DNA of 64,000 bases from Candidatus Nanopelagicaceae bacterium (GTDB taxonomy: Bacteria; Actinomycetota; Actinomycetes; Nanopelagicales; Nanopelagicaceae): NCBI GenBank assembly GCA_947454735.1, contig CANGLK010000004.1:1-64000 (forward strand), written 5' to 3'. The position numbers and the translations under genes were made by a program. Within the stretch, counting starts at the first letter, position 1, and the number at the start of each line of letters is the position of its first letter. This document shows positions 1-64,000 of the stretch, piece by piece. A model generated the notes under the pieces. That model was not told where the DNA came from, searched no databases, and saw only the letters and a list, made by a program, of their open reading frames with translations.

Positions 1-19
1 AATCTTAACGATAGAAAGG

Positions 20-57
20 CCGAAACCCGGCTCCTCGTGAGAGGAACCGGGTTTCGG
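20..57 (-). terminator. Hairpin terminator of the surface-protein gene
   Basis: An 11-bp perfect inverted repeat (20-30 with 47-57, CCGAAACCCGG / CCGGGTTTCGG) encloses a smaller inner stem (33-36 with 41-44). It lies about 30 bp past the stop codon of the minus-strand gene ending at 87. Read on the minus strand the stem is followed by a short pyrimidine/T-rich stretch, so it probably ends that transcript. The stem is symmetric and could also stop plus-strand transcription. Confidence 0.7.
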
Positions 58-86
58 TTCTTAATCTAGTTAAAGATTAAAGGCGA

Positions 87-1925
87 TTATGCCTTTACCT
101 TCTTCTGGATCTTGATAACAAGGTTTGTAAGTGTTGTGATCTGAGCCTTGAGAGCTGTGATCAACTTGCTTACCTGTGCAGAAAGTGTTGCAACTGCGTC
201 AACAGCTTCCTGTGCCTTTGTTGTAGCTGCATCAGCTGCATCAGCTGCAGCAAGTGCTGCGTCTGTTGCGTCTGAAGCTGCCTGAGCTGCTTCGTTAGCT
301 GCATCGATAGCAGCTGAAGTTGAAGCTGAACCAACAGATACTGTTACTGAACCAGCAACACCCTGGTTTGCAACTGTTGCAAGGCCAGTTCCTGTTGTCC
401 ATGAGAACTTAACGTCACCCTCAGTTACAGGCATGTAGATGTCGTATGTCTTACCACCATCTGCATAGCTAACTGTTCCTGTGACAGTGATGTCAGCACC
501 AGTTGTTGTGTATGAACCAGTGATTCCGCCTGTTGCGAAGATCGCTGTGTATGTATCTGAACCAGCTACTTCAAGACCTGTTGCATCAAGAAGCTTAACT
601 GTGATTGTTGCCTTCTCGCCTGGAGCGTATGAAGACTTATCTGTTGTTACAGATACTGATGCAGGTGTTGATGAACCAACACGTACTGATACTGCTGCTG
701 CGTCAACGCCAGTTGTAGCTGTTGCTGATGCCTTAGTTGTAACAGTGATGTTAGCTGTACCTGCAGCAACTGGTGTCAACGGAACGAGGTATGCACCTGT
801 TGTTGTTGAGTATGTTGCTGAAGCTGATGTGTATGCACCAGCGATCTTTGTAATATCAGATGAAACGATGTTTACTGTTGTGAGGTTTGAAACGCTCACG
901 CCAGCTGCATCTGTGACAACGATTGAAAGAACATCAGCTACTGCTGAAGTCTTGCCAATTACTGCCTTCTTAACTGTTGTTACGATCTTTGCTGCATCAC
1001 CGAAGAATGTAAGAGTCTCTGTTGCGAGAACCTTTCCAGCTGCAGATGAGATTGTTACTGTTGAAACGCCTGAAGTTCCATCAGGGAATACCTGAAGAAC
1101 GTGGCCATTCTGGATTGTGATTGCGCGACCAACAGCATCAGGACCTGTGATTGTAGTTCCTGAGTTTGCACCTGAACCAAGAAGACCTGGGCCAGAGATT
1201 GTTGCTGTAAGTGATTCTGATGAAATTGCAACACCAGCTGCGTTTGAAGTAGCGATCTTGATTGTTGCTGCTGCAACAGTCGTAGATGCTGACTTTGAAG
1301 CTGTGACTGTTACATCAGCTGTTGCTGAAGCTGTTTCACCAGCGTTGATAATTGAAGTTGCTGAAGATACAACTGTATCTGTAGCAGCGTTCTGTGTAAC
1401 TGTGATTGTAAGTGTCTGAGCTGCTGCGTTGAGTGATCCAACGCCAGAAACGGCAGGTGTCAACTTAACAACGTATGTACCAACAACTGTTGGAGCGTTG
1501 ATGAATACCTTGAACTTAGCAACTGCGTTAACAGGTGGTGTTCCTGATGGAACAACGAATACAGGAGTGTTAGCTGCTGTACCTGTTGTGCTGCCTAGTG
1601 CAATGTTTGCTCCGCCAGCTGTAAGGCGAGCCTGTGCTGAAGTAGTTTCAGACAAGAGGATGTACGGTAGTGCAACGTTTCCTGCTGGTGCAGAAACCAA
1701 CGATGCTGTTACTGTCATTGAGTCAGCTGCTGAATCAGCGAGGTATGTAAGTGTTGCAACTGCTGAAGTAGCTGTAGCTGTTTCAGAAGTTAGCTGTGTT
1801 GCAGTAGCTGCTGAGAGTGTGAGTGAGTCTGACTGTGAGTACGCCTGTGAAGGAGCAACAGAAAGAACACCAAGACCCAAAGCTGCAACTGCAACAAGCG
1901 CAACGCGCTTAATTGTTGTAGACAT
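87..1925 (-). CDS. Secreted S-layer-like / Ig-like repeat surface protein
   Basis: The 612-residue product begins with a typical Sec signal peptide (basic residues near 6-7, hydrophobic core 8-25, likely cleavage after the SQA at 26-28). The mature part is very rich in Ala, Thr, Ser and Val, almost free of Cys, and consists of beta-strand-rich, Ig-like stretches (for example a DKSSYAPGEKATITV-type segment). The last ~75 residues are an Ala-rich, coiled-coil-like helix ending in basic residues. A start at 1925 is chosen because a strong GAAAGGAAA ribosome site precedes this ATG and the signal peptide starts there; an in-frame extension to 2081 would bury the signal. The organisation fits an abundant cell-surface or S-layer protein, but no specific family is recognised. 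It has its own terminator and a structured leader, and follows a membrane-anchored sigma factor gene. Confidence 0.7.
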   Translation of the reverse strand: MSTTIKRVALVAVAALGLGVLSVAPSQAYSQSDSLTLSAATATQLTSETATATSAVATLTYLADSAADSMTVTASLVSAPAGNVALPYILLSETTSAQARLTAGGANIALGSTTGTAANTPVFVVPSGTPPVNAVAKFKVFINAPTVVGTYVVKLTPAVSGVGSLNAAAQTLTITVTQNAATDTVVSSATSIINAGETASATADVTVTASKSASTTVAAATIKIATSNAAGVAISSESLTATISGPGLLGSGANSGTTITGPDAVGRAITIQNGHVLQVFPDGTSGVSTVTISSAAGKVLATETLTFFGDAAKIVTTVKKAVIGKTSAVADVLSIVVTDAAGVSVSNLTTVNIVSSDITKIAGAYTSASATYSTTTGAYLVPLTPVAAGTANITVTTKASATATTGVDAAAVSVRVGSSTPASVSVTTDKSSYAPGEKATITVKLLDATGLEVAGSDTYTAIFATGGITGSYTTTGADITVTGTVSYADGGKTYDIYMPVTEGDVKFSWTTGTGLATVANQGVAGSVTVSVGSASTSAAIDAANEAAQAASDATDAALAAADAADAATTKAQEAVDAVATLSAQVSKLITALKAQITTLTNLVIKIQKKVKA

Positions 1926-2085
1926 TTGTTTCCTTTCGAATGTCGACCCCTGGAATTTCCAAGAGCCGGCTTTGAAGAGATTGCTCTCTTCGGCTCGATT
2001 CATCGCACGTGCTGATGAATCAAATTCTCCACCGTGTATCCGGACGCGGTGAAGAAACTTATTTGTTAGCTGACGTAACACGTGA
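1926..2085 (-). promoter_or_regulatory. Structured leader/promoter region of the surface-protein gene
   Basis: This 160-bp gap between the sigma factor and the surface-protein gene contains two inverted repeats that would form hairpins in the mRNA leader. One is GATTCATC / GATGAATC at 1997-2004 and 2014-2021, with a palindromic GCACGTGC centre. The other is an extended stem at 1963-1996 (GAGCCG...CGGCTC outside, AAGAGA/TCTCTT inside). The ribosome site AAAGGAAA sits next to the ATG. Long structured leaders are known to stabilise mRNAs of abundant surface proteins; that role here is inferred. The promoter itself is not resolved. Confidence 0.5.
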
Positions 2086-3459
2086 TCAGCCCTTTGCCTT
2101 TACTGCAGACCCATTCAAATAAATTGCCTGAGCCAAAATTTGGGTCTTGCTCGCATTGAGCAAGAGACGAGTTGTGATCGTCTTAGGTGCGCCTGCCACA
2201 TCGTAGCCACGGTCTCCGACCGGGTTGGCCAACTCTGAAGTAGGAGTTGAGGTTAGGGAAATTGTAACGGTCATAAGGTACTGGCCATTGGACATTCGCT
2301 CAAAATCCACGCCTGTGGCGTCGGCATTTGCTACCGCCCACTGCTTGTTGATTCCGAGGGCGACATAGCCGACCTCATACTTTGTGCCGTTGCCGTCGAC
2401 TGTGATGCTCTGGTCGATCATCACATTTGGTCCACCCTTAGAAGTGACGGCCTGGGTAGCCAAAATTGTGCCTTGCTCGGTCGCGACTGGTCGGTTATTG
2501 CTAACGAAGACCTTTCCGAGACCGTTCTCACCTGCGACGGTGAAACCTGTTGGATTGCCTTCAGCGTCTAGGCCAGGGAAGGAAACCTTGCTTCCCTTGA
2601 TATAGACGCCTGAAGTCATCTGATCTGACTTCTTGGCAGCTGATGAGACGGAAACTGAGGGAGCTGGGGTGGCAGACTCTGATGCCTCAGCGGTAGCTGA
2701 AGCAGAAGGAGCTGCCTGGCCTTCCTGCTGGACCGCTGGAAGGACAGATCCTTCATTTCCGGTCATGGAGTTAAAACCAAGGAAGGCTGTTACGACCAAT
2801 AGTAAGGATAAAGCGACCTTCGAGGACTTTGCAGCTAGGTCAGCTGCCTTCTTATATGTAGTTGAAAGCATGTCGAGAGCGGTAAGGCCACGCTCTTCAT
2901 CGATAACGAGCTCTGAAAGGACTCGTCGAAGGCTGGTGCGAGCGCGAGAGACAGTGTGGCGAACCGCAGTCTCCTTGATACCAAGCTCAGCTGCGATTTC
3001 CTCTGTTGAGCGGCCTTCCATCTCCCACATAACAAGCGCTGCGCGCTCTGCGGGTGAAAGCATTGCCAAAGCCTGACGAATGATTGCTGCATCTTCAGCT
3101 GCAGAAAGCGCTGCTGAGTGATCGCCTGAAACCTGCCATGCAGCTTCAACTTCAGCCTGGGCATCATCGATCACGACGAGGTTAGGGCGACGGCCTTCCA
3201 TGCGGAAGAAGTCGATGCAGAGGTTTTCAATGGTGCGGTGGAGGTAAGAGAGAGCATGATCTGTTGACTCAAGCTCGGGAGCTGCCAACATAAACTTAAT
3301 AAGAGAGTCTTGGGTAATCTCTTCTGCCTTAGCTGAATCCTTGAGAACTCGGTTTGCATGGGCAAGAAGCTCTGAGCGGTGCTCTGTGTAGAAAGCACCG
3401 AGCTCTGCAACAGTCCACACGCGGGGACCTGCAGGAGCTGCAGACTTCTTAAATGCCAC
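2086..3459 (-). CDS. ECF-type sigma factor fused to a transmembrane and extracytoplasmic domain
   Basis: The 457-residue protein starts with sigma-70 region 2 (about 25-95; EITQDSLIKF and the HRTIENLCIDFFR stretch) and region 4 (about 125-182; LSPAERAALVMWEMEG and a helix-turn-helix with AAELGIKETAVRHTVSRA). A single hydrophobic segment follows at about 214-229, then a Ser/Ala/Pro-rich linker (about 241-278) and a ~175-residue C-terminal domain that would lie outside the membrane. The start is a GTG preceded by AGAAGGA. Classical ECF factors end after region 4 (about 170-200 residues), so this is a tethered version. In known ECF groups with C-terminal membrane extensions the extension acts as a built-in sensor/anti-sigma; here that is inference. 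The next gene on the same strand is the surface protein, a plausible target. Confidence 0.8.
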   Translation of the reverse strand: MAFKKSAAPAGPRVWTVAELGAFYTEHRSELLAHANRVLKDSAKAEEITQDSLIKFMLAAPELESTDHALSYLHRTIENLCIDFFRMEGRRPNLVVIDDAQAEVEAAWQVSGDHSAALSAAEDAAIIRQALAMLSPAERAALVMWEMEGRSTEEIAAELGIKETAVRHTVSRARTSLRRVLSELVIDEERGLTALDMLSTTYKKAADLAAKSSKVALSLLLVVTAFLGFNSMTGNEGSVLPAVQQEGQAAPSASATAEASESATPAPSVSVSSAAKKSDQMTSGVYIKGSKVSFPGLDAEGNPTGFTVAGENGLGKVFVSNNRPVATEQGTILATQAVTSKGGPNVMIDQSITVDGNGTKYEVGYVALGINKQWAVANADATGVDFERMSNGQYLMTVTISLTSTPTSELANPVGDRGYDVAGAPKTITTRLLLNASKTQILAQAIYLNGSAVKAKG

Positions 3460-3578
3460 TTTATTGGATCCTTCTTCGACCGGTTTTGTGAAGCGGATAG
3501 AACCGTCGCCCTATCTATAGCCTTCTACGAATCCAACCATATATTGTCGCGGAGAAGGGACAAAACGGACAATACGGA

Positions 3579-4436
3579 CTAGCCAAGATGTAATCGCTTT
3601 AATTTGGTGGTCAGCACTCTGGCGTTGTGGCTGATGATTCGGCGCAAGTCCGTGATGTTGAGCGGTTTTTCAACCCGCTCCAATTTCGGACGAGCAATTG
3701 CGCCTCTTCCATCTAGGTACAGAATGTCAATTGAACTCCGTAATGGTGCCAACTTCTTTCGAATTACATTCTCTGCAAGAACTACTGGGTGTGTCGATTT
3801 CCAAGCATTATCGGTCGTTATGAGCCTTAGTTGATCGAGAGTCTTGAGGATGAACTCAGATTCTTCAATTCTGCCTCCATAACATTGGTCACCGATAGGG
3901 CCTTCTGGTGTAGGAAGTAACTGTCCATAGAATACTAAATCGTGTTTTAACAACTGTGAAAGGGAATCAGGATCCAGAAGAAAGTCAGTTCTGAGTCTTA
4001 AGAAATTAGTATAAATTTTATTAATTTTAATTTGTTGATATACGGCATCTATACCGAGATACATTCCGCAAGAATTCAGTTGAGACTTATAAAGAATGTT
4101 GTCTTTTGGATTTGCTAAACTAAATTCTTGTGAGATTTTATTTTCATCAAATTTCTCTACTTGTATGAAATGAAATCCATATTCACGCGCTATATATTGA
4201 TGGCTAAGTACTTCAATAAACGGCCTAAATTTCTTCATTCGAAGTGAGAAAAAGAATCTATTGTTAAAGATATTATCTAAGACATCAATATCTAAACTCG
4301 GATTATCTTCCCAAGTATGAAAAAAAACATCATACTCAATTCCTAATTTTTTCAAGTATGCACTATTGATAGGCCACGTTTCGTTAAAATTACGAAAACT
4401 TCCCGATATCAAAACCGCAAGGCGAGGTTTAGCCAT
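3579..4436 (-). CDS. Putative glycosyltransferase-like protein of the polysaccharide island
   Basis: The 285-residue protein opens with a LAVLISGSFRNF strand, followed by FFHTWEDN and, around residue 145, the RLRTDFLLDP segment. This order (loop, TW motif, R-x-RTD) resembles the WavE-type transferase encoded next to it, so a GT-A-like sugar transferase is likely, although the family is not firmly recognised. Its ATG overlaps the end of the upstream WavE-like gene by 8 bp, indicating translational coupling. It is the first gene of an AT-rich island whose codon use differs from the chromosomal genes on either side. No signal peptide or membrane segment is evident, so it probably acts in the cytoplasm. 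Confidence 0.5.
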   Translation of the reverse strand: MAKPRLAVLISGSFRNFNETWPINSAYLKKLGIEYDVFFHTWEDNPSLDIDVLDNIFNNRFFFSLRMKKFRPFIEVLSHQYIAREYGFHFIQVEKFDENKISQEFSLANPKDNILYKSQLNSCGMYLGIDAVYQQIKINKIYTNFLRLRTDFLLDPDSLSQLLKHDLVFYGQLLPTPEGPIGDQCYGGRIEESEFILKTLDQLRLITTDNAWKSTHPVVLAENVIRKKLAPLRSSIDILYLDGRGAIARPKLERVEKPLNITDLRRIISHNARVLTTKLKRLHLG

Positions 4437-5601
4437 TTAGGAAGAAATCCTCGGATTCAAGTAATGAATCAAAATCAATCCATTGATTGAATGAGTTGCA
4501 CATTCCAACCCAATCTAGATGTGAAAATTCATAATACTTGTTTGGGAATAATCCGGATTCCCATCGATTTGAGAGATTCGTATTCTTCGCCCAAATTTGC
4601 CCTAGTGCCTGTTGATCAATAACTACAAAGTAATCGCGAATAAATTCGAGGTTTTCAATCCAAGAAAATGTAGGTTCTGCGCCTTTGATTTTCTTGAAGT
4701 AATTACTATTTAAATACACCTCTGCAACTCTTTTCTTGCCTTCAGTTCTCATGGAAGTAGAGTGCTGAGTGAGTTCAGATGCCGGGCGATAATCCAGGGG
4801 TTGTTCCCAATAATGTAACAGCGTTTTCGTCTTGCTGAATTGAAACATATCGGATGCACCATAAAATCTAAAGCCAAAAGTATTGAGACTTGATACTACA
4901 ATTTTTGACTCGCCTTCTCCGACTCCGAATGTGAGCCAAAGTGAATAAAGATTTCTTAGTAATGCCGGGGATGAGAGCAACTGATCGGTACGAGTTTTTA
5001 TGGCATAAGTAGCGTCCTCTACTGCGCGTTCAAGTCCTCGCTTAGTGGAAACAATTTGATTGTTGATGTTGAAAACTCCAGGAGCCTGAGGTGGTGTACT
5101 TAAGACTATTTCAAAACGTGGATTTCTTAGCAAAGCATCGAATTCTGATAGCACGTCCTTTGGCGTGTCTTCCCAAGTGGAAAGTATTATTTTAATTTGA
5201 TTAAAGTTCTCAAGATAATATTGAACTATTTTCCTTGTTAAGTTGTTGCGTTCAATTATTTGACCTTGAATCACTATGGCTAAATCATCCCCGAAAGGAT
5301 TCAAAAAGGGAATCGAATCATTTGCGGATAGTTTTCGATTTAAGTAAATATTGTCTTTTGTCTTTGAATTAAAATCTCTAACTCCTCTAAGTGGAGTTAT
5401 ATCCCAGCTAATGAAGTTGGATGTTTTTTCATAATATCTTGCCAAAGTCGAGTCCAACAGAAGGGTCAAGTTAAGGTTCGCAAGCAACTTTGAAGTCATA
5501 TCGACTCTTATTGCATTCGCTCGCCGTACGAGTGATTTCAAAATTCTTCTCAAAAGCCTGATGGACATGAAAGTATTGTAAATCCTCATGTTGTTATTCA
5601 A
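4429..5601 (-). CDS. WavE-like lipopolysaccharide/capsule synthesis transferase
   Basis: This 390-residue protein carries the sequence order typical of the WavE family (PF07507): LAIVIQGQI near the N-terminal third, KIILSTWEDT, a FNINNQIVST turn with a following GL-x-x-A helix, and AIKTRTDQLL. The family is tied to polysaccharide core/capsule assembly and is predicted to have a glycosyltransferase fold; the acceptor is unknown. The longest reading starts with TTG at 5601. An ATG at 5589 (MRIYNTF) is equally possible, and neither has a clear ribosome site. The gene is divergent from the GDPD-like gene, with about 30 bp between the two starts, and couples to the next minus-strand gene by an 8-bp overlap. 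Confidence 0.65.
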   Translation of the reverse strand: MNNNMRIYNTFMSIRLLRRILKSLVRRANAIRVDMTSKLLANLNLTLLLDSTLARYYEKTSNFISWDITPLRGVRDFNSKTKDNIYLNRKLSANDSIPFLNPFGDDLAIVIQGQIIERNNLTRKIVQYYLENFNQIKIILSTWEDTPKDVLSEFDALLRNPRFEIVLSTPPQAPGVFNINNQIVSTKRGLERAVEDATYAIKTRTDQLLSSPALLRNLYSLWLTFGVGEGESKIVVSSLNTFGFRFYGASDMFQFSKTKTLLHYWEQPLDYRPASELTQHSTSMRTEGKKRVAEVYLNSNYFKKIKGAEPTFSWIENLEFIRDYFVVIDQQALGQIWAKNTNLSNRWESGLFPNKYYEFSHLDWVGMCNSFNQWIDFDSLLESEDFFLNG

Positions 5602-5620
5602 TCAGCACTCATGATTGGGA

Positions 5621-5632
5621 TACTCTGTAGCA
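5621..5632 (+). promoter_or_regulatory. Leaderless promoter -10 of the GDPD cassette
   Basis: TACTCT at 5621-5626 fits the actinobacterial TANNNT -10. Exactly 6 nt follow before the ATG at 5633, so transcription would begin at or next to the A of the start codon. No ribosome-binding site lies between. The same spacing recurs at many starts in this window. Confidence 0.55.
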
Positions 5633-6265
5633 ATGGGATTCGATGAAGAGACTCTCCGAAAGAGGATCTACTGCCATCGTGGCCTTTGGGGAAGTACCGA
5701 AGCCCAGAATTCTCTCTATTCTCTCGGAGCGGCTGCCTCTAGTGGTTTCGGAATTGAAACTGATATTAGAGACTCTGGGTCTAATCTGATTGTTGCACAT
5801 GACGCATTTTCTGAATCCAAAGTTGAACTCTCAGCGCTTTATGGACTAAATGCACCTATAGCATTGAATATAAAGAGTGACGGACTATTGCGAAGAGATT
5901 TAGGTAGTATCTCGGAGTCTTTAAGTGCCCCTGGTTCATTCGCCTTCGATGGTTCAATTCCTGAAATGCTCCAGTACAAAAAGGCTGGCTTACCTCTCGC
6001 TTTACGAGTCAGCGAATACGAACCTGAACTTTCTTGGAAATGTAAATATATCTGGTTAGATGCTTTTGAATCGGACTGGTGGCTTGAGAAGGAAATTTTA
6101 CCTAGATTATCAGAGAGTCATTTTGTAATAATCGTCTCGCCAGAATTGCACTCGAGAAACCATGAGAATGTATGGAACATCGCTGCAAAAGAAATATCTG
6201 GAATGAACCCAAATGTTGCAATCTGCACAGATAAACCTATTGAGTTCCTCGGGATACTTCAGTGA
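5633..6265 (+). CDS. Glycerophosphodiester phosphodiesterase-like protein
   Basis: The 210-residue protein shows the GDPD (PF03009-type) signature: CHRGLWG near the N-terminus (His-Arg-Gly), an FGIETDIRDS segment giving the metal-binding Glu/Asp pair, and VAHDAF. It is shorter than ordinary GDPDs (about 240-300 residues). In polysaccharide loci such proteins may supply or process a glycerol-phosphate-like group; the substrate cannot be read from the sequence. The start is placed at the ATG at 5633 because a -10 hexamer ends 6 nt before it; an in-frame TTG at 5615 exists. It opens a tightly packed plus-strand operon of six genes. The HAD gene starts inside its stop codon (GTGA overlap). Confidence 0.65.
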   Translation: MGFDEETLRKRIYCHRGLWGSTEAQNSLYSLGAAASSGFGIETDIRDSGSNLIVAHDAFSESKVELSALYGLNAPIALNIKSDGLLRRDLGSISESLSAPGSFAFDGSIPEMLQYKKAGLPLALRVSEYEPELSWKCKYIWLDAFESDWWLEKEILPRLSESHFVIIVSPELHSRNHENVWNIAAKEISGMNPNVAICTDKPIEFLGILQ

Positions 6266-6885
6266 AGATTAAAGCTGTCGTTTTTGACATGGATGGCGTT
6301 CTTATTGATGCTCGCGATTGGCACTTCGAAGCACTAAATAAGGCTCTGCGTACATTTGGTTTGCATTTCAGTTATGAAGAACATCTAGAGAAGTTCAATG
6401 GATTATCGACAAGGCAAAAACTTAATTATCTGACTGAGAATCAAAGTCTACCTGCGGAATTGCATCAGACGATTTCAGATACTAAGCAAGATCGAACATT
6501 GAGAATCGCAGCAGAGAAGTGTTTTCCGAATACTCAACATTTAATTTTGCTTGATCGGCTTCGACATAAAAATTTTAAAGTTGGCGTATATACAAATAGC
6601 ATCAGAGATACTGCTGAAGCGATGCTCAAATATGCTGGATTGCTTGCGAAAATTGACACACTAATTACAAATCAAGATGTTGCAAATCCAAAACCAAATC
6701 CTGAAGGCTATCTCCTCGTTTGCAAGGAACTTGGCGTAGATCCTGAGGAAGTGTTAGTCATCGAGGATGGCGAATATGGAATCCAAGCGGCAACAAGCGC
6801 AGGTTGCCACGTTGTTAGGGTCGCGAATCCATCTGATGTATCTATGCAACTTCTTTCTACCTACCTCCCGGAATTACTGAGTTGA
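6262..6885 (+). CDS. HAD-superfamily hydrolase (beta-phosphoglucomutase/phosphatase type)
   Basis: The 207-residue protein has HAD motif I (VVFDMDGVLID at 7-17, Asp10 nucleophile, Asp12 acid/base), an alpha-helical cap at about 18-85, motif II VYTNS near 113-117, motif III Lys in NPKPNPEG and motif IV VIEDGEYG. This is the layout of subfamily I HAD phosphatases and beta-phosphoglucomutases. It starts with GTG at 6262, overlapping the TGA of the GDPD gene by 4 bp. Its position between a GDPD-like protein and two nucleotidyltransferase-fold proteins suggests that it dephosphorylates or isomerises a small phosphorylated precursor of a nucleotide-activated substituent; that is inference. Confidence 0.75.
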   Translation: MKIKAVVFDMDGVLIDARDWHFEALNKALRTFGLHFSYEEHLEKFNGLSTRQKLNYLTENQSLPAELHQTISDTKQDRTLRIAAEKCFPNTQHLILLDRLRHKNFKVGVYTNSIRDTAEAMLKYAGLLAKIDTLITNQDVANPKPNPEGYLLVCKELGVDPEEVLVIEDGEYGIQAATSAGCHVVRVANPSDVSMQLLSTYLPELLS

Positions 6886-6897
6886 ATTGAGTTTCTC

Positions 6898-7557
6898 ATG
6901 ACTTCAACCTCAATTGTCCTTGCAAATACTTCAAATATGCACCTGGGGCTGTCGGACGGAAAATCCTTATTCTCAAATGTACGAATCAAAGCGGCTCTAG
7001 ATTTTTGCGGCTCAATCGGTAATGTCGTCATCGCATTGAATCATGAAGCGCGGATTGCAGAATTCGCCTACGGCAAACCTTCAAATTGTCATTTGAAGTT
7101 TCTTCCAGGAACCGAAGGTGCTTTAGCCACATTAGGTATGGTCATGGATCTGATCCCGGACACAGGAAATATCATTGTGGTCCCGACAAACGCCTCGATA
7201 TCTGAGGGGGTTGAGGAATTCATCGAGTTCATGACCGAAGCCAGAGCAGATGTTGGCATGGCTGTTATTGAATCCAATTCAGAAGAACTTTCGTATATTC
7301 GTGAGGTAGATGGAAAGGTTCTAGAAATTCACGAGAAAGAAGTTGTTGGAAACTTAGCTTGCGCAGGGGTCTACTTTTTTAGTTCTAAGCAACTCTTATT
7401 GGAGTGTATCCACTGGACTTTATTAAATGACGTAAGAAAGAATGGTTTGCTCTACATTGCCCCAGCAATGAATTACTGCATCACTAGGGGCATGAGAGTA
7501 ATACCCTTTCCTATTAAGCCAGAGGGGTATTCACGCTCCTTCGAGCAGAATGGATAA
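6898..7557 (+). CDS. Degenerate nucleotidyltransferase-fold protein
   Basis: The 219-residue protein aligns in order with the sugar-1-phosphate nucleotidyltransferase encoded at 7886: a strand/helix core, a VLEIHEKE segment (like VIEKVE), an ACAGVYFFSSKQLL segment (like VGIYGWSSAKLF) and a GLLYIAPAMNYCITRG segment (like GEFYVAPTYNYLIQKG). It lacks the N-terminal Gly-rich signature (G-x-G-S-R-F ... K-P-L) that binds the nucleotide. It may therefore be a catalytically dead partner or a diverged enzyme. It starts 12 bp after the HAD gene and is followed after 2 bp by the cupin gene. Confidence is good for the fold, low for the function. Confidence 0.5.
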   Translation: MTSTSIVLANTSNMHLGLSDGKSLFSNVRIKAALDFCGSIGNVVIALNHEARIAEFAYGKPSNCHLKFLPGTEGALATLGMVMDLIPDTGNIIVVPTNASISEGVEEFIEFMTEARADVGMAVIESNSEELSYIREVDGKVLEIHEKEVVGNLACAGVYFFSSKQLLLECIHWTLLNDVRKNGLLYIAPAMNYCITRGMRVIPFPIKPEGYSRSFEQNG

Positions 7558-7559
7558 CT

Positions 7560-7889
7560 ATGCCGGGTATAGAGAAATTCCTGTTGAGTGATTTCAAATT
7601 GGGCTGGGTTGTAGGTAATTTCTCACCTTCTCTAATGAAATCAGATCAAGTTGAAGTTGCAGTTAAGTACTTCAAGTCAGGTGAAGTTGAACCTTCACAC
7701 AAGCAATTAGTTGCAACAGAATTAACAATTGTCGTATCGGGCACTATCAGGTTAGCTGAAAATACCTACTCTGAAGGCGAAATTATTAAAATTGACCCAG
7801 AGATCTTTGCCGACTTTGAAGCAATTACAGATGCCTCACTTGTTTGCATTAAGTATCCTAGTTTACCGAACGATAAGGTTTTAGAATGA
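7560..7889 (+). CDS. Small cupin-fold protein
   Basis: The 109-residue protein has a single-domain beta-barrel pattern: HKQLVATELTIVVSGTIRL followed by EGEIIKIDP, resembling the two conserved cupin strands (metal-side His, then G-x-I and the turn before the second motif). Small cupins of this kind are common beside nucleotidyltransferases in capsule and O-antigen loci, where they act as isomerases/epimerases or binding modules. The usual second-motif His is not obvious, so catalysis is uncertain. Its ATG comes 2 bp after the previous stop, and its own stop overlaps the next ATG (ATGA). Confidence 0.5.
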   Translation: MPGIEKFLLSDFKLGWVVGNFSPSLMKSDQVEVAVKYFKSGEVEPSHKQLVATELTIVVSGTIRLAENTYSEGEIIKIDPEIFADFEAITDASLVCIKYPSLPNDKVLE

Positions 7890-8674
7890 AGAATATTCAA
7901 CTCGTAATTCCTGCTGCGGGGCTGGGTTCTAGATTTGCTGATCACGGATATACGGCGCCCAAGCCTCTTATAGATGTGGCCGGTTTACCCATGATTGAGT
8001 GGGTAATTGGAAATTTTCAACTTATCCCGGGCGATACTTTGATTGTTGTATCTAGAGTTGGCTTAAACATCCAAGAAGAAATAGCACCAATAGTTGAGAA
8101 GCTAGGTGTTTCAATTAACTTTATTGACGTACCAGCTCTGACTGAAGGGCCAGCGATGACCGTTGCTGCCGCAGCAAGGAAAATCAATATGGATATGGCC
8201 CTTGTCGTTGCAAACTCCGATCAGTATGTGTCAAATTCTCTAAATCCATTTCTTAATCGTCTTCGGAATAGTTCAAGGGAACATGGTCTTATTCTCACAA
8301 TGAAAGCTAGCTCTAATAAGTGGTCCTATGTCGGCCGCACTGACAACGGCACTGTTACAGAAGTAATCGAGAAAGTTGAAATTTCAGACGAAGCGACAGT
8401 CGGTATTTATGGTTGGAGTTCTGCCAAACTCTTCTTTGATTCTCTTGAAGTTATGATTTCAAATAACGATAGAACGAACGGTGAATTTTACGTCGCCCCC
8501 ACTTATAACTACCTGATTCAAAAGGGTATAACTGTGGAGACAGAACATGTTGGCAATGTTGAAGATAGCGTGCATGGCCTTGGGACTGTCGACGATTTAC
8601 TTATTTTTCTTAAAAATCCTCAATTAACAAACTATTTAACGAATGTTCAATCCTCACTCGGCATATTGTCATGA
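7886..8674 (+). CDS. Sugar-phosphate nucleotidyltransferase
   Basis: The 262-residue protein has the full NTP-transferase signature: LVIPAAGLGSRFADHGYTAPKPLIDVAGLPMIEW (Gly-rich loop, catalytic Arg, K-P-L), a VVANSDQY segment as the D-x-D-like metal site, and a VIEKVE strand. It belongs to the GT-A-type nucleotidyltransferase family that activates a sugar or polyol phosphate with NTP for polysaccharide assembly; which nucleotide or sugar is not evident. It begins inside the cupin stop codon (ATGA), and its own TGA overlaps the ATG of the following transferase, so the whole cassette is translationally coupled. Confidence 0.8.
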   Translation: MKNIQLVIPAAGLGSRFADHGYTAPKPLIDVAGLPMIEWVIGNFQLIPGDTLIVVSRVGLNIQEEIAPIVEKLGVSINFIDVPALTEGPAMTVAAAARKINMDMALVVANSDQYVSNSLNPFLNRLRNSSREHGLILTMKASSNKWSYVGRTDNGTVTEVIEKVEISDEATVGIYGWSSAKLFFDSLEVMISNNDRTNGEFYVAPTYNYLIQKGITVETEHVGNVEDSVHGLGTVDDLLIFLKNPQLTNYLTNVQSSLGILS

Positions 8675-9564
8675 ATTTAAATATGCGTTCCTTAAAAGGA
8701 AAAGTTAGGCAAGGGCGAAAATTACTTTTTAGTGACATAAATAGTCAGGTAAATCTTGCGTCAGAAAACCTACTTCGACATGGCACCTCTACTGAAGGAG
8801 CCTGTCAAGGTAAAAGTGAAAAATTTGAAATTCTCCTATTAGCTTCCGCTCACGATCTTCCGCTTGCGATTGCCAATGCCAAGCACATGTTGGCCCTTCA
8901 TGGGGACGAAATATTGAAAGTATCAGTTATTTCTCAAAGTTCGGTCATGAATGGTTCCGAGGGCTTGACATTCTTGACTGACGATCAGTTTGGTATGGGT
9001 GACGAAGTCCAAAGAATATTAAAAAGGTTTGGTGCTCGTACATCCTGGATGAAGCAGCAATATTTAAAGTCAAAGTTCGTACATTCAGCTCATAATCCAG
9101 TATTGATACTTGATTCCGACACATTCTTGAATATTCCATTTTCCTGGTTGAAGAACAATACTCAAATTCTTCTTGTAAATACTGAGGATTTTCATGTTCC
9201 TTATAATGTGCATATTTCAAAATTCTTGGGTATCACGCCACCAGCCCTGAACTTCGTGAGTCACGTTCAATTACAGCAACCATCAATTGTCCGAGAAATC
9301 TACTCCAAAGACTTTGATGCTGGCTGGTCTGAGTGGGCTAATTCTGCCTGGAAGTTTGGTGAAGATTCTCCTGCATCCGAGTTTCAAACCTATGCCTCTT
9401 ACTTGCTTTCCACTCAAGCCAATTGCAGAATCGTAATTCCGCGTCACAAAGTTCTAAGCGGAAAGGGAAAGAGTCTTGCTGAGGTTTTGAGCCAAGATTC
9501 GGCCAAGAGCTCAGAGATAGTAACTATCGGCGAGAAAACGCTATTAGTGTCTGAAATGAATTGA
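8671..9564 (+). CDS. DUF6492-like glycosyltransferase
   Basis: The 297-residue protein has a GT-A-like core with TSWMKQQYLKSKF followed by PVLILDSDTFLN, where Asp-Ser-Asp is a D-x-D metal/nucleotide-sugar motif. The W-x-x-QQ-x-x-K then LDSDT order is typical of the DUF6492 transferases found in capsule loci. The first ~50 residues are basic and poorly conserved. The gene is last in the plus-strand cassette that starts at 5633 and runs 21 bp into the 3' end of the convergent GT11 gene. Donor and acceptor are unknown. Confidence 0.6.
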   Translation: MNLNMRSLKGKVRQGRKLLFSDINSQVNLASENLLRHGTSTEGACQGKSEKFEILLLASAHDLPLAIANAKHMLALHGDEILKVSVISQSSVMNGSEGLTFLTDDQFGMGDEVQRILKRFGARTSWMKQQYLKSKFVHSAHNPVLILDSDTFLNIPFSWLKNNTQILLVNTEDFHVPYNVHISKFLGITPPALNFVSHVQLQQPSIVREIYSKDFDAGWSEWANSAWKFGEDSPASEFQTYASYLLSTQANCRIVIPRHKVLSGKGKSLAEVLSQDSAKSSEIVTIGEKTLLVSEMN

Positions 9565-10422
9565 ACGCATTCTCCATAGTAACCAAGTGACTGCCCACTG
9601 AAATTTGTTCTTAAAGCGGTTAAGGTAAACAACATTGGAAAATTTTGCATCCTTGTCGAAGTTCCACTCCTGCAAATAGAACGGCTTGGGACAGACGATT
9701 TCCTCAGCTTTTGAAAAGTAAATTCCCCACCAAGAAAGCGTCGAGTTTGAGGCGACAATATATGTCGAACGAGCGATTTGAGAAAGGATGCTTAATGGGC
9801 CAGTTTCATTACTAATTTCTGCATTCTTTAAATTAAGTTTTTTTACAAGCAGATCCGCTGCAAAATTATCATCTGAAAAGACTGTTGTTGATTTTTCTTT
9901 CCCAATGATCTCCATCGCCTTATCAAAATATTCGAAATCCAATACGCCGATACCCTTAGAGGTTACATAATCACCTACTCTGAGGTGCAACGCGGTCCGA
10001 TGTTTTTCCGTCAAATCGCCACCAAAGGGAAATTGACCTTCTTTAAACAAACCAGACTTCCTTACTCGAGCCGTCGAAAATCGCCAGCCGGTAAAAAGAC
10101 TTTGGGTGCTAAAGTCTATTTGGCCGTCAGTTGATCCTATGTTTACAAGTTGCAGGTTGGAGCTAATTTCGAGGGGGACCTGAATTAGTTTCATCCACTT
10201 TTGCGTTCTAGCCCAGTTCATCCAATCAGGCCTCTTATTGTGAGTGTGCTCTATGGCGCCCAAATCTATCAAAATCCGTTTATTGGTGCTTTGGTGAATC
10301 TGGTGAGCTTCGCTTAAGCCAAAAAGTTGATTGCCGAGTCCTCCGGTAAGTCTAAAATAAACGGCATTTTCGGCATTTATTAGTTGTTGGAGTTGTTCTA
10401 GGGAATCAATTGAAACGATCAA
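9544..10422 (-). CDS. GT11-family glycosyltransferase (alpha-1,2-fucosyltransferase-like), copy 1
   Basis: The 292-residue protein has the family GT11 landmarks: RLTGGLGNQLFGL near residue 25, LHLRVGDY at about 146-153 (H-x-R-x-G-D-Y donor site) and [10 protein letters not shown] near 223. GT11 enzymes usually transfer L-fucose (alpha-1,2) from GDP-fucose, but bacterial members also use other acceptors and donors. It starts with TTG at 10422, directly abutting the TAA of the ABC exporter and preceded by GATGGGG, so it is co-translated with that exporter. This is one of three GT11 paralogues in the island. The 3' end overlaps the convergent DUF6492-like gene by 21 bp. Confidence 0.8.
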   Translation of the reverse strand: MIVSIDSLEQLQQLINAENAVYFRLTGGLGNQLFGLSEAHQIHQSTNKRILIDLGAIEHTHNKRPDWMNWARTQKWMKLIQVPLEISSNLQLVNIGSTDGQIDFSTQSLFTGWRFSTARVRKSGLFKEGQFPFGGDLTEKHRTALHLRVGDYVTSKGIGVLDFEYFDKAMEIIGKEKSTTVFSDDNFAADLLVKKLNLKNAEISNETGPLSILSQIARSTYIVASNSTLSWWGIYFSKAEEIVCPKPFYLQEWNFDKDAKFSNVVYLNRFKNKFQWAVTWLLWRMRSIHFRH

Positions 10423-12255
10423 TTACAGCCCCATCAATTTTGCTTGTTCTGCGAAATCTGGAACAGAAGATTTGATTTCTTCAAATGAACCCTTGGCCAA
10501 AATTTTTCCGTTGGACATGTAAATAACAGAATCTGCGTCGCGAACTGACGCAAGTCTATGAGCAATAAGAATCACTGTCGTCTGACCTTTGAGTTTACTA
10601 ATTGCCGTAGAGATTTCATCTTCCGTCTTACCGTCTAGTGCGGATGTCGCTTCGTCTAAGACAATAAGTTTTGGAGAAGTAAACATAGCTCTAGCAATTC
10701 CAAGTCTCTGTCTTTGACCACCACTAAGTCTGAATCCTTTATCTCCAAGTTCCGTTTCTAAGCCCTCAGGCAGACCTGAAATAACCTCGGTTAATTGCGC
10801 AATACTTAGAGCCCTGTTTATTTCTGGCAGAGTGGATAAATCCTTTTCATAACCGAATGCGATGTTTGAAATAACGTCACCCTTAAATATCTGAATATCT
10901 TGTGGGACGTAAGCAATTGCGCCTGGATTATCGTAAATACAAGAAGAAGGTTCGCTTCCAGAAATTGAAATTTGACCTTTTGTTGGCTTAATCGCACCAA
11001 GAATCAAGTCAGCAAGCGTTGTTTTGCCTGATCCAGAAGCGCCAACTATTGCGATTACTTCTCCTGCATTTATCGACAGGTCTATTGGTCCGATTTGGAA
11101 AGTATCCCCTGAGTGATATTGAAACTCCACACCTTTTAGAGACACGTCAGGCTCGAAATTCGGATGGTTGAACACGGGCTTTGACCCAATATTTGGTAAA
11201 TCTCCAGATTTTAAATTTCGAATGAGCTTAAGTGTGGTCTGAGCTCCGCCCAAATTGTTCTTGATGCTGATTAATCCTTGTTGCACACGCAAAACCGCAG
11301 GCGAAATTCGACTTCCCGCTGCCAGAAATACAGTCAAAGTCGCTATGGAATGCTTTGCGTCATATTGCATAAATTGAAAAGTCGAAACAAGTAATGCTCC
11401 AACAATGATAGAGCTTTCAATTACATACTTGCTTACACTCGGTAGGAAGCTCATTTTTGCAAGAATGGTGGATAGCTCAAACTTATTCTCAGATATCCGA
11501 TCGGCATAACTTTTTCTTAGCCCTTTTACATAGATTTCACGGTAAGAATTGAGAGATTCAAACAAGAGCTGATTTGTGTTTATGCTTATTTCTGCTTCTT
11601 TTTGCCCTAACACGCGAGCCTGTGTTTGCATTACTTTATAAAGTACGGCGGCAATGCTTCCGAAGAAGATCAAACTGAAAATTGCTATTTGAACGTCGAA
11701 AACAAAAAGCCCGGTACTCATGATTGCGAGTAAGGCGGTGTCTGCGATTAGATTTACGGTATTACCGACCACACCTAATGTAATAGCCGTTATTCCATTC
11801 GATATTGAATACATAGTCTGCTGAACTGGAAACCTCTGCAATGACGGCATATCTTGGGCGAAAAGATTCCTTACAATTTCTTGAGAGATAACAGCGGACC
11901 TTCTTGATATGAACAGCAAAGATTTTCTTGTGAGTGTCACCGAAATAATAGTTCGCGCAACAAGAATTAATGTTGCCGAAATTCCCAAGATGACGGTCTG
12001 TGTTTGAAAAGTAAATGATTGAAGATGTAAAATTCTCAGGAGAGAAGAAACTCGATTTCCAGGAGAACTAGATTGGATTCCCGTTATTGCAAGTGCGCCG
12101 ATAACGCCAATAAGTGCAACGCCAACCAAATCCAGCAATCCCACAATAACCTGAATCGCAACTACCAATCGAATTTTTCTTCGATCTTGCTTTGAAAAAA
12201 TGCGGAAGCTTTCGCCGAAGGTACTGCTTAACATCTTTTTCCACGCACTTTGCAT
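10423..12255 (-). CDS. ABC exporter, fused permease-ATPase (oligosaccharide flippase-like)
   Basis: The 610-residue half-transporter has an N-terminal six-helix membrane domain (about 25-335) and a C-terminal ATPase: Walker A GASGSGKTT at 405, signature LSGGQRQR at 510, Walker B LIVLDEATSALD at 530 and H-loop His at 566. Homodimeric exporters of this layout (MsbA/PglK type) flip lipids or lipid-linked glycans. In a glycosyltransferase island, and with no Wzx recognised, it is the best candidate for moving the lipid-linked polysaccharide unit across the membrane. The gene follows a GT11 gene after 24 bp and abuts another. Confidence 0.85.
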   Translation of the reverse strand: MQSAWKKMLSSTFGESFRIFSKQDRRKIRLVVAIQVIVGLLDLVGVALIGVIGALAITGIQSSSPGNRVSSLLRILHLQSFTFQTQTVILGISATLILVARTIISVTLTRKSLLFISRRSAVISQEIVRNLFAQDMPSLQRFPVQQTMYSISNGITAITLGVVGNTVNLIADTALLAIMSTGLFVFDVQIAIFSLIFFGSIAAVLYKVMQTQARVLGQKEAEISINTNQLLFESLNSYREIYVKGLRKSYADRISENKFELSTILAKMSFLPSVSKYVIESSIIVGALLVSTFQFMQYDAKHSIATLTVFLAAGSRISPAVLRVQQGLISIKNNLGGAQTTLKLIRNLKSGDLPNIGSKPVFNHPNFEPDVSLKGVEFQYHSGDTFQIGPIDLSINAGEVIAIVGASGSGKTTLADLILGAIKPTKGQISISGSEPSSCIYDNPGAIAYVPQDIQIFKGDVISNIAFGYEKDLSTLPEINRALSIAQLTEVISGLPEGLETELGDKGFRLSGGQRQRLGIARAMFTSPKLIVLDEATSALDGKTEDEISTAISKLKGQTTVILIAHRLASVRDADSVIYMSNGKILAKGSFEEIKSSVPDFAEQAKLMGL

Positions 12256-12279
12256 TGAATGATTCTAGGCTATTTGTAT

Positions 12280-13230
12280 CTATTCCCAGATACTTTGGTG
12301 GCAAGTCCAGGATGGTGGAAGTAAATCACGTGGTTCTTCCATGCCTTTAAACCAAGGTTTCGGGGCATGTATTTCGGTGCCTTCTTGGATACTTAAGAAA
12401 GCTCCCCACCAACTAAATGATGAATTGGCGATTACGTAGCCATATCCCAGGCGCATTGCTTGGAGCGTAGCGGCAGGGGATTTATCAATTTCCTCAATCG
12501 GGCGAACCTTGTCTACTAATTCGCTTGGAATGCATTTAACTGCACTTTCTAAATCATCGCTAAATAACCAAATTTTGCCGTATTTGCCACTGGCGAAAAG
12601 AGTAGGAATAACTTGGCTGTAGTAGTCGGCCGAAAGTAATCCGAAATTGTCCTCAAGACGATAATCACCTCGTCTTATGTGCACCACTAGGGGTTTTTCA
12701 ATACTCGCAAGGGACCGTAAGTCACGAAGTTCGACTGGGTCACCGCCTGCTAATTCCAGATTTCTTAGTACTTCAACACATTCAGGCCGGTGATTGAAAA
12801 ATCTATACGACTGAAAGTAACCAATTACTAGAGCCCCTTTCTTGGCAATATTAAAACTTGAATCAAATCCTAAATTTGAAGGTGAAATTACTCTTACCAA
12901 GTTGTGAATAAGAAGAGAAGATAACGCCGAGATGGCCAATTTCTTGCACATCTTAAGAATTTTGATTTGAAATGAATTGCTGGTTTTTAAAGAAATTCTT
13001 AGCGAGTAACCGAGTGCTCTATTGATTACTGATGACCAGGAATTATGCAACGTAGCATTTGGAATACGAAATTCTAAGAGATCTGGGACTCCTTCCGTAG
13101 TTCTTGGTTTTCCCAGTCGAGTCTCAAGTTCCACTTTTGTAACGTTTGCTTCACTGTGGCTCAAAGCAGCTGCAAATTGAAATAGTTGATTTCCAAGACC
13201 ACCAGTGAGTACGAATCGGGAATTTTTCAA
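12280..13230 (-). CDS. GT11-family glycosyltransferase, copy 2
   Basis: The 316-residue protein carries FVLTGGLGNQLFQFAAAL at the N-terminus, VVHIRRGDYR (the H-x-R-R-G-D-Y donor motif) in the middle and IANSSFSWWGAFLS near the C-terminus, diagnostic of GT11 (alpha-1,2-fucosyltransferase-like). The start is TTG at 13230, inside the TGA of the upstream GT2 gene (TTGA overlap), giving translational coupling. The gene is embedded in the minus-strand run GT2-GT11-ABC-GT11. Compared with copies 1 and 3 it has the most canonical motifs, so fucosyltransferase-like activity is most credible here. Confidence 0.82.
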   Translation of the reverse strand: MKNSRFVLTGGLGNQLFQFAAALSHSEANVTKVELETRLGKPRTTEGVPDLLEFRIPNATLHNSWSSVINRALGYSLRISLKTSNSFQIKILKMCKKLAISALSSLLIHNLVRVISPSNLGFDSSFNIAKKGALVIGYFQSYRFFNHRPECVEVLRNLELAGGDPVELRDLRSLASIEKPLVVHIRRGDYRLEDNFGLLSADYYSQVIPTLFASGKYGKIWLFSDDLESAVKCIPSELVDKVRPIEEIDKSPAATLQAMRLGYGYVIANSSFSWWGAFLSIQEGTEIHAPKPWFKGMEEPRDLLPPSWTCHQSIWE

Positions 13231-14132
13231 GGTTTAACCACCTGCCATTTAATTTTGTTCAAAATTCTTTTGGCAATTCTCTTTTTAGTACTTAATGTGA
13301 TCTTCTTTGTAAAGAAGAATTTCATTATGTTCTTCATTAACGTAGGCAGATATAAACGGCTAGTTACTAAGATTCTGGCAGCTACGGTTTCGAAGGCGTC
13401 AGATGTTTCACTACTTTCCGACCTAAATTCATCCAAAACAAAATCAAATGCGTTATCTAAACTCATAATCTTCTTCTTGTTATTTGTAAGTTGGTTTACA
13501 TTGTTTGTTAAATATGTATATAGATTCTGCGATACAAATTCGATTGTTCTCGTAGAAGATAATGCCCGAAGCAGGAAGATTTGATCTTCAGCCATAGATA
13601 TTTCCGGAAATTTCACGTCGGTTATGGAGTCAGTCTTGAATATATATCGCCACAAACCTGGGCCAGCGGTGAATAATTCAGACAATTGAATCTGTTGTGT
13701 TCGGTCGGTAAATTCTTGTGTAGCTCCAGTAATAATGTTTCTGGTTCCGTAACCACCCCTAATGATGGTCTTCCCATTTGCATGTGAAGCTACTATTTCA
13801 AGTGCTCTTCTTGCATTTGGGATGTCGTCTGAATCCCAAAACGCTACCCACTCTGTAGTGACTTTCTCAATTCCAACATTGCGCGCACCACCAGGGTTTT
13901 TAGATGATGATTCGAGAATTTCAAGATTTGACGATTCCAGCTTTCTTAGAGTTTGACGGAATTCTTGTGAAGTCTCCGGTTTTAGACAGTCAAAAACTAT
14001 AATCACTTTCAGGGTGCTTAGTATTTCAGCAGAGAGCCACAACATTAAAACGTGCAAAGAAGGTGCTTTACCGCCGAGAGGAATAATCGCGGTGAGCATA
14101 GGTCTAGAACTAGTTGTGCTTACACCTGGCAT
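13227..14132 (-). CDS. Family 2 glycosyltransferase
   Basis: The 301-residue protein begins with LTAIIPLGG and contains NPGGARNVGIE and VAFWDSDDIPN, the GT2 hallmarks (donor-binding loop and the D-x-D metal site). EISMAEDQIFLL near residue 180 is the E-D catalytic-base region of GT-A inverting enzymes. There is no strong membrane anchor, so it acts on the cytoplasmic side. The ATG at 14132 is preceded by TATCGT and exactly 6 nt, suggesting a leaderless mRNA, and this -10 shares its TA with that of the divergent gene. It opens a four-gene minus-strand operon. Confidence 0.8.
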   Translation of the reverse strand: MPGVSTTSSRPMLTAIIPLGGKAPSLHVLMLWLSAEILSTLKVIIVFDCLKPETSQEFRQTLRKLESSNLEILESSSKNPGGARNVGIEKVTTEWVAFWDSDDIPNARRALEIVASHANGKTIIRGGYGTRNIITGATQEFTDRTQQIQLSELFTAGPGLWRYIFKTDSITDVKFPEISMAEDQIFLLRALSSTRTIEFVSQNLYTYLTNNVNQLTNNKKKIMSLDNAFDFVLDEFRSESSETSDAFETVAARILVTSRLYLPTLMKNIMKFFFTKKITLSTKKRIAKRILNKIKWQVVKP

Positions 14133-14138
14133 GGTTCA

Positions 14139-14148
14139 ACGATACAGT
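14139..14148. promoter_or_regulatory. Bidirectional promoter with head-to-head overlapping -10 hexamers
   Basis: The 10-mer ACGATACAGT holds two -10 hexamers sharing the central TA (14143-14144). Minus strand: TATCGT (14144 to 14139), 6 nt before the ATG at 14132. Plus strand: TACAGT (14143-14148), 6 nt before the ATG at 14155. Both genes would make leaderless transcripts and the two start codons are only 22 bp apart. Confidence 0.55.
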
Positions 14149-14154
14149 AGTGCC

Positions 14155-15030
14155 ATGTCTTTAAAGGGTGCCATCTGTTTTTTAGCAATTAACGAAATCG
14201 AGGAATTGCCTCTCTTAGCGGTGAAATCGGCACTTTCTGAGTCCTCCTTAGACATATATATAGGCTATACACGCATATCTGATATTCAAGATTTGTTAAT
14301 CAATGATCGCGTACATGCGGTTGATTTATCTAATAATTTCACGTCTAAGGAAGTTCCTGTTCAGTACATGGATTTCTCGACTTCCGAGTTCTATCGAATA
14401 GTGCAACTCAAATGGGCGCTTTTCGAATTATTACTCCCCCAGTTTGATTTCCTTATTTATTCAGACATTGATGTCATTTGGCTTAGGGATGCCGGCACAT
14501 ATGTGCTTGACGCGTTCCAAGAATGTCCTGAGTTAAATTTCTTAGTGCAGGGTTTCACTGAAAAAGTTGGACAAGAATTGCTATGTATGGGATTCGCAGC
14601 AATGCGAAATAATCTAGAAACAGTCAATTTCATTCATAGTTGCCGAAAATTGCACACCGATGAATATCTTTCTAACAAGTTCGTAGGTGATGATGAAATA
14701 GTTACTAGTCAATACCACAACTTATCGAGGCCGAATTCGATAAGAGAACTGCCTCATATGTATTTCCCTGTAGGTCGAATGTTGAACCTTTATTCAACGA
14801 AGCCCGTTTTTCCGGGACTAGCAGCGCCGGAACCATATATTTTTCACTTAAATTATGTTGTTGGTTTATCAAACAAGCGGTTAATGTTGAGATTATTGAG
14901 AAATCTTAAACCCGTCAAATCCACGTTAAGAAACTCTTCATTTTCAAATTGGTATCTTTTACTTATCTTGAAGAGGGCTCGCTTTTTGCTCGGTTCTTTG
15001 AAAAAGAAACTTTCTTTGGATCGCCCGTAG
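14155..15030 (+). CDS. Nucleotide-diphospho-sugar transferase (PF03407-like)
   Basis: The 291-residue protein has the PF03407-type arrangement: KWALFELLLPQFDFLIYSDIDVIWLRD, where Asp-x-Asp plus WLRD form the metal/donor site. It continues with GFAAMRNN and DDEIVTSQY segments (the second conserved block with an acidic pair). An in-frame extension to 14014 runs antisense through the GT2 gene and is rejected; the ATG at 14155 has a -10 (TACAGT) ending 6 nt upstream. The last 72 bp overlap the 3' end of the convergent FkbM gene. It is likely a capsule glycosyltransferase of unknown donor. Confidence 0.65.
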   Translation: MSLKGAICFLAINEIEELPLLAVKSALSESSLDIYIGYTRISDIQDLLINDRVHAVDLSNNFTSKEVPVQYMDFSTSEFYRIVQLKWALFELLLPQFDFLIYSDIDVIWLRDAGTYVLDAFQECPELNFLVQGFTEKVGQELLCMGFAAMRNNLETVNFIHSCRKLHTDEYLSNKFVGDDEIVTSQYHNLSRPNSIRELPHMYFPVGRMLNLYSTKPVFPGLAAPEPYIFHLNYVVGLSNKRLMLRLLRNLKPVKSTLRNSSFSNWYLLLILKRARFLLGSLKKKLSLDRP

Positions 15031-15723
15031 GTAACTTTTCACCTGAAGCCACACGTAAGATATGTAGAAGCCTGGAAGCTTAAATGTTGCCTGGACTCCC
15101 AAGTGCGGAATGTGGCTGCGTCTAATGTACAAAGCATCGCCCCAGCCAAATGGCGTTAACCTGGTAACTTTTCTTGTGAATCCATATTCATCCAGGAATC
15201 GATCCATTTCATCCATCAATGCGCAGCCTTTGTAAACTTCCTTCTTGTTGATTTCTGTGCATATCCAATTTATATTCTGTAGCCCGTTTTTAAATCCTTT
15301 TAGCGCTCTAAGTTCAACACCTTGAATGTCTAATGCTAAGTAGTCATGATTTTCGGGTAGATTCAAATCATCTAATGTCACTGTTTTTACAGGTATTTCT
15401 GCCGAAAAATGAATTTCGGGATGAACTTTTGAGTGTGTACCGAATTCAAGAAGTGATGTTGATTCCGAATTTGATGAAACGTGAAGGGTTAATTCTTCGC
15501 CCGAAGAATCCCATATGGCCGCTTGAATGACCCGATCGCCAAGCTCTGATGTTACTCCTTTTAAGCGAGCTGCTAAAGCTGGTTGAGCTTCTATCCAGAT
15601 AACTTGACCCCAACTGTTCGACTTGTATTCTGAATTCTCTTCCCCTAAATGGCCACCTACATGGATGATTCCTTTGGGACGAACACCCCACACGAGTGAC
15701 TGTTCTCTTATGGAAATAAGCAT
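14959..15723 (-). CDS. FkbM-family methyltransferase
   Basis: The 254-residue protein shows the FkbM methyltransferase core: IIHVGGHLGEE (SAM-binding Gly-rich loop), VIWIEAQP (acidic ribose-binding residue), AIWDSSGEELTLHVS and YLALDIQGVELRALKGF. Family members O-methylate sugars in polysaccharides and natural products, so a glycan substituent is the likely target. The start at ATG 15723 is preferred over TTG at 15729 because TACTAT ends 5 nt before it. It is divergent from the exostosin-like gene with only 21 bp between the start codons, and overlaps the convergent transferase gene by 72 bp at the 3' end. Confidence 0.8.
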   Translation of the reverse strand: MLISIREQSLVWGVRPKGIIHVGGHLGEENSEYKSNSWGQVIWIEAQPALAARLKGVTSELGDRVIQAAIWDSSGEELTLHVSSNSESTSLLEFGTHSKVHPEIHFSAEIPVKTVTLDDLNLPENHDYLALDIQGVELRALKGFKNGLQNINWICTEINKKEVYKGCALMDEMDRFLDEYGFTRKVTRLTPFGWGDALYIRRSHIPHLGVQATFKLPGFYISYVWLQVKSYLRAIQRKFLFQRTEQKASPLQDK

Positions 15724-15728
15724 GAGCA

Positions 15729-15738
15729 ATAGTATCCT
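15729..15738. promoter_or_regulatory. Bidirectional promoter with shared-TA -10 hexamers
   Basis: ATAGTATCCT contains TACTAT on the minus strand (15734 to 15729), 5 nt before the ATG at 15723, and TATCCT on the plus strand (15733-15738), 6 nt before the GTG at 15745. The hexamers overlap by the TA at 15733-15734, the same geometry as at 14139-14148 and 44891-44900. Confidence 0.55.
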
Positions 15739-15744
15739 TGCGAA

Positions 15745-16626
15745 GTGGAAGCTGAGAGACCTTCAAGATTTTATGTGGCAAAAGTATACTTGCGTCGAAT
15801 AATTAGATGGAGACGCAATTCTTTTCCATATATATCTGGTGATGCCTTCGCCGATTTGGCGGATTTTGTCTATAAACCACCCAAATTCCGATCTTTTAGA
15901 CGTCAACGGATTCCAATCGAGAATGCAGCGACTATTTTCTGTAGAAGTGAAGATTTGTCGGAGATGCTCTCCTTGCATGGAAGATCTATGACTGCTTCAG
16001 TGATCATTTGCGGAAATAGTGACTATGAGTTCCACAAATTGCCAGAGAATATGCCTTCGTCGGTTACTTCTCTATTTCTACAAAATTCATTCATTTCAGA
16101 TGGAACATTCATTAATTCCATTCCCATCGGTCTTGAAAATTTGAGGTGGGGAGTTAATGGAAATCCGCGACTTTTGTGGCGAATGAGTCGCAAGGCAGGC
16201 AATAGAGTGTTGTTCGGACCTTTTGGGAAGACTCACCACACTCGTTTAGAAGTCGCGAATATGTTTTCAAAATCTGGCCAAGTTTGGAATTTTCTTGAAT
16301 CTCGTCGGATTTCTCCTATTAAATACGCTTGGATAGCGCGCCAATATAGGTTCATAGCTGCAGTACGCGGAAATGGAGTAGACACTCACAGACACTGGGA
16401 GTCGCTCTATCGAGGAATTACTCCAATTGTTTACAGTGATTCATGGAGCACGTCGATGGTCTCGCAAGGGATACCTTTCCAACTTGTGACATCTTGGGAT
16501 CCTTCTGAAATCAATCTGATAGTACAGAAAGAACCATTGAAGATTAAACCAAAGGATTTGCCTGTTCTGTGGATGCCCTACTGGGCAGAAAAAATCAGAG
16601 CGGCGGTTAAGGTATCAAAAAGCTAG
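15745..16626 (+). CDS. Exostosin-like glycosyltransferase
   Basis: The 293-residue protein has a GT-B-like C-terminal signature: FIAAVRGNGVDTHRHWESLYRGITPIV, with the conserved R-G-N-G-x-D-T-H-R-x-W-E block and the following G-x-x-P-I-V seen in exostosin-type (GT47-like) transferases. The N-terminal half is variable and basic. It starts with GTG at 15745, 6 nt after a TATCCT -10 and without a ribosome site. It stands alone on the plus strand between divergent and convergent neighbours. The sugar donor cannot be predicted. Confidence 0.6.
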   Translation: MEAERPSRFYVAKVYLRRIIRWRRNSFPYISGDAFADLADFVYKPPKFRSFRRQRIPIENAATIFCRSEDLSEMLSLHGRSMTASVIICGNSDYEFHKLPENMPSSVTSLFLQNSFISDGTFINSIPIGLENLRWGVNGNPRLLWRMSRKAGNRVLFGPFGKTHHTRLEVANMFSKSGQVWNFLESRRISPIKYAWIARQYRFIAAVRGNGVDTHRHWESLYRGITPIVYSDSWSTSMVSQGIPFQLVTSWDPSEINLIVQKEPLKIKPKDLPVLWMPYWAEKIRAAVKVSKS

Positions 16627-16636
16627 TTCCTATAAA

Positions 16637-17452
16637 TTAAAATGCAGATCCTGTTGCTCCAAAATAGCTGGATTCAACAAAGGAACCGTCGCGGAATCCG
16701 TCTTCAGCTTTCAAATAATTAATCTCAAGTTCAAGTTTGTCTGCTAGTACGCTTAATGCAATCTGCTCACTGATTCGCAGGAGTGAGTCTTTATACTCGG
16801 CGAAGTAAACTTCAAAGTTGCAAATTTGATTGATCGAATCCATGACATCACGAATTAATTCTGAATCAAGATTGGTTGTTTGATAACCCCCCCAATATAT
16901 GAATGATGTATTTTTCATTGAAATTTCATTGCCAAAATTCCAATGAGGGTTTCTAGATAAATCCCGATATGGCTCTCGATCTGAAAAATCAAATTCTTTA
17001 ACAAAATATGTGATGTCCTTAAGTGGCGGTATTTTTCCGTTCCAACGTAAATCTGCATCCATAAAGAACTCATTTTCCGCCTGCATGGAAAGCACAAGAT
17101 CTAGTTTTAGTTCCTGCCATGTTGACGAATCTGAATTCACGCGTTCGACTTTGACTACACCTTTTTTGATTAAACGCTTTAAAGACTTCTTGACTACAAT
17201 TTCTGTAAAATTGTCTACGTGTATCACGGCTTTACATTTCCGATTATGGAAAAAGAAGCTTTCCAAGCATATTTTTGCTATTTTGGCATAAATAGGTTTC
17301 TTGACGACTAGTAAGTTTGCAACAAGCTCAAAATCTGAACTATTTGAGTTTTTTAGCAATTGATACTTATATGACTGAAGTTGGGTTATCAGATTACGAG
17401 CAGTCCTACGAAGTAATCTAACAGGGAAGCGAACAAAACCTCGTAACGTCAT
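16637..17452 (-). CDS. Putative glycosyltransferase (GT-A-like, family unknown)
   Basis: The 271-residue protein has a basic N-terminus, then LLVVKKPIYAKIAKICLESFFFHNRKCKAVIHVD, resembling the first strand-helix of a GT-A fold, and NEFFMDADLRWNG with an Asp-Ala-Asp motif in the expected D-x-D position preceded by WQELKLDLV. A HWNFGNE segment follows. This order parallels PF03407/DUF6492-like transferases of the island, but I do not recognise the family. The ATG at 17452 is preceded by TAAGAT ending 5 nt upstream. The neighbours are convergent (exostosin-like, 10-bp gap) and divergent (GT25). Confidence 0.5.
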   Translation of the reverse strand: MTLRGFVRFPVRLLRRTARNLITQLQSYKYQLLKNSNSSDFELVANLLVVKKPIYAKIAKICLESFFFHNRKCKAVIHVDNFTEIVVKKSLKRLIKKGVVKVERVNSDSSTWQELKLDLVLSMQAENEFFMDADLRWNGKIPPLKDITYFVKEFDFSDREPYRDLSRNPHWNFGNEISMKNTSFIYWGGYQTTNLDSELIRDVMDSINQICNFEVYFAEYKDSLLRISEQIALSVLADKLELEINYLKAEDGFRDGSFVESSYFGATGSAF

Positions 17453-17457
17453 ATCTA

Positions 17458-17472
17458 ATCTTAATGCATAAT
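17458..17472. promoter_or_regulatory. Closely spaced divergent leaderless promoters
   Basis: The minus-strand -10 TAAGAT (17463 to 17458) lies 5 nt before the ATG at 17452. The plus-strand -10 CATAAT (17467-17472) lies 6 nt before the ATG at 17479. The hexamers are separated by 3 bp. No ribosome site precedes either start. Confidence 0.45.
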
Positions 17473-17478
17473 TACTCC

Positions 17479-18171
17479 ATGAAAGCTTATGTCATTAACT
17501 TGGATTCAAGGTCGGATCGATGGAATTCCGTCCTTGCACAGGAAAAGAACTTAGCTCTCCCTTTAGTCCGAGTTCCTGCTGTGTCCACTAATGAGGTCTC
17601 CTCATCGGAATTTACAACATTGGCTGTCAATGCCACTTGGGGATCGCATCAACGAGCAATGAGACTCTTCTTGGCTAGTAACGATGAATATGGACTCATT
17701 CTTGAAGATGATTTCATTTTAAGTCCGTCGTGGTCCAAAACCACTTTAGACAGATTCCAGACACTCGGATGCGATTTCCTACAAGTTGGTTACCTGATAA
17801 CTACTCCACTTGATTTGATAGAAATTAAACTCAAGTCAACGGTCGATCTTGCATTGAAATTACTAAATAAATTGACTTCAATGGGGTTAATTCCTAAGTC
17901 TTGGTTTGGAGATAGGCTACTTGTTATGGAGCAAGATAACGTTCCATTTAGTTTTGTTTGCAATGACATTCGGCCTGGAGCGCATGGATATATAGTGTCG
18001 AGAAGGTTTGCGATGGCATCTCAACAGTTCAATAATCCAGTTATTTTAAGTACAGATGCACTATTCATGGCATTGGGTTGGATGAGAACTTTTAAATTTA
18101 TGCGCATCAGAAAAAGTGTCATATCTCAAAGTGACTCAGCCACGTCAATCACAGAGAGATTTCTTTCTTAA
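17479..18171 (+). CDS. GT25-family glycosyltransferase
   Basis: The 230-residue protein begins with AYVINLDSRSDRW, the typical GT25 start (Y/F-V-I-N-L-D-R-x-x-x-R-x), and has YGLILEDDF, the E-D-D metal/donor motif, around residue 80. GAHGYIVSRRFA near residue 178 matches the A-Y-x-I/V block of the family. GT25 enzymes (LgtB/LpsA type) commonly transfer galactose or glucose in surface glycans. The start is placed at 17479 rather than at the in-frame ATG 17464 because the family consensus starts there and a CATAAT -10 ends 6 nt before it. The 3' end overlaps the convergent GT11 gene by 4 bp. Confidence 0.8.
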   Translation: MKAYVINLDSRSDRWNSVLAQEKNLALPLVRVPAVSTNEVSSSEFTTLAVNATWGSHQRAMRLFLASNDEYGLILEDDFILSPSWSKTTLDRFQTLGCDFLQVGYLITTPLDLIEIKLKSTVDLALKLLNKLTSMGLIPKSWFGDRLLVMEQDNVPFSFVCNDIRPGAHGYIVSRRFAMASQQFNNPVILSTDALFMALGWMRTFKFMRIRKSVISQSDSATSITERFLS

Positions 18172-19019
18172 AGATTTTGTAAGAAGGCGTTTTCGTATGC
18201 ACTCACTCCATTTATGTTCAATTTATTGGCGAAATCACTCTGCATATTGAGGTTCCAATGCTGCGGTAAGTACGCTGGAAAACCTCTGCGTGAGACTAAA
18301 AAAGCGCCCCACCAAGATAGTGTTGAGTTCACGCCAATAAATCTTGTGGCATTTGTAAATATTACTAAGGTTTCCCAAGCTGTCGATTCTTCCGGTGATA
18401 TGACGTAATCTGCTTGAAAGCCTAAGAATTCACTTATCTCTGTCTTAGCGCCATTTGTACATATGACTATTGGTAATTCGGGATCAAGAAGTCGTTTATA
18501 GGATGCTGAATCGATAACTCCAAAACTTGACCCTACATAATCCCCAAGTCTCAGGTGTATGACTTGATATTCAGGAAATTTCGTTTTGAATTCTTTCAAG
18601 AAAAGACTCTTATTTTCAACTTTATCTAATGCATTTGATAGCATCATGTTTATTGAAGATTCATTAGCTAAGACAAATTTTGATTCCTGAAAGTACCCTC
18701 GGATAATGCTCCGTCGATGGAGTGTTCCTTCTCCTTCTGTACCTATGCGAAGTGCAAAACAAAAGCATGCGTACGGCCATCTAGCAAATCTTCTAATCCA
18801 ATCAAGGAACTTTAAAACTGCACCTAGGAGGTTGGATTGACTGAAGTGCACGTACTTGGATTCAAGAAAGTTTGCAGTTTCGAGTTCCTCTGCCCCAATT
18901 TCGCTGTGGTACTTGTCCCAAAAAATTGAAACTCTTTTATCCGATTTAATCGAGAATCCATACGCGTAGGCCCAAATAAACAGGTTATTGCCTAGTCGCC
19001 CCGCAGATTGAATTTTCAT
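18168..19019 (-). CDS. GT11-family glycosyltransferase, copy 3
   Basis: The 283-residue protein has a diverged N-terminal motif ([16 protein letters not shown] instead of GGLGNQLFQ), but retains [11 protein letters not shown] and [13 protein letters not shown], which place it in GT11. Its start overlaps the stop of the upstream UDP-glucuronate decarboxylase gene (ATGA), so the two are co-translated. This copy is the most distant of the three and may use a different acceptor. It is probably cytoplasmic; one hydrophobic stretch near residues 85-100 is noted. Confidence 0.75.
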
Positions 19020-19948
19020 TTTACGCGAGTTTTGAACTCCTCAATTGTCCGCTGCAATCCGTCTAGCAAATCAATTTTTGGTTCCCAATCGAGTACCGAT
19101 TTAGCCTTTGAAGTGTCTGGTTTGCGCTGTTTTGGGTCATCTTGAGGTAAGTCATGAAATGTAATCTTAGATTTTGACCCTGTAAGTTCTATTACATTCT
19201 GAGCAAGTTCCAACATCGTGAACTCAGTTGGGTTTCCTAAATTAATAGGTCCTGTAACTGAAGAATCAGAAAACATTAATTTGACGAATCCGTCAATCAG
19301 ATCTGAGACATAGCAAAACGATCTTGTTTGGCTTCCATCACCGTAAATAGTAATCGACTCATTCTTGAGTGCTTGAACTATAAAATTGCTGACTACGCGC
19401 CCATCGGTCAAACTCATACGTGGTCCGTAGGTGTTAAAAATTCTCGCTACTTTAATTTCAGTTCCATATTGACGGTGAAAATCGAAAAATAAAGTCTCTG
19501 CAGAACGCTTACCTTCGTCATAGCAGGCTCGTATTCCAATTGGATTCACATTTCCCCAGTATGACTCGACTTGTGGCGAAACAGATGGATCTCCATACAC
19601 TTCACTAGTAGAAGCTTGAAAAACCGGTACCTTAAGTCGATTTGCAAGATCTAAAACGTTGATCGCACCAAGAACACTAGTTTTAATTGTTTGAACAGGG
19701 AACTTTTGATAATGAACAGGCGAAGCCGGGCAGGCTAAGTTCATGATTGCATCAACTTCAAAATTGAGAGGAGAAGTTACATCCTGGCGAATGAATTCAA
19801 AATTGGGATGGGAAATGACATCGGTGAGCTTTTTCTTCTCCCCTGTGTACAAGTTATCCAAAGCAATAACTTCATGACCTAACAGAATGAGGCGCTCACA
19901 TAAATGCGAGCCAAGAAATCCAGCGCCACCTGTAACTAAAATTCTCAA
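19016..19948 (-). CDS. UDP-glucuronate decarboxylase (UDP-xylose synthase) family
   Basis: The 310-residue extended-SDR protein has the NAD-binding GGAGFLGSH at 7-15 and the UXS landmarks [23 protein letters not shown], the catalytic Tyr-x-x-x-Lys in [17 protein letters not shown] and [12 protein letters not shown]. Enzymes of this set convert UDP-glucuronate to UDP-xylose (through UDP-4-keto-pentose), providing pentose donors for surface glycans. The start is TTG at 19948, preceded by a purine-rich GAGGGGAAGTGGG ribosome region. It couples to the GT11 copy 3 gene. No UDP-glucose dehydrogenase lies in the window, so UDP-glucuronate must be made elsewhere. Confidence 0.85.
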
Positions 19949-20000
19949 AATTGCCCACTTCCCCTCGATTATTCAAAGTATATAGCACTCTATATTTCAA

Positions 20001-21978
20001 CTACTTAAGTGCATCTGATTGCAGATTAGAAATGACGCTCTTCAAACCTGAAGCCAGCATTTTTGAGGCAAAAACATCAATGTGGTCGTGGTTCCAATAG
20101 AGACGGTGACCTGAACTAAAGTATTTGCACATCGTATTAGGGCATAGAACCAAGTAAGGATCGTAAATCCGCACTTGGGCGTCAGTTGCGAAGCTCTGAT
20201 AGAACCTAATTAGCGTTTTTCTGCCCTTTTCAGCCTGGGACCTTTGAAAACCTTTGCTCAAATTAACCGTGAAATGGCGGAGTAAATTGGAGTCATAAAC
20301 ATCGGGAGTCCATGGTGACTCCGAAATCAGGATTATTGACGACCCAAAATCCTTAATCGTGTCTACTATTTTGGTCATGTTTTTTTATACTCTGCTAAGA
20401 GTAAATCTGAATCAATCACGATTCTTCCCTTTGAATCTATCGGCTCTCCAAATCCTGGTTTAATCCAGCCATCTCCTCTATTCGCGATAATTACTACGTC
20501 AGGTTTTGTTTCCTTTAGGTAATTTAGAACATCAACTTGCCATTTTGAGCATGTGGGTAACTTTGAATCAATTAGAAAACTATTTGGATTTCCAATAAAT
20601 AAGCAGTGATCCATACTTGAAATTGTCAGACCTAAATTTAGTTGCTTTGTTGCCGCCAATACGCCATCCGAGTAGCTCCACGCTTGAGAGTCACCGACCA
20701 GCAGTACTCTTCCTTGACCGCTCTGATGCCACGTACATTTATCAATAATTAGGCCAGAATTTATACAATCTTGCTTTTTTGCGGCGCTGTCTCCGCGTAT
20801 TCCCAGTAAATCTCTATTATTTCCATAGTCTGGAAGCAAAGTTGTAAATACAAGTACACAAATGAGGATTGAAACACCTGGAAAGAAACTGAGTATTGCG
20901 AGGATTTTGATCGGCGACTTTCTTTGAAATCTATTCCTGTATCGATTTTCAATCTTGTAATACATTAACAACCCGAACGCAAGGGTTCCCAGTAAATCGC
21001 AACATATTCTAAGATAATTCTTGAACGATCCTGGAACGGTATCGATAAAAAAATTTTGGTCAATCAAGTAAATCAAAGGCATATGCACGAGGTAGATTGA
21101 ATACGATTTGTCGCCTAGTGTTTCCATCCAATGTAGGTATCTATTATTGAATATCTTTTTTTGATGTGTAATCAATAATGCAACTATCAAGCAAATCCAT
21201 AAGTTTTGCGGTAGGTCAGCTCTGGCATACCAAGCAAGGGCTATCATGACTGCTAAGATATAGTGAATTCTCAGTCGCCTTATTTATTCAGAATAAGCAA
21301 AACAAGCACATCCAAGGCAAAACTGCCAGAGTCTCGTAAACGGTGAATAGAACACGACGCTTTCTGGCGCATTCACATGAAATTTCAAGAAATTTGTATG
21401 AATGAGCAAAAATTCGAACAGAAAACTAAAAATTGTTGAGAAGCCGATGACCCTTAATGCGAAGTTCTTTCTACAGACAAGAAAAATTGCGCTAATGAAA
21501 AATGGAATGAATATGTAGATCTGTTCCTCAGTAGCCAAACTCCAAGTGTGCACAAGTGGATTTGGATGAGGGATAAAATACGAGTTTCCTGAATATCTAT
21601 AGGCACCCAAATTTCCCGCGAATAGCGTGGTGAATATGCCTTGTTTTATTATTCGCCAAAAGTCACCAGGGGAGCCTAAAATCATTAGAATCGGAATAGC
21701 TATGGCGGTCGTGGCACTTGTAGTTGGAGAGAGTCTTGTAATCCTTCTCTTGTAGAAAGTTGAAAGATTCTTTCCTAATTGATCGCGTCCATTTTGAAAA
21801 ATGCTCACGATTCGAGGCATCATTACGAACCCGGAAATTACAAAAAAGTATCTACGCCGAGATAGCCCTTATCCATATGTGGCATTCCAACGTGAAAAAA
21901 TACGACAGCCAATACTGAAATTCCCCGCAAAATTTGAATATCGCGACGTTTCTTTAAATGAGGTCTTGTATTTTCCAC
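20001..21978 (-). pseudogene. Broken acyltransferase-3 / SGNH-hydrolase (OafA-like) O-acetyltransferase gene
   Basis: Three reading segments together form one OafA/YrhL-type protein. Segment 1 (GTG at 21978) encodes RRDIQILRGISVLAVVFFHVG and GYLGVDTF, the AT3 N-terminus, then stops after a run of six T (21847-21842). One extra T restores FFVISGFVM and leads into segment 2, which has PLVHTWSLATEEQ and many membrane helices. An in-frame TAA interrupts it at 21286-21284, after which helices and the SGNH motif (LLVGDSQAWSYS) continue to 20375. A run of seven A then shifts the frame; one extra A joins segment 3 (20378-20001), which has the NHDHID C-terminal catalytic region. With two bases added the length is 1980 nt (659 codons plus stop), the normal size. 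A TAAAGT -10 ends 6 nt before 21978. Confidence 0.8.
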
Positions 21979-22092
21979 TCCTCAACTTTAGTGGTATCTG
22001 GGCTTAAGGCAGACTATTAAAGTTCTTGGCTTCGTACATTTAAACGCCAATTAAATGAAGTTAATTCACATTAAAATTTTCATACACTCGGT

Positions 22093-23025
22093 ATGCTTCC
22101 CTCTATGACCAGGAATCTAATCCGTCGGGCCAAGCTAGTTGTTAATTTCGGGCCAATTTTCCTCATTGACTCGGCAAGAAACCGACTGCGGCGATGGAGG
22201 TGGGCTTCGCAAAACACTTCCATGATCTCGGGAAGCACGAGCCTTAGTGACGGAACTAAATACGTGGAAGTGTGTAAAGCCGCAGTCGAAAATGACTCTG
22301 TATATTTGAAATATAAGAGTTGTGAAGATTACAGGCAAATCTTGGAGCATTGTGACTACCCGCTGGGATTGGCATATTTGTCGCAAATTCACACTAATAA
22401 ACTAATTATGAACTCTTTGCGGGAAATTTCAGATAAGGATGGCGGGCTTCCAGCTAAATTCTGGTATCCAAAATTGGGTCGAATTTCTCCAACCCACATT
22501 CGCTATGCAAAAGTATCTCAAGATCTCTTTACGCTTTTTGGCAGTTTAGACGGTTTGCGAATTTCAGAAATTGGAGTTGGGTTCGGAGGTCAAGCTCAGC
22601 ATGTATTAAATCTCTCTGATATAGCCAAGTACGAATTGATTGACCTGGAGTGGCCTGCAAAGTTGGCCATGAAAAATCTCGTCAAGTTTAATTCGGATGC
22701 GGCGAAAAAAGTTCAAATTGCGCCAATAGATATCAAGCTAGTTAGTGACTTAGTAATAAGTAACTACGCCTTCTCTGAATTGGCACGTAATATTCAAGAT
22801 ATTTATATGAAGGGCATTATTTCAAATGCCACCAAGGGTTATGTTATTTTCAACTATATTCATGAAGTAGGTTCAGATTCAATGAGTGCGGAAGAATTCC
22901 TTCGTGTGTTACCTCATGATGCAGAAGTCTTTAAGGAGAAACCTCTAACTCACCCCGAAAATGTGCTGATTGTGTGGGGTCACAGTCGAGAATTACCTGA
23001 AGATTTATTTGAGCGCATAATTTAA
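22093..23025 (+). CDS. Putative sugar O-methyltransferase (NanM-like family)
   Basis: The 310-residue protein contains RISPTHIRYAKVSQDLFTLFG, then ISEIGVGFGGQAQ (SAM-loop-like), YELIDLEWP and a diagnostic VISNYAFSELARNIQDIYMKGII segment ending in GYVIFNYI. This order is seen in the putative sugar O-methyltransferases (TIGR04371-type) of surface-polysaccharide loci. Two starts are possible: ATG 22093, or ATG 22105, which has TATGCT ending 7 nt upstream and would suit a leaderless mRNA. It is the last glycan gene of the island. A basic, mildly hydrophobic N-terminus (residues 5-30) may contact the membrane. Confidence 0.7.
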   Translation: MLPSMTRNLIRRAKLVVNFGPIFLIDSARNRLRRWRWASQNTSMISGSTSLSDGTKYVEVCKAAVENDSVYLKYKSCEDYRQILEHCDYPLGLAYLSQIHTNKLIMNSLREISDKDGGLPAKFWYPKLGRISPTHIRYAKVSQDLFTLFGSLDGLRISEIGVGFGGQAQHVLNLSDIAKYELIDLEWPAKLAMKNLVKFNSDAAKKVQIAPIDIKLVSDLVISNYAFSELARNIQDIYMKGIISNATKGYVIFNYIHEVGSDSMSAEEFLRVLPHDAEVFKEKPLTHPENVLIVWGHSRELPEDLFERII

Positions 23026-23307
23026 TTTGAAAATCTTTCATGCTTCCTTCTGAGATAACTGTCTCGCCTATATTTTTCATATCAAATTTCAGTCGTATGC
23101 TTTTTCGGAGATTTAAACTTGTTCGCCTGGAGCGAGACACCAAGTTCCACTCGCGCGATAGCTAACTGCGCTTACTCGCCATTGATCTGCTCCATGTGGA
23201 ACTCGATTGTCTGTGTGGCAAATTCTCTCAGAGGGGTGAAGGATTTATGGGGGCAGGTGGTCAGATCTTTGTGGGGTGGGGTATTGAGGTTGTCGGTAGG
23301 TGGTGGG
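23026..23307. other. Non-coding gap at the right edge of the polysaccharide island
   Basis: About 280 bp separate the methyltransferase from the next gene. An in-frame upstream extension of the following gene to 23119 is open, but its residues (many Trp, Cys and Gly) look non-coding. A clear terminator, RNA gene or repeat is not visible. Base composition shifts here from AT-rich island DNA to chromosomal composition, so this may be the island boundary. Confidence 0.4.
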
Positions 23308-23814
23308 ATGGTTGCCTCTATGAAACGCACACCGGACAGACCAAATGATGCTGATTTTGCCATGTGGATGGTTGAGCGTTGGGAAGTTATGAATCTCCAA
23401 CTTTCAGAGCTCGCTGTAACCTTCATTGGTTTTCTTGGGGTAGAACTTGCACTAATTTCACAGGCTAATCCCGAAGATTTTATTATGTTCAATGGGGCAC
23501 GATTGATTGGGATTGCCGCCATATCTTCACTTTTACTAGCAATCATGTTGTTTCTCTGGGTTATTGTTTCAGAGAAATTCAATATGCCTGGAAGCGCAAG
23601 CCTTCGTGATTTTCTTAAGAATGAACCACGAGGAAATGAAAATCCAGCAGAGTACTTCCTACTTACCACACAGATTCCTGAAGAAGATATCTTCTCGAGT
23701 CTTGAGAAGGAGAACGCCAATTTGAATCGCACTTATATGCCTGGTATTTACTTCAGTATTTTAGGTCAGTTCTTAATAGGCGTATTGCTGATTGCGCGTT
23801 GGATACAAGCCTAA
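23308..23814 (+). CDS. Small membrane protein of unknown function
   Basis: The 168-residue protein has three hydrophobic segments: LAVTFIGFLGVELALI, then LIGIAAISSLLLAIMLFLWVIV, and near the C-terminus IYFSILGQFLIGVLLIARW. A soluble loop of about 60 residues, rich in Glu and Asn, lies between the second and third. No known family is recognised. The start is uncertain (ATG 23308 or 23320), with a GGTGGTGGG stretch just before the first. It ends with a 4-bp overlap into the convergent galE gene. Confidence 0.5.
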   Translation: MVASMKRTPDRPNDADFAMWMVERWEVMNLQLSELAVTFIGFLGVELALISQANPEDFIMFNGARLIGIAAISSLLLAIMLFLWVIVSEKFNMPGSASLRDFLKNEPRGNENPAEYFLLTTQIPEEDIFSSLEKENANLNRTYMPGIYFSILGQFLIGVLLIARWIQA

Positions 23815-24779
23815 AACAAACTCTCTGTACTTGCCTCAAGTGAATACTTCGAGCTAAATCCGATTGCGTGCTTGATTAACGAAACATCAGCACACAAGAA
23901 CGCCGGATCTCCTGCACGGCGATCTTTTTCCTCTGCAACAACCTCTGGTTTACCTGCTGCAGCACAAACAAGTTCGATCACTTCGCGAACAGATCCACCT
24001 CGCCCAGTGCCCACATTCATAGCTAGTGGCAGAGCTTCTGTTGAATCCGCCGCAGCAAGGTGAGCTCGAGCAATATCTCTGACATCGACATAGTCACGGA
24101 TGCAAGTTCCATCAGGTGTTGGGTAATCGGTGCCATAGATAACAGGCGCCTGCCCGTCTTTAAGCTTATTGATCACGATTGGAACAAGGTTCTCTACTGA
24201 GTTATCGAGTAGCTCTAGAGCTGCTGTTCCCACGACATTGAAGAAGCGCAGGGATGTTCCGTGATTACCTGGAAGGGCTAAGAACTTATTTACTTCACCT
24301 TCAGCGGCAAGCTTTGATGCGCCATAGGGAGAGATTGGGTTCTTCTCATCATCTTCCTTGATGGGGTTTGAATGATCTGGCGCTCCATAGACAGCTGCTG
24401 TGGAAGAGAAGATGAAGTTGTGGATGTTGTGGGATGCGATGATCTCTAGCATCTTTGTTGTGGCGTGGAAGTTGACCTCGAAATACTCATCAGGCTTCTC
24501 CATTGATTCACCGACTGCCTTAAGGGCTGCGGTGTGGACGATGCCATATGGCTTGTATTGCTCGAGGGTCTTGGTAAAGGTATCTGTATCGCGGATATCG
24601 GCGACAATAAGTGGGATTTCTTTCTTGTACTTCTTACGTAGGTATTCGATGCGTGACTCAAGACCTTGGTAGAGGGAGTCATAGATGACAACATCTTTGC
24701 CGCTTGCAAGGAACTCATCTGCGACATGGGATCCGATATAGCCGGCGCCGCCTGTGAGTAGCCATGTCTGAGGTGTCAT
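23811..24779 (-). CDS. galE: UDP-glucose 4-epimerase
   Basis: The 322-residue extended SDR has GGAGYIGSH at 10-18 (NAD), VHTAALKAVGESM, FSSTAAVYG with the catalytic Ser/Thr, SPYGASK providing the Tyr-x-x-x-Lys pair, and RFFNVVG. IRDYVDVRDIARAHL and NVGTGRGGSVREV are GalE-specific blocks. It interconverts UDP-glucose and UDP-galactose, supplying donors to the neighbouring polysaccharide genes and galactose catabolism. The ATG at 24779 has TAGACT (24791 to 24786) ending exactly 6 nt upstream and no ribosome site, so it is probably leaderless. Composition is that of the chromosome, not the island. Confidence 0.9.
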   Translation of the reverse strand: MTPQTWLLTGGAGYIGSHVADEFLASGKDVVIYDSLYQGLESRIEYLRKKYKKEIPLIVADIRDTDTFTKTLEQYKPYGIVHTAALKAVGESMEKPDEYFEVNFHATTKMLEIIASHNIHNFIFSSTAAVYGAPDHSNPIKEDDEKNPISPYGASKLAAEGEVNKFLALPGNHGTSLRFFNVVGTAALELLDNSVENLVPIVINKLKDGQAPVIYGTDYPTPDGTCIRDYVDVRDIARAHLAAADSTEALPLAMNVGTGRGGSVREVIELVCAAAGKPEVVAEEKDRRAGDPAFLCADVSLIKHAIGFSSKYSLEASTESLF

Positions 24780-24857
24780 GGGGAGAGTCTATCGCGTGGC
24801 GTCTTTGTGTACAGAAAGTAGTTCCATAGATTCTCACAATTTCTTTCTCGGCTCAGT

Positions 24858-24930
24858 TATATTGTTCTCACCGAAGGCCAGCAATGGACACGGTATTGCC
24901 TTAAGCCTCCTGCATTGCAGGGGGCTTTCG
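24858..24930 (+). ncRNA. Candidate small structured RNA or leader upstream of the Ntn-hydrolase gene
   Basis: In the 236-bp gap between galE and the Ntn-hydrolase gene a TATATT hexamer (24858-24863) is followed by a weak stem (GCAAT 24881-24885 with ATTGC 24895-24899). A 10-bp terminator-like hairpin follows (24904-24913 with 24917-24926, loop ATT), then a short pyrimidine-rich tract. It could be a small RNA or a transcription attenuator. There is no family match, so this is tentative. Confidence 0.25.
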
Positions 24931-25015
24931 TGCTTCCGCTAATTTAGGTGCACCCCTATTTCTCTGCCAATTAAATTGTCACCGCCAACATATATCTTCC
25001 GGTAAAGGAGAAAAT

Positions 25016-25855
25016 ATGACGATTTCTATTGGTATAAAAGTTAACGATGGTCTGGTGATTGCTTCAGATAGCGCCCTCACTCTTGCTGGGGGTACAAGTG
25101 TTAGCAATGTCTATATGAATGGGACCAAAATTATGAACCTTCATAAAGATTTACCTATAGGTGTTGCATTCTGGGGTTTGGCATCGCTTGGAGGACATAA
25201 CTTTGCATTTTGGTTAAAAGAGTTACGACTACGTTTAGAAGGAAAATCCCTTTCTCACCAGTCCTGGGAAGTAGACAATTCGAATTATTCAATTCTTGAA
25301 ATCGCGAAAAAGGTGAGTGAGTACTTTCAAGAGGTAATTAACAGTCAGCGAAATCTGTATCCGGATCTCGTGTTACAAGACTTTGGTTTGCTTATAGCTG
25401 GATTTTCTACCGGCTCCCTTGTGCCAGAAACGTATGTAGTGCCACATAACTTAAATACCATCCATAATCCATACGATCCAATAAGTGGAGGCACTGGATG
25501 TTTTTGGCATGGTCATCCAGAGTTAATCAACAGAATTTTGAATGGCTACTCAGCAAACCTCGCTCAAGCTCTCATTAATTTGAAGGTGGACCCAGCAGAT
25601 GTCGCTGCCTACACTCATGCAATCGCAGCTCAGACTCAGGTACCGCTGATTCAACCTGATATGCCTATTCAGGATGCGATTGATTTGGCAACATTTCTAG
25701 CTGATGCGACAGTCAATTTTACGAAGTTTGCGCCAGGGGCCAACGTTGTAGATGGGCCAATAGATATAGCAACCATAACTCGCCATGAAGGCTTTAAATG
25801 GGTACGCAGGAAGCTTTACTACCCTCTAGAATTGAATCGTGGACATCATGAATAA
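25016..25855 (+). CDS. Proteasome-beta/HslV-like Ntn hydrolase (orphan)
   Basis: The 279-residue protein begins MTISIGIKVNDGLVIASDSALTLAGG, the pattern of proteasome beta/HslV/Anbu subunits. Removal of Met1 would expose Thr as the nucleophile, Asp then falls at position 17 (Asp18 of the precursor) as in catalytic beta subunits, and a Lys at about 37 (TKIM) could serve as the Lys33 equivalent. A GVAFWGLASLGG strand follows, as in HslV. The C-terminal ~100 residues are longer than in HslV (about 175 residues) and end in a basic tail. No HslU, Mpa or alpha subunit lies nearby. It is probably a self-processed Thr protease or amidase; the substrate is unknown. A good ribosome site (AAAGGAG) precedes the ATG. 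A 48-codon ORF overlaps its 3' end. Confidence 0.55.
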   Translation: MTISIGIKVNDGLVIASDSALTLAGGTSVSNVYMNGTKIMNLHKDLPIGVAFWGLASLGGHNFAFWLKELRLRLEGKSLSHQSWEVDNSNYSILEIAKKVSEYFQEVINSQRNLYPDLVLQDFGLLIAGFSTGSLVPETYVVPHNLNTIHNPYDPISGGTGCFWHGHPELINRILNGYSANLAQALINLKVDPADVAAYTHAIAAQTQVPLIQPDMPIQDAIDLATFLADATVNFTKFAPGANVVDGPIDIATITRHEGFKWVRRKLYYPLELNRGHHE

Positions 25856-25994
25856 CACAGAACTCCTAGTCGTATTGACTGGCCCAACAGGTCCTGCTGT
25901 CTCCCAGACTCAGAATGAAATTTTGATTTCAGCGAGCGCTGCCGAAGTAGAAATTCCCGCTGATTTAAAACCTCTTAAGCTGGTTATTTCTTAG
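25848..25994 (+). CDS. 48-residue hypothetical protein overlapping the Ntn-hydrolase gene
   Basis: An ATG at 25848 opens a 48-codon frame ending in TAG at 25992-25994. It overlaps the last 8 bp of the Ntn-hydrolase gene in another frame, with GTGGA a few bases upstream as a possible ribosome site. The product starts NNTELLVVLTGPTGP and continues with acidic and aliphatic residues, ending LKPLKLVIS; there is no signal peptide. The overlap fits translational coupling. Its function is unknown: it could be a substrate, chaperone-like partner or regulator of the hydrolase, but nothing in the sequence decides this. The stop overlaps the convergent VOC gene by 4 bp. Confidence 0.45.
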   Translation: MNNTELLVVLTGPTGPAVSQTQNEILISASAAEVEIPADLKPLKLVIS

Positions 25995-26635
25995 TCGAGA
26001 ACTACAACACCATTAGGTGTTGAAAGGTGCACTGCAACTATCCCTGAGCGGTCGTCGTTAGTTGATGGATCAACCCACTCGATTGCAATATCGCCAAGGG
26101 CTGCAAGGATCTCTTCCTTAAACCAAGAATCTGCAAGCTGATCCTTATCTGCAATAACAATCTTCTCGATCTCTGATTGTGGTGCGCCATCTTGTGATGG
26201 GTGATCAGATGTAAGCCACTGGATAAAGAATGGGAGCTCACGCTCTTCTGTAATCTCCTTAACGCCAATCTGCTTCCACTTTAAATCAGAACCAGCTGGA
26301 CGCGTGCGGTGACCTTCAACTGCATCGCGACCGAACTTCTCTGCAATCGGTGCAATGTCCTTAGTTGAGAAGACCCATGTAAACCATCCGCCGCCTTCGT
26401 TAGCCATTGTTGAAACAGCCTTACCCCACGGAGTTGACTCTGTTGATGGGTGATCGAGTGGGCAGACAACTTCGATGTATTGACCGTTCTTAAGCGAGGC
26501 GGTGAAGTTACGTGTGCCAAAGCGTGGGTGGATTCCGCCATCAACAAATGTAGAACCAAGGCGTGAACCAAGGCGCTGCACAGTATCTGCTAGTTGATCG
26601 TGGGAAGTCACATAAGAAACATGGTCTAAACGCAT
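25991..26635 (-). CDS. VOC-fold (glyoxalase-like) protein
   Basis: The 214-residue protein begins MRLDHVSYVTSHDQL, the usual first strand of a vicinal-oxygen-chelate domain, with HPRFGTRNFTASL and QYIEVVCPLDHP following (the metal-side Glu in the YIEVV block). It resembles the glyoxalase-like PF13468 group of about 200 residues rather than a specific dioxygenase. The start is set at ATG 26635, where an AATAAT -10 (26647 to 26642) ends 6 nt upstream; an in-frame extension to 26653 is less likely. It is an isolated gene, with its substrate unknown. Confidence 0.7.
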   Translation of the reverse strand: MRLDHVSYVTSHDQLADTVQRLGSRLGSTFVDGGIHPRFGTRNFTASLKNGQYIEVVCPLDHPSTESTPWGKAVSTMANEGGGWFTWVFSTKDIAPIAEKFGRDAVEGHRTRPAGSDLKWKQIGVKEITEERELPFFIQWLTSDHPSQDGAPQSEIEKIVIADKDQLADSWFKEEILAALGDIAIEWVDPSTNDDRSGIVAVHLSTPNGVVVLD

Positions 26636-26660
26636 GGGGAAATTATTCACCAATATCAGG

Positions 26661-26699
26661 GGTGGTCATTACCACCATCAACTAACCGTTGAAGGTTAG
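26661..26699 (-). terminator. Tandem hairpins behind the peptidase gene
   Basis: Two short perfect stems lie between the peptidase stop codon and the VOC gene: CTAACC/GGTTAG (26682-26687 with 26694-26699, overlapping the stop) and GGTGGT/ACCACC (26661-26666 with 26671-26676). On the minus strand they come directly after the coding region. No U-tract follows, so termination would be weak or the stems protect the mRNA end. Confidence 0.4.
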
Positions 26700-28195
26700 G
26701 CGGTGCAGCGCAGGTTTTCGGCCGGCAGGGTTCCGCGCAGGAAGTAGGCATCTACCGCCTCATCGATGCAGGCGTTTCCGCGCCCTTGGCCGGTGTGGCC
26801 ATCGCCGACGAAGGTGAGCAAATCAGAGTTAGGCAGCAGCTTTGAAAGGCCTTTAGCCCATTCATATGGCGTTGCTGGGTCACCAGTAGTGCCGATGATA
26901 ACTATCGGTGCGTTTGTCGTGGTTTTCTTCACCTCAACTGGCTTCGGTGTTGTGAAGTACTTACATGTCAGACCGCTATAGGCGATGTAGGGACCAAAGA
27001 CTGGCGCCACCTTTGCAACCGCTGCGGCATCCTTGCGAATCTCTTGCGGTGTGCGATTGTCTGCAAAATCAAGGCAAGAGATGATCGCACCAGAATCAAA
27101 TTCATTGTTGGGGTAGGTGCCATCTTTCTGGCGACCTGTATACATATCCGCCAATTGAATATAGGCATCACCATTTCCTGCAATTGCTTGACCAATCGCT
27201 TTGCGAAGATCTGGCCAACCTTCGCCGCTGTCATACAAGGCAGATGCTGTACCGATCACGAGAAGAGATTCAGTAACGGTGCGGCGATCCTTCTTATCTT
27301 TGAGTGGAAGCGGGTTTATTGCAGCGTGCTGCCAAATGTTGAGCAACTGATCTGTTGCTTGCTGCACGGTGCCATGAAGCGGACAATCTTTTCGAGATAC
27401 ACAGTTTGTAATAAATGCCTTCAGTGCATTATCAAAACCGAGCGCCTGTGTCTTTGTCTGCTCGAAGTTAGAGATTGTTGGATCTACTGCGCCGTCGAGA
27501 ACTACGCGACCAATCTTGTCAGGAAATAGCGTTGCATAAAGAGCGCCCATATAAGTTCCATAAGACTTACCCATGTAATTTAACTTCTTATCGCCTAACG
27601 CCTGACGCAAGATATCCATATCGCGGGCAGCATTGGCTGTACTGAATGCAGTCAGATGTTCATTCTTATTAAAACATTTCTGCAAGAAGACTTTAGTATC
27701 TGCAATTGTCTGCTTGAACTCTGCGGTGCTATCTGGCTTTGAATCCGATGAGTAATTGGCGTCGGTCTCTTGATCGTTGTAACAGGTAATGGGCGCTGAT
27801 CTCGCTACTCCGCGAGGGTCAAAGCCCACAATGTCATAGCGGTCGGTGATATCTGGGCTGAAGATATATTCGGCGTTATAGGCGTAATCCACCCCTGATG
27901 CCCCTGGCCCGCCAGGGTTAACGATCAAGCTGCCGATGCGTTTGGTTTGCTCTTGGGCTGCAAAACGAAGCACTGAGATCTTGAAGGTGCCGGTGCTGAT
28001 CTTCTCGTAATCGATTGGTACATCGAGGTCGGCGCATTCGAAATTGTCGTAACAGGTACTCCATGACAACTCTTGCTTGTAGTAATCGTTGAGATTGTTA
28101 TAGGTACCGTTATGGCTCTTTGTATAACCAAGAATTGAGATAACGAGGGCGCCGATAATTGCAAAGGTAGCGAGCGCCTTAAAACGATTACCCAT
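26696..28195 (-). CDS. Secreted alpha/beta-hydrolase, tripeptidyl aminopeptidase (TAP)-like
   Basis: The 499-residue protein has an N-terminal hydrophobic segment (about 8-24) that would export or anchor it, the oxyanion motif VNPGGPGASG at about 92-101, the nucleophile elbow GKSYG with Ser211, and a C-terminal TAP-like domain with IIGTTGDPATP (Asp) and GDGHTGQGRG (His). Actinobacterial relatives (SlpD/E, Tap) cleave tripeptides or process secreted proteins outside the cell. The gene directly abuts the holB stop codon and is probably cotranscribed with tmk and holB. The several Cys residues fit an extracytoplasmic, disulfide-bonded protein. Confidence 0.85.
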   Translation of the reverse strand: MGNRFKALATFAIIGALVISILGYTKSHNGTYNNLNDYYKQELSWSTCYDNFECADLDVPIDYEKISTGTFKISVLRFAAQEQTKRIGSLIVNPGGPGASGVDYAYNAEYIFSPDITDRYDIVGFDPRGVARSAPITCYNDQETDANYSSDSKPDSTAEFKQTIADTKVFLQKCFNKNEHLTAFSTANAARDMDILRQALGDKKLNYMGKSYGTYMGALYATLFPDKIGRVVLDGAVDPTISNFEQTKTQALGFDNALKAFITNCVSRKDCPLHGTVQQATDQLLNIWQHAAINPLPLKDKKDRRTVTESLLVIGTASALYDSGEGWPDLRKAIGQAIAGNGDAYIQLADMYTGRQKDGTYPNNEFDSGAIISCLDFADNRTPQEIRKDAAAVAKVAPVFGPYIAYSGLTCKYFTTPKPVEVKKTTTNAPIVIIGTTGDPATPYEWAKGLSKLLPNSDLLTFVGDGHTGQGRGNACIDEAVDAYFLRGTLPAENLRCTA

Positions 28196-29353
28196 CTACG
28201 CCTTCGCCAATCGGCAGAACAAGGCTTCGCATGTCAGAAGTGGCGCAGCGTTATGCGCAAGGTTGGTACGCGCATCCATAATCGCACCCATCTTATTAAT
28301 AGTTGTGTGCTTGGGATGCTTTGCTGCATATGTGTTAATTGCATCGACCATATCTGTATTGATAATTGCATCAGAGCTTCCTGATTGCACCATCATCACA
28401 TCGCGATAGAACGTTGCGATATCTAAGAGCGCACCATCGATTGAATCACGAACCATACGAGTCGAACGTGACTTCTGTTCTTTCTCAAGTTCTTTCACAG
28501 CCTTTGCTGCTCCTGTTGCCATACCGCGACCAGTTGCACCTTTGCCATATGCTTTTTGCAGAGCTGCAATCTCTTTCTCATCGCGCACTTCGGCTGATGC
28601 ATTGGCAGAAGTAGTTGCAAGATCTACCAGAGTTTGCGCTGCCGTAAATGCTGCAGCAAGTGAATTCAGTTGAAGCGGCAGATGCATAATCGTTGAACGA
28701 TTGCTACGGACAGATTCGTTGAGCGCTAAATACTTGGCGCGGCCGATATGTCCCTGGCTTACACGAGCTGCAAAGGTTGCCATCTCAGGTGAGATGCCAT
28801 CGCGGTTAATCAATACTTGTGCAACGGCTTCATCGCTAGGTGTGTGCAGTTGAATATGGCGACAGCGAGAGCGAATTGTTGGCAGCACATCGTGCAGAGT
28901 TGGCGCACATAACAACCAGACGGTGCGATTGCCTGGCTCTTCAATCGCCTTCAGCAGAGCATTGGCGGCAGATTCAGTTAGGCGGTCGGCATCTTCCATC
29001 ACGACTACGCGCCAGCCACCCATCGATGGCGCCCATGCCACACGGGTCAGGAGCTCTCGCACCTCTTCGACCTTGATCGAAAGGCCCTCTGTGCGGATGA
29101 TTTCGACATCTGGATGGCTGCCCGCCATAGCGCTACGGCACTCATTGCAGCTTCCGCAGCCTGAATTTGAGCATACAAGGGCCTGTGCGAAGGCAACGGC
29201 AGCTGAAGATCGTCCGCTTCCGGGAGGGCCGGTAAATACCCAGGCGTGGGTCATCTCTTGGCTCTCGACCCCTGATCGCGATGCCTCGACGGCGCCCTTC
29301 AAGATTGCGGTGATGTGATCCTGCCCCACAAGGTTGTCATAGACCGTTGCCAT
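28196..29353 (-). CDS. holB: DNA polymerase III subunit delta'
   Basis: The 385-residue AAA+ clamp-loader protein has VFTGPPGSGRSSAA, a P-loop with Arg in place of the usual Lys (delta' does not hydrolyse ATP), a zinc module CSNSGCGSCNEC, a VVMEDADRLTESAANALLKAIEEP segment (sensor/Walker B region) and IRSRCRHI, the SRC motif (arginine finger). It is part of the clamp loader that loads DnaN. Its place right after the tmk fusion gene is the usual tmk-holB order. The N-terminus (ATVYDNLVGQDHI) matches the family. Confidence 0.92.
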   Translation of the reverse strand: MATVYDNLVGQDHITAILKGAVEASRSGVESQEMTHAWVFTGPPGSGRSSAAVAFAQALVCSNSGCGSCNECRSAMAGSHPDVEIIRTEGLSIKVEEVRELLTRVAWAPSMGGWRVVVMEDADRLTESAANALLKAIEEPGNRTVWLLCAPTLHDVLPTIRSRCRHIQLHTPSDEAVAQVLINRDGISPEMATFAARVSQGHIGRAKYLALNESVRSNRSTIMHLPLQLNSLAAAFTAAQTLVDLATTSANASAEVRDEKEIAALQKAYGKGATGRGMATGAAKAVKELEKEQKSRSTRMVRDSIDGALLDIATFYRDVMMVQSGSSDAIINTDMVDAINTYAAKHPKHTTINKMGAIMDARTNLAHNAAPLLTCEALFCRLAKA

Positions 29354-29358
29354 GGGAG

Positions 29359-31530
29359 CTACTTAGTTTTTCCTGGCTTCTTAGCCTTTGAAACTTTTGA
29401 TGTCGCTTTTGTTGCAGTGCTCTTTGCGCTCTTCGTTGCAGACTTTGTTGCACGGCCTACTGCGTGCGATGCGGCGATGATTGGACGTAAAACATTTCGC
29501 GACTGAGGGTTCTGTGCATTGCGCTTTAACTGTGGAAGCTCGGCAACGCGAGCGATGATTGCTTCGTGAATCTCCTGCACAGATAGCGTGCCATCGACAA
29601 CGAGATAACGCTCTGGATCAAGAAGAGAAAGCTGCAAGAATTCTTGGCGCACACGCTCGTGGAATTCAACTGGCTCTGCCTCAAGGCGATCAAGTGACTT
29701 CAAACGTCCCAAACCAATTACTGCGGGAAGATCAATCAAGATTGTCAGCGTTGGGTACAAGGTCTCTGTCGCCCAACGATTGATTCGCGCAACCTCACTT
29801 GGAATGAGTACGCGACCTGCACCTTGATATGCAATGGATGAATCCATGTAGCGATCATTAATAACAACTTCGCCCTTAGCAAGTGCTGGACGGATAACAG
29901 TCTCAACGTGGTGTGCGCGATCTGCGGCATACAACAACGCTTCAGCGCGAGGATTAATTGCACCGGTCTCATGGCCTAGCAAAATCTTTCGAAGGCCTTT
30001 ACCGAGATCTGTTCCACCTGGTTCGAATGAGAGAACAACTTCTTCTCCCTCTTGGCGTAACCACTCTGCAAGTAACTTTGATTGTGTTGACTTACCGGTT
30101 CCTTCTCCACCTTCAAAGGAGATAAAGATTCCATCAGTTGATTGTCCGGTAATTGCACCGAGCTCACCTTGCATCGCAGCAAGTACATCTGACCAGAGTG
30201 AAACCTGCGGGCGATCTTTCATCTGACGATATGAGAGAACTCCGATGAAGAGGCCGATTGCACCAGCGATAAGAATTGTGATTTGTGCGCCGTTGTAATC
30301 AAGGCGAATGTTGTAGAACTCGTAATGAATCTTGCCGATTGTCGCTGCAGCGATTGGAGCAATCGCGAGAACTGCCACCAAAGTAATACGGATCAATGAT
30401 TGTACGAAGGCGAAGGTACGGCCGCGGACCTCGTTATTGACCTCCATGCCGAGCATGGTGAAGCCGGTAACCCAGCAAATACCGCTAAAAGCACCGAGAA
30501 TCACAACGATAACAATTGAGATTACAAGGTTTGCAATCAGTGCGAGCAAGATCAAGAAGAAGCCGGCAACTGCAAGTGATGCGCCAAATAAACGGCGGCG
30601 GCTAAATTGTGCAAAGACCTTTGGGCCAAAGGCGATACCGAGTGCAAGACCTGTAAAGACTGATGCGAAGAGAACACCATATGCAGCATCTCCACCGCCG
30701 AGATCTCCTACAAATGTTCGCGCCAATCCAATAACGGCACCGGCTGCAGAGAATGCACCGACCATTCCGATGATCAATCCGCGAATAATCTTGGAAGAGG
30801 CAACTGCCTTCCATCCCTGAATCAGTGACTTACCAATATTTTCATCCGCACCATTTGCAGATGCTGGTCCCTTAGGAATTTCATGGAGTCCGCGGATTGT
30901 CCACGCTGCAAAGAAGAAGCTCAGCGCATTGATGTAGAGAGCGATATCAACTGAGCGCGAAGGAAGAAGTGGACTGATTGCAGCGAGCGCTCCTGCAAAT
31001 AAGGAGAGGAGTGAGAAGAGAACTGCGGCAATTGGCGCTGTTCCATATGCTGCCAAGAGAGAGACTTGGTTTGCATTCTCAAGGCGTTCTTTAGGAACAA
31101 GATTGGGAACAGATGCTTCCTTCGCCGGTGACCAGAAGAGCGTCAGGCACTCAACAAGAATCATCGCCGCGTATAACCAGAAATATGTATGGACAATTGG
31201 AATCGAGATATAGAGCGCACCGCGTAAGAGATCGACGATGACCATCAATCTACGACGATCAAATCGATCTGCGATGACTCCAGCGAGTGGTCCTAAGAAA
31301 ACCGCCGGCAAGAGGCGTGCGATAAAGACACCTGCGATTGCAAAGTTAGCAGTTGCGTATGAGCCACCTGAAAGTTGCGCAGCAAGTGCAGTCGTTGCAA
31401 GAAGACCGAGCCAATCACCCAAAGAGGAGAAGACCATCGAGTTCCATAGCTTTCGAAAAGCTGGAATAGCTAAGACTCCGCGGGTTACCTCTTGAGCGGG
31501 TGCTTCAGGGGTAGGCAGGCCTTTAGACAT
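29359..31530 (-). CDS. tmk: Bifunctional MFS transporter-thymidylate kinase
   Basis: The 723-residue fusion has an N-terminal MFS-like domain (about 20-440, around 12 hydrophobic segments, ADRFDRRRLM loop) and a C-terminal dTMP kinase starting near 467: P-loop FEGGEGTGKST, the FEPGGTDLG block, INDRYMDSS (DRY/H motif) and the LID region with Arg-rich LGRLKSLDRLEAEP. The kinase makes dTDP for DNA synthesis. The last ~35 residues are a Lys/Ser/Thr/Ala tail. Such fusions are known across actinobacteria; what the transporter half carries is unknown. The ATG at 31530 has TAGACT (31543 to 31538) ending 7 nt upstream, suggesting a leaderless mRNA. First gene of tmk-holB-peptidase. Confidence 0.9.
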   Translation of the reverse strand: MSKGLPTPEAPAQEVTRGVLAIPAFRKLWNSMVFSSLGDWLGLLATTALAAQLSGGSYATANFAIAGVFIARLLPAVFLGPLAGVIADRFDRRRLMVIVDLLRGALYISIPIVHTYFWLYAAMILVECLTLFWSPAKEASVPNLVPKERLENANQVSLLAAYGTAPIAAVLFSLLSLFAGALAAISPLLPSRSVDIALYINALSFFFAAWTIRGLHEIPKGPASANGADENIGKSLIQGWKAVASSKIIRGLIIGMVGAFSAAGAVIGLARTFVGDLGGGDAAYGVLFASVFTGLALGIAFGPKVFAQFSRRRLFGASLAVAGFFLILLALIANLVISIVIVVILGAFSGICWVTGFTMLGMEVNNEVRGRTFAFVQSLIRITLVAVLAIAPIAAATIGKIHYEFYNIRLDYNGAQITILIAGAIGLFIGVLSYRQMKDRPQVSLWSDVLAAMQGELGAITGQSTDGIFISFEGGEGTGKSTQSKLLAEWLRQEGEEVVLSFEPGGTDLGKGLRKILLGHETGAINPRAEALLYAADRAHHVETVIRPALAKGEVVINDRYMDSSIAYQGAGRVLIPSEVARINRWATETLYPTLTILIDLPAVIGLGRLKSLDRLEAEPVEFHERVRQEFLQLSLLDPERYLVVDGTLSVQEIHEAIIARVAELPQLKRNAQNPQSRNVLRPIIAASHAVGRATKSATKSAKSTATKATSKVSKAKKPGKTK

Positions 31531-31608
31531 AGTGGTGAGTCTATCGCCGAGCGCTTATGCCTCGATATTGCCTGACAGGTCAAGATATTTATGCACAGAT
31601 ATTACTAT

Positions 31609-31636
31609 GTAGCACATTTTGTGATTGTGCTACTTT
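31609..31636 (+). promoter_or_regulatory. Autoregulatory operator and -10 of the toxin-antitoxin operon
   Basis: A perfect 8-bp inverted repeat, GTAGCACA (31609-31616) and TGTGCTAC (31626-31633) with a 9-bp spacer, overlaps the -10 hexamer TACTTT (31631-31636), which ends 6 nt before the antitoxin ATG. Binding here would directly block transcription. This is the expected layout for autoregulation by a Phd/YefM-type antitoxin. Confidence 0.6.
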
Positions 31637-31642
31637 TACTCT

Positions 31643-31996
31643 ATGACTACCAAGCCAAAGGCGAGCAAGGCTAAGAAGGTTGCCGCAAAGAAGACAGAAT
31701 CAAATGTTGAAGCCGAACTTCACAAGGTCGTTGGGGTGCGTGAACTACGTCAACAAGCATCGCGTGTGCTTGATTTAGTAAAGAGAGGTGAGGTGATCGT
31801 TGTGACAGAACATGGAACTCCGATTGCAGAGATTGTTCCAATTAAGAAGACCAAGTTAGAACGTCTCATTGAGCAAGGGGCGGTTACACCGGCTCAGAGA
31901 CCTTTTAATGTAGATCGCTGGAGCAATACAGACGGACCCAGGTATCCCGAAGCACTTGAACTCTTTCTGAAAGAGCGTCGCGAGGCTCGCTATTGA
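31643..31996 (+). CDS. Phd/YefM-type antitoxin with a basic N-terminal extension
   Basis: The 117-residue protein contains VGVRELRQQASRVLDLVKRGEVIVVTEHGTPIAEIVPI, the Phd/YefM DNA-binding fold that both represses the operon and binds the toxin. The C-terminal ~45 residues would wrap the PIN toxin. Before the domain it has ~28 residues very rich in Lys and Ala, unusual for antitoxins and possibly a nonspecific DNA-binding tail. The start at 31643 is chosen since a TACTTT -10 ends 6 nt before it. The toxin start codon lies in its stop (TTGA overlap). Confidence 0.8.
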   Translation: MTTKPKASKAKKVAAKKTESNVEAELHKVVGVRELRQQASRVLDLVKRGEVIVVTEHGTPIAEIVPIKKTKLERLIEQGAVTPAQRPFNVDRWSNTDGPRYPEALELFLKERREARY

Positions 31997-32379
31997 TTAA
32001 GTACTTCGATAGCTCTGTACTGCTTCAGATTATTCTTAATCTTGGTGATCGCACATTTCTAAATCAATTTTCTCAGCGGGAGAACTTCACCTCGCGCTTA
32101 AGCCAAGTTGAAGTTCTGCGTACAGTGATGAAGATAAAGCCTGAATTAATTGATGATGCAATAGATCTATTAATGGAACTTCAATTTATTGAAATTACAA
32201 ATCGTGTTATAGACAACGCATCTAGCTACCCGCAGGACATTTCTCTCAAGAGCTCTGACGCAATTCATATGGCTACCGCTGAGTCACTACTGGATGTCGA
32301 TGATGTCCTTGTTACCTTCGATAAGCAGATGGCTCTCAATGCCGAACGGTTGGGAATTAAAGTTCTTACTTCTTCTTAG
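31993..32379 (+). CDS. PIN-domain toxin (VapC-like)
   Basis: The 128-residue protein shows the PIN nuclease acidic tetrad: Asp6 (YFDSSVLL), Glu40 (SQVEVLRT), Asp89 (SSDAIHMATAE) and Asp110 (VTFDKQM). VapC toxins are Mg-dependent endoribonucleases, often cutting tRNA or rRNA, that are held inactive by the cognate antitoxin. It starts with TTG at 31993 overlapping the antitoxin TGA. The 3' end overlaps the convergent topA gene by 14 bp. Confidence 0.85.
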   Translation: MIKYFDSSVLLQIILNLGDRTFLNQFSQRENFTSRLSQVEVLRTVMKIKPELIDDAIDLLMELQFIEITNRVIDNASSYPQDISLKSSDAIHMATAESLLDVDDVLVTFDKQMALNAERLGIKVLTSS

Positions 32380-35134
32380 CTGCTGATTTCTTTTTTGTTG
32401 CAGCTTTCTTTACAACGTTCTTCGTCAAAGTAGGTGGCTTATCGCCTGCCTTCTTTGGAGCCGCCTTCTTACGAGACTTCTTCGGTGTTGGGCCATTCTC
32501 AGCCTCCCACGCGCGTCGGCCGGCAAGAAGTTCAAGTCCGCGCTCAAGTGTCATCGCCTCAAGAGTGTCACCGCGGCGAAGAGTCGCATTGGTCTCGCCA
32601 TCGGTGACATACATACCGAAGCGACCATCTTTAATGATCACAGCCTTCTCAGAACCAGGATCGACGCCAAGCTCTTTCAGTGGAGGCTTTGCAACACCGC
32701 GGCGGCGCTCCTTTGGCTTTGAATAAATATCGAGCGCTTCATCTAATGTGATTGAGAAGAGCTGCTCTTCAGATGTAAGTGTTCGTGAGTCAACGCCTGC
32801 CTTGAGATATGGACCGTATCGACCATTCTGCACAGTGATCTCATCACCTGATGAGTTGGTACCAAGTACACGTGGAAGCGAGAGAAGTTGCAGCGCATCA
32901 TCCAAAGTGATGGTGTCGAGATTCATCGTCGAGAGAAGGGATGCCGTCTTTGGCTTTGGAGCATCAGCCTTCTTGCGCTTCTTCTTCGGTGTTCCATCTT
33001 CCTTTAACTCAACAGGCTCTTCAGGGAAGATCTCTGTGATGTAAGGACCGAAGCGTCCGCTCTTTGCAACAACTTCAAGCCCAGTCACTGGATCGATTCC
33101 AAGATCACGTTCACCAGATGGTGCAGCCAATAGTTCGATTGCCTTAGAAAGAGTCAACTCATCTGGCGCCATATTTTCAGGGATATTGGCTAGCTTTCGC
33201 TCGCCATCATCGTAATTCTCTTGCAGGTATGCGCCATAACGACCGACGCGAATCTCAATCGCATCGGAGAGATTCATTGTATTTGTAGCACGGGCATCGA
33301 TATTGCCGAGATCTTGTGACAGCTCATCAAGACCTGGTTCGCCATCATGGCCGTAATAGAAATCGCGTAACCAATCGATACGTGATGCCTCACCAGATGC
33401 AATCTTGTCGAGATCTTCCTCCATCGATGCGGTGAAGTCATAATCAACGAGCTTTGTAAAATGTGATTCAAGTAAGCCTGTTACAGAAAATGCCAAGAAT
33501 GTTGGAACTAGTGCGCGGCCACGCTTATTTACATATCCACGATCTTGAATAGTTTGAATGATCGATGCGAATGTTGAAGGGCGACCGATACCGAGTTCTT
33601 CCAACTTCTTTACAAGAGTTGGCTCTGTGTAACGCGCTGGTGGCTTTGTATCGTGGCCTTCACATGAGTACTCGTTGACCTTTACAGATTGACCAACTGA
33701 CATTGTAGGAAGCCTGCGATCTACGTTCTCTTCATCTTTACTATCTTCGGTGACAATCTCATCGTATGCAGCGAGGAATCCAGGAAATGTAATGACGCTT
33801 CCATTTGCGCGGAAGATTGCATCTTTTCCATCTGCTGTCTTTACATCAAAGTCAACGCGCATCTGCATCTTCTTAGCATCTGCCATCTGTGAGGCAACGG
33901 TGCGCTTCCAAATCAAGTCATAGAGTGCGAACTCATCACGAGTTAACTCTGGAGCTAACTCACCAGGTGTCTTAAATACATCTCCAGCAGGGCGAATCGC
34001 TTCGTGCGCCTCTTGTGCATTCTTTGTCTTACCTTGATAAACGCGCGCTGTCTCATATACATGATCTGCACCGTATAAAGATTTAGCGGCAGCGCGCGAC
34101 GCCTTAATTGCCTGCTCGCTCAAGTTAATGGAGTCGGTACGCATGTAGGTGATGTAACCGTTTTCATAGAGTCGTTGTGCAACGCGCATAGTGATCTGTG
34201 CGCCCCAACCGAGTCGGCTACCTGCATCTTGCTGCATCGTTGATGTTGTAAAAGGTGGCTTAGGACGCTCAGTTCGTGGAGATTCCTCCATCGATTTTAC
34301 GGTTAGAGGCGAGCCTTTGAGAGACTCAACCAGAGACTTTGCTGCGCTCTCATCGAGGAGCAAAATATCTTTCAGTGACTTCTCTTTAACTGCGCCATCT
34401 GCACCGAAGTCAGAAGTTGATGCAACCTTCTTATTATTGACTGATAATAAACGTGCAGAGAATCCTAAATTTGTTGCAGCATCGAGATCCCACCAAGATG
34501 ATGAGATGAAAGCCATGCGTTCGCGTTCCTTCTCAACAATCAGACGCGTTGCAACAGATTGCACGCGACCTGCTGAGATACGTGGCATAACTTTCTTCCA
34601 AAGAACCGGAGAGAGTCGGTATCCATAGAGACGATCGAGAACGCGACGAGTCTCTTGGGCATCAATGAGGTTGTAATCAAGGTCGCGAGTATTTTCTACA
34701 GCGGCTTGAATCGCCTCTTCAGTAATCTCATTGAAGACCATGCGCTTAATTGGAATCTTTGGTTGCAAGACCTCAATGAGGTGCCATGCAATCGCTTCAC
34801 CTTCGCGGTCTTCGTCAGTTGCGAGAAGGATCTCTTGAGCGCCCTTCATCAACTCCTTGAGCTCGGCAACTTTCGCCTTCTTATCGGGGTTGATGACATA
34901 TAAAGGTGCGAAATCATTTTCGATATCGACGCCCTCTTTAGACCAGGCTAGCTTCTTAACTTCCTTAGGGATATCGGCTGCGCGCTGCGGAAGGTCGCGG
35001 ATATGACCGACGCTAGCCTCGACGATGTAACCATCGCCGAGGTAGCCGCCAATCTTGCGAGCCTTTGCAGGGGACTCAACGATGACGAGCGTCTTGAGCT
35101 CGCCAGCGCTAGAGCCTGCTTTTTTCGAAGCCAT
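32366..35134 (-). CDS. topA: DNA topoisomerase I
   Basis: The 922-residue type IA topoisomerase starts with a Toprim domain (TLVIVESPAKARKIGGYL, later DEDREGEAIAWH with the metal acidic residues). It has the active-site Tyr in GYITYMRTDSINLS and the ARYTEPTLVKKLEELGIGRPSTF block. Instead of zinc fingers the C-terminal region carries repeated NGRYGPYLK / DGRFGMYVTDG-type modules and ends in a Lys/Ala tail of about 40 residues, as in actinobacterial TopA. It relaxes negative supercoils. The gene follows hppA on the same strand by 24 bp; a clear ribosome site is not evident. Confidence 0.95.
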   Translation of the reverse strand: MASKKAGSSAGELKTLVIVESPAKARKIGGYLGDGYIVEASVGHIRDLPQRAADIPKEVKKLAWSKEGVDIENDFAPLYVINPDKKAKVAELKELMKGAQEILLATDEDREGEAIAWHLIEVLQPKIPIKRMVFNEITEEAIQAAVENTRDLDYNLIDAQETRRVLDRLYGYRLSPVLWKKVMPRISAGRVQSVATRLIVEKERERMAFISSSWWDLDAATNLGFSARLLSVNNKKVASTSDFGADGAVKEKSLKDILLLDESAAKSLVESLKGSPLTVKSMEESPRTERPKPPFTTSTMQQDAGSRLGWGAQITMRVAQRLYENGYITYMRTDSINLSEQAIKASRAAAKSLYGADHVYETARVYQGKTKNAQEAHEAIRPAGDVFKTPGELAPELTRDEFALYDLIWKRTVASQMADAKKMQMRVDFDVKTADGKDAIFRANGSVITFPGFLAAYDEIVTEDSKDEENVDRRLPTMSVGQSVKVNEYSCEGHDTKPPARYTEPTLVKKLEELGIGRPSTFASIIQTIQDRGYVNKRGRALVPTFLAFSVTGLLESHFTKLVDYDFTASMEEDLDKIASGEASRIDWLRDFYYGHDGEPGLDELSQDLGNIDARATNTMNLSDAIEIRVGRYGAYLQENYDDGERKLANIPENMAPDELTLSKAIELLAAPSGERDLGIDPVTGLEVVAKSGRFGPYITEIFPEEPVELKEDGTPKKKRKKADAPKPKTASLLSTMNLDTITLDDALQLLSLPRVLGTNSSGDEITVQNGRYGPYLKAGVDSRTLTSEEQLFSITLDEALDIYSKPKERRRGVAKPPLKELGVDPGSEKAVIIKDGRFGMYVTDGETNATLRRGDTLEAMTLERGLELLAGRRAWEAENGPTPKKSRKKAAPKKAGDKPPTLTKNVVKKAATKKKSAAKKK

Positions 35135-35158
35135 AAAGGTGGGGAAGTACCTTTCTTC

Positions 35159-37441
35159 TTAGTACTGAATGCCGACAGCGTGGTGGCGACGGTTACGTAC
35201 CAATGCACCAACGATGATCAAGGTTGCAAGACCACATGTAAGTGCAATCTTCCAATCCTGGCCATTGAGTGAGAACTCAACGATTGCAGGAGTAACGAGG
35301 AGACCAACGAGGTTCATCACCTTGATAAGTGGGTTAATTGCAGGACCTGCTGTGTCCTTAAATGGATCTCCAACAGTGTCACCAACAACTGTTGCAGCGT
35401 GAGCTTCTGAGCCCTTGCCACCATAGTTGCCATCTTCAACCATCTTCTTCGCATTATCCCAAGCACCGCCTGAGTTAGAGAGGAAGACAGCCATCAAAGT
35501 ACCTGTACCGATTGCACCAGCAAGGAATGCACCGAGTGCGCCAACTCCGAGACCGAAGCCAACTGAGATTGGTGCCATCACTGCAAGGATTCCTGGAGTT
35601 GCAAGTTCACGGAGTGAGTCGCGTGTACAGATATCTACAACGCGGCCGTATTCAGGCTTCTCTGTTCCGTTCATGATTCCTGGGTGCTCATGGAACTGCT
35701 TACGTACTTCAACAACAACTGCGCCTGCTGCCTTAGATACTGCATTGACTGCAAGACCTGAGAAGAGGAATACAACTGATGCACCGATGATCAAACCAAC
35801 GAGGTTACGAGGAGATGCGATATCGAGAACGCCCTGATACTGAAGTTCAGATGTTGCACGACCGACCTTAACAACTGCCTCCTTGATTGCATCTGTAAAT
35901 GCACCGAACAAAGCTGTCGCTGCGAGAACTGCTGTTGCGATTGCAATTCCCTTTGTGATCGCCTTAGTTGTATTACCAACTGCGTCGAGTGATGTAAGGA
36001 TCTGTGCTGACTCGCCCTTTACATCGCCTGACATCTCAGCGATACCTTGTGCGTTATCTGAGATTGGACCGAATGTATCCATCGCAACGATGACGCCAAC
36101 AGTTGTAAGAAGTCCTGTTCCTGCCAATGAGATTGCAAAGAGTGATAGGACGATTGAACCGCCACCGAGCAAGAATGCTCCGAAGACAGCTGCTGCGATG
36201 AGAAGTGCTGAGTAAACAGCTGATTCAAAACCAACAGAGATACCAGCGAGAATTACTGTTGCTGCGCCAGTCTGTGAAGCTGATGAGACATCATTTACTG
36301 GACGCTTGCCAACCTCTGTAAAGAAGCCTGTAAGTACCTGAATTGCAGCGGCGAGAACGATTCCGATGATTACTGCACCTAGCGCGAATACGCGTGGGTT
36401 GAGATTGCCGGCTTCTGTAGCAACTTCAGTTGAGTAATTTGTAAGGAGATTGAACTTAGCTGGAAGGTAGGTAAATGTTGCAAGGCCTGTAAGTCCTGCG
36501 CTAATCAATGCAGAGATAAAGAATGAGCGGTTGATCGCTGTCATCGCTGACTTATCTGTTGAACGAAGCTTTGTAGCAAAGATTCCGATCACAGCTGTGA
36601 TGATTCCGATTGCCGGAACGATCAATGGATAGATAAGACCTTCGTTACCGAATGCTGCCTTACCAAGAATCAAAGCTGCAACGAGCGTTACTGCATATGA
36701 CTCGAACAAGTCTGCAGCCATACCAGCACAGTCACCGACGTTATCGCCGACGTTATCTGCAATTGTTGCAGCGTTACGTGGGTCATCTTCTGGAATGTTC
36801 TTCTCAACTTTACCGACGAGGTCTGCGCCTACGTCAGCTGCCTTTGTGAAGATACCGCCGCCGACGCGCATAAACATCGCGAGCATTGCAGCACCGAAAC
36901 CGAAACCTTCGAGAACAACTGGTGCATTCTCGCGGTAGAGAATTACAACAAGTGAAGCTCCAACGAGTCCGAGGCCGACAGTTGTCATACCGACAACGCC
37001 ACCTGTACGGAATGCGATTTGAACTGCCTTGGTGCCATCCTTCTGACGAGCAGCTTCTGCAACGCGAACATTTGCGCGTACAGCAAGCCACATACCGTTG
37101 TAACCGACGAGAGCTGAGAAGCCTGCGCCGAGAAGGAAGAAGATTGAACGGCCGATACGGATTGTTGTTGTATCAGCAGGGAGAGCGAAGAGTAGGAAGA
37201 AGACGATTCCTACGAAATATGAAAGTGTCCGGAACTGGCGGTGCAGGTATGCAGCTGCGCCTTCCTGGACTGCGCCCGCGATCTCGCGCATCTTCTCGGT
37301 TCCATCGCTTGCGGCGAGGACCTGTGCGCGTAGGGCTACGGCGATAGCGAGCGCGCCAAGGGCGACTGCTAGAACCACGAATGTGATATTTAGGTTAGAC
37401 CCGGTGACCTGCACCAGTGAATTAGCGGCAGAAGCGCGCAT
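35159..37441 (-). CDS. hppA: K+-insensitive membrane pyrophosphatase (H+-translocating)
   Basis: The 760-residue membrane protein (about 16 helices) has the M-PPase core: DVGADLVGKVEKNIPEDDPRNAATIADNVGDNVGDCAGM with its acidic substrate/Mg residues, and a C-terminal DTVGDPFKDTAGPAINPLIKV block. The GNTTKAITKG sequence has Lys and Thr at the positions that distinguish K+-independent proton pumps from K+-dependent ones (which have Ala and Gly). It uses pyrophosphate to pump protons outward. The start at 37441 is set by a near-perfect GGAGGAG ribosome site 5 nt upstream; an in-frame extension to 37489 is rejected. Confidence 0.95.
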   Translation of the reverse strand: MRASAANSLVQVTGSNLNITFVVLAVALGALAIAVALRAQVLAASDGTEKMREIAGAVQEGAAAYLHRQFRTLSYFVGIVFFLLFALPADTTTIRIGRSIFFLLGAGFSALVGYNGMWLAVRANVRVAEAARQKDGTKAVQIAFRTGGVVGMTTVGLGLVGASLVVILYRENAPVVLEGFGFGAAMLAMFMRVGGGIFTKAADVGADLVGKVEKNIPEDDPRNAATIADNVGDNVGDCAGMAADLFESYAVTLVAALILGKAAFGNEGLIYPLIVPAIGIITAVIGIFATKLRSTDKSAMTAINRSFFISALISAGLTGLATFTYLPAKFNLLTNYSTEVATEAGNLNPRVFALGAVIIGIVLAAAIQVLTGFFTEVGKRPVNDVSSASQTGAATVILAGISVGFESAVYSALLIAAAVFGAFLLGGGSIVLSLFAISLAGTGLLTTVGVIVAMDTFGPISDNAQGIAEMSGDVKGESAQILTSLDAVGNTTKAITKGIAIATAVLAATALFGAFTDAIKEAVVKVGRATSELQYQGVLDIASPRNLVGLIIGASVVFLFSGLAVNAVSKAAGAVVVEVRKQFHEHPGIMNGTEKPEYGRVVDICTRDSLRELATPGILAVMAPISVGFGLGVGALGAFLAGAIGTGTLMAVFLSNSGGAWDNAKKMVEDGNYGGKGSEAHAATVVGDTVGDPFKDTAGPAINPLIKVMNLVGLLVTPAIVEFSLNGQDWKIALTCGLATLIIVGALVRNRRHHAVGIQY

Positions 37442-37468
37442 GTTTCTCCTCCGTTGGAGATTCAGTGC

Positions 37469-37530
37469 GGCCACATGAAGCGTGGCCACGGCTGAGGCGA
37501 GTCTACATATACATATCTATTACAGGTCAA
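37469..37530 (-). promoter_or_regulatory. hppA promoter and leader hairpin
   Basis: Upstream of hppA, TTGACC (37530 to 37525) is a good -35 and TAGACT (37505 to 37500), 19 bp on, a possible -10. The leader then contains a 6-bp stem GGCCAC/GTGGCC (37469-37474 with 37482-37487). The stem may also serve as a weak end signal for the alpha-glucosidase transcript, but no U-tract follows. Confidence 0.4.
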
Positions 37531-37549
37531 AAATCGAGCGTGATTTTTC

Positions 37550-39244
37550 CTAAGCACGTACCCAGACTGTGGCAGCGGGCGGAAGGCTATTGGCGCGAGA
37601 GATTTGGCCATGGATGAGGTAGAGGCCGGCAGGGGTGAGAGGTTGTGAGGAGTGGAGGATCTGCGCCTTCTCGCCTAAGGCGCTCATAAAGTCGTAATAG
37701 CCATTGCCGAAGTTGGTGATGCAGTGCCATCCATTTGGGCGAGAGAAATGCAGGACGTGCTTCTCACCTGTCTCATGCCAGGTCAACTCTTCTGGTGCAA
37801 CTAGCTCCTTACGAAGTGCTAGCGCCTGTCTAAAAGTTGATAGTGGTGAGGTTGCATCCTTTGATTCAACTTCAACCGACTTCTCTGCAAACCACTGTGG
37901 TTGAGGCAGATGCGCCTTGCCATCTCCAAATCCGAAAGAGGAACCTGTAGATGTCCATGGCAGTGGAACGCGACAACCATCGCGACCTTTATCTGCTTTC
38001 AAGTTACGTAAATATTGTGGATCTTGAATTTCACTCTCTGGAATATCGATAACTTCAAAGAGTCCGAGCTCTTCACCTTGGTAGATATATGTACAACCAG
38101 GAAGAGCCATGATTAACATCGATGCAGCGATTGCAGAATTGAGCCCAGCAACTTCATCAAGGGGATGTGTCGTGCCGCCTGAGTTCTTCCATCGCAGGCG
38201 ATCTACAGTGGGATGAAGTCCATACTTTGTTGCAGGTCGCATCTGATCATGGTTGTTGATAGTCCATGTTGAGGATGACCCTTGTGATTTCGCAGCAGCT
38301 AATCCGCGTTCAATGACGGTGCGATATTCGGTGGCGTTAAAGTTTGCCTCAAGGAGTTCAAAGTTAAATGCTTGTCCTAACTCATCAGGGCTTGCATATC
38401 GAGCAAGGCGCTCTGCAGGTGCATATGCCTCAGCAACGGCAACTCGTGGCGGGTTATAGGTATCAAATAATCTGCGCCACTCTTTATAAATTTCATGTAC
38501 ATCATCGCGGTCAAAGAGAATATCTTGACCCGGTGCGCGATTGGTCAGCCCTGGAAATTTTTCCTGATCTTTCAATGGCTCTGATAAATCCTTCTTCAAC
38601 ATATGCGCCACATCGATTCGGAAACCATCGACGCCACGATCTGCCCAGAATTTAAGTGTGAGTAGAAATTCATCATGGACTTCGCGGTTATCCCAGTTAA
38701 AGTCAGGTTGTTCTGGTGCAAATAGGTGACAGAACCACTGGTTGTGCTTGCCACCGTGGATAGATTCGCGACTCCATGCGCTCGGTGCGAAGTGTGATGG
38801 CCAGTTAGTTGGTGGAAGTTCACCATTTTCACCCTTGCCATCGCGGAAGATGTAACGGTTACGCGCTGCCGAACCTGGCTCTGAATTAATCGCCTCTTGG
38901 AACCAGATGTGTCTATTTGATGAGTGGTTAGGGACGATATCTACAAATAATCTAATTCCAGCTTCGTGTAACTTACTGAGAAGTTCATCGAAGTCATCGA
39001 GTGTTCCAAGTTTTGGATCCACATCGCGATAATCATCGACATCGTAACCACCGTCGGCAAGTGCTGATGGATAGAAAGGAGATAGCCAGACTGCATCAAC
39101 GCTAAGGGAGGATAGGTAATCAATCTTTGTGGTGATGCCTTTGATATCACCGAGACCATCACCATTGGAATCTTTAAAACTACGGGGATAGATTTGATAG
39201 ATAACGGCTTGGCGCCACCAATCTCTCTCTGACGTTAGCCCCAT
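37550..39244 (-). CDS. GH13 alpha-glucosidase
   Basis: The 564-residue protein has the GH13 regions in order: SFKDSNGDGLGDIKGI near 22-37, DIVPNHSS (region I) at about 102, GFRIDVAH with nucleophile Asp211, AEAY with acid/base Glu272, and NNHD with Asp333. The overall pattern is that of oligo-1,6-/alpha-1,4-glucosidases (GH13 subfamilies with DxxNGxGDxxGI). There is no signal peptide, so it hydrolyses imported sugars such as sucrose or maltose oligomers inside the cell. It lies divergent to the LacI-type regulator with about 55 bp between starts and is likely under its control. Confidence 0.9.
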   Translation of the reverse strand: MGLTSERDWWRQAVIYQIYPRSFKDSNGDGLGDIKGITTKIDYLSSLSVDAVWLSPFYPSALADGGYDVDDYRDVDPKLGTLDDFDELLSKLHEAGIRLFVDIVPNHSSNRHIWFQEAINSEPGSAARNRYIFRDGKGENGELPPTNWPSHFAPSAWSRESIHGGKHNQWFCHLFAPEQPDFNWDNREVHDEFLLTLKFWADRGVDGFRIDVAHMLKKDLSEPLKDQEKFPGLTNRAPGQDILFDRDDVHEIYKEWRRLFDTYNPPRVAVAEAYAPAERLARYASPDELGQAFNFELLEANFNATEYRTVIERGLAAAKSQGSSSTWTINNHDQMRPATKYGLHPTVDRLRWKNSGGTTHPLDEVAGLNSAIAASMLIMALPGCTYIYQGEELGLFEVIDIPESEIQDPQYLRNLKADKGRDGCRVPLPWTSTGSSFGFGDGKAHLPQPQWFAEKSVEVESKDATSPLSTFRQALALRKELVAPEELTWHETGEKHVLHFSRPNGWHCITNFGNGYYDFMSALGEKAQILHSSQPLTPAGLYLIHGQISRANSLPPAATVWVRA

Positions 39245-39298
39245 TGTTCTTCCCTCAACCCTTGTCTTTTGCAGTTTTTTGCATATTCTTTCCCTATT

Positions 39299-40303
39299 GT
39301 GTCAGGAATAGTTGAGATTGCGAAGAAAGCGGGAGTATCACCCGCGACGGTATCGCGCGCACTTCGCGGGTTGCACCATGTTAATGAACGCACTCGTAAG
39401 AAGATTATTGAGGCGGCTCAGCTACTTGATTATCCAATTCGCCCCGACATTCTTCCTGCAAATTCGAAGATGCGGACCAATACGATCGGTGTCATTGCAC
39501 CATTTATCTCTCGTTGGTATTTCTCTCAATCTCTCGCCGGGGTTGAACAGGCTTTACGAGAAGCTGGAATGGATTTGCTTCTCTATAACTTCGCACAAGT
39601 TGATGCGCGCCAACGCGTCTTTCAACAGAAGAAGTTGGTTGGAAAGGTAGATGGCTTAATTGTCATCTCACTACCACCTACTGAGAAAGAGTTCGATCAA
39701 ATCCTCGATCTCGGAATTCCAGTATCTCTAGTCGGCACACTTAATAATCGCTGCTCCTGTGTCTCTATCGATGATGTGACGGGTGCAGAAGTTGCTACAC
39801 AACATCTCATTGATATGGGCCATCGCGATATTGGCATCATGGTTGGACAGAATGCATTTGCCTATAACTTCGAGGTAGCAGATCAGCGACTCTCAGGATT
39901 TAAGAAGGTCCTTGCCGAAAATGGAGTTGAATTTAATTCCTCATGGCAGATTACTGCTGATTTTGATAGCCACACATCAGAGCTTGCGATGGATGAATTC
40001 CTACGTCAGAAGAAATTACCTACTGCCATCTTCTGTGAATCAGATGAGATGGCCTTTGGCGCAATGAGATCTCTTCAAAAGCGTGGATTACGTGTCCCTG
40101 AAGATATCTCCATCATCGGTTATGACGACCATGAATATGCAAAGCTTGTGGGCCTGACCACAGTTGCCCAGCCGGTGCAGTTCTTGGGTCAGCTTGCAGC
40201 ATCGCAGATTATGGCGCGCATTGAGAAACCAGAGAGCGCCATTGCACAGATAAAGGTACCAACATCGCTACTTATTCGAACTTCAGTTAAGGATATTAAC
40301 TAG
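39299..40303 (+). CDS. LacI-family transcriptional regulator
   Basis: The 334-residue protein begins with the LacI helix-turn-helix GIVEIAKKAGVSPATVSRALRG, the hinge helix region near 50, then a periplasmic-binding-protein-like effector domain (TIGVIAPFISRWYFSQSLAGVE, VSIDDVTGAEVATQHLIDMGH, PEDISIIGYDD). It should repress the neighbouring alpha-glucosidase and sugar-uptake genes and be released by a sugar. The start is the GTG at 39299, where homology begins; a longer frame to TTG 39269 is less likely. A TATTCT -10 (39284-39289) lies 9 nt before the GTG. Two TTTTGCA repeats one helical turn apart (39267, 39277) precede it. Confidence 0.88.
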   Translation: MSGIVEIAKKAGVSPATVSRALRGLHHVNERTRKKIIEAAQLLDYPIRPDILPANSKMRTNTIGVIAPFISRWYFSQSLAGVEQALREAGMDLLLYNFAQVDARQRVFQQKKLVGKVDGLIVISLPPTEKEFDQILDLGIPVSLVGTLNNRCSCVSIDDVTGAEVATQHLIDMGHRDIGIMVGQNAFAYNFEVADQRLSGFKKVLAENGVEFNSSWQITADFDSHTSELAMDEFLRQKKLPTAIFCESDEMAFGAMRSLQKRGLRVPEDISIIGYDDHEYAKLVGLTTVAQPVQFLGQLAASQIMARIEKPESAIAQIKVPTSLLIRTSVKDIN

Positions 40304-40320
40304 AAATTTGAATTGCAGTA

Positions 40321-41145
40321 TTACTTAACTGCTCCTTGTGAAATACCTGAAATGAACTGCTTCTGCAGGATCAAGTAGAAGACAATGATTGGCAGCACTG
40401 CAAGCAATAGACCTGCCATAGCCTGTCCATACTCTGTTGAGTACTGGCCATAGAACAAGTAAGTAGAGAGTGGAAGTGTCTGAGTCTCGCGTGTAAGTAC
40501 AAGGCGAGGCAACAAGAAGTCGTTCCAGATCCAGAGTGCATTAACAATCGCAACTGTTGCTGTAACAGGGCGCAACATAGGGAACATGATCTTCCAGAAG
40601 ATAGTCATATCTGATGCGCCATCCATTGCAGCTGCTTCATCGAGATCCATTGGAATCTTAGAGATAAAGCCGTGATACAAAAATGTTGATAGTGCAATAC
40701 CAAACCCTTGGTAGAAGAAGATCAGCGCTGCACGGTTATTGATTGCTACGAATTGAGCGAAGATCGACATAAACGGAATCATGAGCGCCTGGAATGGCAC
40801 GATCATCGATGCAACAAGAATTAAGAATGTTGTATGTGTGAACTTATTCTTATTACGTGCGAGGTAGTAAGCGAGCATAGAAGAGAAGATAATTAAGCCA
40901 GTAACGCTAAATACAGTGATGATCACTGAGTTGGTCAATGAGCGGTAGAAATCCATCTTCTGGAGCGCCTGAGTGAAGTTATCCATAGTGATCGTCTTTG
41001 GCCATGCCAAGGGGTTTTCAAGGATGTCGTACTTAGGCTTGAAAGCATTGAGGAATACGAGAACGAATGGCAATACATATGCCACTGAGAGAACAAGGCC
41101 TCCGATAAAAACGGTGCGCTTTGCGATACGTGATGCCTCTTTCAT
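40321..41145 (-). CDS. Sugar ABC transporter permease (MalG type)
   Basis: The 274-residue protein has six predicted membrane helices and the permease EAA loop (MDLDEAAAMDGASDMTIFWKIMFPMLRPV) that contacts the ATPase. It has the typical MalG N-terminus (LPFVLVFLNAFKP) and C-terminal QKQFISGISQGAVK. It starts inside the stop codon of the MalF-type gene (ATGA), forming the heterodimeric channel with it. No ATP-binding subunit gene lies in this locus. Confidence 0.92.
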   Translation of the reverse strand: MKEASRIAKRTVFIGGLVLSVAYVLPFVLVFLNAFKPKYDILENPLAWPKTITMDNFTQALQKMDFYRSLTNSVIITVFSVTGLIIFSSMLAYYLARNKNKFTHTTFLILVASMIVPFQALMIPFMSIFAQFVAINNRAALIFFYQGFGIALSTFLYHGFISKIPMDLDEAAAMDGASDMTIFWKIMFPMLRPVTATVAIVNALWIWNDFLLPRLVLTRETQTLPLSTYLFYGQYSTEYGQAMAGLLLAVLPIIVFYLILQKQFISGISQGAVK

Positions 41146-42011
41146 GCGCGCGCCTCCACTCTCTTTGAGACTGTAACTTGGATAAGAGCTGCTGTTGCGA
41201 CCATGATGAACATGAGAACAGCCTTTGATTGACCTGTACCGAAATTACCAAAGGCGAATGCATCCTGGAAGATATGCATCGAGATCAACTCTGTTGTGCG
41301 GAAAGGTCCTCCACCGGTAAGTGCGACGTTGACGTCATAGGCCATAAATCCACCGCGGAGTGTTAAGAAGAGCGAGATTGTGAAGGCCTGAGCCATCAAT
41401 GGCATCTTAATCGTCCATAGCGTGCGTGCCGCTGATGCGCCATCCACGCGCGCAGCCTCGAGGACATCCTGCTCAATCGAGATTAGACCAGTGATGTAGA
41501 TAATCATCATGTAGCCCGATGATTGCCATACCGTCACAATGATCAGTGCCCAGAAAGCTGTATTGGTATCTCCAAGCCAAGAGGATTCGAAGAGTGACCA
41601 TCCCATCTTGCCTGCGATAGAGACGAGAGCTGTGTTGAAGATAAATTGCCAGATCACTCCGAGCACAACGCCACCGATGAGGTTTGGTACAAAGAAGAAT
41701 GTGCGGAACAAGTTGGAGCTCTTCAACTTGGCTGTAACAAGGAGGGCAAGTCCAAATGCAACTGCATTAATTGCAACGAGTGATACAAGTACGTACTTCA
41801 ATGTAAATCGAAGAGTGGACCAGAACTCTGGATCTTTCAAAGATTTTGCATAATTTGCAAAGCCAACATACTTTGTATGGGCAAAGCCGTCCCAGTTGGT
41901 GAAGGTGAGATATAGACCTTGTATGAAGGGATAGATCAACACTGCAGCAAATATTGCCAGTGGAATGAGAGCGAAGAGTAAGAATCTCTTCAGTTGGCTA
42001 CCGTGATGCAT
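41142..42011 (-). CDS. Sugar ABC transporter permease (MalF type)
   Basis: The 289-residue protein shows six helices and the EAA-like loop VLEAARVDGASAARTLWTIKMPLM, with TFTNWDGF and the G-G-P-F-R-T-T motif (TGGGPFRTTELISM) characteristic of MalF/UgpA-type permeases. It pairs with the following MalG-type permease and with the sugar-binding protein encoded upstream. A strong stem-loop separates it from the binding-protein gene, which probably lets the binding protein be made in excess. Confidence 0.92.
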   Translation of the reverse strand: MHHGSQLKRFLLFALIPLAIFAAVLIYPFIQGLYLTFTNWDGFAHTKYVGFANYAKSLKDPEFWSTLRFTLKYVLVSLVAINAVAFGLALLVTAKLKSSNLFRTFFFVPNLIGGVVLGVIWQFIFNTALVSIAGKMGWSLFESSWLGDTNTAFWALIIVTVWQSSGYMMIIYITGLISIEQDVLEAARVDGASAARTLWTIKMPLMAQAFTISLFLTLRGGFMAYDVNVALTGGGPFRTTELISMHIFQDAFAFGNFGTGQSKAVLMFIMVATAALIQVTVSKRVEARA

Positions 42012-42062
42012 ATCGACACCTTTTATTTCTTAAATTATTTACTGCGGTGGGGGAAATAGTAG

Positions 42063-42100
42063 CGAGGTCACCCCGGAGTGAAAACTCCGAGATGACCTCG
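42063..42100 (-). terminator. Intercistronic stem-loop between binding protein and permease genes
   Basis: An 8-bp outer stem (42063-42070 CGAGGTCA with 42093-42100 TGACCTCG) and a 6-bp inner stem (42074-42079 with 42084-42089), with a 4-nt loop (TTTC on the minus-strand transcript), lie just behind the binding-protein gene. There is no long U-tract. It probably acts as a partial terminator or 3' stabiliser that sets different expression of the binding protein and the permeases. Confidence 0.6.
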
Positions 42101-42138
42101 CCGTCATATCTATTTACTTGCCATGGATGAGGAAAGAA

Positions 42139-43470
42139 TTACTTCTTAACTCCGCGCCATGTCTTAACAGCGCCCTTCCATGCATTCTGAAGCTCTACTG
42201 CGTACTGAGCTCCTGTGATCTTTCCAGCCATAAGCTTCTGACCTGATGCTCCGTAGAGATCCTGTCCACCTGCTGGGTAATAAGTGTTGATCCACTCAAG
42301 TGTGTTACCAGCGTTGACGTACTTAGCGATCTGCTGTGCCATGTATGTCTTTGGTGAAACTGTGAAGCCCTTGTAGACAGGGATGAAGTTCATTCCACCA
42401 TCGTCTACTGAACCTGCAACGCGCTTCTGTCCAGCTGGAGTTGTGTACAACCACTCAAGGAAGTCCACTGCACCAGCACGCTCAGCAGCTGTTGACTGTG
42501 TGTTGTCAACCATGAAGTAACCTGGAACGCCAACAGAGATTGACTTGTTAGCTGGATCCTTTGGATCGTTGCTGATTGGAAGTGGCATCAAACCGAAGTC
42601 AACACCGTTAGATGCTGTCAACAAGTTTGGCTCTGCCCAGTTACCCATGAACCAGAATGCAGCCTTACCTGAAGCAAGATCCTTCACTGAAAGGTCATAC
42701 TCTGTATCAGTTGTGTTTGGCTTAGCCTGGTTGTACTTGTTAAGAAGTGCGAATGTCTGAAGGTAGTTCTGGAATACAGCATCCTTTGAGAGATCCTTCT
42801 TGCCATCTGCAAGTGCATCGAGAACAGCCAAACGACCTTCGTGTGTTGGTGCTGAGTTAGCGAAGTAGATGTTTGTGAAGTGTGCACCAAGTGACCACCA
42901 GATGCTTGAGAAGCGAACTCCACCAGAACCTGCAGCCTTAACCTTGCGAAGTGCAACTTCGAGTGACTGACGTGTTGTGATCTTTGAAGGATCTACGCCT
43001 GCCTTATCGAGAACTGTCTTGTTGTAGAGAAGACCAAATGCTTCTGCTGTTGATGGAATACCAACAAGCTTGCCGCCAACTGTTGCTGCTTCAAGAAGTG
43101 AAGGAGAAACGAGCTTTGCGAGCTTTGAGCCCTTCCAATCCATGACCTTGTCAGCCATGTCAGGAATCTCTTGGAGTGTGTACATGATTGTTGGAGCATT
43201 CTTCGCAGCGTACATAGGTGTTACGTTCTGGAGGAATGTGAGCTTGCGATCACCTGGGATTGACTCAAGTGTGTAGCAAGACTGGCTAGCGTTGTATTCC
43301 TTAACAGCTGCGAGGAACTGATCCTGAATTTCAGGCTTAATTGTTCCGAGCATTGTTACCTTAGTCTTTGTTGCACATGTTGCAGCAGATGCAGGCGTTG
43401 TAGCCGCTACTACTGAAACTGAAAGTGCAGCAGCCAGTGCGAGAGCACCGAACTTTGTGAACTTCTTCAT
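42139..43470 (-). CDS. Extracellular sugar-binding protein of an ABC importer
   Basis: The 443-residue protein has a signal peptide (basic start, hydrophobic 8-24, cleavage near ASA at 29) without a lipobox Cys at the expected place, followed by a family 1 solute-binding domain: TKVTMLGTIKPE, YAAKNAPTIMYTLQEIPDMAD, GIPSTAEAFGLLYNKTVLDKAGVD, SGKAAFWFMGNWAEPNL and FLEWLYTTPAGQ. It delivers a sugar to the permease pair. Its association with GH32 and GH13 enzymes suggests sucrose or a fructo-oligosaccharide as substrate. A ribosome site GAAAGGAAA precedes the ATG, as in the surface-protein gene. Confidence 0.9.
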   Translation of the reverse strand: MKKFTKFGALALAAALSVSVVAATTPASAATCATKTKVTMLGTIKPEIQDQFLAAVKEYNASQSCYTLESIPGDRKLTFLQNVTPMYAAKNAPTIMYTLQEIPDMADKVMDWKGSKLAKLVSPSLLEAATVGGKLVGIPSTAEAFGLLYNKTVLDKAGVDPSKITTRQSLEVALRKVKAAGSGGVRFSSIWWSLGAHFTNIYFANSAPTHEGRLAVLDALADGKKDLSKDAVFQNYLQTFALLNKYNQAKPNTTDTEYDLSVKDLASGKAAFWFMGNWAEPNLLTASNGVDFGLMPLPISNDPKDPANKSISVGVPGYFMVDNTQSTAAERAGAVDFLEWLYTTPAGQKRVAGSVDDGGMNFIPVYKGFTVSPKTYMAQQIAKYVNAGNTLEWINTYYPAGGQDLYGASGQKLMAGKITGAQYAVELQNAWKGAVKTWRGVKK

Positions 43471-43581
43471 GAAGTATTTCCTTTCACGGGTTTAACCGGC
43501 GCCTAGGAGTTGCCGGTAGTGGGTAAACGGTAAGCCCTCTGAAGGCTCGTAGGAAAGTTGGGGGCAGTAACTCTTAGGCAA
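43471..43581 (-). promoter_or_regulatory. Leader/promoter region of the sugar-binding-protein gene
   Basis: The 111-bp gap after the GH32 gene holds a possible -10 TACCGT (43532 to 43527), a small stem CCGGC/GCCGG (43496-43500 with 43512-43516) and the GAAAGGAAA ribosome site. Two related GGGTTTAACCGG/GGGTAAACGG-like sequences could be regulator-binding sites. A separate promoter here would add to read-through from GH32. Confidence 0.35.
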
Positions 43582-44883
43582 CTAATTTGCAGGATTTTGC
43601 AGAACTGGGCGTGTGGCAGCGAGAGTGTGGAGGGTAGTCAGGGCGAAGCCCGCCTCGGGAATGAAGAGCTCAAGGCTGCCATGGTCAATGACCATCCGGA
43701 TCGTAAATTTTTCCAACTCGATAACGGGGCTCGCCTGGACTCCTTCTTCGACCTCAGCAAACCAGGCCTTACTGCGATCCACAACGAGCTTCTTAGTTGC
43801 GGGGTTAAATGAGATAACAACTTCTTGATTCTCACCCAGTGTGATGGCGATCTTCTGATCTGCGCTAATTTCAAAACTGTAATCGTGTGGTGTCACAAGT
43901 TCTGCGATGGGATGAGATGTCAACATCAATCGATTATTCACAGATGTAATCTGTAATTCGCGAGGGGCTGTCATAGAGCCGCGCCAGATTGGTGATGGAA
44001 GTTTTGACGCGTAATCCCAATTACTCATCCAGGCAAGGAAGATTCTTCTTCCATCTGCAACGTTATTAAAAGTCACTCCTGCATAATTGTCGCGACCATA
44101 ATCAATCCATAAAGTTTCACTCTGTGACGTTGTAAATATTCTTCCGTCCCAGTCGCCGATGAAGTACTGGGTTCCTGATCCACCAGCAACTCCGCCGGGG
44201 TTGAGTGAAACAATCAATACCCATTTCGTTTCACCACTTGGTGTTGGAAGCTCAAAGAGATCAGGGCATTCCCAGATGCCACCGATTGCGGCAAGGGGTC
44301 CAAAGTCAGAGAGGTGTGTCCAACTCTTTAAATCTGTTGATCTAAAGAATGCAATTTTAAATTCTTGTGGCTTTGCAACTGTCATCAACCAGGTTTGTGT
44401 TTCTGGCTCCCATGAAACCTTTGGATCACGGAAATCTTTCATTTCTAAATCAAGAACTGGATTATCTGCATACTTCATCCATGTCATGCCTTCATCGAGG
44501 CTAAAAGCAATATGTTGGGCTTGGTGGGTTTCATCATTTTGATGCACTGTATAAATCGCAACCATTGGTGGATTTTCAAGTGATCCAAAGCCACTGCTAT
44601 TTGTCAGATCGATTACTGCGCTTCCACTGAAAATGCCAGCTGTATCTGTGCAAGGAATAGCAACAGGTAGGTGCTGCCATGTATGTAAATCGGTACTTAC
44701 GGAGTGGCCCCATGACATATTGCCCCACAAGATCCCAGAAGGGTTGTGTTGATAGAAGAGGTGATATTTGCCTTTGTAAAAAAGTAAACCGTTGGGATCA
44801 TTGATCCAATTCTTTTCTGGTGTGAAGTGAAAAGTGGGGCGGAATTCTTCCGTGAAAACACTCGGGGTCGGGTGCGTTTGCAT
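43582..44883 (-). CDS. GH32 beta-fructosidase (sucrose/fructan hydrolase)
   Basis: The 433-residue protein has the GH32 catalytic motifs: WINDPNG at 26-32 (nucleophile Asp29), FRDP at 151-154 (transition-state stabiliser) and ECPD with Glu205 as acid/base. A C-terminal beta-sandwich region follows. There is no signal peptide, so it cleaves imported sucrose, fructans or sucrose-6-phosphate in the cytoplasm. The start is ATG 44883; an in-frame extension to 44979 would cross the divergent dedA start and is rejected. A TAAGGT -10 (44896 to 44891) ends 7 nt upstream, implying a leaderless mRNA. It heads GH32-binding protein-permeases. Confidence 0.9.
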   Translation of the reverse strand: MQTHPTPSVFTEEFRPTFHFTPEKNWINDPNGLLFYKGKYHLFYQHNPSGILWGNMSWGHSVSTDLHTWQHLPVAIPCTDTAGIFSGSAVIDLTNSSGFGSLENPPMVAIYTVHQNDETHQAQHIAFSLDEGMTWMKYADNPVLDLEMKDFRDPKVSWEPETQTWLMTVAKPQEFKIAFFRSTDLKSWTHLSDFGPLAAIGGIWECPDLFELPTPSGETKWVLIVSLNPGGVAGGSGTQYFIGDWDGRIFTTSQSETLWIDYGRDNYAGVTFNNVADGRRIFLAWMSNWDYASKLPSPIWRGSMTAPRELQITSVNNRLMLTSHPIAELVTPHDYSFEISADQKIAITLGENQEVVISFNPATKKLVVDRSKAWFAEVEEGVQASPVIELEKFTIRMVIDHGSLELFIPEAGFALTTLHTLAATRPVLQNPAN

Positions 44884-44890
44884 GGCGCGT

Positions 44891-44900
44891 ACCTTATCCT
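44891..44900. promoter_or_regulatory. Bidirectional promoter with shared-TA -10 hexamers
   Basis: ACCTTATCCT contains TAAGGT on the minus strand (44896 to 44891), 7 nt before the GH32 ATG, and TATCCT on the plus strand (44895-44900), 6 nt before the dedA ATG at 44907. The hexamers overlap by the TA at 44895-44896. Confidence 0.55.
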
Positions 44901-44906
44901 CTACAT

Positions 44907-45557
44907 ATGAATATCGCTGCAAATATCTTTGATGCACATTCAATTGTTGGGGATTTAGGTCTTGCTGGAGTTCTAGCAATTATCTTCGCTGAGACTGGTC
45001 TTCTTCTTGGCCTCGCTTTTCCAGGAGATTCACTTCTCTTTATCGCGGGAATTGCAGCTTCATCTGCAGGAGCTCAGATTCTTGGTGGGGCATCCCTTCA
45101 CGCAATCTCTATCTTTATTGGTGCGCCACTTGTTGCAATTATCGGTTCGCAATTCGGCCACTTTTTAGGAAATCGTTACGGTCGCAAACTCTTTGATCGC
45201 CCTAACGGTCGCTTCTTTACGCAAGAACGTGTTTCGCAGACAGAGCGATGGCTCTCAAAATATGGCGTTGGTAAGGCGTTGATCCTCGCGCGCTTTATTC
45301 CTTTTGTCCGCACACTGATCAATCCAATGGTGGGAATCATTGGTTACCCTGCACGTAAATTCCTTCTCTGGAATGTTATTGGTGCACTCCTGTGGACAGA
45401 ATTAGTTCTCGGTGCAGGTTATGTGCTCGGAAATAAAATCAGTGGATCTATCGATAAGTATTTGCTTCCCATTGTTGCGCTGATTGTCCTTGTGAGTGTG
45501 TTGCCGGTTGCGATTGAGGTATTGAAAGAGTGGCGTACGAAGAAGGATCTCTCTTAA
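44907..45557 (+). CDS. DedA-family membrane protein
   Basis: The 216-residue protein shows the DedA (SNARE-associated/VTT) pattern: ETGLLLGLAFPGDSLLFIAGI near residue 28, GSQFGHFLGNRYGRKLF, ERWLSKYGVGKALILARFIPFVRTLINPMVGIIGYPARKFLLWNVIGALLW with the conserved R-F-x-P-x-x-R segment, and further helices at the C-terminus. Family members are membrane proteins implicated in undecaprenyl-phosphate or phospholipid flipping, which would link to envelope building. The ATG at 44907 follows a TATCCT -10 by 6 nt (leaderless). The 3' end overlaps pyrE by 4 bp. Confidence 0.88.
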   Translation: MNIAANIFDAHSIVGDLGLAGVLAIIFAETGLLLGLAFPGDSLLFIAGIAASSAGAQILGGASLHAISIFIGAPLVAIIGSQFGHFLGNRYGRKLFDRPNGRFFTQERVSQTERWLSKYGVGKALILARFIPFVRTLINPMVGIIGYPARKFLLWNVIGALLWTELVLGAGYVLGNKISGSIDKYLLPIVALIVLVSVLPVAIEVLKEWRTKKDLS

Positions 45558-46087
45558 AGACCAAGGTCTGCTAATTGATAGGCGGCGTAATACTTGTAAC
45601 CAGCTGCCTCAATTGCATCCTTCGCGCCACGCTCAACGATGACTGCAACTCCAACAACAATTGCACCAGCTTCAATGAGAGCTTCAACTGCTGTTAATAC
45701 AGAGCCACCGGTAGTTGAGGTATCTTCAACTGCTAATACGCGCTTACCTTTTACATCTGGTCCTTCGATGCGACGTTGAAGACCGTGAGCTTTTCCTTCT
45801 TTACGCACTACAAAAGAATCAAGTGCGCGACCATTGCGTGATGCAATGTGCATCATCGCCGTTGCAACAGGATCCGCACCAAGTGTTAGACCACCCACTG
45901 CATCGAATTCAAGATCCTTGGTGAGATCGAGCATGACCTCTCCCACTAGTGGAGCTGCGACATGATCCAAAGTGATTCGGCGAAGATCTACGTAGTAATC
46001 AGCTTCCTTGCCTGAAGATAAGATCACTTTTCCGTGAACTACAGCTTTGCTGATGATTTCATTCTTAAGGGATTCGCGTGCGCTCAT
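45554..46087 (-). CDS. pyrE: Orotate phosphoribosyltransferase
   Basis: The 177-residue protein has the PRPP-binding motif VLAVEDTSTTGGSVL near residue 115-130, the N-terminal LSSGKEADYYVDLR substrate loop and GLTLGADPVA. It converts orotate and PRPP to OMP in pyrimidine synthesis. No other pyr genes are nearby. The ATG at 46087 has TAAGGT (46099 to 46094) ending 6 nt upstream and no independent ribosome site, so a leaderless mRNA is likely, separate from the chaperone operon that ends just upstream. Confidence 0.92.
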   Translation of the reverse strand: MSARESLKNEIISKAVVHGKVILSSGKEADYYVDLRRITLDHVAAPLVGEVMLDLTKDLEFDAVGGLTLGADPVATAMMHIASRNGRALDSFVVRKEGKAHGLQRRIEGPDVKGKRVLAVEDTSTTGGSVLTAVEALIEAGAIVVGVAVIVERGAKDAIEAAGYKYYAAYQLADLGL

Positions 46088-46103
46088 GAGGTGACCTTAT
46101 CTT

Positions 46104-46496
46104 CTACTTGTTGTCGTCATAGAGAATGACTTCAGGAGATTTCTTCTTACTTTTTAAACTCTTCGGTGGATTCTCTTCTAGAAGCGCATCCATCTCGATG
46201 CGAAGCTGTGCGACTTCAATCGCCATATTTGCCATCGCAGTTTCGAGCTCGATAATCCGCTTAACCCCTGCATGATTGATTCCCTCGCCCACCAGGCGTT
46301 GAACCATACGAAGAGATGCAATATCGCGTAGCGAATAGCGGCGGTTACGTCCTTCAGTGCGATCTGGTGAGACTAAACCGAGGCGATCATATTGGCGCAG
46401 CGTTTGTGGGTGAAGGCCAGAGAGCTCTGCTGCAACTGAGATGACATAGAGACCTTTCTCATCATCAATCTCATGTGGTTCGCGGTTCTCGCTCAT
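46104..46496 (-). CDS. hspR: Heat-shock repressor HspR (MerR family)
   Basis: The 130-residue protein has the MerR-type HTH: YVISVAAELSGLHPQTLRQYDRLGLVSPDRTEGRNRRYSLRDIASLRMVQ, followed by a coiled-coil helix (GINHAGVKRIIELE...) and a Lys-rich C-terminus. HspR binds HAIR inverted repeats with DnaK as co-repressor and autoregulates the dnaK operon. It overlaps the dnaJ stop by 4 bp and is the last gene of dnaK-grpE-dnaJ-hspR. A matching HAIR site lies upstream of dnaK at 49838-49858. Confidence 0.93.
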   Translation of the reverse strand: MSENREPHEIDDEKGLYVISVAAELSGLHPQTLRQYDRLGLVSPDRTEGRNRRYSLRDIASLRMVQRLVGEGINHAGVKRIIELETAMANMAIEVAQLRIEMDALLEENPPKSLKSKKKSPEVILYDDNK

Positions 46497-47416
46497 ACCT
46501 TTGCCTTTGTATTAAATTCAGAACGAACATCGTGATCCTTTGTTAATTCCTCAAATTTCTTTAGCGCCTCTAACGCTTCACCTTCAACACGACGTGGTAC
46601 TTGAACATCGATAGTGACAAGTAAGTCGCCGACTGTATGGCCCTTTGTGATTCCTCGACCTTTAACGCGAAGTACCCGTCCTGTAGGTGTTCCAGGGGCT
46701 AGGCGGACAGTGACATCCTCGCCACCAAGTGTGGGAACTTTGATATCGGCGCCGAGTGTTGCCTCAGTAAAAGTAACCGGGAGGGTGAGTAACAAGTTCT
46801 CACCTTTACGCGAAAAGATTGGGTGTGTTTTAACTGTAAGCAAGATAAAGAGATCGCCTGGGCCAGCTTCTCCTGGTGCTCCTTTTCCTTTAACGCGAAT
46901 CTTTGCACCATCATTGACTCCTGCTGGAACTCGCGCAGTGATGTTCTGCGCCTTTCCATCTGCAGATAATTTCAAATCAAGAGTCGTTCCAAAGATTGAC
47001 TCTTTAAATGTAATAGTTGATTCTGTTTGAAGATCCTGTCCTTTACGCGGGCCGCGACGCATACCTGCGCCACCAAATAGATTTGCGAATATATCTTGTG
47101 GGTTGCCTCCACCGAAGATGTCAGAGAAATCTCCACCTTGGTAATTTCCGCCACCGGTAGGTGCGCGGAATCCGCCACGTTCAAAGAGTGAACGCGCTTC
47201 GTCATACTCTGCGCGCTTCTTCGGATCAGACAAGATGTCATACGCTTCAGAGACAGCTTTAAATTTCTCTTCCAACGCGGAATCACCCTGATTCTTATCT
47301 GGGTGTAGATCGCGCGCTAATGAGCGGTACTTCTTCTTAATTTCCTCAGGGGTCGCTTTCTTATCAACTCCGAGGACTTTATAGAAGTCCTTCTCATAGA
47401 GATCTTTTGCTGCCAT
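46493..47416 (-). CDS. dnaJ: DnaJ-type co-chaperone lacking the zinc-finger domain
   Basis: The 307-residue protein has an N-terminal J domain (DFYKVLGVDKKATPEEIKKKYR, the HPD motif in DLHPDKNQ), a Gly/Phe-rich linker (FGGGNPQDIFANLFGG) and two C-terminal beta domains. The four CXXCXGXG repeats of classical DnaJ are absent, so it is a type II/CbpA-like J protein. It stimulates DnaK ATPase. It starts 6 bp after grpE. A zinc-finger DnaJ (dnaJ2, next to hrcA in many actinobacteria) would have to lie elsewhere. Confidence 0.93.
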   Translation of the reverse strand: MAAKDLYEKDFYKVLGVDKKATPEEIKKKYRSLARDLHPDKNQGDSALEEKFKAVSEAYDILSDPKKRAEYDEARSLFERGGFRAPTGGGNYQGGDFSDIFGGGNPQDIFANLFGGAGMRRGPRKGQDLQTESTITFKESIFGTTLDLKLSADGKAQNITARVPAGVNDGAKIRVKGKGAPGEAGPGDLFILLTVKTHPIFSRKGENLLLTLPVTFTEATLGADIKVPTLGGEDVTVRLAPGTPTGRVLRVKGRGITKGHTVGDLLVTIDVQVPRRVEGEALEALKKFEELTKDHDVRSEFNTKAKV

Positions 47417-47422
47417 CGTTTA

Positions 47423-47917
47423 TTACGCCTCTGGCTCGGTTACAGATACACGTGCAGGGCGCAAGATGCGCTCCTTGTACTTATAACCAGGTTGCAAAAT
47501 CTTCGATGCGGTAGCAACTGCAACATCTGCAGAGGTGTCGTGCATCAACGCCTCGTGGATCTGTGGATCAAATAGATCGCCATCGGTTCCGTACTTTTCA
47601 AGACCGAATCGATTTGTCAGTGATGACAATTGATCGGCAACAGCTTTAAATCCACCGGTGAGTTCGCCATGTTGTGATGCGCGATCAATATCGTCCAAAG
47701 TAGCTAATAGCTCTGTTAATACAGAGCCGATAGCGTTCTCATGAGCAACAGAGCGATCACGCTCTACACGCTTGCGGTAGTTGGCATATTCAGCCTGAAG
47801 ACGTTGAAGGTCTGCAGTAAGAGATGCAACCGGGTCAGTCTCCTGACCCGGTGCAGCAGCTTCTACAACTTCTTCAGCGTTTTCTGTAACAACTTCTTGA
47901 GTTGTTTCATCAGTCAT
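47423..47917 (-). CDS. grpE: Nucleotide-exchange factor GrpE
   Basis: The 164-residue protein has an acidic N-terminal tail, a long coiled coil (SLTADLQRLQAEYANYRKRVERDRSVAHENAIGSVLTELLATLDDIDRA) and the C-terminal beta domain with ALMHDTSADVAVATASKILQPGYKYKERILRPARVSV, the GrpE signature. It releases ADP from DnaK. It sits 4 bp after dnaK and 6 bp before dnaJ in the heat-shock operon. Confidence 0.95.
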   Translation of the reverse strand: MTDETTQEVVTENAEEVVEAAAPGQETDPVASLTADLQRLQAEYANYRKRVERDRSVAHENAIGSVLTELLATLDDIDRASQHGELTGGFKAVADQLSSLTNRFGLEKYGTDGDLFDPQIHEALMHDTSADVAVATASKILQPGYKYKERILRPARVSVTEPEA

Positions 47918-47921
47918 TGAA

Positions 47922-49745
47922 TTATGCCTGCTCTTCTTCGACTACTTCAGCGTCTTCGACGCCATCATCTGCAGGTGCGCCTTCAGCCTGTGCAGCGTTA
48001 GCTGCATAGAGTGCGCCACCGACTGCCTGTGAAAGTGTTGAAACTTTCTCAGTTGATGATTTGATCATCTCGAAGTTGGCACCACCGAGAGCTGTCTTCA
48101 ACTCTTCAAGTGCTGCATCAAGCTCTGACTTCTGTGTAGCAAGTTCACCTTCGAACTTACCTTCGTTATCTTTAAGGAATTTCTCTGTCTGATAGAGAAG
48201 TGAATCGCCAGTGTTGCGAATCTCTGCCTCTTCACGACGCTGCTTATCTTCATTTGCGTGTGCTTCAGCATCTTGCATCATACGATCGATCTCATCCTTT
48301 GAAAGAGCAGATCCACCTGTGATGGTCATACCTTGCTCTTTACCTGTTGCGAGATCCTTCGCTGATACGTGAACGATTCCGTTAGCATCGATATCGAAGG
48401 TTACTTCGATCTGTGGAACTCCGCGTGGAGCTGGTGCAATTCCAGTGAGCTCAAACATTCCAAGCTTTTTGTTATATGCAGCCATCTCGCGCTCACCTTG
48501 GTAAGCCTGAATCTGTACAGCTGGCTGGCTATCGTCAGCAGTTGTAAAGATCTCTGAACGCTTTGTTGGGATAGTTGTGTTGCGCTCAATGAGCTTTGTC
48601 ATTACTCCACCCTTGGTTTCAATACCAAGTGAGAGAGGTGTGACATCGAGAAGAAGTACATCCTTCACTTCACCCTTAAGAACACCAGCCTGAAGTGATG
48701 CACCAACTGCAACTACTTCATCAGGGTTAACGCCCTTATTTGGCTCTTTTCCGCCTGTGAGTTCGCGTACCAAATCAACAACAGCTGGCATACGCGTAGA
48801 TCCGCCAACGAGAACGACTGATTCAATCTTGTTGATTGCAATTCCTGCATCTTTAAGAACTGCCTGGAATGGCTTCTTGCAACGATCGAGAAGATCAGCT
48901 GTGAGTGCTTGGAACTGTGCACGTGTGATTGTCTCGTCGAGAAAGAGTGGATTCTTCTCTGCATCAACTGTGATGTATGGAAGGTTGATAGTTGCAGATT
49001 GTGAAGATGAGAGTTCAATCTTCGCCTTCTCTGCAGCTTCGCGAATTCGCTGCATCGCCATCTTATCTTTTGTAAGGTCGATGCCATTTGCAGATCCAAA
49101 TGTCTTTACGAGGTGATCAACAAGTGCCTGATCCCAGTCATCTCCACCAAGGTGGTTATCACCTGATGTTGCTTTAACTTCAACTACACCATCGCCGATT
49201 TCAAGAAGTGAAACGTCAAATGTTCCACCGCCAAGGTCGAAGACGAGAATTGTCTGCTCTTTATCTGCCTTATCAAGACCGTATGCAAGCGCGGCAGCTG
49301 TTGGCTCGTTGATGATACGAAGAACATTAAGTCCTGCGATTTCGCCAGCTTCCTTAGTTGCTTGACGCTCTGCATCAGAGAAATATGCAGGGACTGTGAT
49401 TACTGCATCTGTTACTGACTCACCGAGGTAAGCCTCTGCATCGCGCTTCAACTTCTGAAGAACGCGCGCTGAAATTTCTTGTGGTGTGTACTTCTTGCCA
49501 TCAATCTCTTGTGTCCAAGATGTACCCATGTGACGCTTAACGGAACGAATTGTTCGCTCAACATTTGTCACTGATTGACGCTTTGCAACTTCACCGACGA
49601 GAACTTCGCCATTCTTTGCGAATGCAACGATCGATGGGGTTGTGCGAGCGCCTTCTGCGTTTGCAATAACTGTTGGCTCTCCACCTTCGAGAACTGATAC
49701 GCAGCTATTTGTTGTTCCTAAGTCGATTCCGACTGCTCTAGCCAT
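47922..49745 (-). CDS. dnaK: Chaperone DnaK (Hsp70)
   Basis: The 607-residue protein starts [21 protein letters not shown] (phosphate 1 motif), with [29 protein letters not shown] and [12 protein letters not shown] completing the actin-like ATPase, the interdomain linker [15 protein letters not shown], a substrate-binding domain and an acidic, Glu/Ala-rich C-terminus ([13 protein letters not shown]). It is the first gene of the operon. A strong AAGGAG ribosome site precedes the ATG, and the promoter region holds a HAIR operator. Confidence 0.97.
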
Positions 49746-49823
49746 TTATTGCTCCTTCTCACTATCTCTTGTCTCCCGAGCCAATTTGGGTCAGGGCTTG
49801 CACTTTTCGAGAGACCTGAGTTG

Positions 49824-49858
49824 ATAGTACCCAAAGAGTTGAGTCGCTGCGACTCAGG
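49824..49858 (-). promoter_or_regulatory. dnaK promoter with HAIR operator
   Basis: GTTGAGT-N7-ACTCAGG at 49838-49858 matches the HspR-associated inverted repeat CTTGAGT-N7-ACTCAAG at 12 of 14 positions. A probable -10, TACTAT (49829 to 49824), follows on the minus strand, so HspR would cover the -35 region. A further half site (CTGAGTT) lies at about 49816-49822. This gives a leader of roughly 70 nt before dnaK. Confidence 0.75.
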
Positions 49859-49897
49859 TTTCTTGATAGGTAGAACAGGGGGCGGTACGGCTTTATT

Positions 49898-49995
49898 CCC
49901 AACCTGATTTCAGTTGGAAGGCGATGTTAAGAATCGGTGCACTGCTGGCATGGGGCAATCTGACCGCACGTCGCCGTAACTGAAATCAGGTTGGG
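49898..49995. repeat. 98-bp element with perfect 18-bp terminal inverted repeats
   Basis: CCCAACCTGATTTCAGTT (49898-49915) is exactly complementary in reverse to AACTGAAATCAGGTTGGG (49978-49995). An inner stem GGCGA/TCGCC (49920-49924 with 49971-49975) extends the pairing. It ends 1 bp before the dciA stop codon. No T-tract follows on either strand, so it is not a typical terminator. It could be a structured RNA, a small inverted-repeat element, or a 3' stabiliser of the dnaA-dnaN-recF-dciA transcript. Confidence 0.6.
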
Positions 49996-49996
49996 G

Positions 49997-50449
49997 TTAG
50001 CCGTAGGTGTCGCGGGGGCCGCGGCCGTTGGAGACCGAGCGGATCCCCTTCTTCCATGAGGGAGCTTGAGGACCGATAAATCGAAGTGCTTCGACGAGAG
50101 CGCCGGGAGCGCTAGCTCGGATTGTGGCGAGGATGTCGTTCTGAGCCAGGGTCAATTGGGTCGCCCAAGCGGTTGATGAGCATTGAACGAGTAACTTTCC
50201 CTCGAGCAGTGAAATTGGTTCGGTGTGCTGGGCGACATCTGCCCCAACAATCTTGGCCCAGGTGGCGAAGAGGTTCCCTTCAGCCAACCCTGAATCCCAT
50301 TCGCGATCCTTCACAAGGTCTTCGAGGATGTTGGAGACAAGGGTTGGATCTCCCGGGCCTTTGCCGCGCTCGGGGCGCGGGCGAGACTTCTTAATAAAAC
50401 CAGTCTTATAACTGCGGAAGAGGTCGAGGGCGAGATCGCGCTTTGCCAT
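49997..50449 (-). CDS. dciA: DciA-like DUF721 protein (helicase-loading factor family)
   Basis: The 150-residue protein matches the DUF721/DciA family: a variable basic N-terminus (SRPRPERGKGPGDP), then WDSGLAEGNLFATWAKIVGADVAQHTEPISLLEGKLLVQCSSTAWATQLTLAQNDILATI. DciA proteins bind and load the replicative DnaB helicase in bacteria lacking DnaC/DnaI. It follows recF by 2 bp, the usual actinobacterial order dnaA-dnaN-recF-dciA. The normally adjacent gyrB is not downstream here; an inverted-repeat element and then dnaK follow instead. Confidence 0.85.
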   Translation of the reverse strand: MAKRDLALDLFRSYKTGFIKKSRPRPERGKGPGDPTLVSNILEDLVKDREWDSGLAEGNLFATWAKIVGADVAQHTEPISLLEGKLLVQCSSTAWATQLTLAQNDILATIRASAPGALVEALRFIGPQAPSWKKGIRSVSNGRGPRDTYG

Positions 50450-50451
50450 CG

Positions 50452-51540
50452 TTACCTCTTCTCTACCTGTCCGGGAGTTACATAGAACTTTGCAGACAAT
50501 AGCTCTGGAGGGAGATCACTTTCAACAGCTGTTGTAATAATTGTTTGTTCAGCTAACTGTGTCACAGCGGTTAATTGTTGGCGGCGTTGATTATCAAGCT
50601 CAGCGAAGATATCGTCGAGAATTAATACTGGATCTGCTCCCTCTGATTTAAGAAGTGTGTAACTGCCGATACGAAGCGCGATAGCCATCGACCATGACTC
50701 ACCATGGCTTGCATATCCTTTCGCCGGAAAGTCACCGAGTTGAAGATGGAGATCATCTCGGTGTGGACCGATCAGCGATGCCCCGCGATCCATCTCTTGT
50801 TTGATTACTTCGGCTGCACGAAGCTTTAAAACCTCTATATTTTCATTGACATCTGCAGTGAGACCCTCGGTTGATGATTTATATGAAATTGATGCTGGTT
50901 TTACCTCGTTGAGGTTTCGATAATGCTCTGCAACATATGGATTGAGATCATCAACTAACTTCACACGTTCTGCTGATAACTCTGCACCGAATCTGATCAA
51001 CTGCTCTGTCCAGGGTTCTAGTGCGTTCTGCGGTGCACGTGTTTTAAGAAGTGTGTTTCTTTGTCGTACAACTCGGTCATAATCACTAATAACGCCTGCT
51101 AAACGTGGTGATTGGGTGATTAGTAATTTATCGAGGAAGTTGCGGCGATCTGTTGGTTCACCACGAACAAGATCGAGATCTTCTGGAGAGAAGTAAACAA
51201 TCTGAAGCGCTCCAAGTATTTCGCGTTGTGATTTAACAGCGTTGCCATTAAGACGTGCGCGGTTTGCTTTACTTGCATTGATTTCTAAATCTACTTGTAG
51301 TGTTCGATTATCGCGTTCAATCTCGGCGCGGATGATTGCTTGATCACTTCCTAAAGCAAGGAGTGGTTGATTGGTCGAGACACGGTGTGATGAAAGGTAT
51401 GCGAGGTAAATCAAACTCTCTGCGATATTAGTTTTACCCGAACCGTTATTACCAATAAAGGTTGTGGGGCCAGGTTCGAACTCCACATCGAGCTCTTTAT
51501 AAGAGCGGAAGTTGGTCAGCGCTAACCGTTTAACGCGCAT
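50452..51540 (-). CDS. recF: DNA repair/replication protein RecF
   Basis: The 362-residue SMC-like ATPase has RVKRLALTNFRSYKELDVEF, the Walker A GNNGSGKTN at about 33-41, YFSPEDLDLVRGEPTDRRNFLD, signature-like ASHGESWSMAIALRIG and Walker B PVLILDDIFAELDNQRR. It loads RecO/RecR at gaps during recombination repair. It follows dnaN by 25 bp in the origin operon. Confidence 0.95.
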   Translation of the reverse strand: MRVKRLALTNFRSYKELDVEFEPGPTTFIGNNGSGKTNIAESLIYLAYLSSHRVSTNQPLLALGSDQAIIRAEIERDNRTLQVDLEINASKANRARLNGNAVKSQREILGALQIVYFSPEDLDLVRGEPTDRRNFLDKLLITQSPRLAGVISDYDRVVRQRNTLLKTRAPQNALEPWTEQLIRFGAELSAERVKLVDDLNPYVAEHYRNLNEVKPASISYKSSTEGLTADVNENIEVLKLRAAEVIKQEMDRGASLIGPHRDDLHLQLGDFPAKGYASHGESWSMAIALRIGSYTLLKSEGADPVLILDDIFAELDNQRRQQLTAVTQLAEQTIITTAVESDLPPELLSAKFYVTPGQVEKR

Positions 51541-51565
51541 TGTTAACTATCTACCGAAAGGGTTC

Positions 51566-52696
51566 TTAAGATGCGTAACGCATTGGCATCAACAAGTACT
51601 TATACGTATCGATAGAGGCACCATTAGGTTCGGTGCGCCCAGTCAAGATAGCTGGCTTGTTTGATCCGGTAAATGAAATCTGAACAAATGGAGTTCCCAC
51701 AGCTTGGAGACCATCTGCGAGAAATACTGGGTTAAATGCGATTGAGATTGGATCGCCATTAAGAAGTACATCGATTGTCTCTGTCGCTTGTGCCTCTTCA
51801 CCTGTTCCTGCTTCAAGTGAGACTCCACCATCAGCAAATTCAAGACGGAGTGGAATTGTCTTATCTGCAACGAGCGCAACACGGCGAACAGAATCTAAGA
51901 ATGGTGCAACTTCTACAACTGCAGTTGTTGATGCTTCAGTTGGGAGTAAGTGGCGGTATGGAGGGAATGTTCCATCCAACATACGTGATGTCATTGTTTT
52001 ACCAGCACCTGAGAAACCTGCGAGGCGATCAGATGATGTTGCTGGTGCGAAAGAGAGGTTTACCTCTTTAGAACCGGTAAGTGATTTAGCTGCATCTGCA
52101 AGTGTGCGAGCGCGCATCAGCGCTGATGTTGAAAGTCCTGGTGTTGATGGGTTCCAGTTAAATTCACGAACGGCTAAACGATAACGATCTGTTGCTGCGA
52201 GAGTTACCTTATCTTCTTCAATCTCAACATGAACACCTGTCAGTGTTGGTAGTGAATCATCACGTCCTGCTGCAATTGCAACTTGTGCAACTGCTGTTGC
52301 GAAGGTGTCACTTGCAACTACTCCTGTGCGCTCTGGAAGCTCTGGAAGATTTGGATATTCTGTAAGTGAGAGTGTTGGAAGTGTGAACTTTGCAGAACCA
52401 GAAGTTACCAATACGCGTGAACCATCTAGAGTGATAGTGATTGGTTTATTAGGGAGTGAGCGAGAGATTTCAGCAAGTAACTTTCCAGGGACGAGCACTT
52501 CACCCTTTTCAAAGATATCTGCGGTGAAGTGAGATTTTGAGGATGTCTCTAGATCTGAGGCAGAGAGAATCACTTGATCACCAGTTGCGTCGATTTTGAT
52601 ACCGAGGAGCTCGGTCTTGATTGGGCGAGTTGAGAGGGAGCGAGATACCCAATTAACGCCATCAGTTAACGCCTGCTGATCTACTGTGAATTTCAT
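51566..52696 (-). CDS. dnaN: DNA polymerase III beta sliding clamp
   Basis: The 376-residue protein shows the three beta-clamp domains in order: KFTVDQQALTDGVNWVSRSL (domain 1), LPTLTGVHVEIEEDKVTLAATDRYRLAVREF (domain 2) and the C-terminal MPMRYAS tail, where M-P-M-R forms part of the peptide-binding pocket. It forms the ring that tethers polymerase to DNA. The ATG is preceded by GAGGGC. Its promoter lies within the origin region upstream. Confidence 0.95.
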   Translation of the reverse strand: MKFTVDQQALTDGVNWVSRSLSTRPIKTELLGIKIDATGDQVILSASDLETSSKSHFTADIFEKGEVLVPGKLLAEISRSLPNKPITITLDGSRVLVTSGSAKFTLPTLSLTEYPNLPELPERTGVVASDTFATAVAQVAIAAGRDDSLPTLTGVHVEIEEDKVTLAATDRYRLAVREFNWNPSTPGLSTSALMRARTLADAAKSLTGSKEVNLSFAPATSSDRLAGFSGAGKTMTSRMLDGTFPPYRHLLPTEASTTAVVEVAPFLDSVRRVALVADKTIPLRLEFADGGVSLEAGTGEEAQATETIDVLLNGDPISIAFNPVFLADGLQAVGTPFVQISFTGSNKPAILTGRTEPNGASIDTYKYLLMPMRYAS

Positions 52697-53127
52697 GCCG
52701 AAGCCCTCATCTCATTCGTCGGTGTATTAACCACTCCAAGGTTGGAAAGTTTGGCATAGATGCCTTCAATAAAGGAATGGGTGGTGCGACCCCACAGGTT
52801 CGCTTGGGGAGAGAGATATTTATATATAAAAGTAGTAGTAATAGGTGTAAGGGTTTTCTGTGGGTAAAAGGTAAAAAGGCAGGTCAAAAGGGAGAAGTTA
52901 TCCTTTATTTCTGTGGATAAACCTGTAGAAAGTGTGGATAACCTATAGGTAGATCTACTCATCTTCCTACCTTCCCTTCCCTATTGAGCTAAATTCTCTT
53001 GAAATACCTCTCACTACCCACATAAATCCCGCTTTATCCACAGTTATCCACATCTTTTCCACATCTGGGGGTAAAGGTGTTAAAGCGGACATCTCTCAAC
53101 TGGTCATTAACGATGAGAGGTCGAGAG
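52697..53127. other. oriC: Replication origin region (oriC) between dnaA and dnaN
   Basis: Four perfect DnaA boxes are present: TGTGGATAA at 52912-52920 and 52933-52941, and TTATCCACA at 53034-53042 and 53044-53052. One-mismatch boxes lie at 52859-52867 (TGTGGGTAA) and 53055-53063 (TTTTCCACA). To the left is an AT-rich tract (about 52815-52832) followed by TAGTAGTAATAG (52833-52844), matching the DnaA-trio element, and then the DnaA boxes. This order (AT-rich DNA, trios, boxes) is that of the basal unwinding system defined in Bacillus. No coding sequence is supported here. Confidence 0.85.
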
Positions 53128-54543
53128 TTAGTAGGAGCTCTGCTGCTTAATCTTGGTGGTGATCTCATTGACGTGGTTATAGAGAGCTCGTCGCTCAGCC
53201 ATAAGCTCACGAATCTTCCGATCAGCATGCATCACAGTCGTATGGTCGCGGCCGCCGAATGTCTGGCCAATCTTCGGAAGGGAGAGATCGGTCAACTCGC
53301 GGCAGAGGTACATGGCAATCTGGCGAGCCTCAACAAGTGCGCGAGAGCGAGAGGTTCCACAGAGATCTTCTAGTGTGAGTTTAAAGAAGGCAGCGGTCTG
53401 AGCCATGATCGTTGCAGCTGTGATCTCTGGGTTTGATTCAGAGGGCATTAAATCTTTAAGAACGATTTCAGCAAGACCCATATCGACGCTCTGACGGTTC
53501 AAGCTAGCAAATGCAGTGACACGGATAAGTGCACCTTCGAGCTCACGAATATTTGTAGAGATTTTACTTGCGATAAATTCGAGAACATCATCCGGCGCAT
53601 TGAGACGATCTTGTGCTGCTTTCTTTCTCAAGATGGCAATACGTGTCTCAAGCTCTGGTGGTTGAACATCGATTGTAAAACCCCACGCAAAGCGTGAACG
53701 TAGTCGATCTTCGAGAGTTGTTAATTGTTTTGGTGAGCGATCAGATGAGATAACAATCTGCTTCTTTGCATTATGCAAAGTGTTAAATGTATGGAAGAAC
53801 TCTTCCTGTGTACGCTCTTTATTTTCAAGAAATTGAATATCGTCAATAAGCAGCACATCTAAATCACGATAGCGACGTTGGAAAGATGTTGCTTTATCAT
53901 CGCGAATCGAGTTAATAAAGTCGTTGGTAAATTCTTCTGATGAAACATAACGCACTCGAATATTTGGAAAGAGCTCGCGTGAATATGCACCAATTGCGTG
54001 TAAAAGGTGTGTCTTTCCAAGACCTGAGTCACCATAGATAAAGAGCGGGTTGTAAGCTTTCGCTGGCGCTTCAGCTACTGCAATCGCAGCAGCGCGTGCA
54101 AAACGATTTGATTCTCCGGTAACGAAAGTTTCAAATGTGTACCGTTCATTTAATTGTGAACCAAGTGCATCGCTAGAAGAGGTTGATGAAATCGATGGCG
54201 CAGCTTCGCGACCTGTTCCTGGTCGTGGAACTTCAACAGTGACAGTTGGCTCTGGTAGATCTGCGAGTTCGATACTCTCATCGACCATCACTGCGATATT
54301 TGCAGGACCTCCGAGTTCACGAGAGAGGACTTCATTAACAACTGGGCGAAGTCGAGACTCGAGAACATCTTTCGCGAAGGCGTTTGGAGCTGCTACCAAG
54401 AGGCTTGCCGGCCCATCCTCATTAGGGACGAGTCCGAGCGGTTTGGTCATCGCTAAGAAGGCTCGGTGTTGTGGTTCGCCGGTCGAAACATGATCAACCA
54501 CGCGCTCCCACAACTGGGTCAACTCAAGGGCGGTTAACGCCAT
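53128..54543 (-). CDS. dnaA: Chromosomal replication initiator DnaA
   Basis: The 471-residue protein has an N-terminal DnaB-interaction domain, a variable linker rich in Pro/Ser/Thr (about 95-130), an AAA+ domain with Walker [10 protein letters not shown] and Walker [12 protein letters not shown], and the C-terminal DNA-binding helix-turn-helix with [15 protein letters not shown]. It binds the boxes on both sides of its gene and melts the origin. A GGAGGG ribosome site precedes the ATG. Upstream lie further DnaA boxes, giving autoregulation. Confidence 0.97.
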
Positions 54544-54765
54544 TAGGACCCTCCAGACGTGGATTTAAGATATCCACAAAGTTATCCACAGGGTGTGGTC
54601 TAAAGTGCGCCTTGAGGCTTCACTTCCGACCCATTTCGACGGATACCTGTGGAGAACCCGCAAAGTAGACCCTTTTCTGAGAATTAGCAAGTAGTTATCC
54701 ACACCTTGGACCGGTCCATGCAGCCGGGAGTGAGTTTGACCATCACCTATCCACACCCGTACCGT
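54544..54765. promoter_or_regulatory. dnaA-rpmH intergenic control region with DnaA boxes and the rpmH promoter
   Basis: Perfect TTATCCACA boxes lie at 54582-54590 and 54695-54703; one-mismatch boxes at 54570-54578 (ATATCCACA) and 54747-54755 (CTATCCACA). For rpmH, TTGACC (54736-54741) and TACCGT (54760-54765) form a promoter with 18-bp spacing, and the last DnaA box sits exactly between them. DnaA may thus repress both its own gene and rpmH. Confidence 0.65.
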
Positions 54766-54806
54766 TGCACCCTCGCTTCCCCCGTATTTCTGACCTGATC
54801 GACTAC

Positions 54807-54840
54807 GAGGCCTATCTGCAGATAAGCCTCTCTATATTTT
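54807..54840 (+). terminator. Attenuator-like palindrome in the rpmH leader
   Basis: GAGGCCTATCTG (54807-54818) and CAGATAAGCCTC (54819-54830) form a 24-bp near-perfect palindrome (one mismatch) that can fold into a 10-bp stem with a TGCA loop. It is followed directly by TCTATATTTT (54831-54840) and then the GGAG ribosome site of rpmH. The stem plus T-rich tract has the form of an intrinsic terminator/attenuator inside the leader. Confidence 0.5.
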
Positions 54841-54849
54841 GGAGTTCTC

Positions 54850-54987
54850 ATGACAAAGCGCACCTACCAGCCAAATACACGCCGCCGCGCCAAGAAGCAT
54901 GGCTTCCGTGCACGTATGGCTACACGCGCAGGACGCGCAGTTCTCTCAGCTCGTCGCGCTAAGGGTCGCTCACGCCTTTCAGCGTAA
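54850..54987 (+). CDS. rpmH: Ribosomal protein L34
   Basis: The 45-residue product reads [20 protein letters not shown] then [19 protein letters not shown] and SRLSA, the full and highly conserved bL34 sequence. The ATG at 54850 is preceded by GGAG with 5-nt spacing. It is the first gene of the plus-strand rpmH-rnpA-yidD-yidC group, divergent from dnaA as in most bacteria. Confidence 0.97.
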
Positions 54988-55042
54988 GCGAACCTTCTAA
55001 AGACATCCACAACTAGGTAGAGCTGAACCGGATCTAGTACTC

Positions 55043-55402
55043 GTGCTGCCAGTTTCTGCACGTTTAACTTCACCGCAAGATTTCGCTCGCACAACAAAGA
55101 GCGGTCTTCGAGTTACCACCGAACATTTCGTTGGATATTTATACGTTAACCCTGCCTCAACCGATCAGCCACGCGCCGGTCTAATTATCGGCAAAGGAGT
55201 CGGCAACTCAGTTCGACGCCACCGCGTATCTCGTCAGATTCGCCATGCAATCTCTCTAACACTTTCAGAATTCCCAGAAGGCTCACTCATTGTTATCCGT
55301 GGGTTGAAGCAAGATGGAACGACAGATGTTGCTCGCGAGGTAAGAGATATTTCTACACGACTTATTAATAAGGCGGCGAAGCGAATGGCGGATTCCCAAT
55401 GA
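55043..55402 (+). CDS. rnpA: Ribonuclease P protein component
   Basis: The 119-residue basic protein has SARLTSPQDFARTTKSGLR and the RNR motif region GKGVGNSVRRHRVSRQIRHAI that contacts the RNase P RNA. It processes tRNA 5' ends with the rnpB RNA (not in this window). It starts with GTG at 55043, 55 bp after rpmH, and its TGA overlaps the yidD ATG (ATGA). Confidence 0.93.
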   Translation: MLPVSARLTSPQDFARTTKSGLRVTTEHFVGYLYVNPASTDQPRAGLIIGKGVGNSVRRHRVSRQIRHAISLTLSEFPEGSLIVIRGLKQDGTTDVAREVRDISTRLINKAAKRMADSQ

Positions 55403-55680
55403 AGCGCATCGCAGAATTCCTAATCAAGGTATACCAAGCTTTCTCATCAATGCGCGAGCCGCGTTGTAAGTACTACCCATCTTGTTCAAATTATGCAGCG
55501 ACAGCAATCCGGCGATATGGATTGAAAGGTCTCCTCATGGCGAGCTGGCGTTTAGTGCGTTGTAACCCTTGGTCAGATGGCGGCCTTGATTATGTTGATT
55601 ATGAACTCGATAGCGCAGATGCTCTTGCAAATATGCGCACCACAATGGTTTCAAGCAATACAACAGAAGGGGTCCTCTAA
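55399..55680 (+). CDS. yidD: Membrane protein insertion efficiency factor YidD
   Basis: The 93-residue protein contains the YidD core REPRCKYYPSCSNYAATAIRRYG with conserved Cys residues, GLLMASWRLVRCNPWSDGG and a DYVDYE tail. YidD assists insertion of inner-membrane proteins near YidC. It is coupled to rnpA by ATGA and to yidC by TAATG. Confidence 0.93.
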   Translation: MKRIAEFLIKVYQAFSSMREPRCKYYPSCSNYAATAIRRYGLKGLLMASWRLVRCNPWSDGGLDYVDYELDSADALANMRTTMVSSNTTEGVL

Positions 55681-56588
55681 TGGGCTTTATCTTAAATCCG
55701 CTCTATAACATCGTCTCCGGAATCATGATCGGTTTCCATAAATTACTTTCACCAATTTTTGGTTTCAACTCTGGTGTGACATGGTCTCTCTCAATCATGG
55801 GACTTGTGATGCTTATCCGTACAATTTTGATTCCACTCTTTGTTAAGCAGATTAAGAGTCAGCGCGCAATGACAGCGCTACAACCTCAGATCAAAGCTAT
55901 CCAGGCGAAATATAAAGATGATCGCCAGAAGCAATCTGAAGAGATGATGAAGATTTACAAGGAACATAAGACAAATCCACTTGCATCATGTTTCCCAATT
56001 CTTGCCCAGGCTCCTGTGATGTTCTCACTCTTTACAGTTCTTAATGGGATTGCAAAGAACAAACCACATGGATTTATGAAGGGCGAATACTTAACTTCTG
56101 CGGCACAGGCGAAGTTCTTCGGTTCACCAATCTCAGAGACTTTCCTCGGTTCAGATAAGTTAACTGTAAAGATTGTTACAGTCATTCTTATTCTTCTTAT
56201 GTCAGCAACAACATTTACAACTCAGAAGCAGTTGATGACAAAGGGTATGCCGAAGATGGATTCAAGCAACAATATGATGTTGCAGCAACAGAAGATCATG
56301 CTTTATGTATTCCCACTTATCTTTGCAATCTCAGGTGTGAACTTCCCGGTCGGTGTTTTGATTTACTGGTCGACAACAAACCTCTGGACATGGGGTCAGC
56401 AGTTCTATGTCATTAAACGTAACCCAACTCCAGGTTCACCTGCCTACGAAGAGCTCCAGCGAAAGCGCGCTCACAAGGCGAAGCTTGAAGGTAGAGAGAT
56501 TGCTCCAGAGGGCACAGCTCCAATCGAGGCTCCTAAGGTCGAAGGCCAGCGCCAACAGCCAAAGAAGGCTAAAAAGAAGAAGAAGTAA
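55680..56588 (+). CDS. yidC: Membrane protein insertase YidC
   Basis: The 302-residue Oxa1/YidC protein has five hydrophobic segments, with TWSLSIMGLVMLIRTILIPLFVKQIKSQRAM (first core helix with the conserved Arg), LQPQIKAIQAKYKDDRQKQSEEMMKIYKEH as the cytoplasmic coiled loop, and GVNFPVGVLIYWSTTNLWTWGQQ. The C-terminus is a Lys-rich tail, as in many actinobacterial and Gram-positive YidC proteins, likely to bind ribosomes. It begins at TAATG overlapping yidD. Confidence 0.95.
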   Translation: MGFILNPLYNIVSGIMIGFHKLLSPIFGFNSGVTWSLSIMGLVMLIRTILIPLFVKQIKSQRAMTALQPQIKAIQAKYKDDRQKQSEEMMKIYKEHKTNPLASCFPILAQAPVMFSLFTVLNGIAKNKPHGFMKGEYLTSAAQAKFFGSPISETFLGSDKLTVKIVTVILILLMSATTFTTQKQLMTKGMPKMDSSNNMMLQQQKIMLYVFPLIFAISGVNFPVGVLIYWSTTNLWTWGQQFYVIKRNPTPGSPAYEELQRKRAHKAKLEGREIAPEGTAPIEAPKVEGQRQQPKKAKKKKK

Positions 56589-56624
56589 CAAATCAGACAT
56601 TTACTATCAATAACGCATAAAACA

Positions 56625-56630
56625 TATAAT
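56625..56630 (+). promoter_or_regulatory. -10 box of the jag gene
   Basis: A consensus TATAAT stands in the 53-bp gap after yidC. The start point would be near 56637, leaving a short leader that carries the GGAGAA ribosome site at 56645-56650. This gives jag its own promoter in addition to any read-through. Confidence 0.5.
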
Positions 56631-56653
56631 TCACCCAACAAATGGAGAACGAA

Positions 56654-57172
56654 ATGCCAGAGTCAACAGAAGTTGTAGCAGAGACAGTAGAAGCGGCGAA
56701 GAAGGCCCCTAAGACAGCGGCAAAGCTTGAGGAAGAGGGCGATATCGCAGCCGATTACCTCGAGGCGCTCCTCGATATCGCAGATCTCGATGGAGATATC
56801 GATATCGATGTTGAAAATGGTCGCGCATCGCTAGCTATCGTTGGTGGCAAGCTCAACCACCTCGTAGGTAAGGATGGTGAGGTCCTCGATGCTCTACAGG
56901 AGCTCACACGCCTCGCAGTTCAGACATCTTCAGGTGACCGCAGCCGCCTTATGCTCGATATTGAGAACTTCCGCGCCAACCGCCGCAAGGAGCTTACAGC
57001 TCTTGCAAAGAAGCTCGGCGAAGAGGCTAAGACAACAGGTAAAGAGATCAAACTTGACCCAATGAACGCCTTTGAGCGCAAAATCATCCACGACACAATC
57101 CAGGATATGGGCCTCACCTCAGAGTCTGAGGGCGAAGACCCACGCCGTTTCGTCGTTATCTTCCCTTCCTAA
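56654..57172 (+). CDS. jag: RNA-binding protein Jag/KhpB (KH and R3H domains)
   Basis: The 172-residue protein has an acidic N-terminus (about 1-30), a KH domain with LAIVGGKLNHLVGKDGEVLDALQELTRLAV (G-x-x-G loop GKDG) and an R3H domain with ...FRANRRKELTALAKKLGEEA... and HDTIQDMG. It binds RNA and is linked to cell division and envelope control. The start is set at 56654, because GGAGAA lies just before it; the in-frame ATG at 56642 has no ribosome site. It precedes rsmG by 15 bp. Confidence 0.9.
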   Translation: MPESTEVVAETVEAAKKAPKTAAKLEEEGDIAADYLEALLDIADLDGDIDIDVENGRASLAIVGGKLNHLVGKDGEVLDALQELTRLAVQTSSGDRSRLMLDIENFRANRRKELTALAKKLGEEAKTTGKEIKLDPMNAFERKIIHDTIQDMGLTSESEGEDPRRFVVIFPS

Positions 57173-57180
57173 TAGGTCTG

Positions 57181-57194
57181 GTTTCACGTGGAAC
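57181..57194. promoter_or_regulatory. parS: parS-like site 1
   Basis: GTTTCACGTGGAAC differs by one base from the actinobacterial ParB-binding palindrome GTTTCACGTGAAAC. It overlaps the GTG start codon of rsmG (57188-57190). ParB encoded nearby would load here. Confidence 0.8.
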
Positions 57195-57784
57195 CAACGC
57201 TCGATGAGCTGATCGCCCGCCACTTTCCGCAAGAAGAGGGGGCTATCCGCGCCTATGCCGATTTCCTTAAAGGTCCCGGTATTGAGCGTGGCCTCATTGG
57301 CCCCCGTGAAGGCGATCGAATCTGGGAGCGCCATATCCTCAACTCCCTCTTTGTCTGCCAATTACTCCCTCAAGGAGCATCGCTCTTCGATATCGGTTCA
57401 GGGGCAGGTCTACCTGGAATTGTTATCGCTCTAGCCCGCCCAGATCTCAAGGTGACGCTTATTGAGCCCCTTGAACGCCGTGTGGAGTTCCTCAAGGAGG
57501 CGACAGAGGGCACTGAGATCCAGGTAATTCGTGGCCGCGCCCAAGATGTGAAGAAGAGCGCTGATTACGTCACTGCTCGCGCGGTAGCCGCCCTTGATAA
57601 GCTGAAGAAGATGAGCTGGCATATGCTTAAGATGAATGGATCCCTCTTAGCGATGAAGGGGGAGTCAGCCGCTAAGGAGATGGAGGCGGTTCCAGGCTCA
57701 ATCTTGCATGAAATTACCCTTGAAGGTATCGGCCTCGGCCGCGTAGTTGAGTTAAAGAAGCTCCCAAAGGTCCAACCGCAGTAA
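57188..57784 (+). CDS. rsmG: 16S rRNA (guanine-527-N7)-methyltransferase
   Basis: The 198-residue protein has the RsmG (GidB) pattern: GDRIWERHILNSLFVCQLLPQGASLFDIGSGAGLPGIVIALARPDLKVTLIEPLERRVEFLKE, including the SAM-binding D-I-G-S-G-A-G-L-P-G-I loop. It methylates 16S rRNA at G527. It starts at GTG 57188 inside a parS-like site, so ParB loading and expression may interfere. It lies between jag and parA in the usual order. Confidence 0.93.
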   Translation: MEPTLDELIARHFPQEEGAIRAYADFLKGPGIERGLIGPREGDRIWERHILNSLFVCQLLPQGASLFDIGSGAGLPGIVIALARPDLKVTLIEPLERRVEFLKEATEGTEIQVIRGRAQDVKKSADYVTARAVAALDKLKKMSWHMLKMNGSLLAMKGESAAKEMEAVPGSILHEITLEGIGLGRVVELKKLPKVQPQ

Positions 57785-57804
57785 AGACCCTCCCGTAATG
57801 GTGG

Positions 57805-58728
57805 TTGAATACCCCTGTGGATGATTCACGTGAAACAAATGGAAAAGTGATAGGCGTCCGTCGCCTCAAAGAGGCGATGGCTAAACCTGCCTCTACCCGT
57901 ATCTTCACAGTGGCCAACCAGAAGGGTGGGGTTGGAAAGACAACCTCTACCGTCAATATCGCTGCAGCTTTAGCTATGGGAGGACTTCGAGTCCTCGTGA
58001 TCGACCTCGATCCCCAAGGAAATGCCTCTACCGCCCTCGGTGTTGAACACCGGGAGAGCGCAGGCGTCTATGAGGTCTTGATGGGTACATCTCCCATCGC
58101 AACAGTTATTCAGAAGGTGGCGGGCTTTCCTGAGCTCGACTGCATCCCATCCAATACATCTCTGGCAAATGCTGAGATCAATTTAGTTTCAATGGTTGCA
58201 CGTGAGCTTCAATTAAAGGAAGCGATCGATGAGATCAGCGTTAACTATGACTACATCTTTATCGATTGCCCACCATCACTAGGACTGCTGACAATCAATG
58301 CATTTGCCGCATCACGCGAGCTAATGATTCCAATTCAAACTGAGTATTACGCACTCGAAGGTCTATCTCAATTATTAGAGACATACACACTTGTAAAGAA
58401 GCGACTTAATCCGGCGCTTAATCTCTCAACAATTATTTTAACGATGTTCGATTCACGTACACGTCTTTCAAATGATGTTGCAGCAAATGTGCGTGCACAC
58501 TTTCCAAATGAATTAATCGATGTGCCAATTCCACGTGCTGTACGTGTATCTGAAGCACCTTCTTACAATCAAACTGTGATGACATACGATCCACTATCAC
58601 CTGGTGCAATTGCTTATATGCAGGTTGCTCGTGAGATTGCAGAACGCGGAAAAGCGAAAGAGTTAGATCTATCAACTGAATTTAATTCAAATGTAGTTTC
58701 AATCAATTACAAGGATGGCATTGCATAA
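57805..58728 (+). CDS. parA: Chromosome-partitioning ATPase ParA (Soj)
   Basis: The 307-residue protein has the deviant Walker [44 protein letters not shown] and a C-terminal basic helix region, as in ParA/Soj. With ParB it segregates origins. Starts are TTG 57805 or GTG 57817; both are close to parS-like site 2, which lies within its first codons. The TAA overlaps the parB ATG (TAATG). Confidence 0.93.
57833..57846. promoter_or_regulatory. parS: parS-like site 2
   Basis: GATTCACGTGAAAC differs by one base from GTTTCACGTGAAAC. It lies inside the first codons of parA, about 650 bp from site 1, so the two sites flank rsmG. Confidence 0.8.
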
Positions 58729-59594
58729 TGGCAACAAAGCGCGGTGGTCTCGGCATTAATTTAGATTCACTTATTCCAACATCGCTAACTGTTGATGATG
58801 TTGTTGTTGCAACACAGAATGAAATCCCACTAGAACAGATCTCACCTAACCCACGTCAACCACGTACTGTCTTTGATGAAGATGCACTCAACGAGTTAAT
58901 TTCATCGATTAAGTTATTTGGAATATTGCAACCACCTGTTGTCCGAAAAGTTGCGACAGATAAATATGAATTGATTATGGGAGAGCGACGCTTTCGTGCG
59001 GCGAAGGCTGCAGGGTTAAAATCAATTCCTGTCATTATTCGTCAGACTCCAGATAATGAATTACTTCGCGAAGCTCTCATTGAAAATATTCACCGCAGCC
59101 AACTCAATCCACTCGAAGAGGGCGCTGCATATCTTCAACTTCTCACCGACTTTGGCTGCACACATGATGAGTTAGCGCTCAAATTAGGACGATCACGACC
59201 ACAGATTTCAAACACAATGCGACTTCTTAATTTGCCTGAATCTGTACAACGTAAAGTTGCTGCAGGAATTTTATCTGCAGGACATGCACGTGCACTTCTT
59301 GGATTGACCGATGCAAACGATATTGAGAAGCTCGCATCTCGCATCGTTGGTGAGGGACTCAGTGTTCGCGCAACGGAAGAGATCATCGCAACTCATAAGC
59401 CATCAACAGCTAAGGGTAAGAAGGCAACGCCAAAGGGCGTATCAGGAGCCGGACTTGCTGCAGCTGAGTTGCTCAGTGATTACCTCGATACCCGCGTCAA
59501 CGTTGAACTCGGCAAGGGCAAAGGCAAGATTGTTATTGAATTTGCAGGGACAGAAGATCTTCAACGTATCGTTGATTTGATCGAGAAGAATTAA
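58728..59594 (+). CDS. parB: Chromosome-partitioning protein ParB (Spo0J)
   Basis: The 288-residue protein has the ParB N-terminal domain with ISPNPRQPR and the CTP-binding [12 protein letters not shown], the [14 protein letters not shown] segment, the KorB-like HTH ([25 protein letters not shown]) and a C-terminal dimerisation domain. It loads at parS and spreads as a CTP-dependent clamp. It starts in the parA stop. Behind it lies the convergent aminotransferase gene, with a short gap containing only a weak 6-bp stem. Confidence 0.95.
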
Positions 59595-59630
59595 CTCAAT
59601 CCTTAATTTCAGATAGCTAAAGCTATTGAA

Positions 59631-60890
59631 TCAGTTGAGCGCTGTTCCGCGGCGCTTCATCTCTCCCTTAATTACTCCACCAAGAGCCTTCACACCTTCA
59701 CGGATGCGCTCTGGAGTTGGGTGACAGTATGAAAGACGCATCGACCATGAACCGAGGCCATCTGCATAGAAGGCATTTCCCGGAACATAGGCAACCTTGG
59801 CAACAATCGCCTTCGGCATAAGAGCCTTAGTATCAATCTCAGCTGGCAAATTAACCCAGACATAGAATCCGCCGCCAGGCTTGGTCCATGTAGCCTCTTC
59901 AGGAAAATATTGTTCTAGTGATTCAAGCATCGCATCACGACGAACTTTGTAGAGTTCACAGAAGCTTGCAATCTGATCACGCCATGGCTGATCAGCAAGA
60001 TAACTTGAGATTGTCAGCTGAGTAAAGTTCGAAGGACATAAAATTGAAGACTCGGATGCAATCACCAACTTATCTTTTAGTGATTGTGGAACAAGAGCCC
60101 AACCCACACGAAGACCAGATGCAATTGTCTTAGAGAAAGATCCGAGATAGATAACGTTCTCAGAATCTTCTGCACGCATCGCATTAGGCGATGGCTTATC
60201 AAAGCCAAGGAGGCCGTAAGGGTTATCTTCAACTACGAAGATCTCTGCTTCACGGCAGATATTTAAAATTTCGGTGCGGCGATCTGCAGGAAGACAGACA
60301 CCTGTTGGATTCTGATAATTAGGAATCAGATAGAGGAATTTAATTTTGCGACCTGCTGCACGAACGCTCTTAATCGCATTACGAAGCGATTCAGGAACCA
60401 TTCCATCGTGATCCATCTCGACGTGGACAACTGATGCCTCATATTGGCGGAATGTGCCAAGAGCTCCAACATAAGAAGGAGCTTCAACGAGAACAACATC
60501 GCCTGGATCGATAAAGATTCGAGAGATAAGGTCTAAAGCCTGCTGTGAACCGGTTGTTACAACAATATCGTCGGGATTTGCGCGGATACCTTCAAGGGCC
60601 ATCACATCGCAGATCTGTTCGCGGAGTTTTGGGTGTCCCTGACCGCTTCCATATTGGAGCGCTTCTACGCCATTGGTGAGGATCAAATCATTTACTACGC
60701 CAGCCATCATCTCCATAGGCAAAGCCGAGAGATTTGGCATTCCACCAGCGAGTGAGACGATCTCGGGGCGTGAAGCTACAGCGAAGAGGGAGCGAATTTC
60801 AGAGGGCAACATTCCGGCGGCTCGCGCAGCAAATCTCTCTTCGAGATTCTGTGGAGCACCTGTTTGATAGCGAATATTTACCTCTGACAT
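59631..60890 (-). CDS. PLP-dependent aminotransferase (class I/II, 2-aminoadipate/aromatic type)
   Basis: The 419-residue protein has a fold-type I pattern: PEIVSLAGGMPNLSALP near 43-60, LQYGSGQGHPKLREQI, VTTGSQQALDLISRIF, LYLIPNYQNPTG (N-P-T-G) and the PLP-binding Lys in SFSKTIASGLRVGW. It is similar to the LysN/2-aminoadipate and MocR-type C-terminal transaminase domains, but without an N-terminal DNA-binding domain. The exact amino-acid substrate is not clear. It is convergent with parB. Confidence 0.85.
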   Translation of the reverse strand: MSEVNIRYQTGAPQNLEERFAARAAGMLPSEIRSLFAVASRPEIVSLAGGMPNLSALPMEMMAGVVNDLILTNGVEALQYGSGQGHPKLREQICDVMALEGIRANPDDIVVTTGSQQALDLISRIFIDPGDVVLVEAPSYVGALGTFRQYEASVVHVEMDHDGMVPESLRNAIKSVRAAGRKIKFLYLIPNYQNPTGVCLPADRRTEILNICREAEIFVVEDNPYGLLGFDKPSPNAMRAEDSENVIYLGSFSKTIASGLRVGWALVPQSLKDKLVIASESSILCPSNFTQLTISSYLADQPWRDQIASFCELYKVRRDAMLESLEQYFPEEATWTKPGGGFYVWVNLPAEIDTKALMPKAIVAKVAYVPGNAFYADGLGSWSMRLSYCHPTPERIREGVKALGGVIKGEMKRRGTALN

Positions 60891-60945
60891 GGGATGAATC
60901 TTCCCATACCGCCCTACAAAGTCGGTACTTAATTAGAGATGAAAG

Positions 60946-61950
60946 TTAATTACGTCGAATACCGGCGCTACGAAGGTCTGAGATTCGCAAAGTACCTGTC
61001 TTGGCATCATCTTCTGCTGAAAGATAGAGGCGTTGAATCGCAATAATGAAACTTTCAGCGAGGGTATCTCGAAATTCAGGGCGAGCTAAACGCTGTGAAT
61101 CACCAGTATTGGTGAGATAGCCGCAGTCGACGCGAATTGCAGGACATTCGGTCAGGCGCAAGATATCCCATGTCTTTGCATGTGTTCGACAGTTGAGAAG
61201 ATCGGTACGCGCAGATATTTCACGTTGTACAAGGGATGCGAAACGTTCACCAACAATCGAGTGAATTCCATGGGCATCACTTCCATAGAAGAAAGTTGCC
61301 ACACCCTCTGCACGTGGATTTAAATCTCGATCAGTATGTAATGAGATTAAGAGATCTGCGTTGTTCTTATTTGTAAATTCAATACGTTCATGTTCTGTCG
61401 GATTATTTGTCGCTCCGCGAACAAGAAATACAGTTGCACCAAGTGCAAGTAAACGACCTTCAATTCGTTGTGCAATATCGAGAGTGATCTCTTCTTCACC
61501 AGGTGTTGAACCTGGATCAAGAACAATTACCTTATTAGCAAGGGCAGGTCCGCGATTTTTATGTTGTGCACTCTCGCGAAGCGCTGTTGGTGCACCTCCG
61601 GAGATTGTCTTCGTTAGACGTAGGAGAGCGATAATCGTTGCCGGTCCGCACTTTCCATCAACCTTTGCACCAACAGATTTTTGAAACTCTTTTACGGCGC
61701 TCTCTGTAGACGGTCCATAGATTCCATCTACACGACCGCAGTTAAATCCCATCTCTGTAAGGCGAGCTTGAAGAGTCGCCACATCATCGCCACGCATCAT
61801 TGGAGATGGTTGGAGATTAAGTGAGCGATCACCGAGCTTCCAGCGCGCCTCTTCTAAGGCGCGCTTGGTCGCATCGTTTAATTCACCGGTGACATGGAGT
61901 CCACGCTCTTGTTGAAAAGAGCGAATCTCGTCGGGAGATAACTCCTTCAT
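60946..61950 (-). CDS. cwlM: CwlM-like N-acetylmuramoyl-L-alanine amidase homologue with altered metal site
   Basis: The 334-residue protein has two peptidoglycan-binding repeats (about 1-50 and 53-112) and an amidase_3 domain (about 138-315), with no signal peptide. Of the expected zinc/catalytic residues, the His after D-P-G is Ser148 (LDPGSTPG) and the Glu before C/G-x-x-x-N is Asp275 (VDCGYLTN); His205 (SLHTD) and an upstream Glu are kept. A cytoplasmic, catalytically weakened amidase next to murJ/trxAB matches mycobacterial CwlM, which regulates MurA rather than cutting wall. Here that role is inferred from position and residues. Confidence 0.8.
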   Translation of the reverse strand: MKELSPDEIRSFQQERGLHVTGELNDATKRALEEARWKLGDRSLNLQPSPMMRGDDVATLQARLTEMGFNCGRVDGIYGPSTESAVKEFQKSVGAKVDGKCGPATIIALLRLTKTISGGAPTALRESAQHKNRGPALANKVIVLDPGSTPGEEEITLDIAQRIEGRLLALGATVFLVRGATNNPTEHERIEFTNKNNADLLISLHTDRDLNPRAEGVATFFYGSDAHGIHSIVGERFASLVQREISARTDLLNCRTHAKTWDILRLTECPAIRVDCGYLTNTGDSQRLARPEFRDTLAESFIIAIQRLYLSAEDDAKTGTLRISDLRSAGIRRN

Positions 61951-61957
61951 AAGAGAT

Positions 61958-62281
61958 TTAGATGAAGCCTTCGAGTTCCTTCAAAAGTGCTGGCTTTGGC
62001 TTTGCACCGATGATTGTCTTAACAACTTCACCGTTGACATAGACATTGAGCATAGGAATTGAAGTCACACCGTACTTGATAGCGATAGCTGACTCTTCAT
62101 CTGTGTTGAGCTTTGCAATTGTGAGCTTATCGCCATGCTCTGCAGCGATATCGTCCAAAATTGGAGCGATTGCGCGGCAAGGACCACACCACTCTGCCCA
62201 GAAATCAACAAGAACAGGCTTACTGCTCTTCAATACAACCTGGTCGAAATCAGCTGTTGTTACCTTGATTGGTGCGCTCAT
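61958..62281 (-). CDS. trxA: Thioredoxin
   Basis: The 107-residue protein has the active site VDFWAEWCGPCRAIAPIL, the cis-Pro segment TSIPMLNVYVNGEVV and the normal length. It reduces protein disulfides and is recharged by the TrxB encoded just upstream. A clear ribosome site (AGGAG) precedes the ATG. Confidence 0.96.
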   Translation of the reverse strand: MSAPIKVTTADFDQVVLKSSKPVLVDFWAEWCGPCRAIAPILDDIAAEHGDKLTIAKLNTDEESAIAIKYGVTSIPMLNVYVNGEVVKTIIGAKPKPALLKELEGFI

Positions 62282-62319
62282 TACTTGCTCCTATATACCT
62301 AGTTATTTGTGTATGAGAT

Positions 62320-63249
62320 TTAGTGGGCTAAGAACTTCTCAGCATCGATTGCCGCTTGGCAACCAGAACCCGCAGCGGTGATTGCCTGTTGGTATGTGTG
62401 ATCGACGAGATCGCCACATGCGAAGACACCGGCAATATTGGTGCGAGTTGAACGATCTTCAACCTTTACATATCCCTCGCCATCGAGTGCAACCTGAGTT
62501 GCAACGAGTTCAGAACGCGGAATATGTCCGATAGCAACGAAGAGACCAGTAAATGCCTCAGTTGATTCTTCACCTGTCTTGGTGTTCTTCAACTTAAGAC
62601 CTTCAACTTTATTCTCACCGATAACGTCAATGACTTCTGTATCCCACATCATCTCAAGCTTAGGATTGTTAAAGGCGCGCTCCTGCATAATCTTTGATGC
62701 GCGCAATGAATCACGACGGTGAATCAATACAACCTTTGATGCAAACTTTGTGAGGAATGTCGCCTCTTCAACCGCAGAGTCACCACCGCCTACAACTGCA
62801 ATTGTTTGATCGCGGAAGAAGAATCCATCGCATGTTGCACACCATGAGACACCGCGACCTGAGAGACGCTTCTCATTCTCAAGTCCAATCTCGCGATATG
62901 CAGATCCCATTGCAAGAATGACAGACTTTGCCTTAACGACATTGCCTGAACCATCTTTAATTACCTTGATCTCTGATGTCAGATCCATCTCAACAACATC
63001 ATCTGTAATGAGCTCTGCACCAAAGCGCTTAGCTTGCTTGCGCATATTGTCCATAAGGTCAGGACCCATAATTCCATCGATAAATCCAGGGAAGTTCTCG
63101 ACCTCGGTCGTATTCATAAGTGCGCCACCTGCAGTTACTGAACCTTCATAGATGACAGGTTTGAGATCCGCACGAGCTGCATAGATAGCAGCGGTATAAC
63201 CGGCCGGGCCAGATCCAACAATGACGACTTCGCGAACTTCGGTGCTCAT
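62320..63249 (-). CDS. trxB: Thioredoxin reductase
   Basis: The 309-residue flavoprotein has VIVGSGPAGYTAAIYAARADLKP (FAD), the redox Cys pair in WCATCDGFFF, VVGGGDSAVEEATFL (NADPH) and VFACGDLVDHTYQQAITAAGSGCQAA. It transfers electrons from NADPH to thioredoxin. The ATG at 63249 has TAAGGT (63261 to 63256) ending 6 nt upstream. The overlapping AAGGTGAG could also act as a ribosome site, so leaderless or leadered translation are both possible. Confidence 0.96.
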   Translation of the reverse strand: MSTEVREVVIVGSGPAGYTAAIYAARADLKPVIYEGSVTAGGALMNTTEVENFPGFIDGIMGPDLMDNMRKQAKRFGAELITDDVVEMDLTSEIKVIKDGSGNVVKAKSVILAMGSAYREIGLENEKRLSGRGVSWCATCDGFFFRDQTIAVVGGGDSAVEEATFLTKFASKVVLIHRRDSLRASKIMQERAFNNPKLEMMWDTEVIDVIGENKVEGLKLKNTKTGEESTEAFTGLFVAIGHIPRSELVATQVALDGEGYVKVEDRSTRTNIAGVFACGDLVDHTYQQAITAAGSGCQAAIDAEKFLAH

Positions 63250-63269
63250 AAGCTCACCTTACCGCGCCT

Positions 63270-64000
63270 TTATCGCTTGAGCTTGGCCGAAACAGTTGTG
63301 GCGAAGCTTCGAAGACCTGCGATTTCAGCCACTTTGAAGCGATGGGCAAAGAAGAGATAGCCAAGGCCAGAGAGGGTCAAAACACCAGCCAATCGAAGTG
63401 CGCGAGTGATCAGTGGCGCTGAATCATCTGCCCATCCAAGGTAGGTAGAGAGTGCAAAGAGGGGCGCCATTGCAATCAATGATGCTGCAAAGAGTGTGAG
63501 GTGTTGGCCGGCAAAATCCCGGAGTTGAAGGCTGCCTACATGCTTCTTAATCAACTTCAAAGTAATTGAGAGACCAACGATGTAACTAATTGAGAAAGCT
63601 ATTCCGAGGCCGACGGTGACTACATCGCTAGCAAGTTTCCATAAGAAAATATAGGAGAGCAGAACAGAGATAACGTTAATAATCAAAATCGAAGTCACTT
63701 GAGTCTTTGTATCTTCAAATGCATTAAAACCGCGGACGAGGATCAAGTTGATACTAAATGGAACAAGGCCAAGACCAAGTGCGGCAAGTACATACCCGAT
63801 ATAACGTGAATCATCGAGTGAGATACCCATATAGAGAACCTCTGTCATCAGTGGACCGAAGAAGATAAGTGCTACAGCGCTTGGAACAGTGACAACTCCG
63901 ACCATCTTGATTGCACGAATTAGCTGAAGGCGAACATCCTCAACCTTCTTCTCAATTGCCAGCTTTGAAAGATGTGGCAATAACGCTGTCACGATAGAGA
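63270..64000 (-). CDS. murJ: Lipid II flippase MurJ (MviN), C-terminal part
   Basis: The visible ~243 residues are the C-terminal half of a polytopic protein that runs off the window at 64000. SIVTALLPHLSKLA, VPSAVALIFFGPLMTEVLY, NLILVRGFNAFEDTKTQV and several later membrane helices match MurJ/MviN, which flips lipid II for peptidoglycan synthesis. Its place upstream of trxB-trxA-cwlM is the standard actinobacterial cluster. The true start lies beyond the window. Confidence 0.85.
   Translation of the reverse strand, partial: SIVTALLPHLSKLAIEKKVEDVRLQLIRAIKMVGVVTVPSAVALIFFGPLMTEVLYMGISLDDSRYIGYVLAALGLGLVPFSINLILVRGFNAFEDTKTQVTSILIINVISVLLSYIFLWKLASDVVTVGLGIAFSISYIVGLSITLKLIKKHVGSLQLRDFAGQHLTLFAASLIAMAPLFALSTYLGWADDSAPLITRALRLAGVLTLSGLGYLFFAHRFKVAEIAGLRSFATTVSAKLKR

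Follow-up and report, generated by a model that had tools for sequence, protein, structure and literature searches.

A glycan locus in the genome of a freshwater actinobacterium contains two divergent gene pairs, each of which shares a symmetric 10-bp -10 element between its closely spaced start codons. We consider it probable (roughly 0.78) that this element represents a minimal bidirectional, mostly leaderless promoter. Judged by its sequence, the architecture is real and recurs across the genus, and it would be a leaderless form of the known bidirectional promoter with 23-bp spacing. The window, i.e. the whole stretch of DNA that was analysed, comprised the initial 64 kb of contig 4. The genome has 1.40 Mb and about 49% GC, and it probably belongs to Candidatus Planktophila (acI Actinobacteria, freshwater) as indicated by the named relatives of a conserved gene from its congeners. 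Both pairs are located in an AT-rich stretch (about 40% GC, roughly 4-24 kb of the window) with genes for glycosyltransferases, an ABC transporter, an FkbM methyltransferase and an epimerase. Gene predictions missed or truncated AT-rich glycan genes, and the pairs in the window were therefore analysed by open reading frame (ORF) and pattern. The features discussed are the following:

13227..14132, minus strand: glycosyltransferase family 2 protein, 301 aa (PF00535, E 7.5e-10); ATG at 14132, predicted leaderless
14139..14148, both strands: shared -10 element of pair 1, ACGATACAGT, read from sequence, with both boxes at -12 from the start codons
14155..15030, plus strand: nucleotide-diphospho-sugar transferase-like protein, 291 aa (PF03407, E 9.5e-8); ATG at 14155, predicted leaderless
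14959..15723, minus strand: FkbM-family methyltransferase, 254 aa (PF05050, E 1.2e-16); ATG at 15723
15729..15738, both strands: shared -10 element of pair 2, ATAGTATCCT, read from sequence, with the plus box at -12 and the minus box at -11
15745..16626, plus strand: protein of unknown family, 293 aa; GTG at 15745, predicted leaderless
43582..44883, minus strand: GH32 beta-fructosidase (PF00251, E 7.8e-95), left partner of the third element
44891..44900, both strands: third shared -10 element of the window, ACCTTATCCT, flanked by divergent starts at 44883 (minus) and 44907 (plus), 24 bp apart
44907..45557, plus strand: DedA/VTT-domain membrane protein (PF09335, E 2.3e-16), right partner of the third element

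Direct reading confirmed that both elements of the glycan locus have the form A-N3-TA-N3-T, in which two head-to-head TANNNT -10 hexamers have one TA in common, as had been stated in the preliminary description. In pair 1 the order is CAT (14130-14132), GGTTCA, ACGATACAGT (14139-14148), AGTGCC and ATG (14155), with the plus box TACAGT (14143-14148) and the minus box TATCGT (14144-14139) each separated from its start codon by a spacer of 6 nt. Pair 2 reads CAT (15721-15723), GAGCA, ATAGTATCCT (15729-15738), TGCGAA and GTG (15745), and here the plus box TATCCT (15733-15738) has a spacer of 6 nt and the minus box TACTAT (15734-15729) one of 5 nt. The description of hexamers ending 5-6 nt before start codons about 22 bp apart was thus accurate, the start-to-start distances being 23 bp in pair 1 and 22 bp in pair 2. 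All four boxes scored in just the 17th to 38th percentile of the leaderless boxes of this genome.

Three of the starts (14132, 14155 and 15745) showed the features of leaderless genes, i.e. a TANNNT box at -12 and no Shine-Dalgarno site. The FkbM start at 15723 has its box at -11, a position at which TANNNT showed no signal over background (2 cases in this genome and 8 in the congener G013), and the minus box of pair 2 is therefore the least secure of the four. An AGGA at -15 of this start could be a weak Shine-Dalgarno site instead. The start at 15723 itself is favoured because two congeneric FkbM homologues (L254 and L255) begin at this residue too and have their TANNNT box at -12.

Within the window, glycan genes between 12280 and 19948 alternate in orientation through consecutive junctions, of which three are divergent and three convergent, and convergent 3' ends overlap by up to 72 bp (14959-15030). 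Another tight divergent pair of this locus is found at 17452-17479; its minus gene carries TAAGAT at -11, as does the FkbM gene with its own box, and its plus gene has just a poor CATAAT box.

A TANNNT motif with its first T about 12 bp before the start codon is known to mark leaderless genes in Actinobacteria (PMC3160421). With starts picked from coding signal alone, blind to the motif, 158 of 1035 genes of this genome had the first T of TANNNT at -12 and another 45 had it at -13, while the background at other positions was about 9 per position. The corresponding numbers for G013 were 144 of 1118 genes at -12 and 66 at -13. According to the start model, the leaderless class makes up about one third of the predicted genes and has the consensus TA(A/G)(A/G)CT. 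A search for a -35 signal upstream of leaderless promoters found none, and our literature search yielded no publication that deals with Planktophila promoters or leaderless genes.

We then counted the shared geometry in this genome, for which about 1.1 Mb of the 1.4 Mb were covered, using an ORF-based search (A...TA...T with spacers of 5-7 nt, flanked on either side by an ORF of 100 or more codons). This yielded 8 matches, compared to 0-2 each (mean 0.33, 5 in all) for 15 other symmetric 10-bp patterns (Poisson P ~3e-9). The claim for this genome rests on the ORF-based search because an ATG-only pattern, with 3 matches, could not be told from its control with 2. The preliminary description had called for a motif search in related genomes against a control, and such a search also turned out in favour of the element. 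The pattern CATN6ANNNTANNNTN6ATG occurred 84 times in 36 genomes of the same genus vs 4 times for the reversed control, and 121 vs 42 times in other genera of the family; these totals were summed by hand from tables and include orthologous sites that are not independent, with about 25 distinct sites counted by eye. Among 23 genomes of other families the pattern was found 7 times vs 3 times in reverse. Most pairs with the shared-element geometry look like unrelated housekeeping genes.

When this genome and G013 were pooled, 64 pairs of long-ORF starts had TANNNT on both strands, whereas 63 other three-base motifs gave 1.2 on average. The distances between starts clustered at 17-19 bp (6 pairs), 23-24 bp (9 pairs) and 26-27 bp (6 pairs), with none at 20-22 bp, and for the cluster at 23-24 bp about 2 pairs were expected (P ~3e-4). 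An 18-bp shared box (TANNNTA) was considered as the main class and rejected. Recurrent in the two genomes was a second divergent layout, CTAATAGACT-like, with boxes one base apart and starts 26-27 bp apart, next to the class of divergent starts at 17-19 bp.

A core conserved across the genus was seen between the genes for a SpoU-family methylase and a 115-aa protein. Of 79 loci, 77 carried the core AGTTTAGAGT and the other two AGTTTAGGGT, where it has to be considered that cores were located by a TTTAGAGTG-like match and that the plus half was thus partly selected for; the same core was present in unselected upstream sequences. Start codons were exactly 23 bp apart in 46 loci, with variable spacers, and in other cases the minus start lay 27-41 nt from the box, often preceded by a Shine-Dalgarno-like sequence. 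About a dozen loci without the 115-aa gene had a 391-aa D-Ala-D-Ala carboxypeptidase-like gene next to the same box. Thus the shared box, as far as can be read from these loci, is retained while the partner gene changes and so does the way in which it is translated. Loci whose minus gene is not leaderless retained the minus half of the core as well, so that this half may have a further role. In L188, L199, L202, L213 and L216 the 115-aa gene was lost and the conserved box joined to the downstream carboxypeptidase-like gene, and in some species the first codons of the lost gene were left behind before the carboxypeptidase-like gene.

The glycan pairs of the window were not conserved in this way. 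Among 60 congeners, 4 had a homologue of the 293-aa protein and 1 had a homologue of the PF03407 protein. In genome G074 the 293-aa protein has a homologue with 49% identity and the PF03407 homologue agrees with the start at 14155. The one syntenic locus found, that of G074, encodes divergent homologues of the glycosyltransferase family 2 and PF03407 proteins about 90 bp apart and without the shared box, and no FkbM gene was present between its PF03407 and 293-aa protein homologues. The rarity of the homologues together with this locus lacking both box and FkbM gene indicated that the pairs in the window are arranged in this way only locally, and this speaks against a conserved switch. At two further loci (L249, 5533-5554; L250, 5132-5156) homologues of the 293-aa protein overlap the divergent gene at their 5' ends, and the TANNNT box of the divergent gene lies inside the coding sequence of its neighbour.

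Taken together, the reading of the elements as bidirectional leaderless promoters, already proposed in the preliminary description, appears strongly supported for pair 1 and less so for pair 2 with its minus box at -11. It is consistent with the TANNNT peak at -12, the enrichment of the shared geometry, the core of same geometry conserved at the SpoU locus and the lack of a -35 signal. Two TANNNT boxes on opposite strands with a common TA would allow RNA polymerase to bind in either orientation. Transcription would then start at or within a base of the start codon, which lies about 12 bp away from the box's first T, and since the genes are presumed leaderless, the known 23-bp spacing of start sites would become a spacing of start codons, so that about 22 bp of intergenic DNA could serve two genes. 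Both sides would probably be expressed at a low and more or less constitutive level, with polymerases alternating and neither side being locked. We infer that such low expression in both directions is likelier because about 22 bp between the genes and no -35 signal leave little room for an activator.

The element resembles the symmetric -10 bidirectional promoters described by Warman, Grainger and colleagues (PMC12825309, PMC10268837) in its -10 sequence common to both strands and in the 23-bp spacing. Among these promoters a start-site spacing of 18 bp is most common, and 10 and 23 bp are also common (PMC12825309). In contrast, the 23-bp class was clearly enriched here and the 18-bp pattern weakly (38 vs 23), and both genes are predicted to be leaderless, with promoter geometry setting the distance between start codons. 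Type of box and distance of about 12 bp are the same as in the leaderless TANNNT genes of PMC3160421, a study which treats single genes and whose text does not contain the word 'divergent', whereas the genes considered here are divergent pairs.

The geometry might also be a by-product of compaction, if divergent leaderless genes were pressed together until their independent -10 boxes overlapped and the overlap had no role of its own. This is possible, with the odds leaning against it. Distances of 17 to 60 bp are seen for many divergent pairs, the majority with two leaderless boxes, and intergenic DNA is minimal, as would be expected from compaction, but start distances that cluster at 23-24 bp with none at 20-22 bp and a shared core that is kept through the loss of a partner gene would not. 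Compaction disputes the significance of the overlap and not the bidirectional activity. The genes might instead have leaders and be transcribed from upstream promoters inside the opposite coding sequence, with TANNNT at the starts being incidental. The AGGA near the FkbM start and the -11 position of the pair 2 minus box would fit such leaders, but we regard them as unlikely given that three of the four starts have a box at the preferred -12 without a Shine-Dalgarno site and that the FkbM homologues have TANNNT at -12.

Some elements come close to perfect palindromes (AGTCTAGACT, AAAGGTACCCTT), and conservation in the SpoU pair extends to the N3 bases, which would suit a transcription factor operator. 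This is very unlikely, as the N3 bases vary between sites and the elements have just A, TA and T in common, placed at a constant distance from the start codons in agreement with the genome-wide -10 box. The mutually exclusive expression and surface-glycan switch suggested in the preliminary description found no support, and an either/or switch of this kind seems scarcely credible. It would draw on the position of the four genes in a glycan locus and on the established steric exclusion of opposing polymerases, which are unable to occupy the element in both orientations together (PMC12825309). However, five bidirectional promoters of E. coli showed no competition at basal activity, and just strong activation of one side repressed the other (PMC12825309); brief occupancy by polymerase would moreover not amount to a heritable state. 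Around the locus only imperfect, scattered inverted matches were found and no convincing inversion repeats. None of the four genes, which encode glycan enzymes or unknown proteins, looks like a regulator, and no feedback gene was seen. The glycan pairs lack conservation, and the same geometry occurs at the SpoU methylase, GH32/DedA and other housekeeping pairs.

The bidirectional leaderless promoter thus remains our preferred reading, and its geometry appears to be common in this compact genus, where at one locus at least it seems to outlive the loss or exchange of a partner gene. Tentatively, and with somewhat less than an even chance of being right, we propose that the shared-TA leaderless element of Planktophila might be a lineage-wide module of gene organisation, in which the entire regulatory region of two genes would consist of 10 bp, with starts fixed 23 bp apart. 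Such a module would persist through deletion or exchange of a partner and through a change from leaderless to Shine-Dalgarno translation, and could be a docking site for new divergent genes, e.g. in the glycan locus. If transcript mapping confirms the promoter, its symmetry would directly determine how far apart genes lie in a streamlined freshwater lineage, with about 22 bp of DNA sufficient to run two genes. Planktophila would then provide numerous recurring cases, as well as some that are deeply conserved, as a natural system for studying how one -10 box without a recognisable -35 serves two directions.
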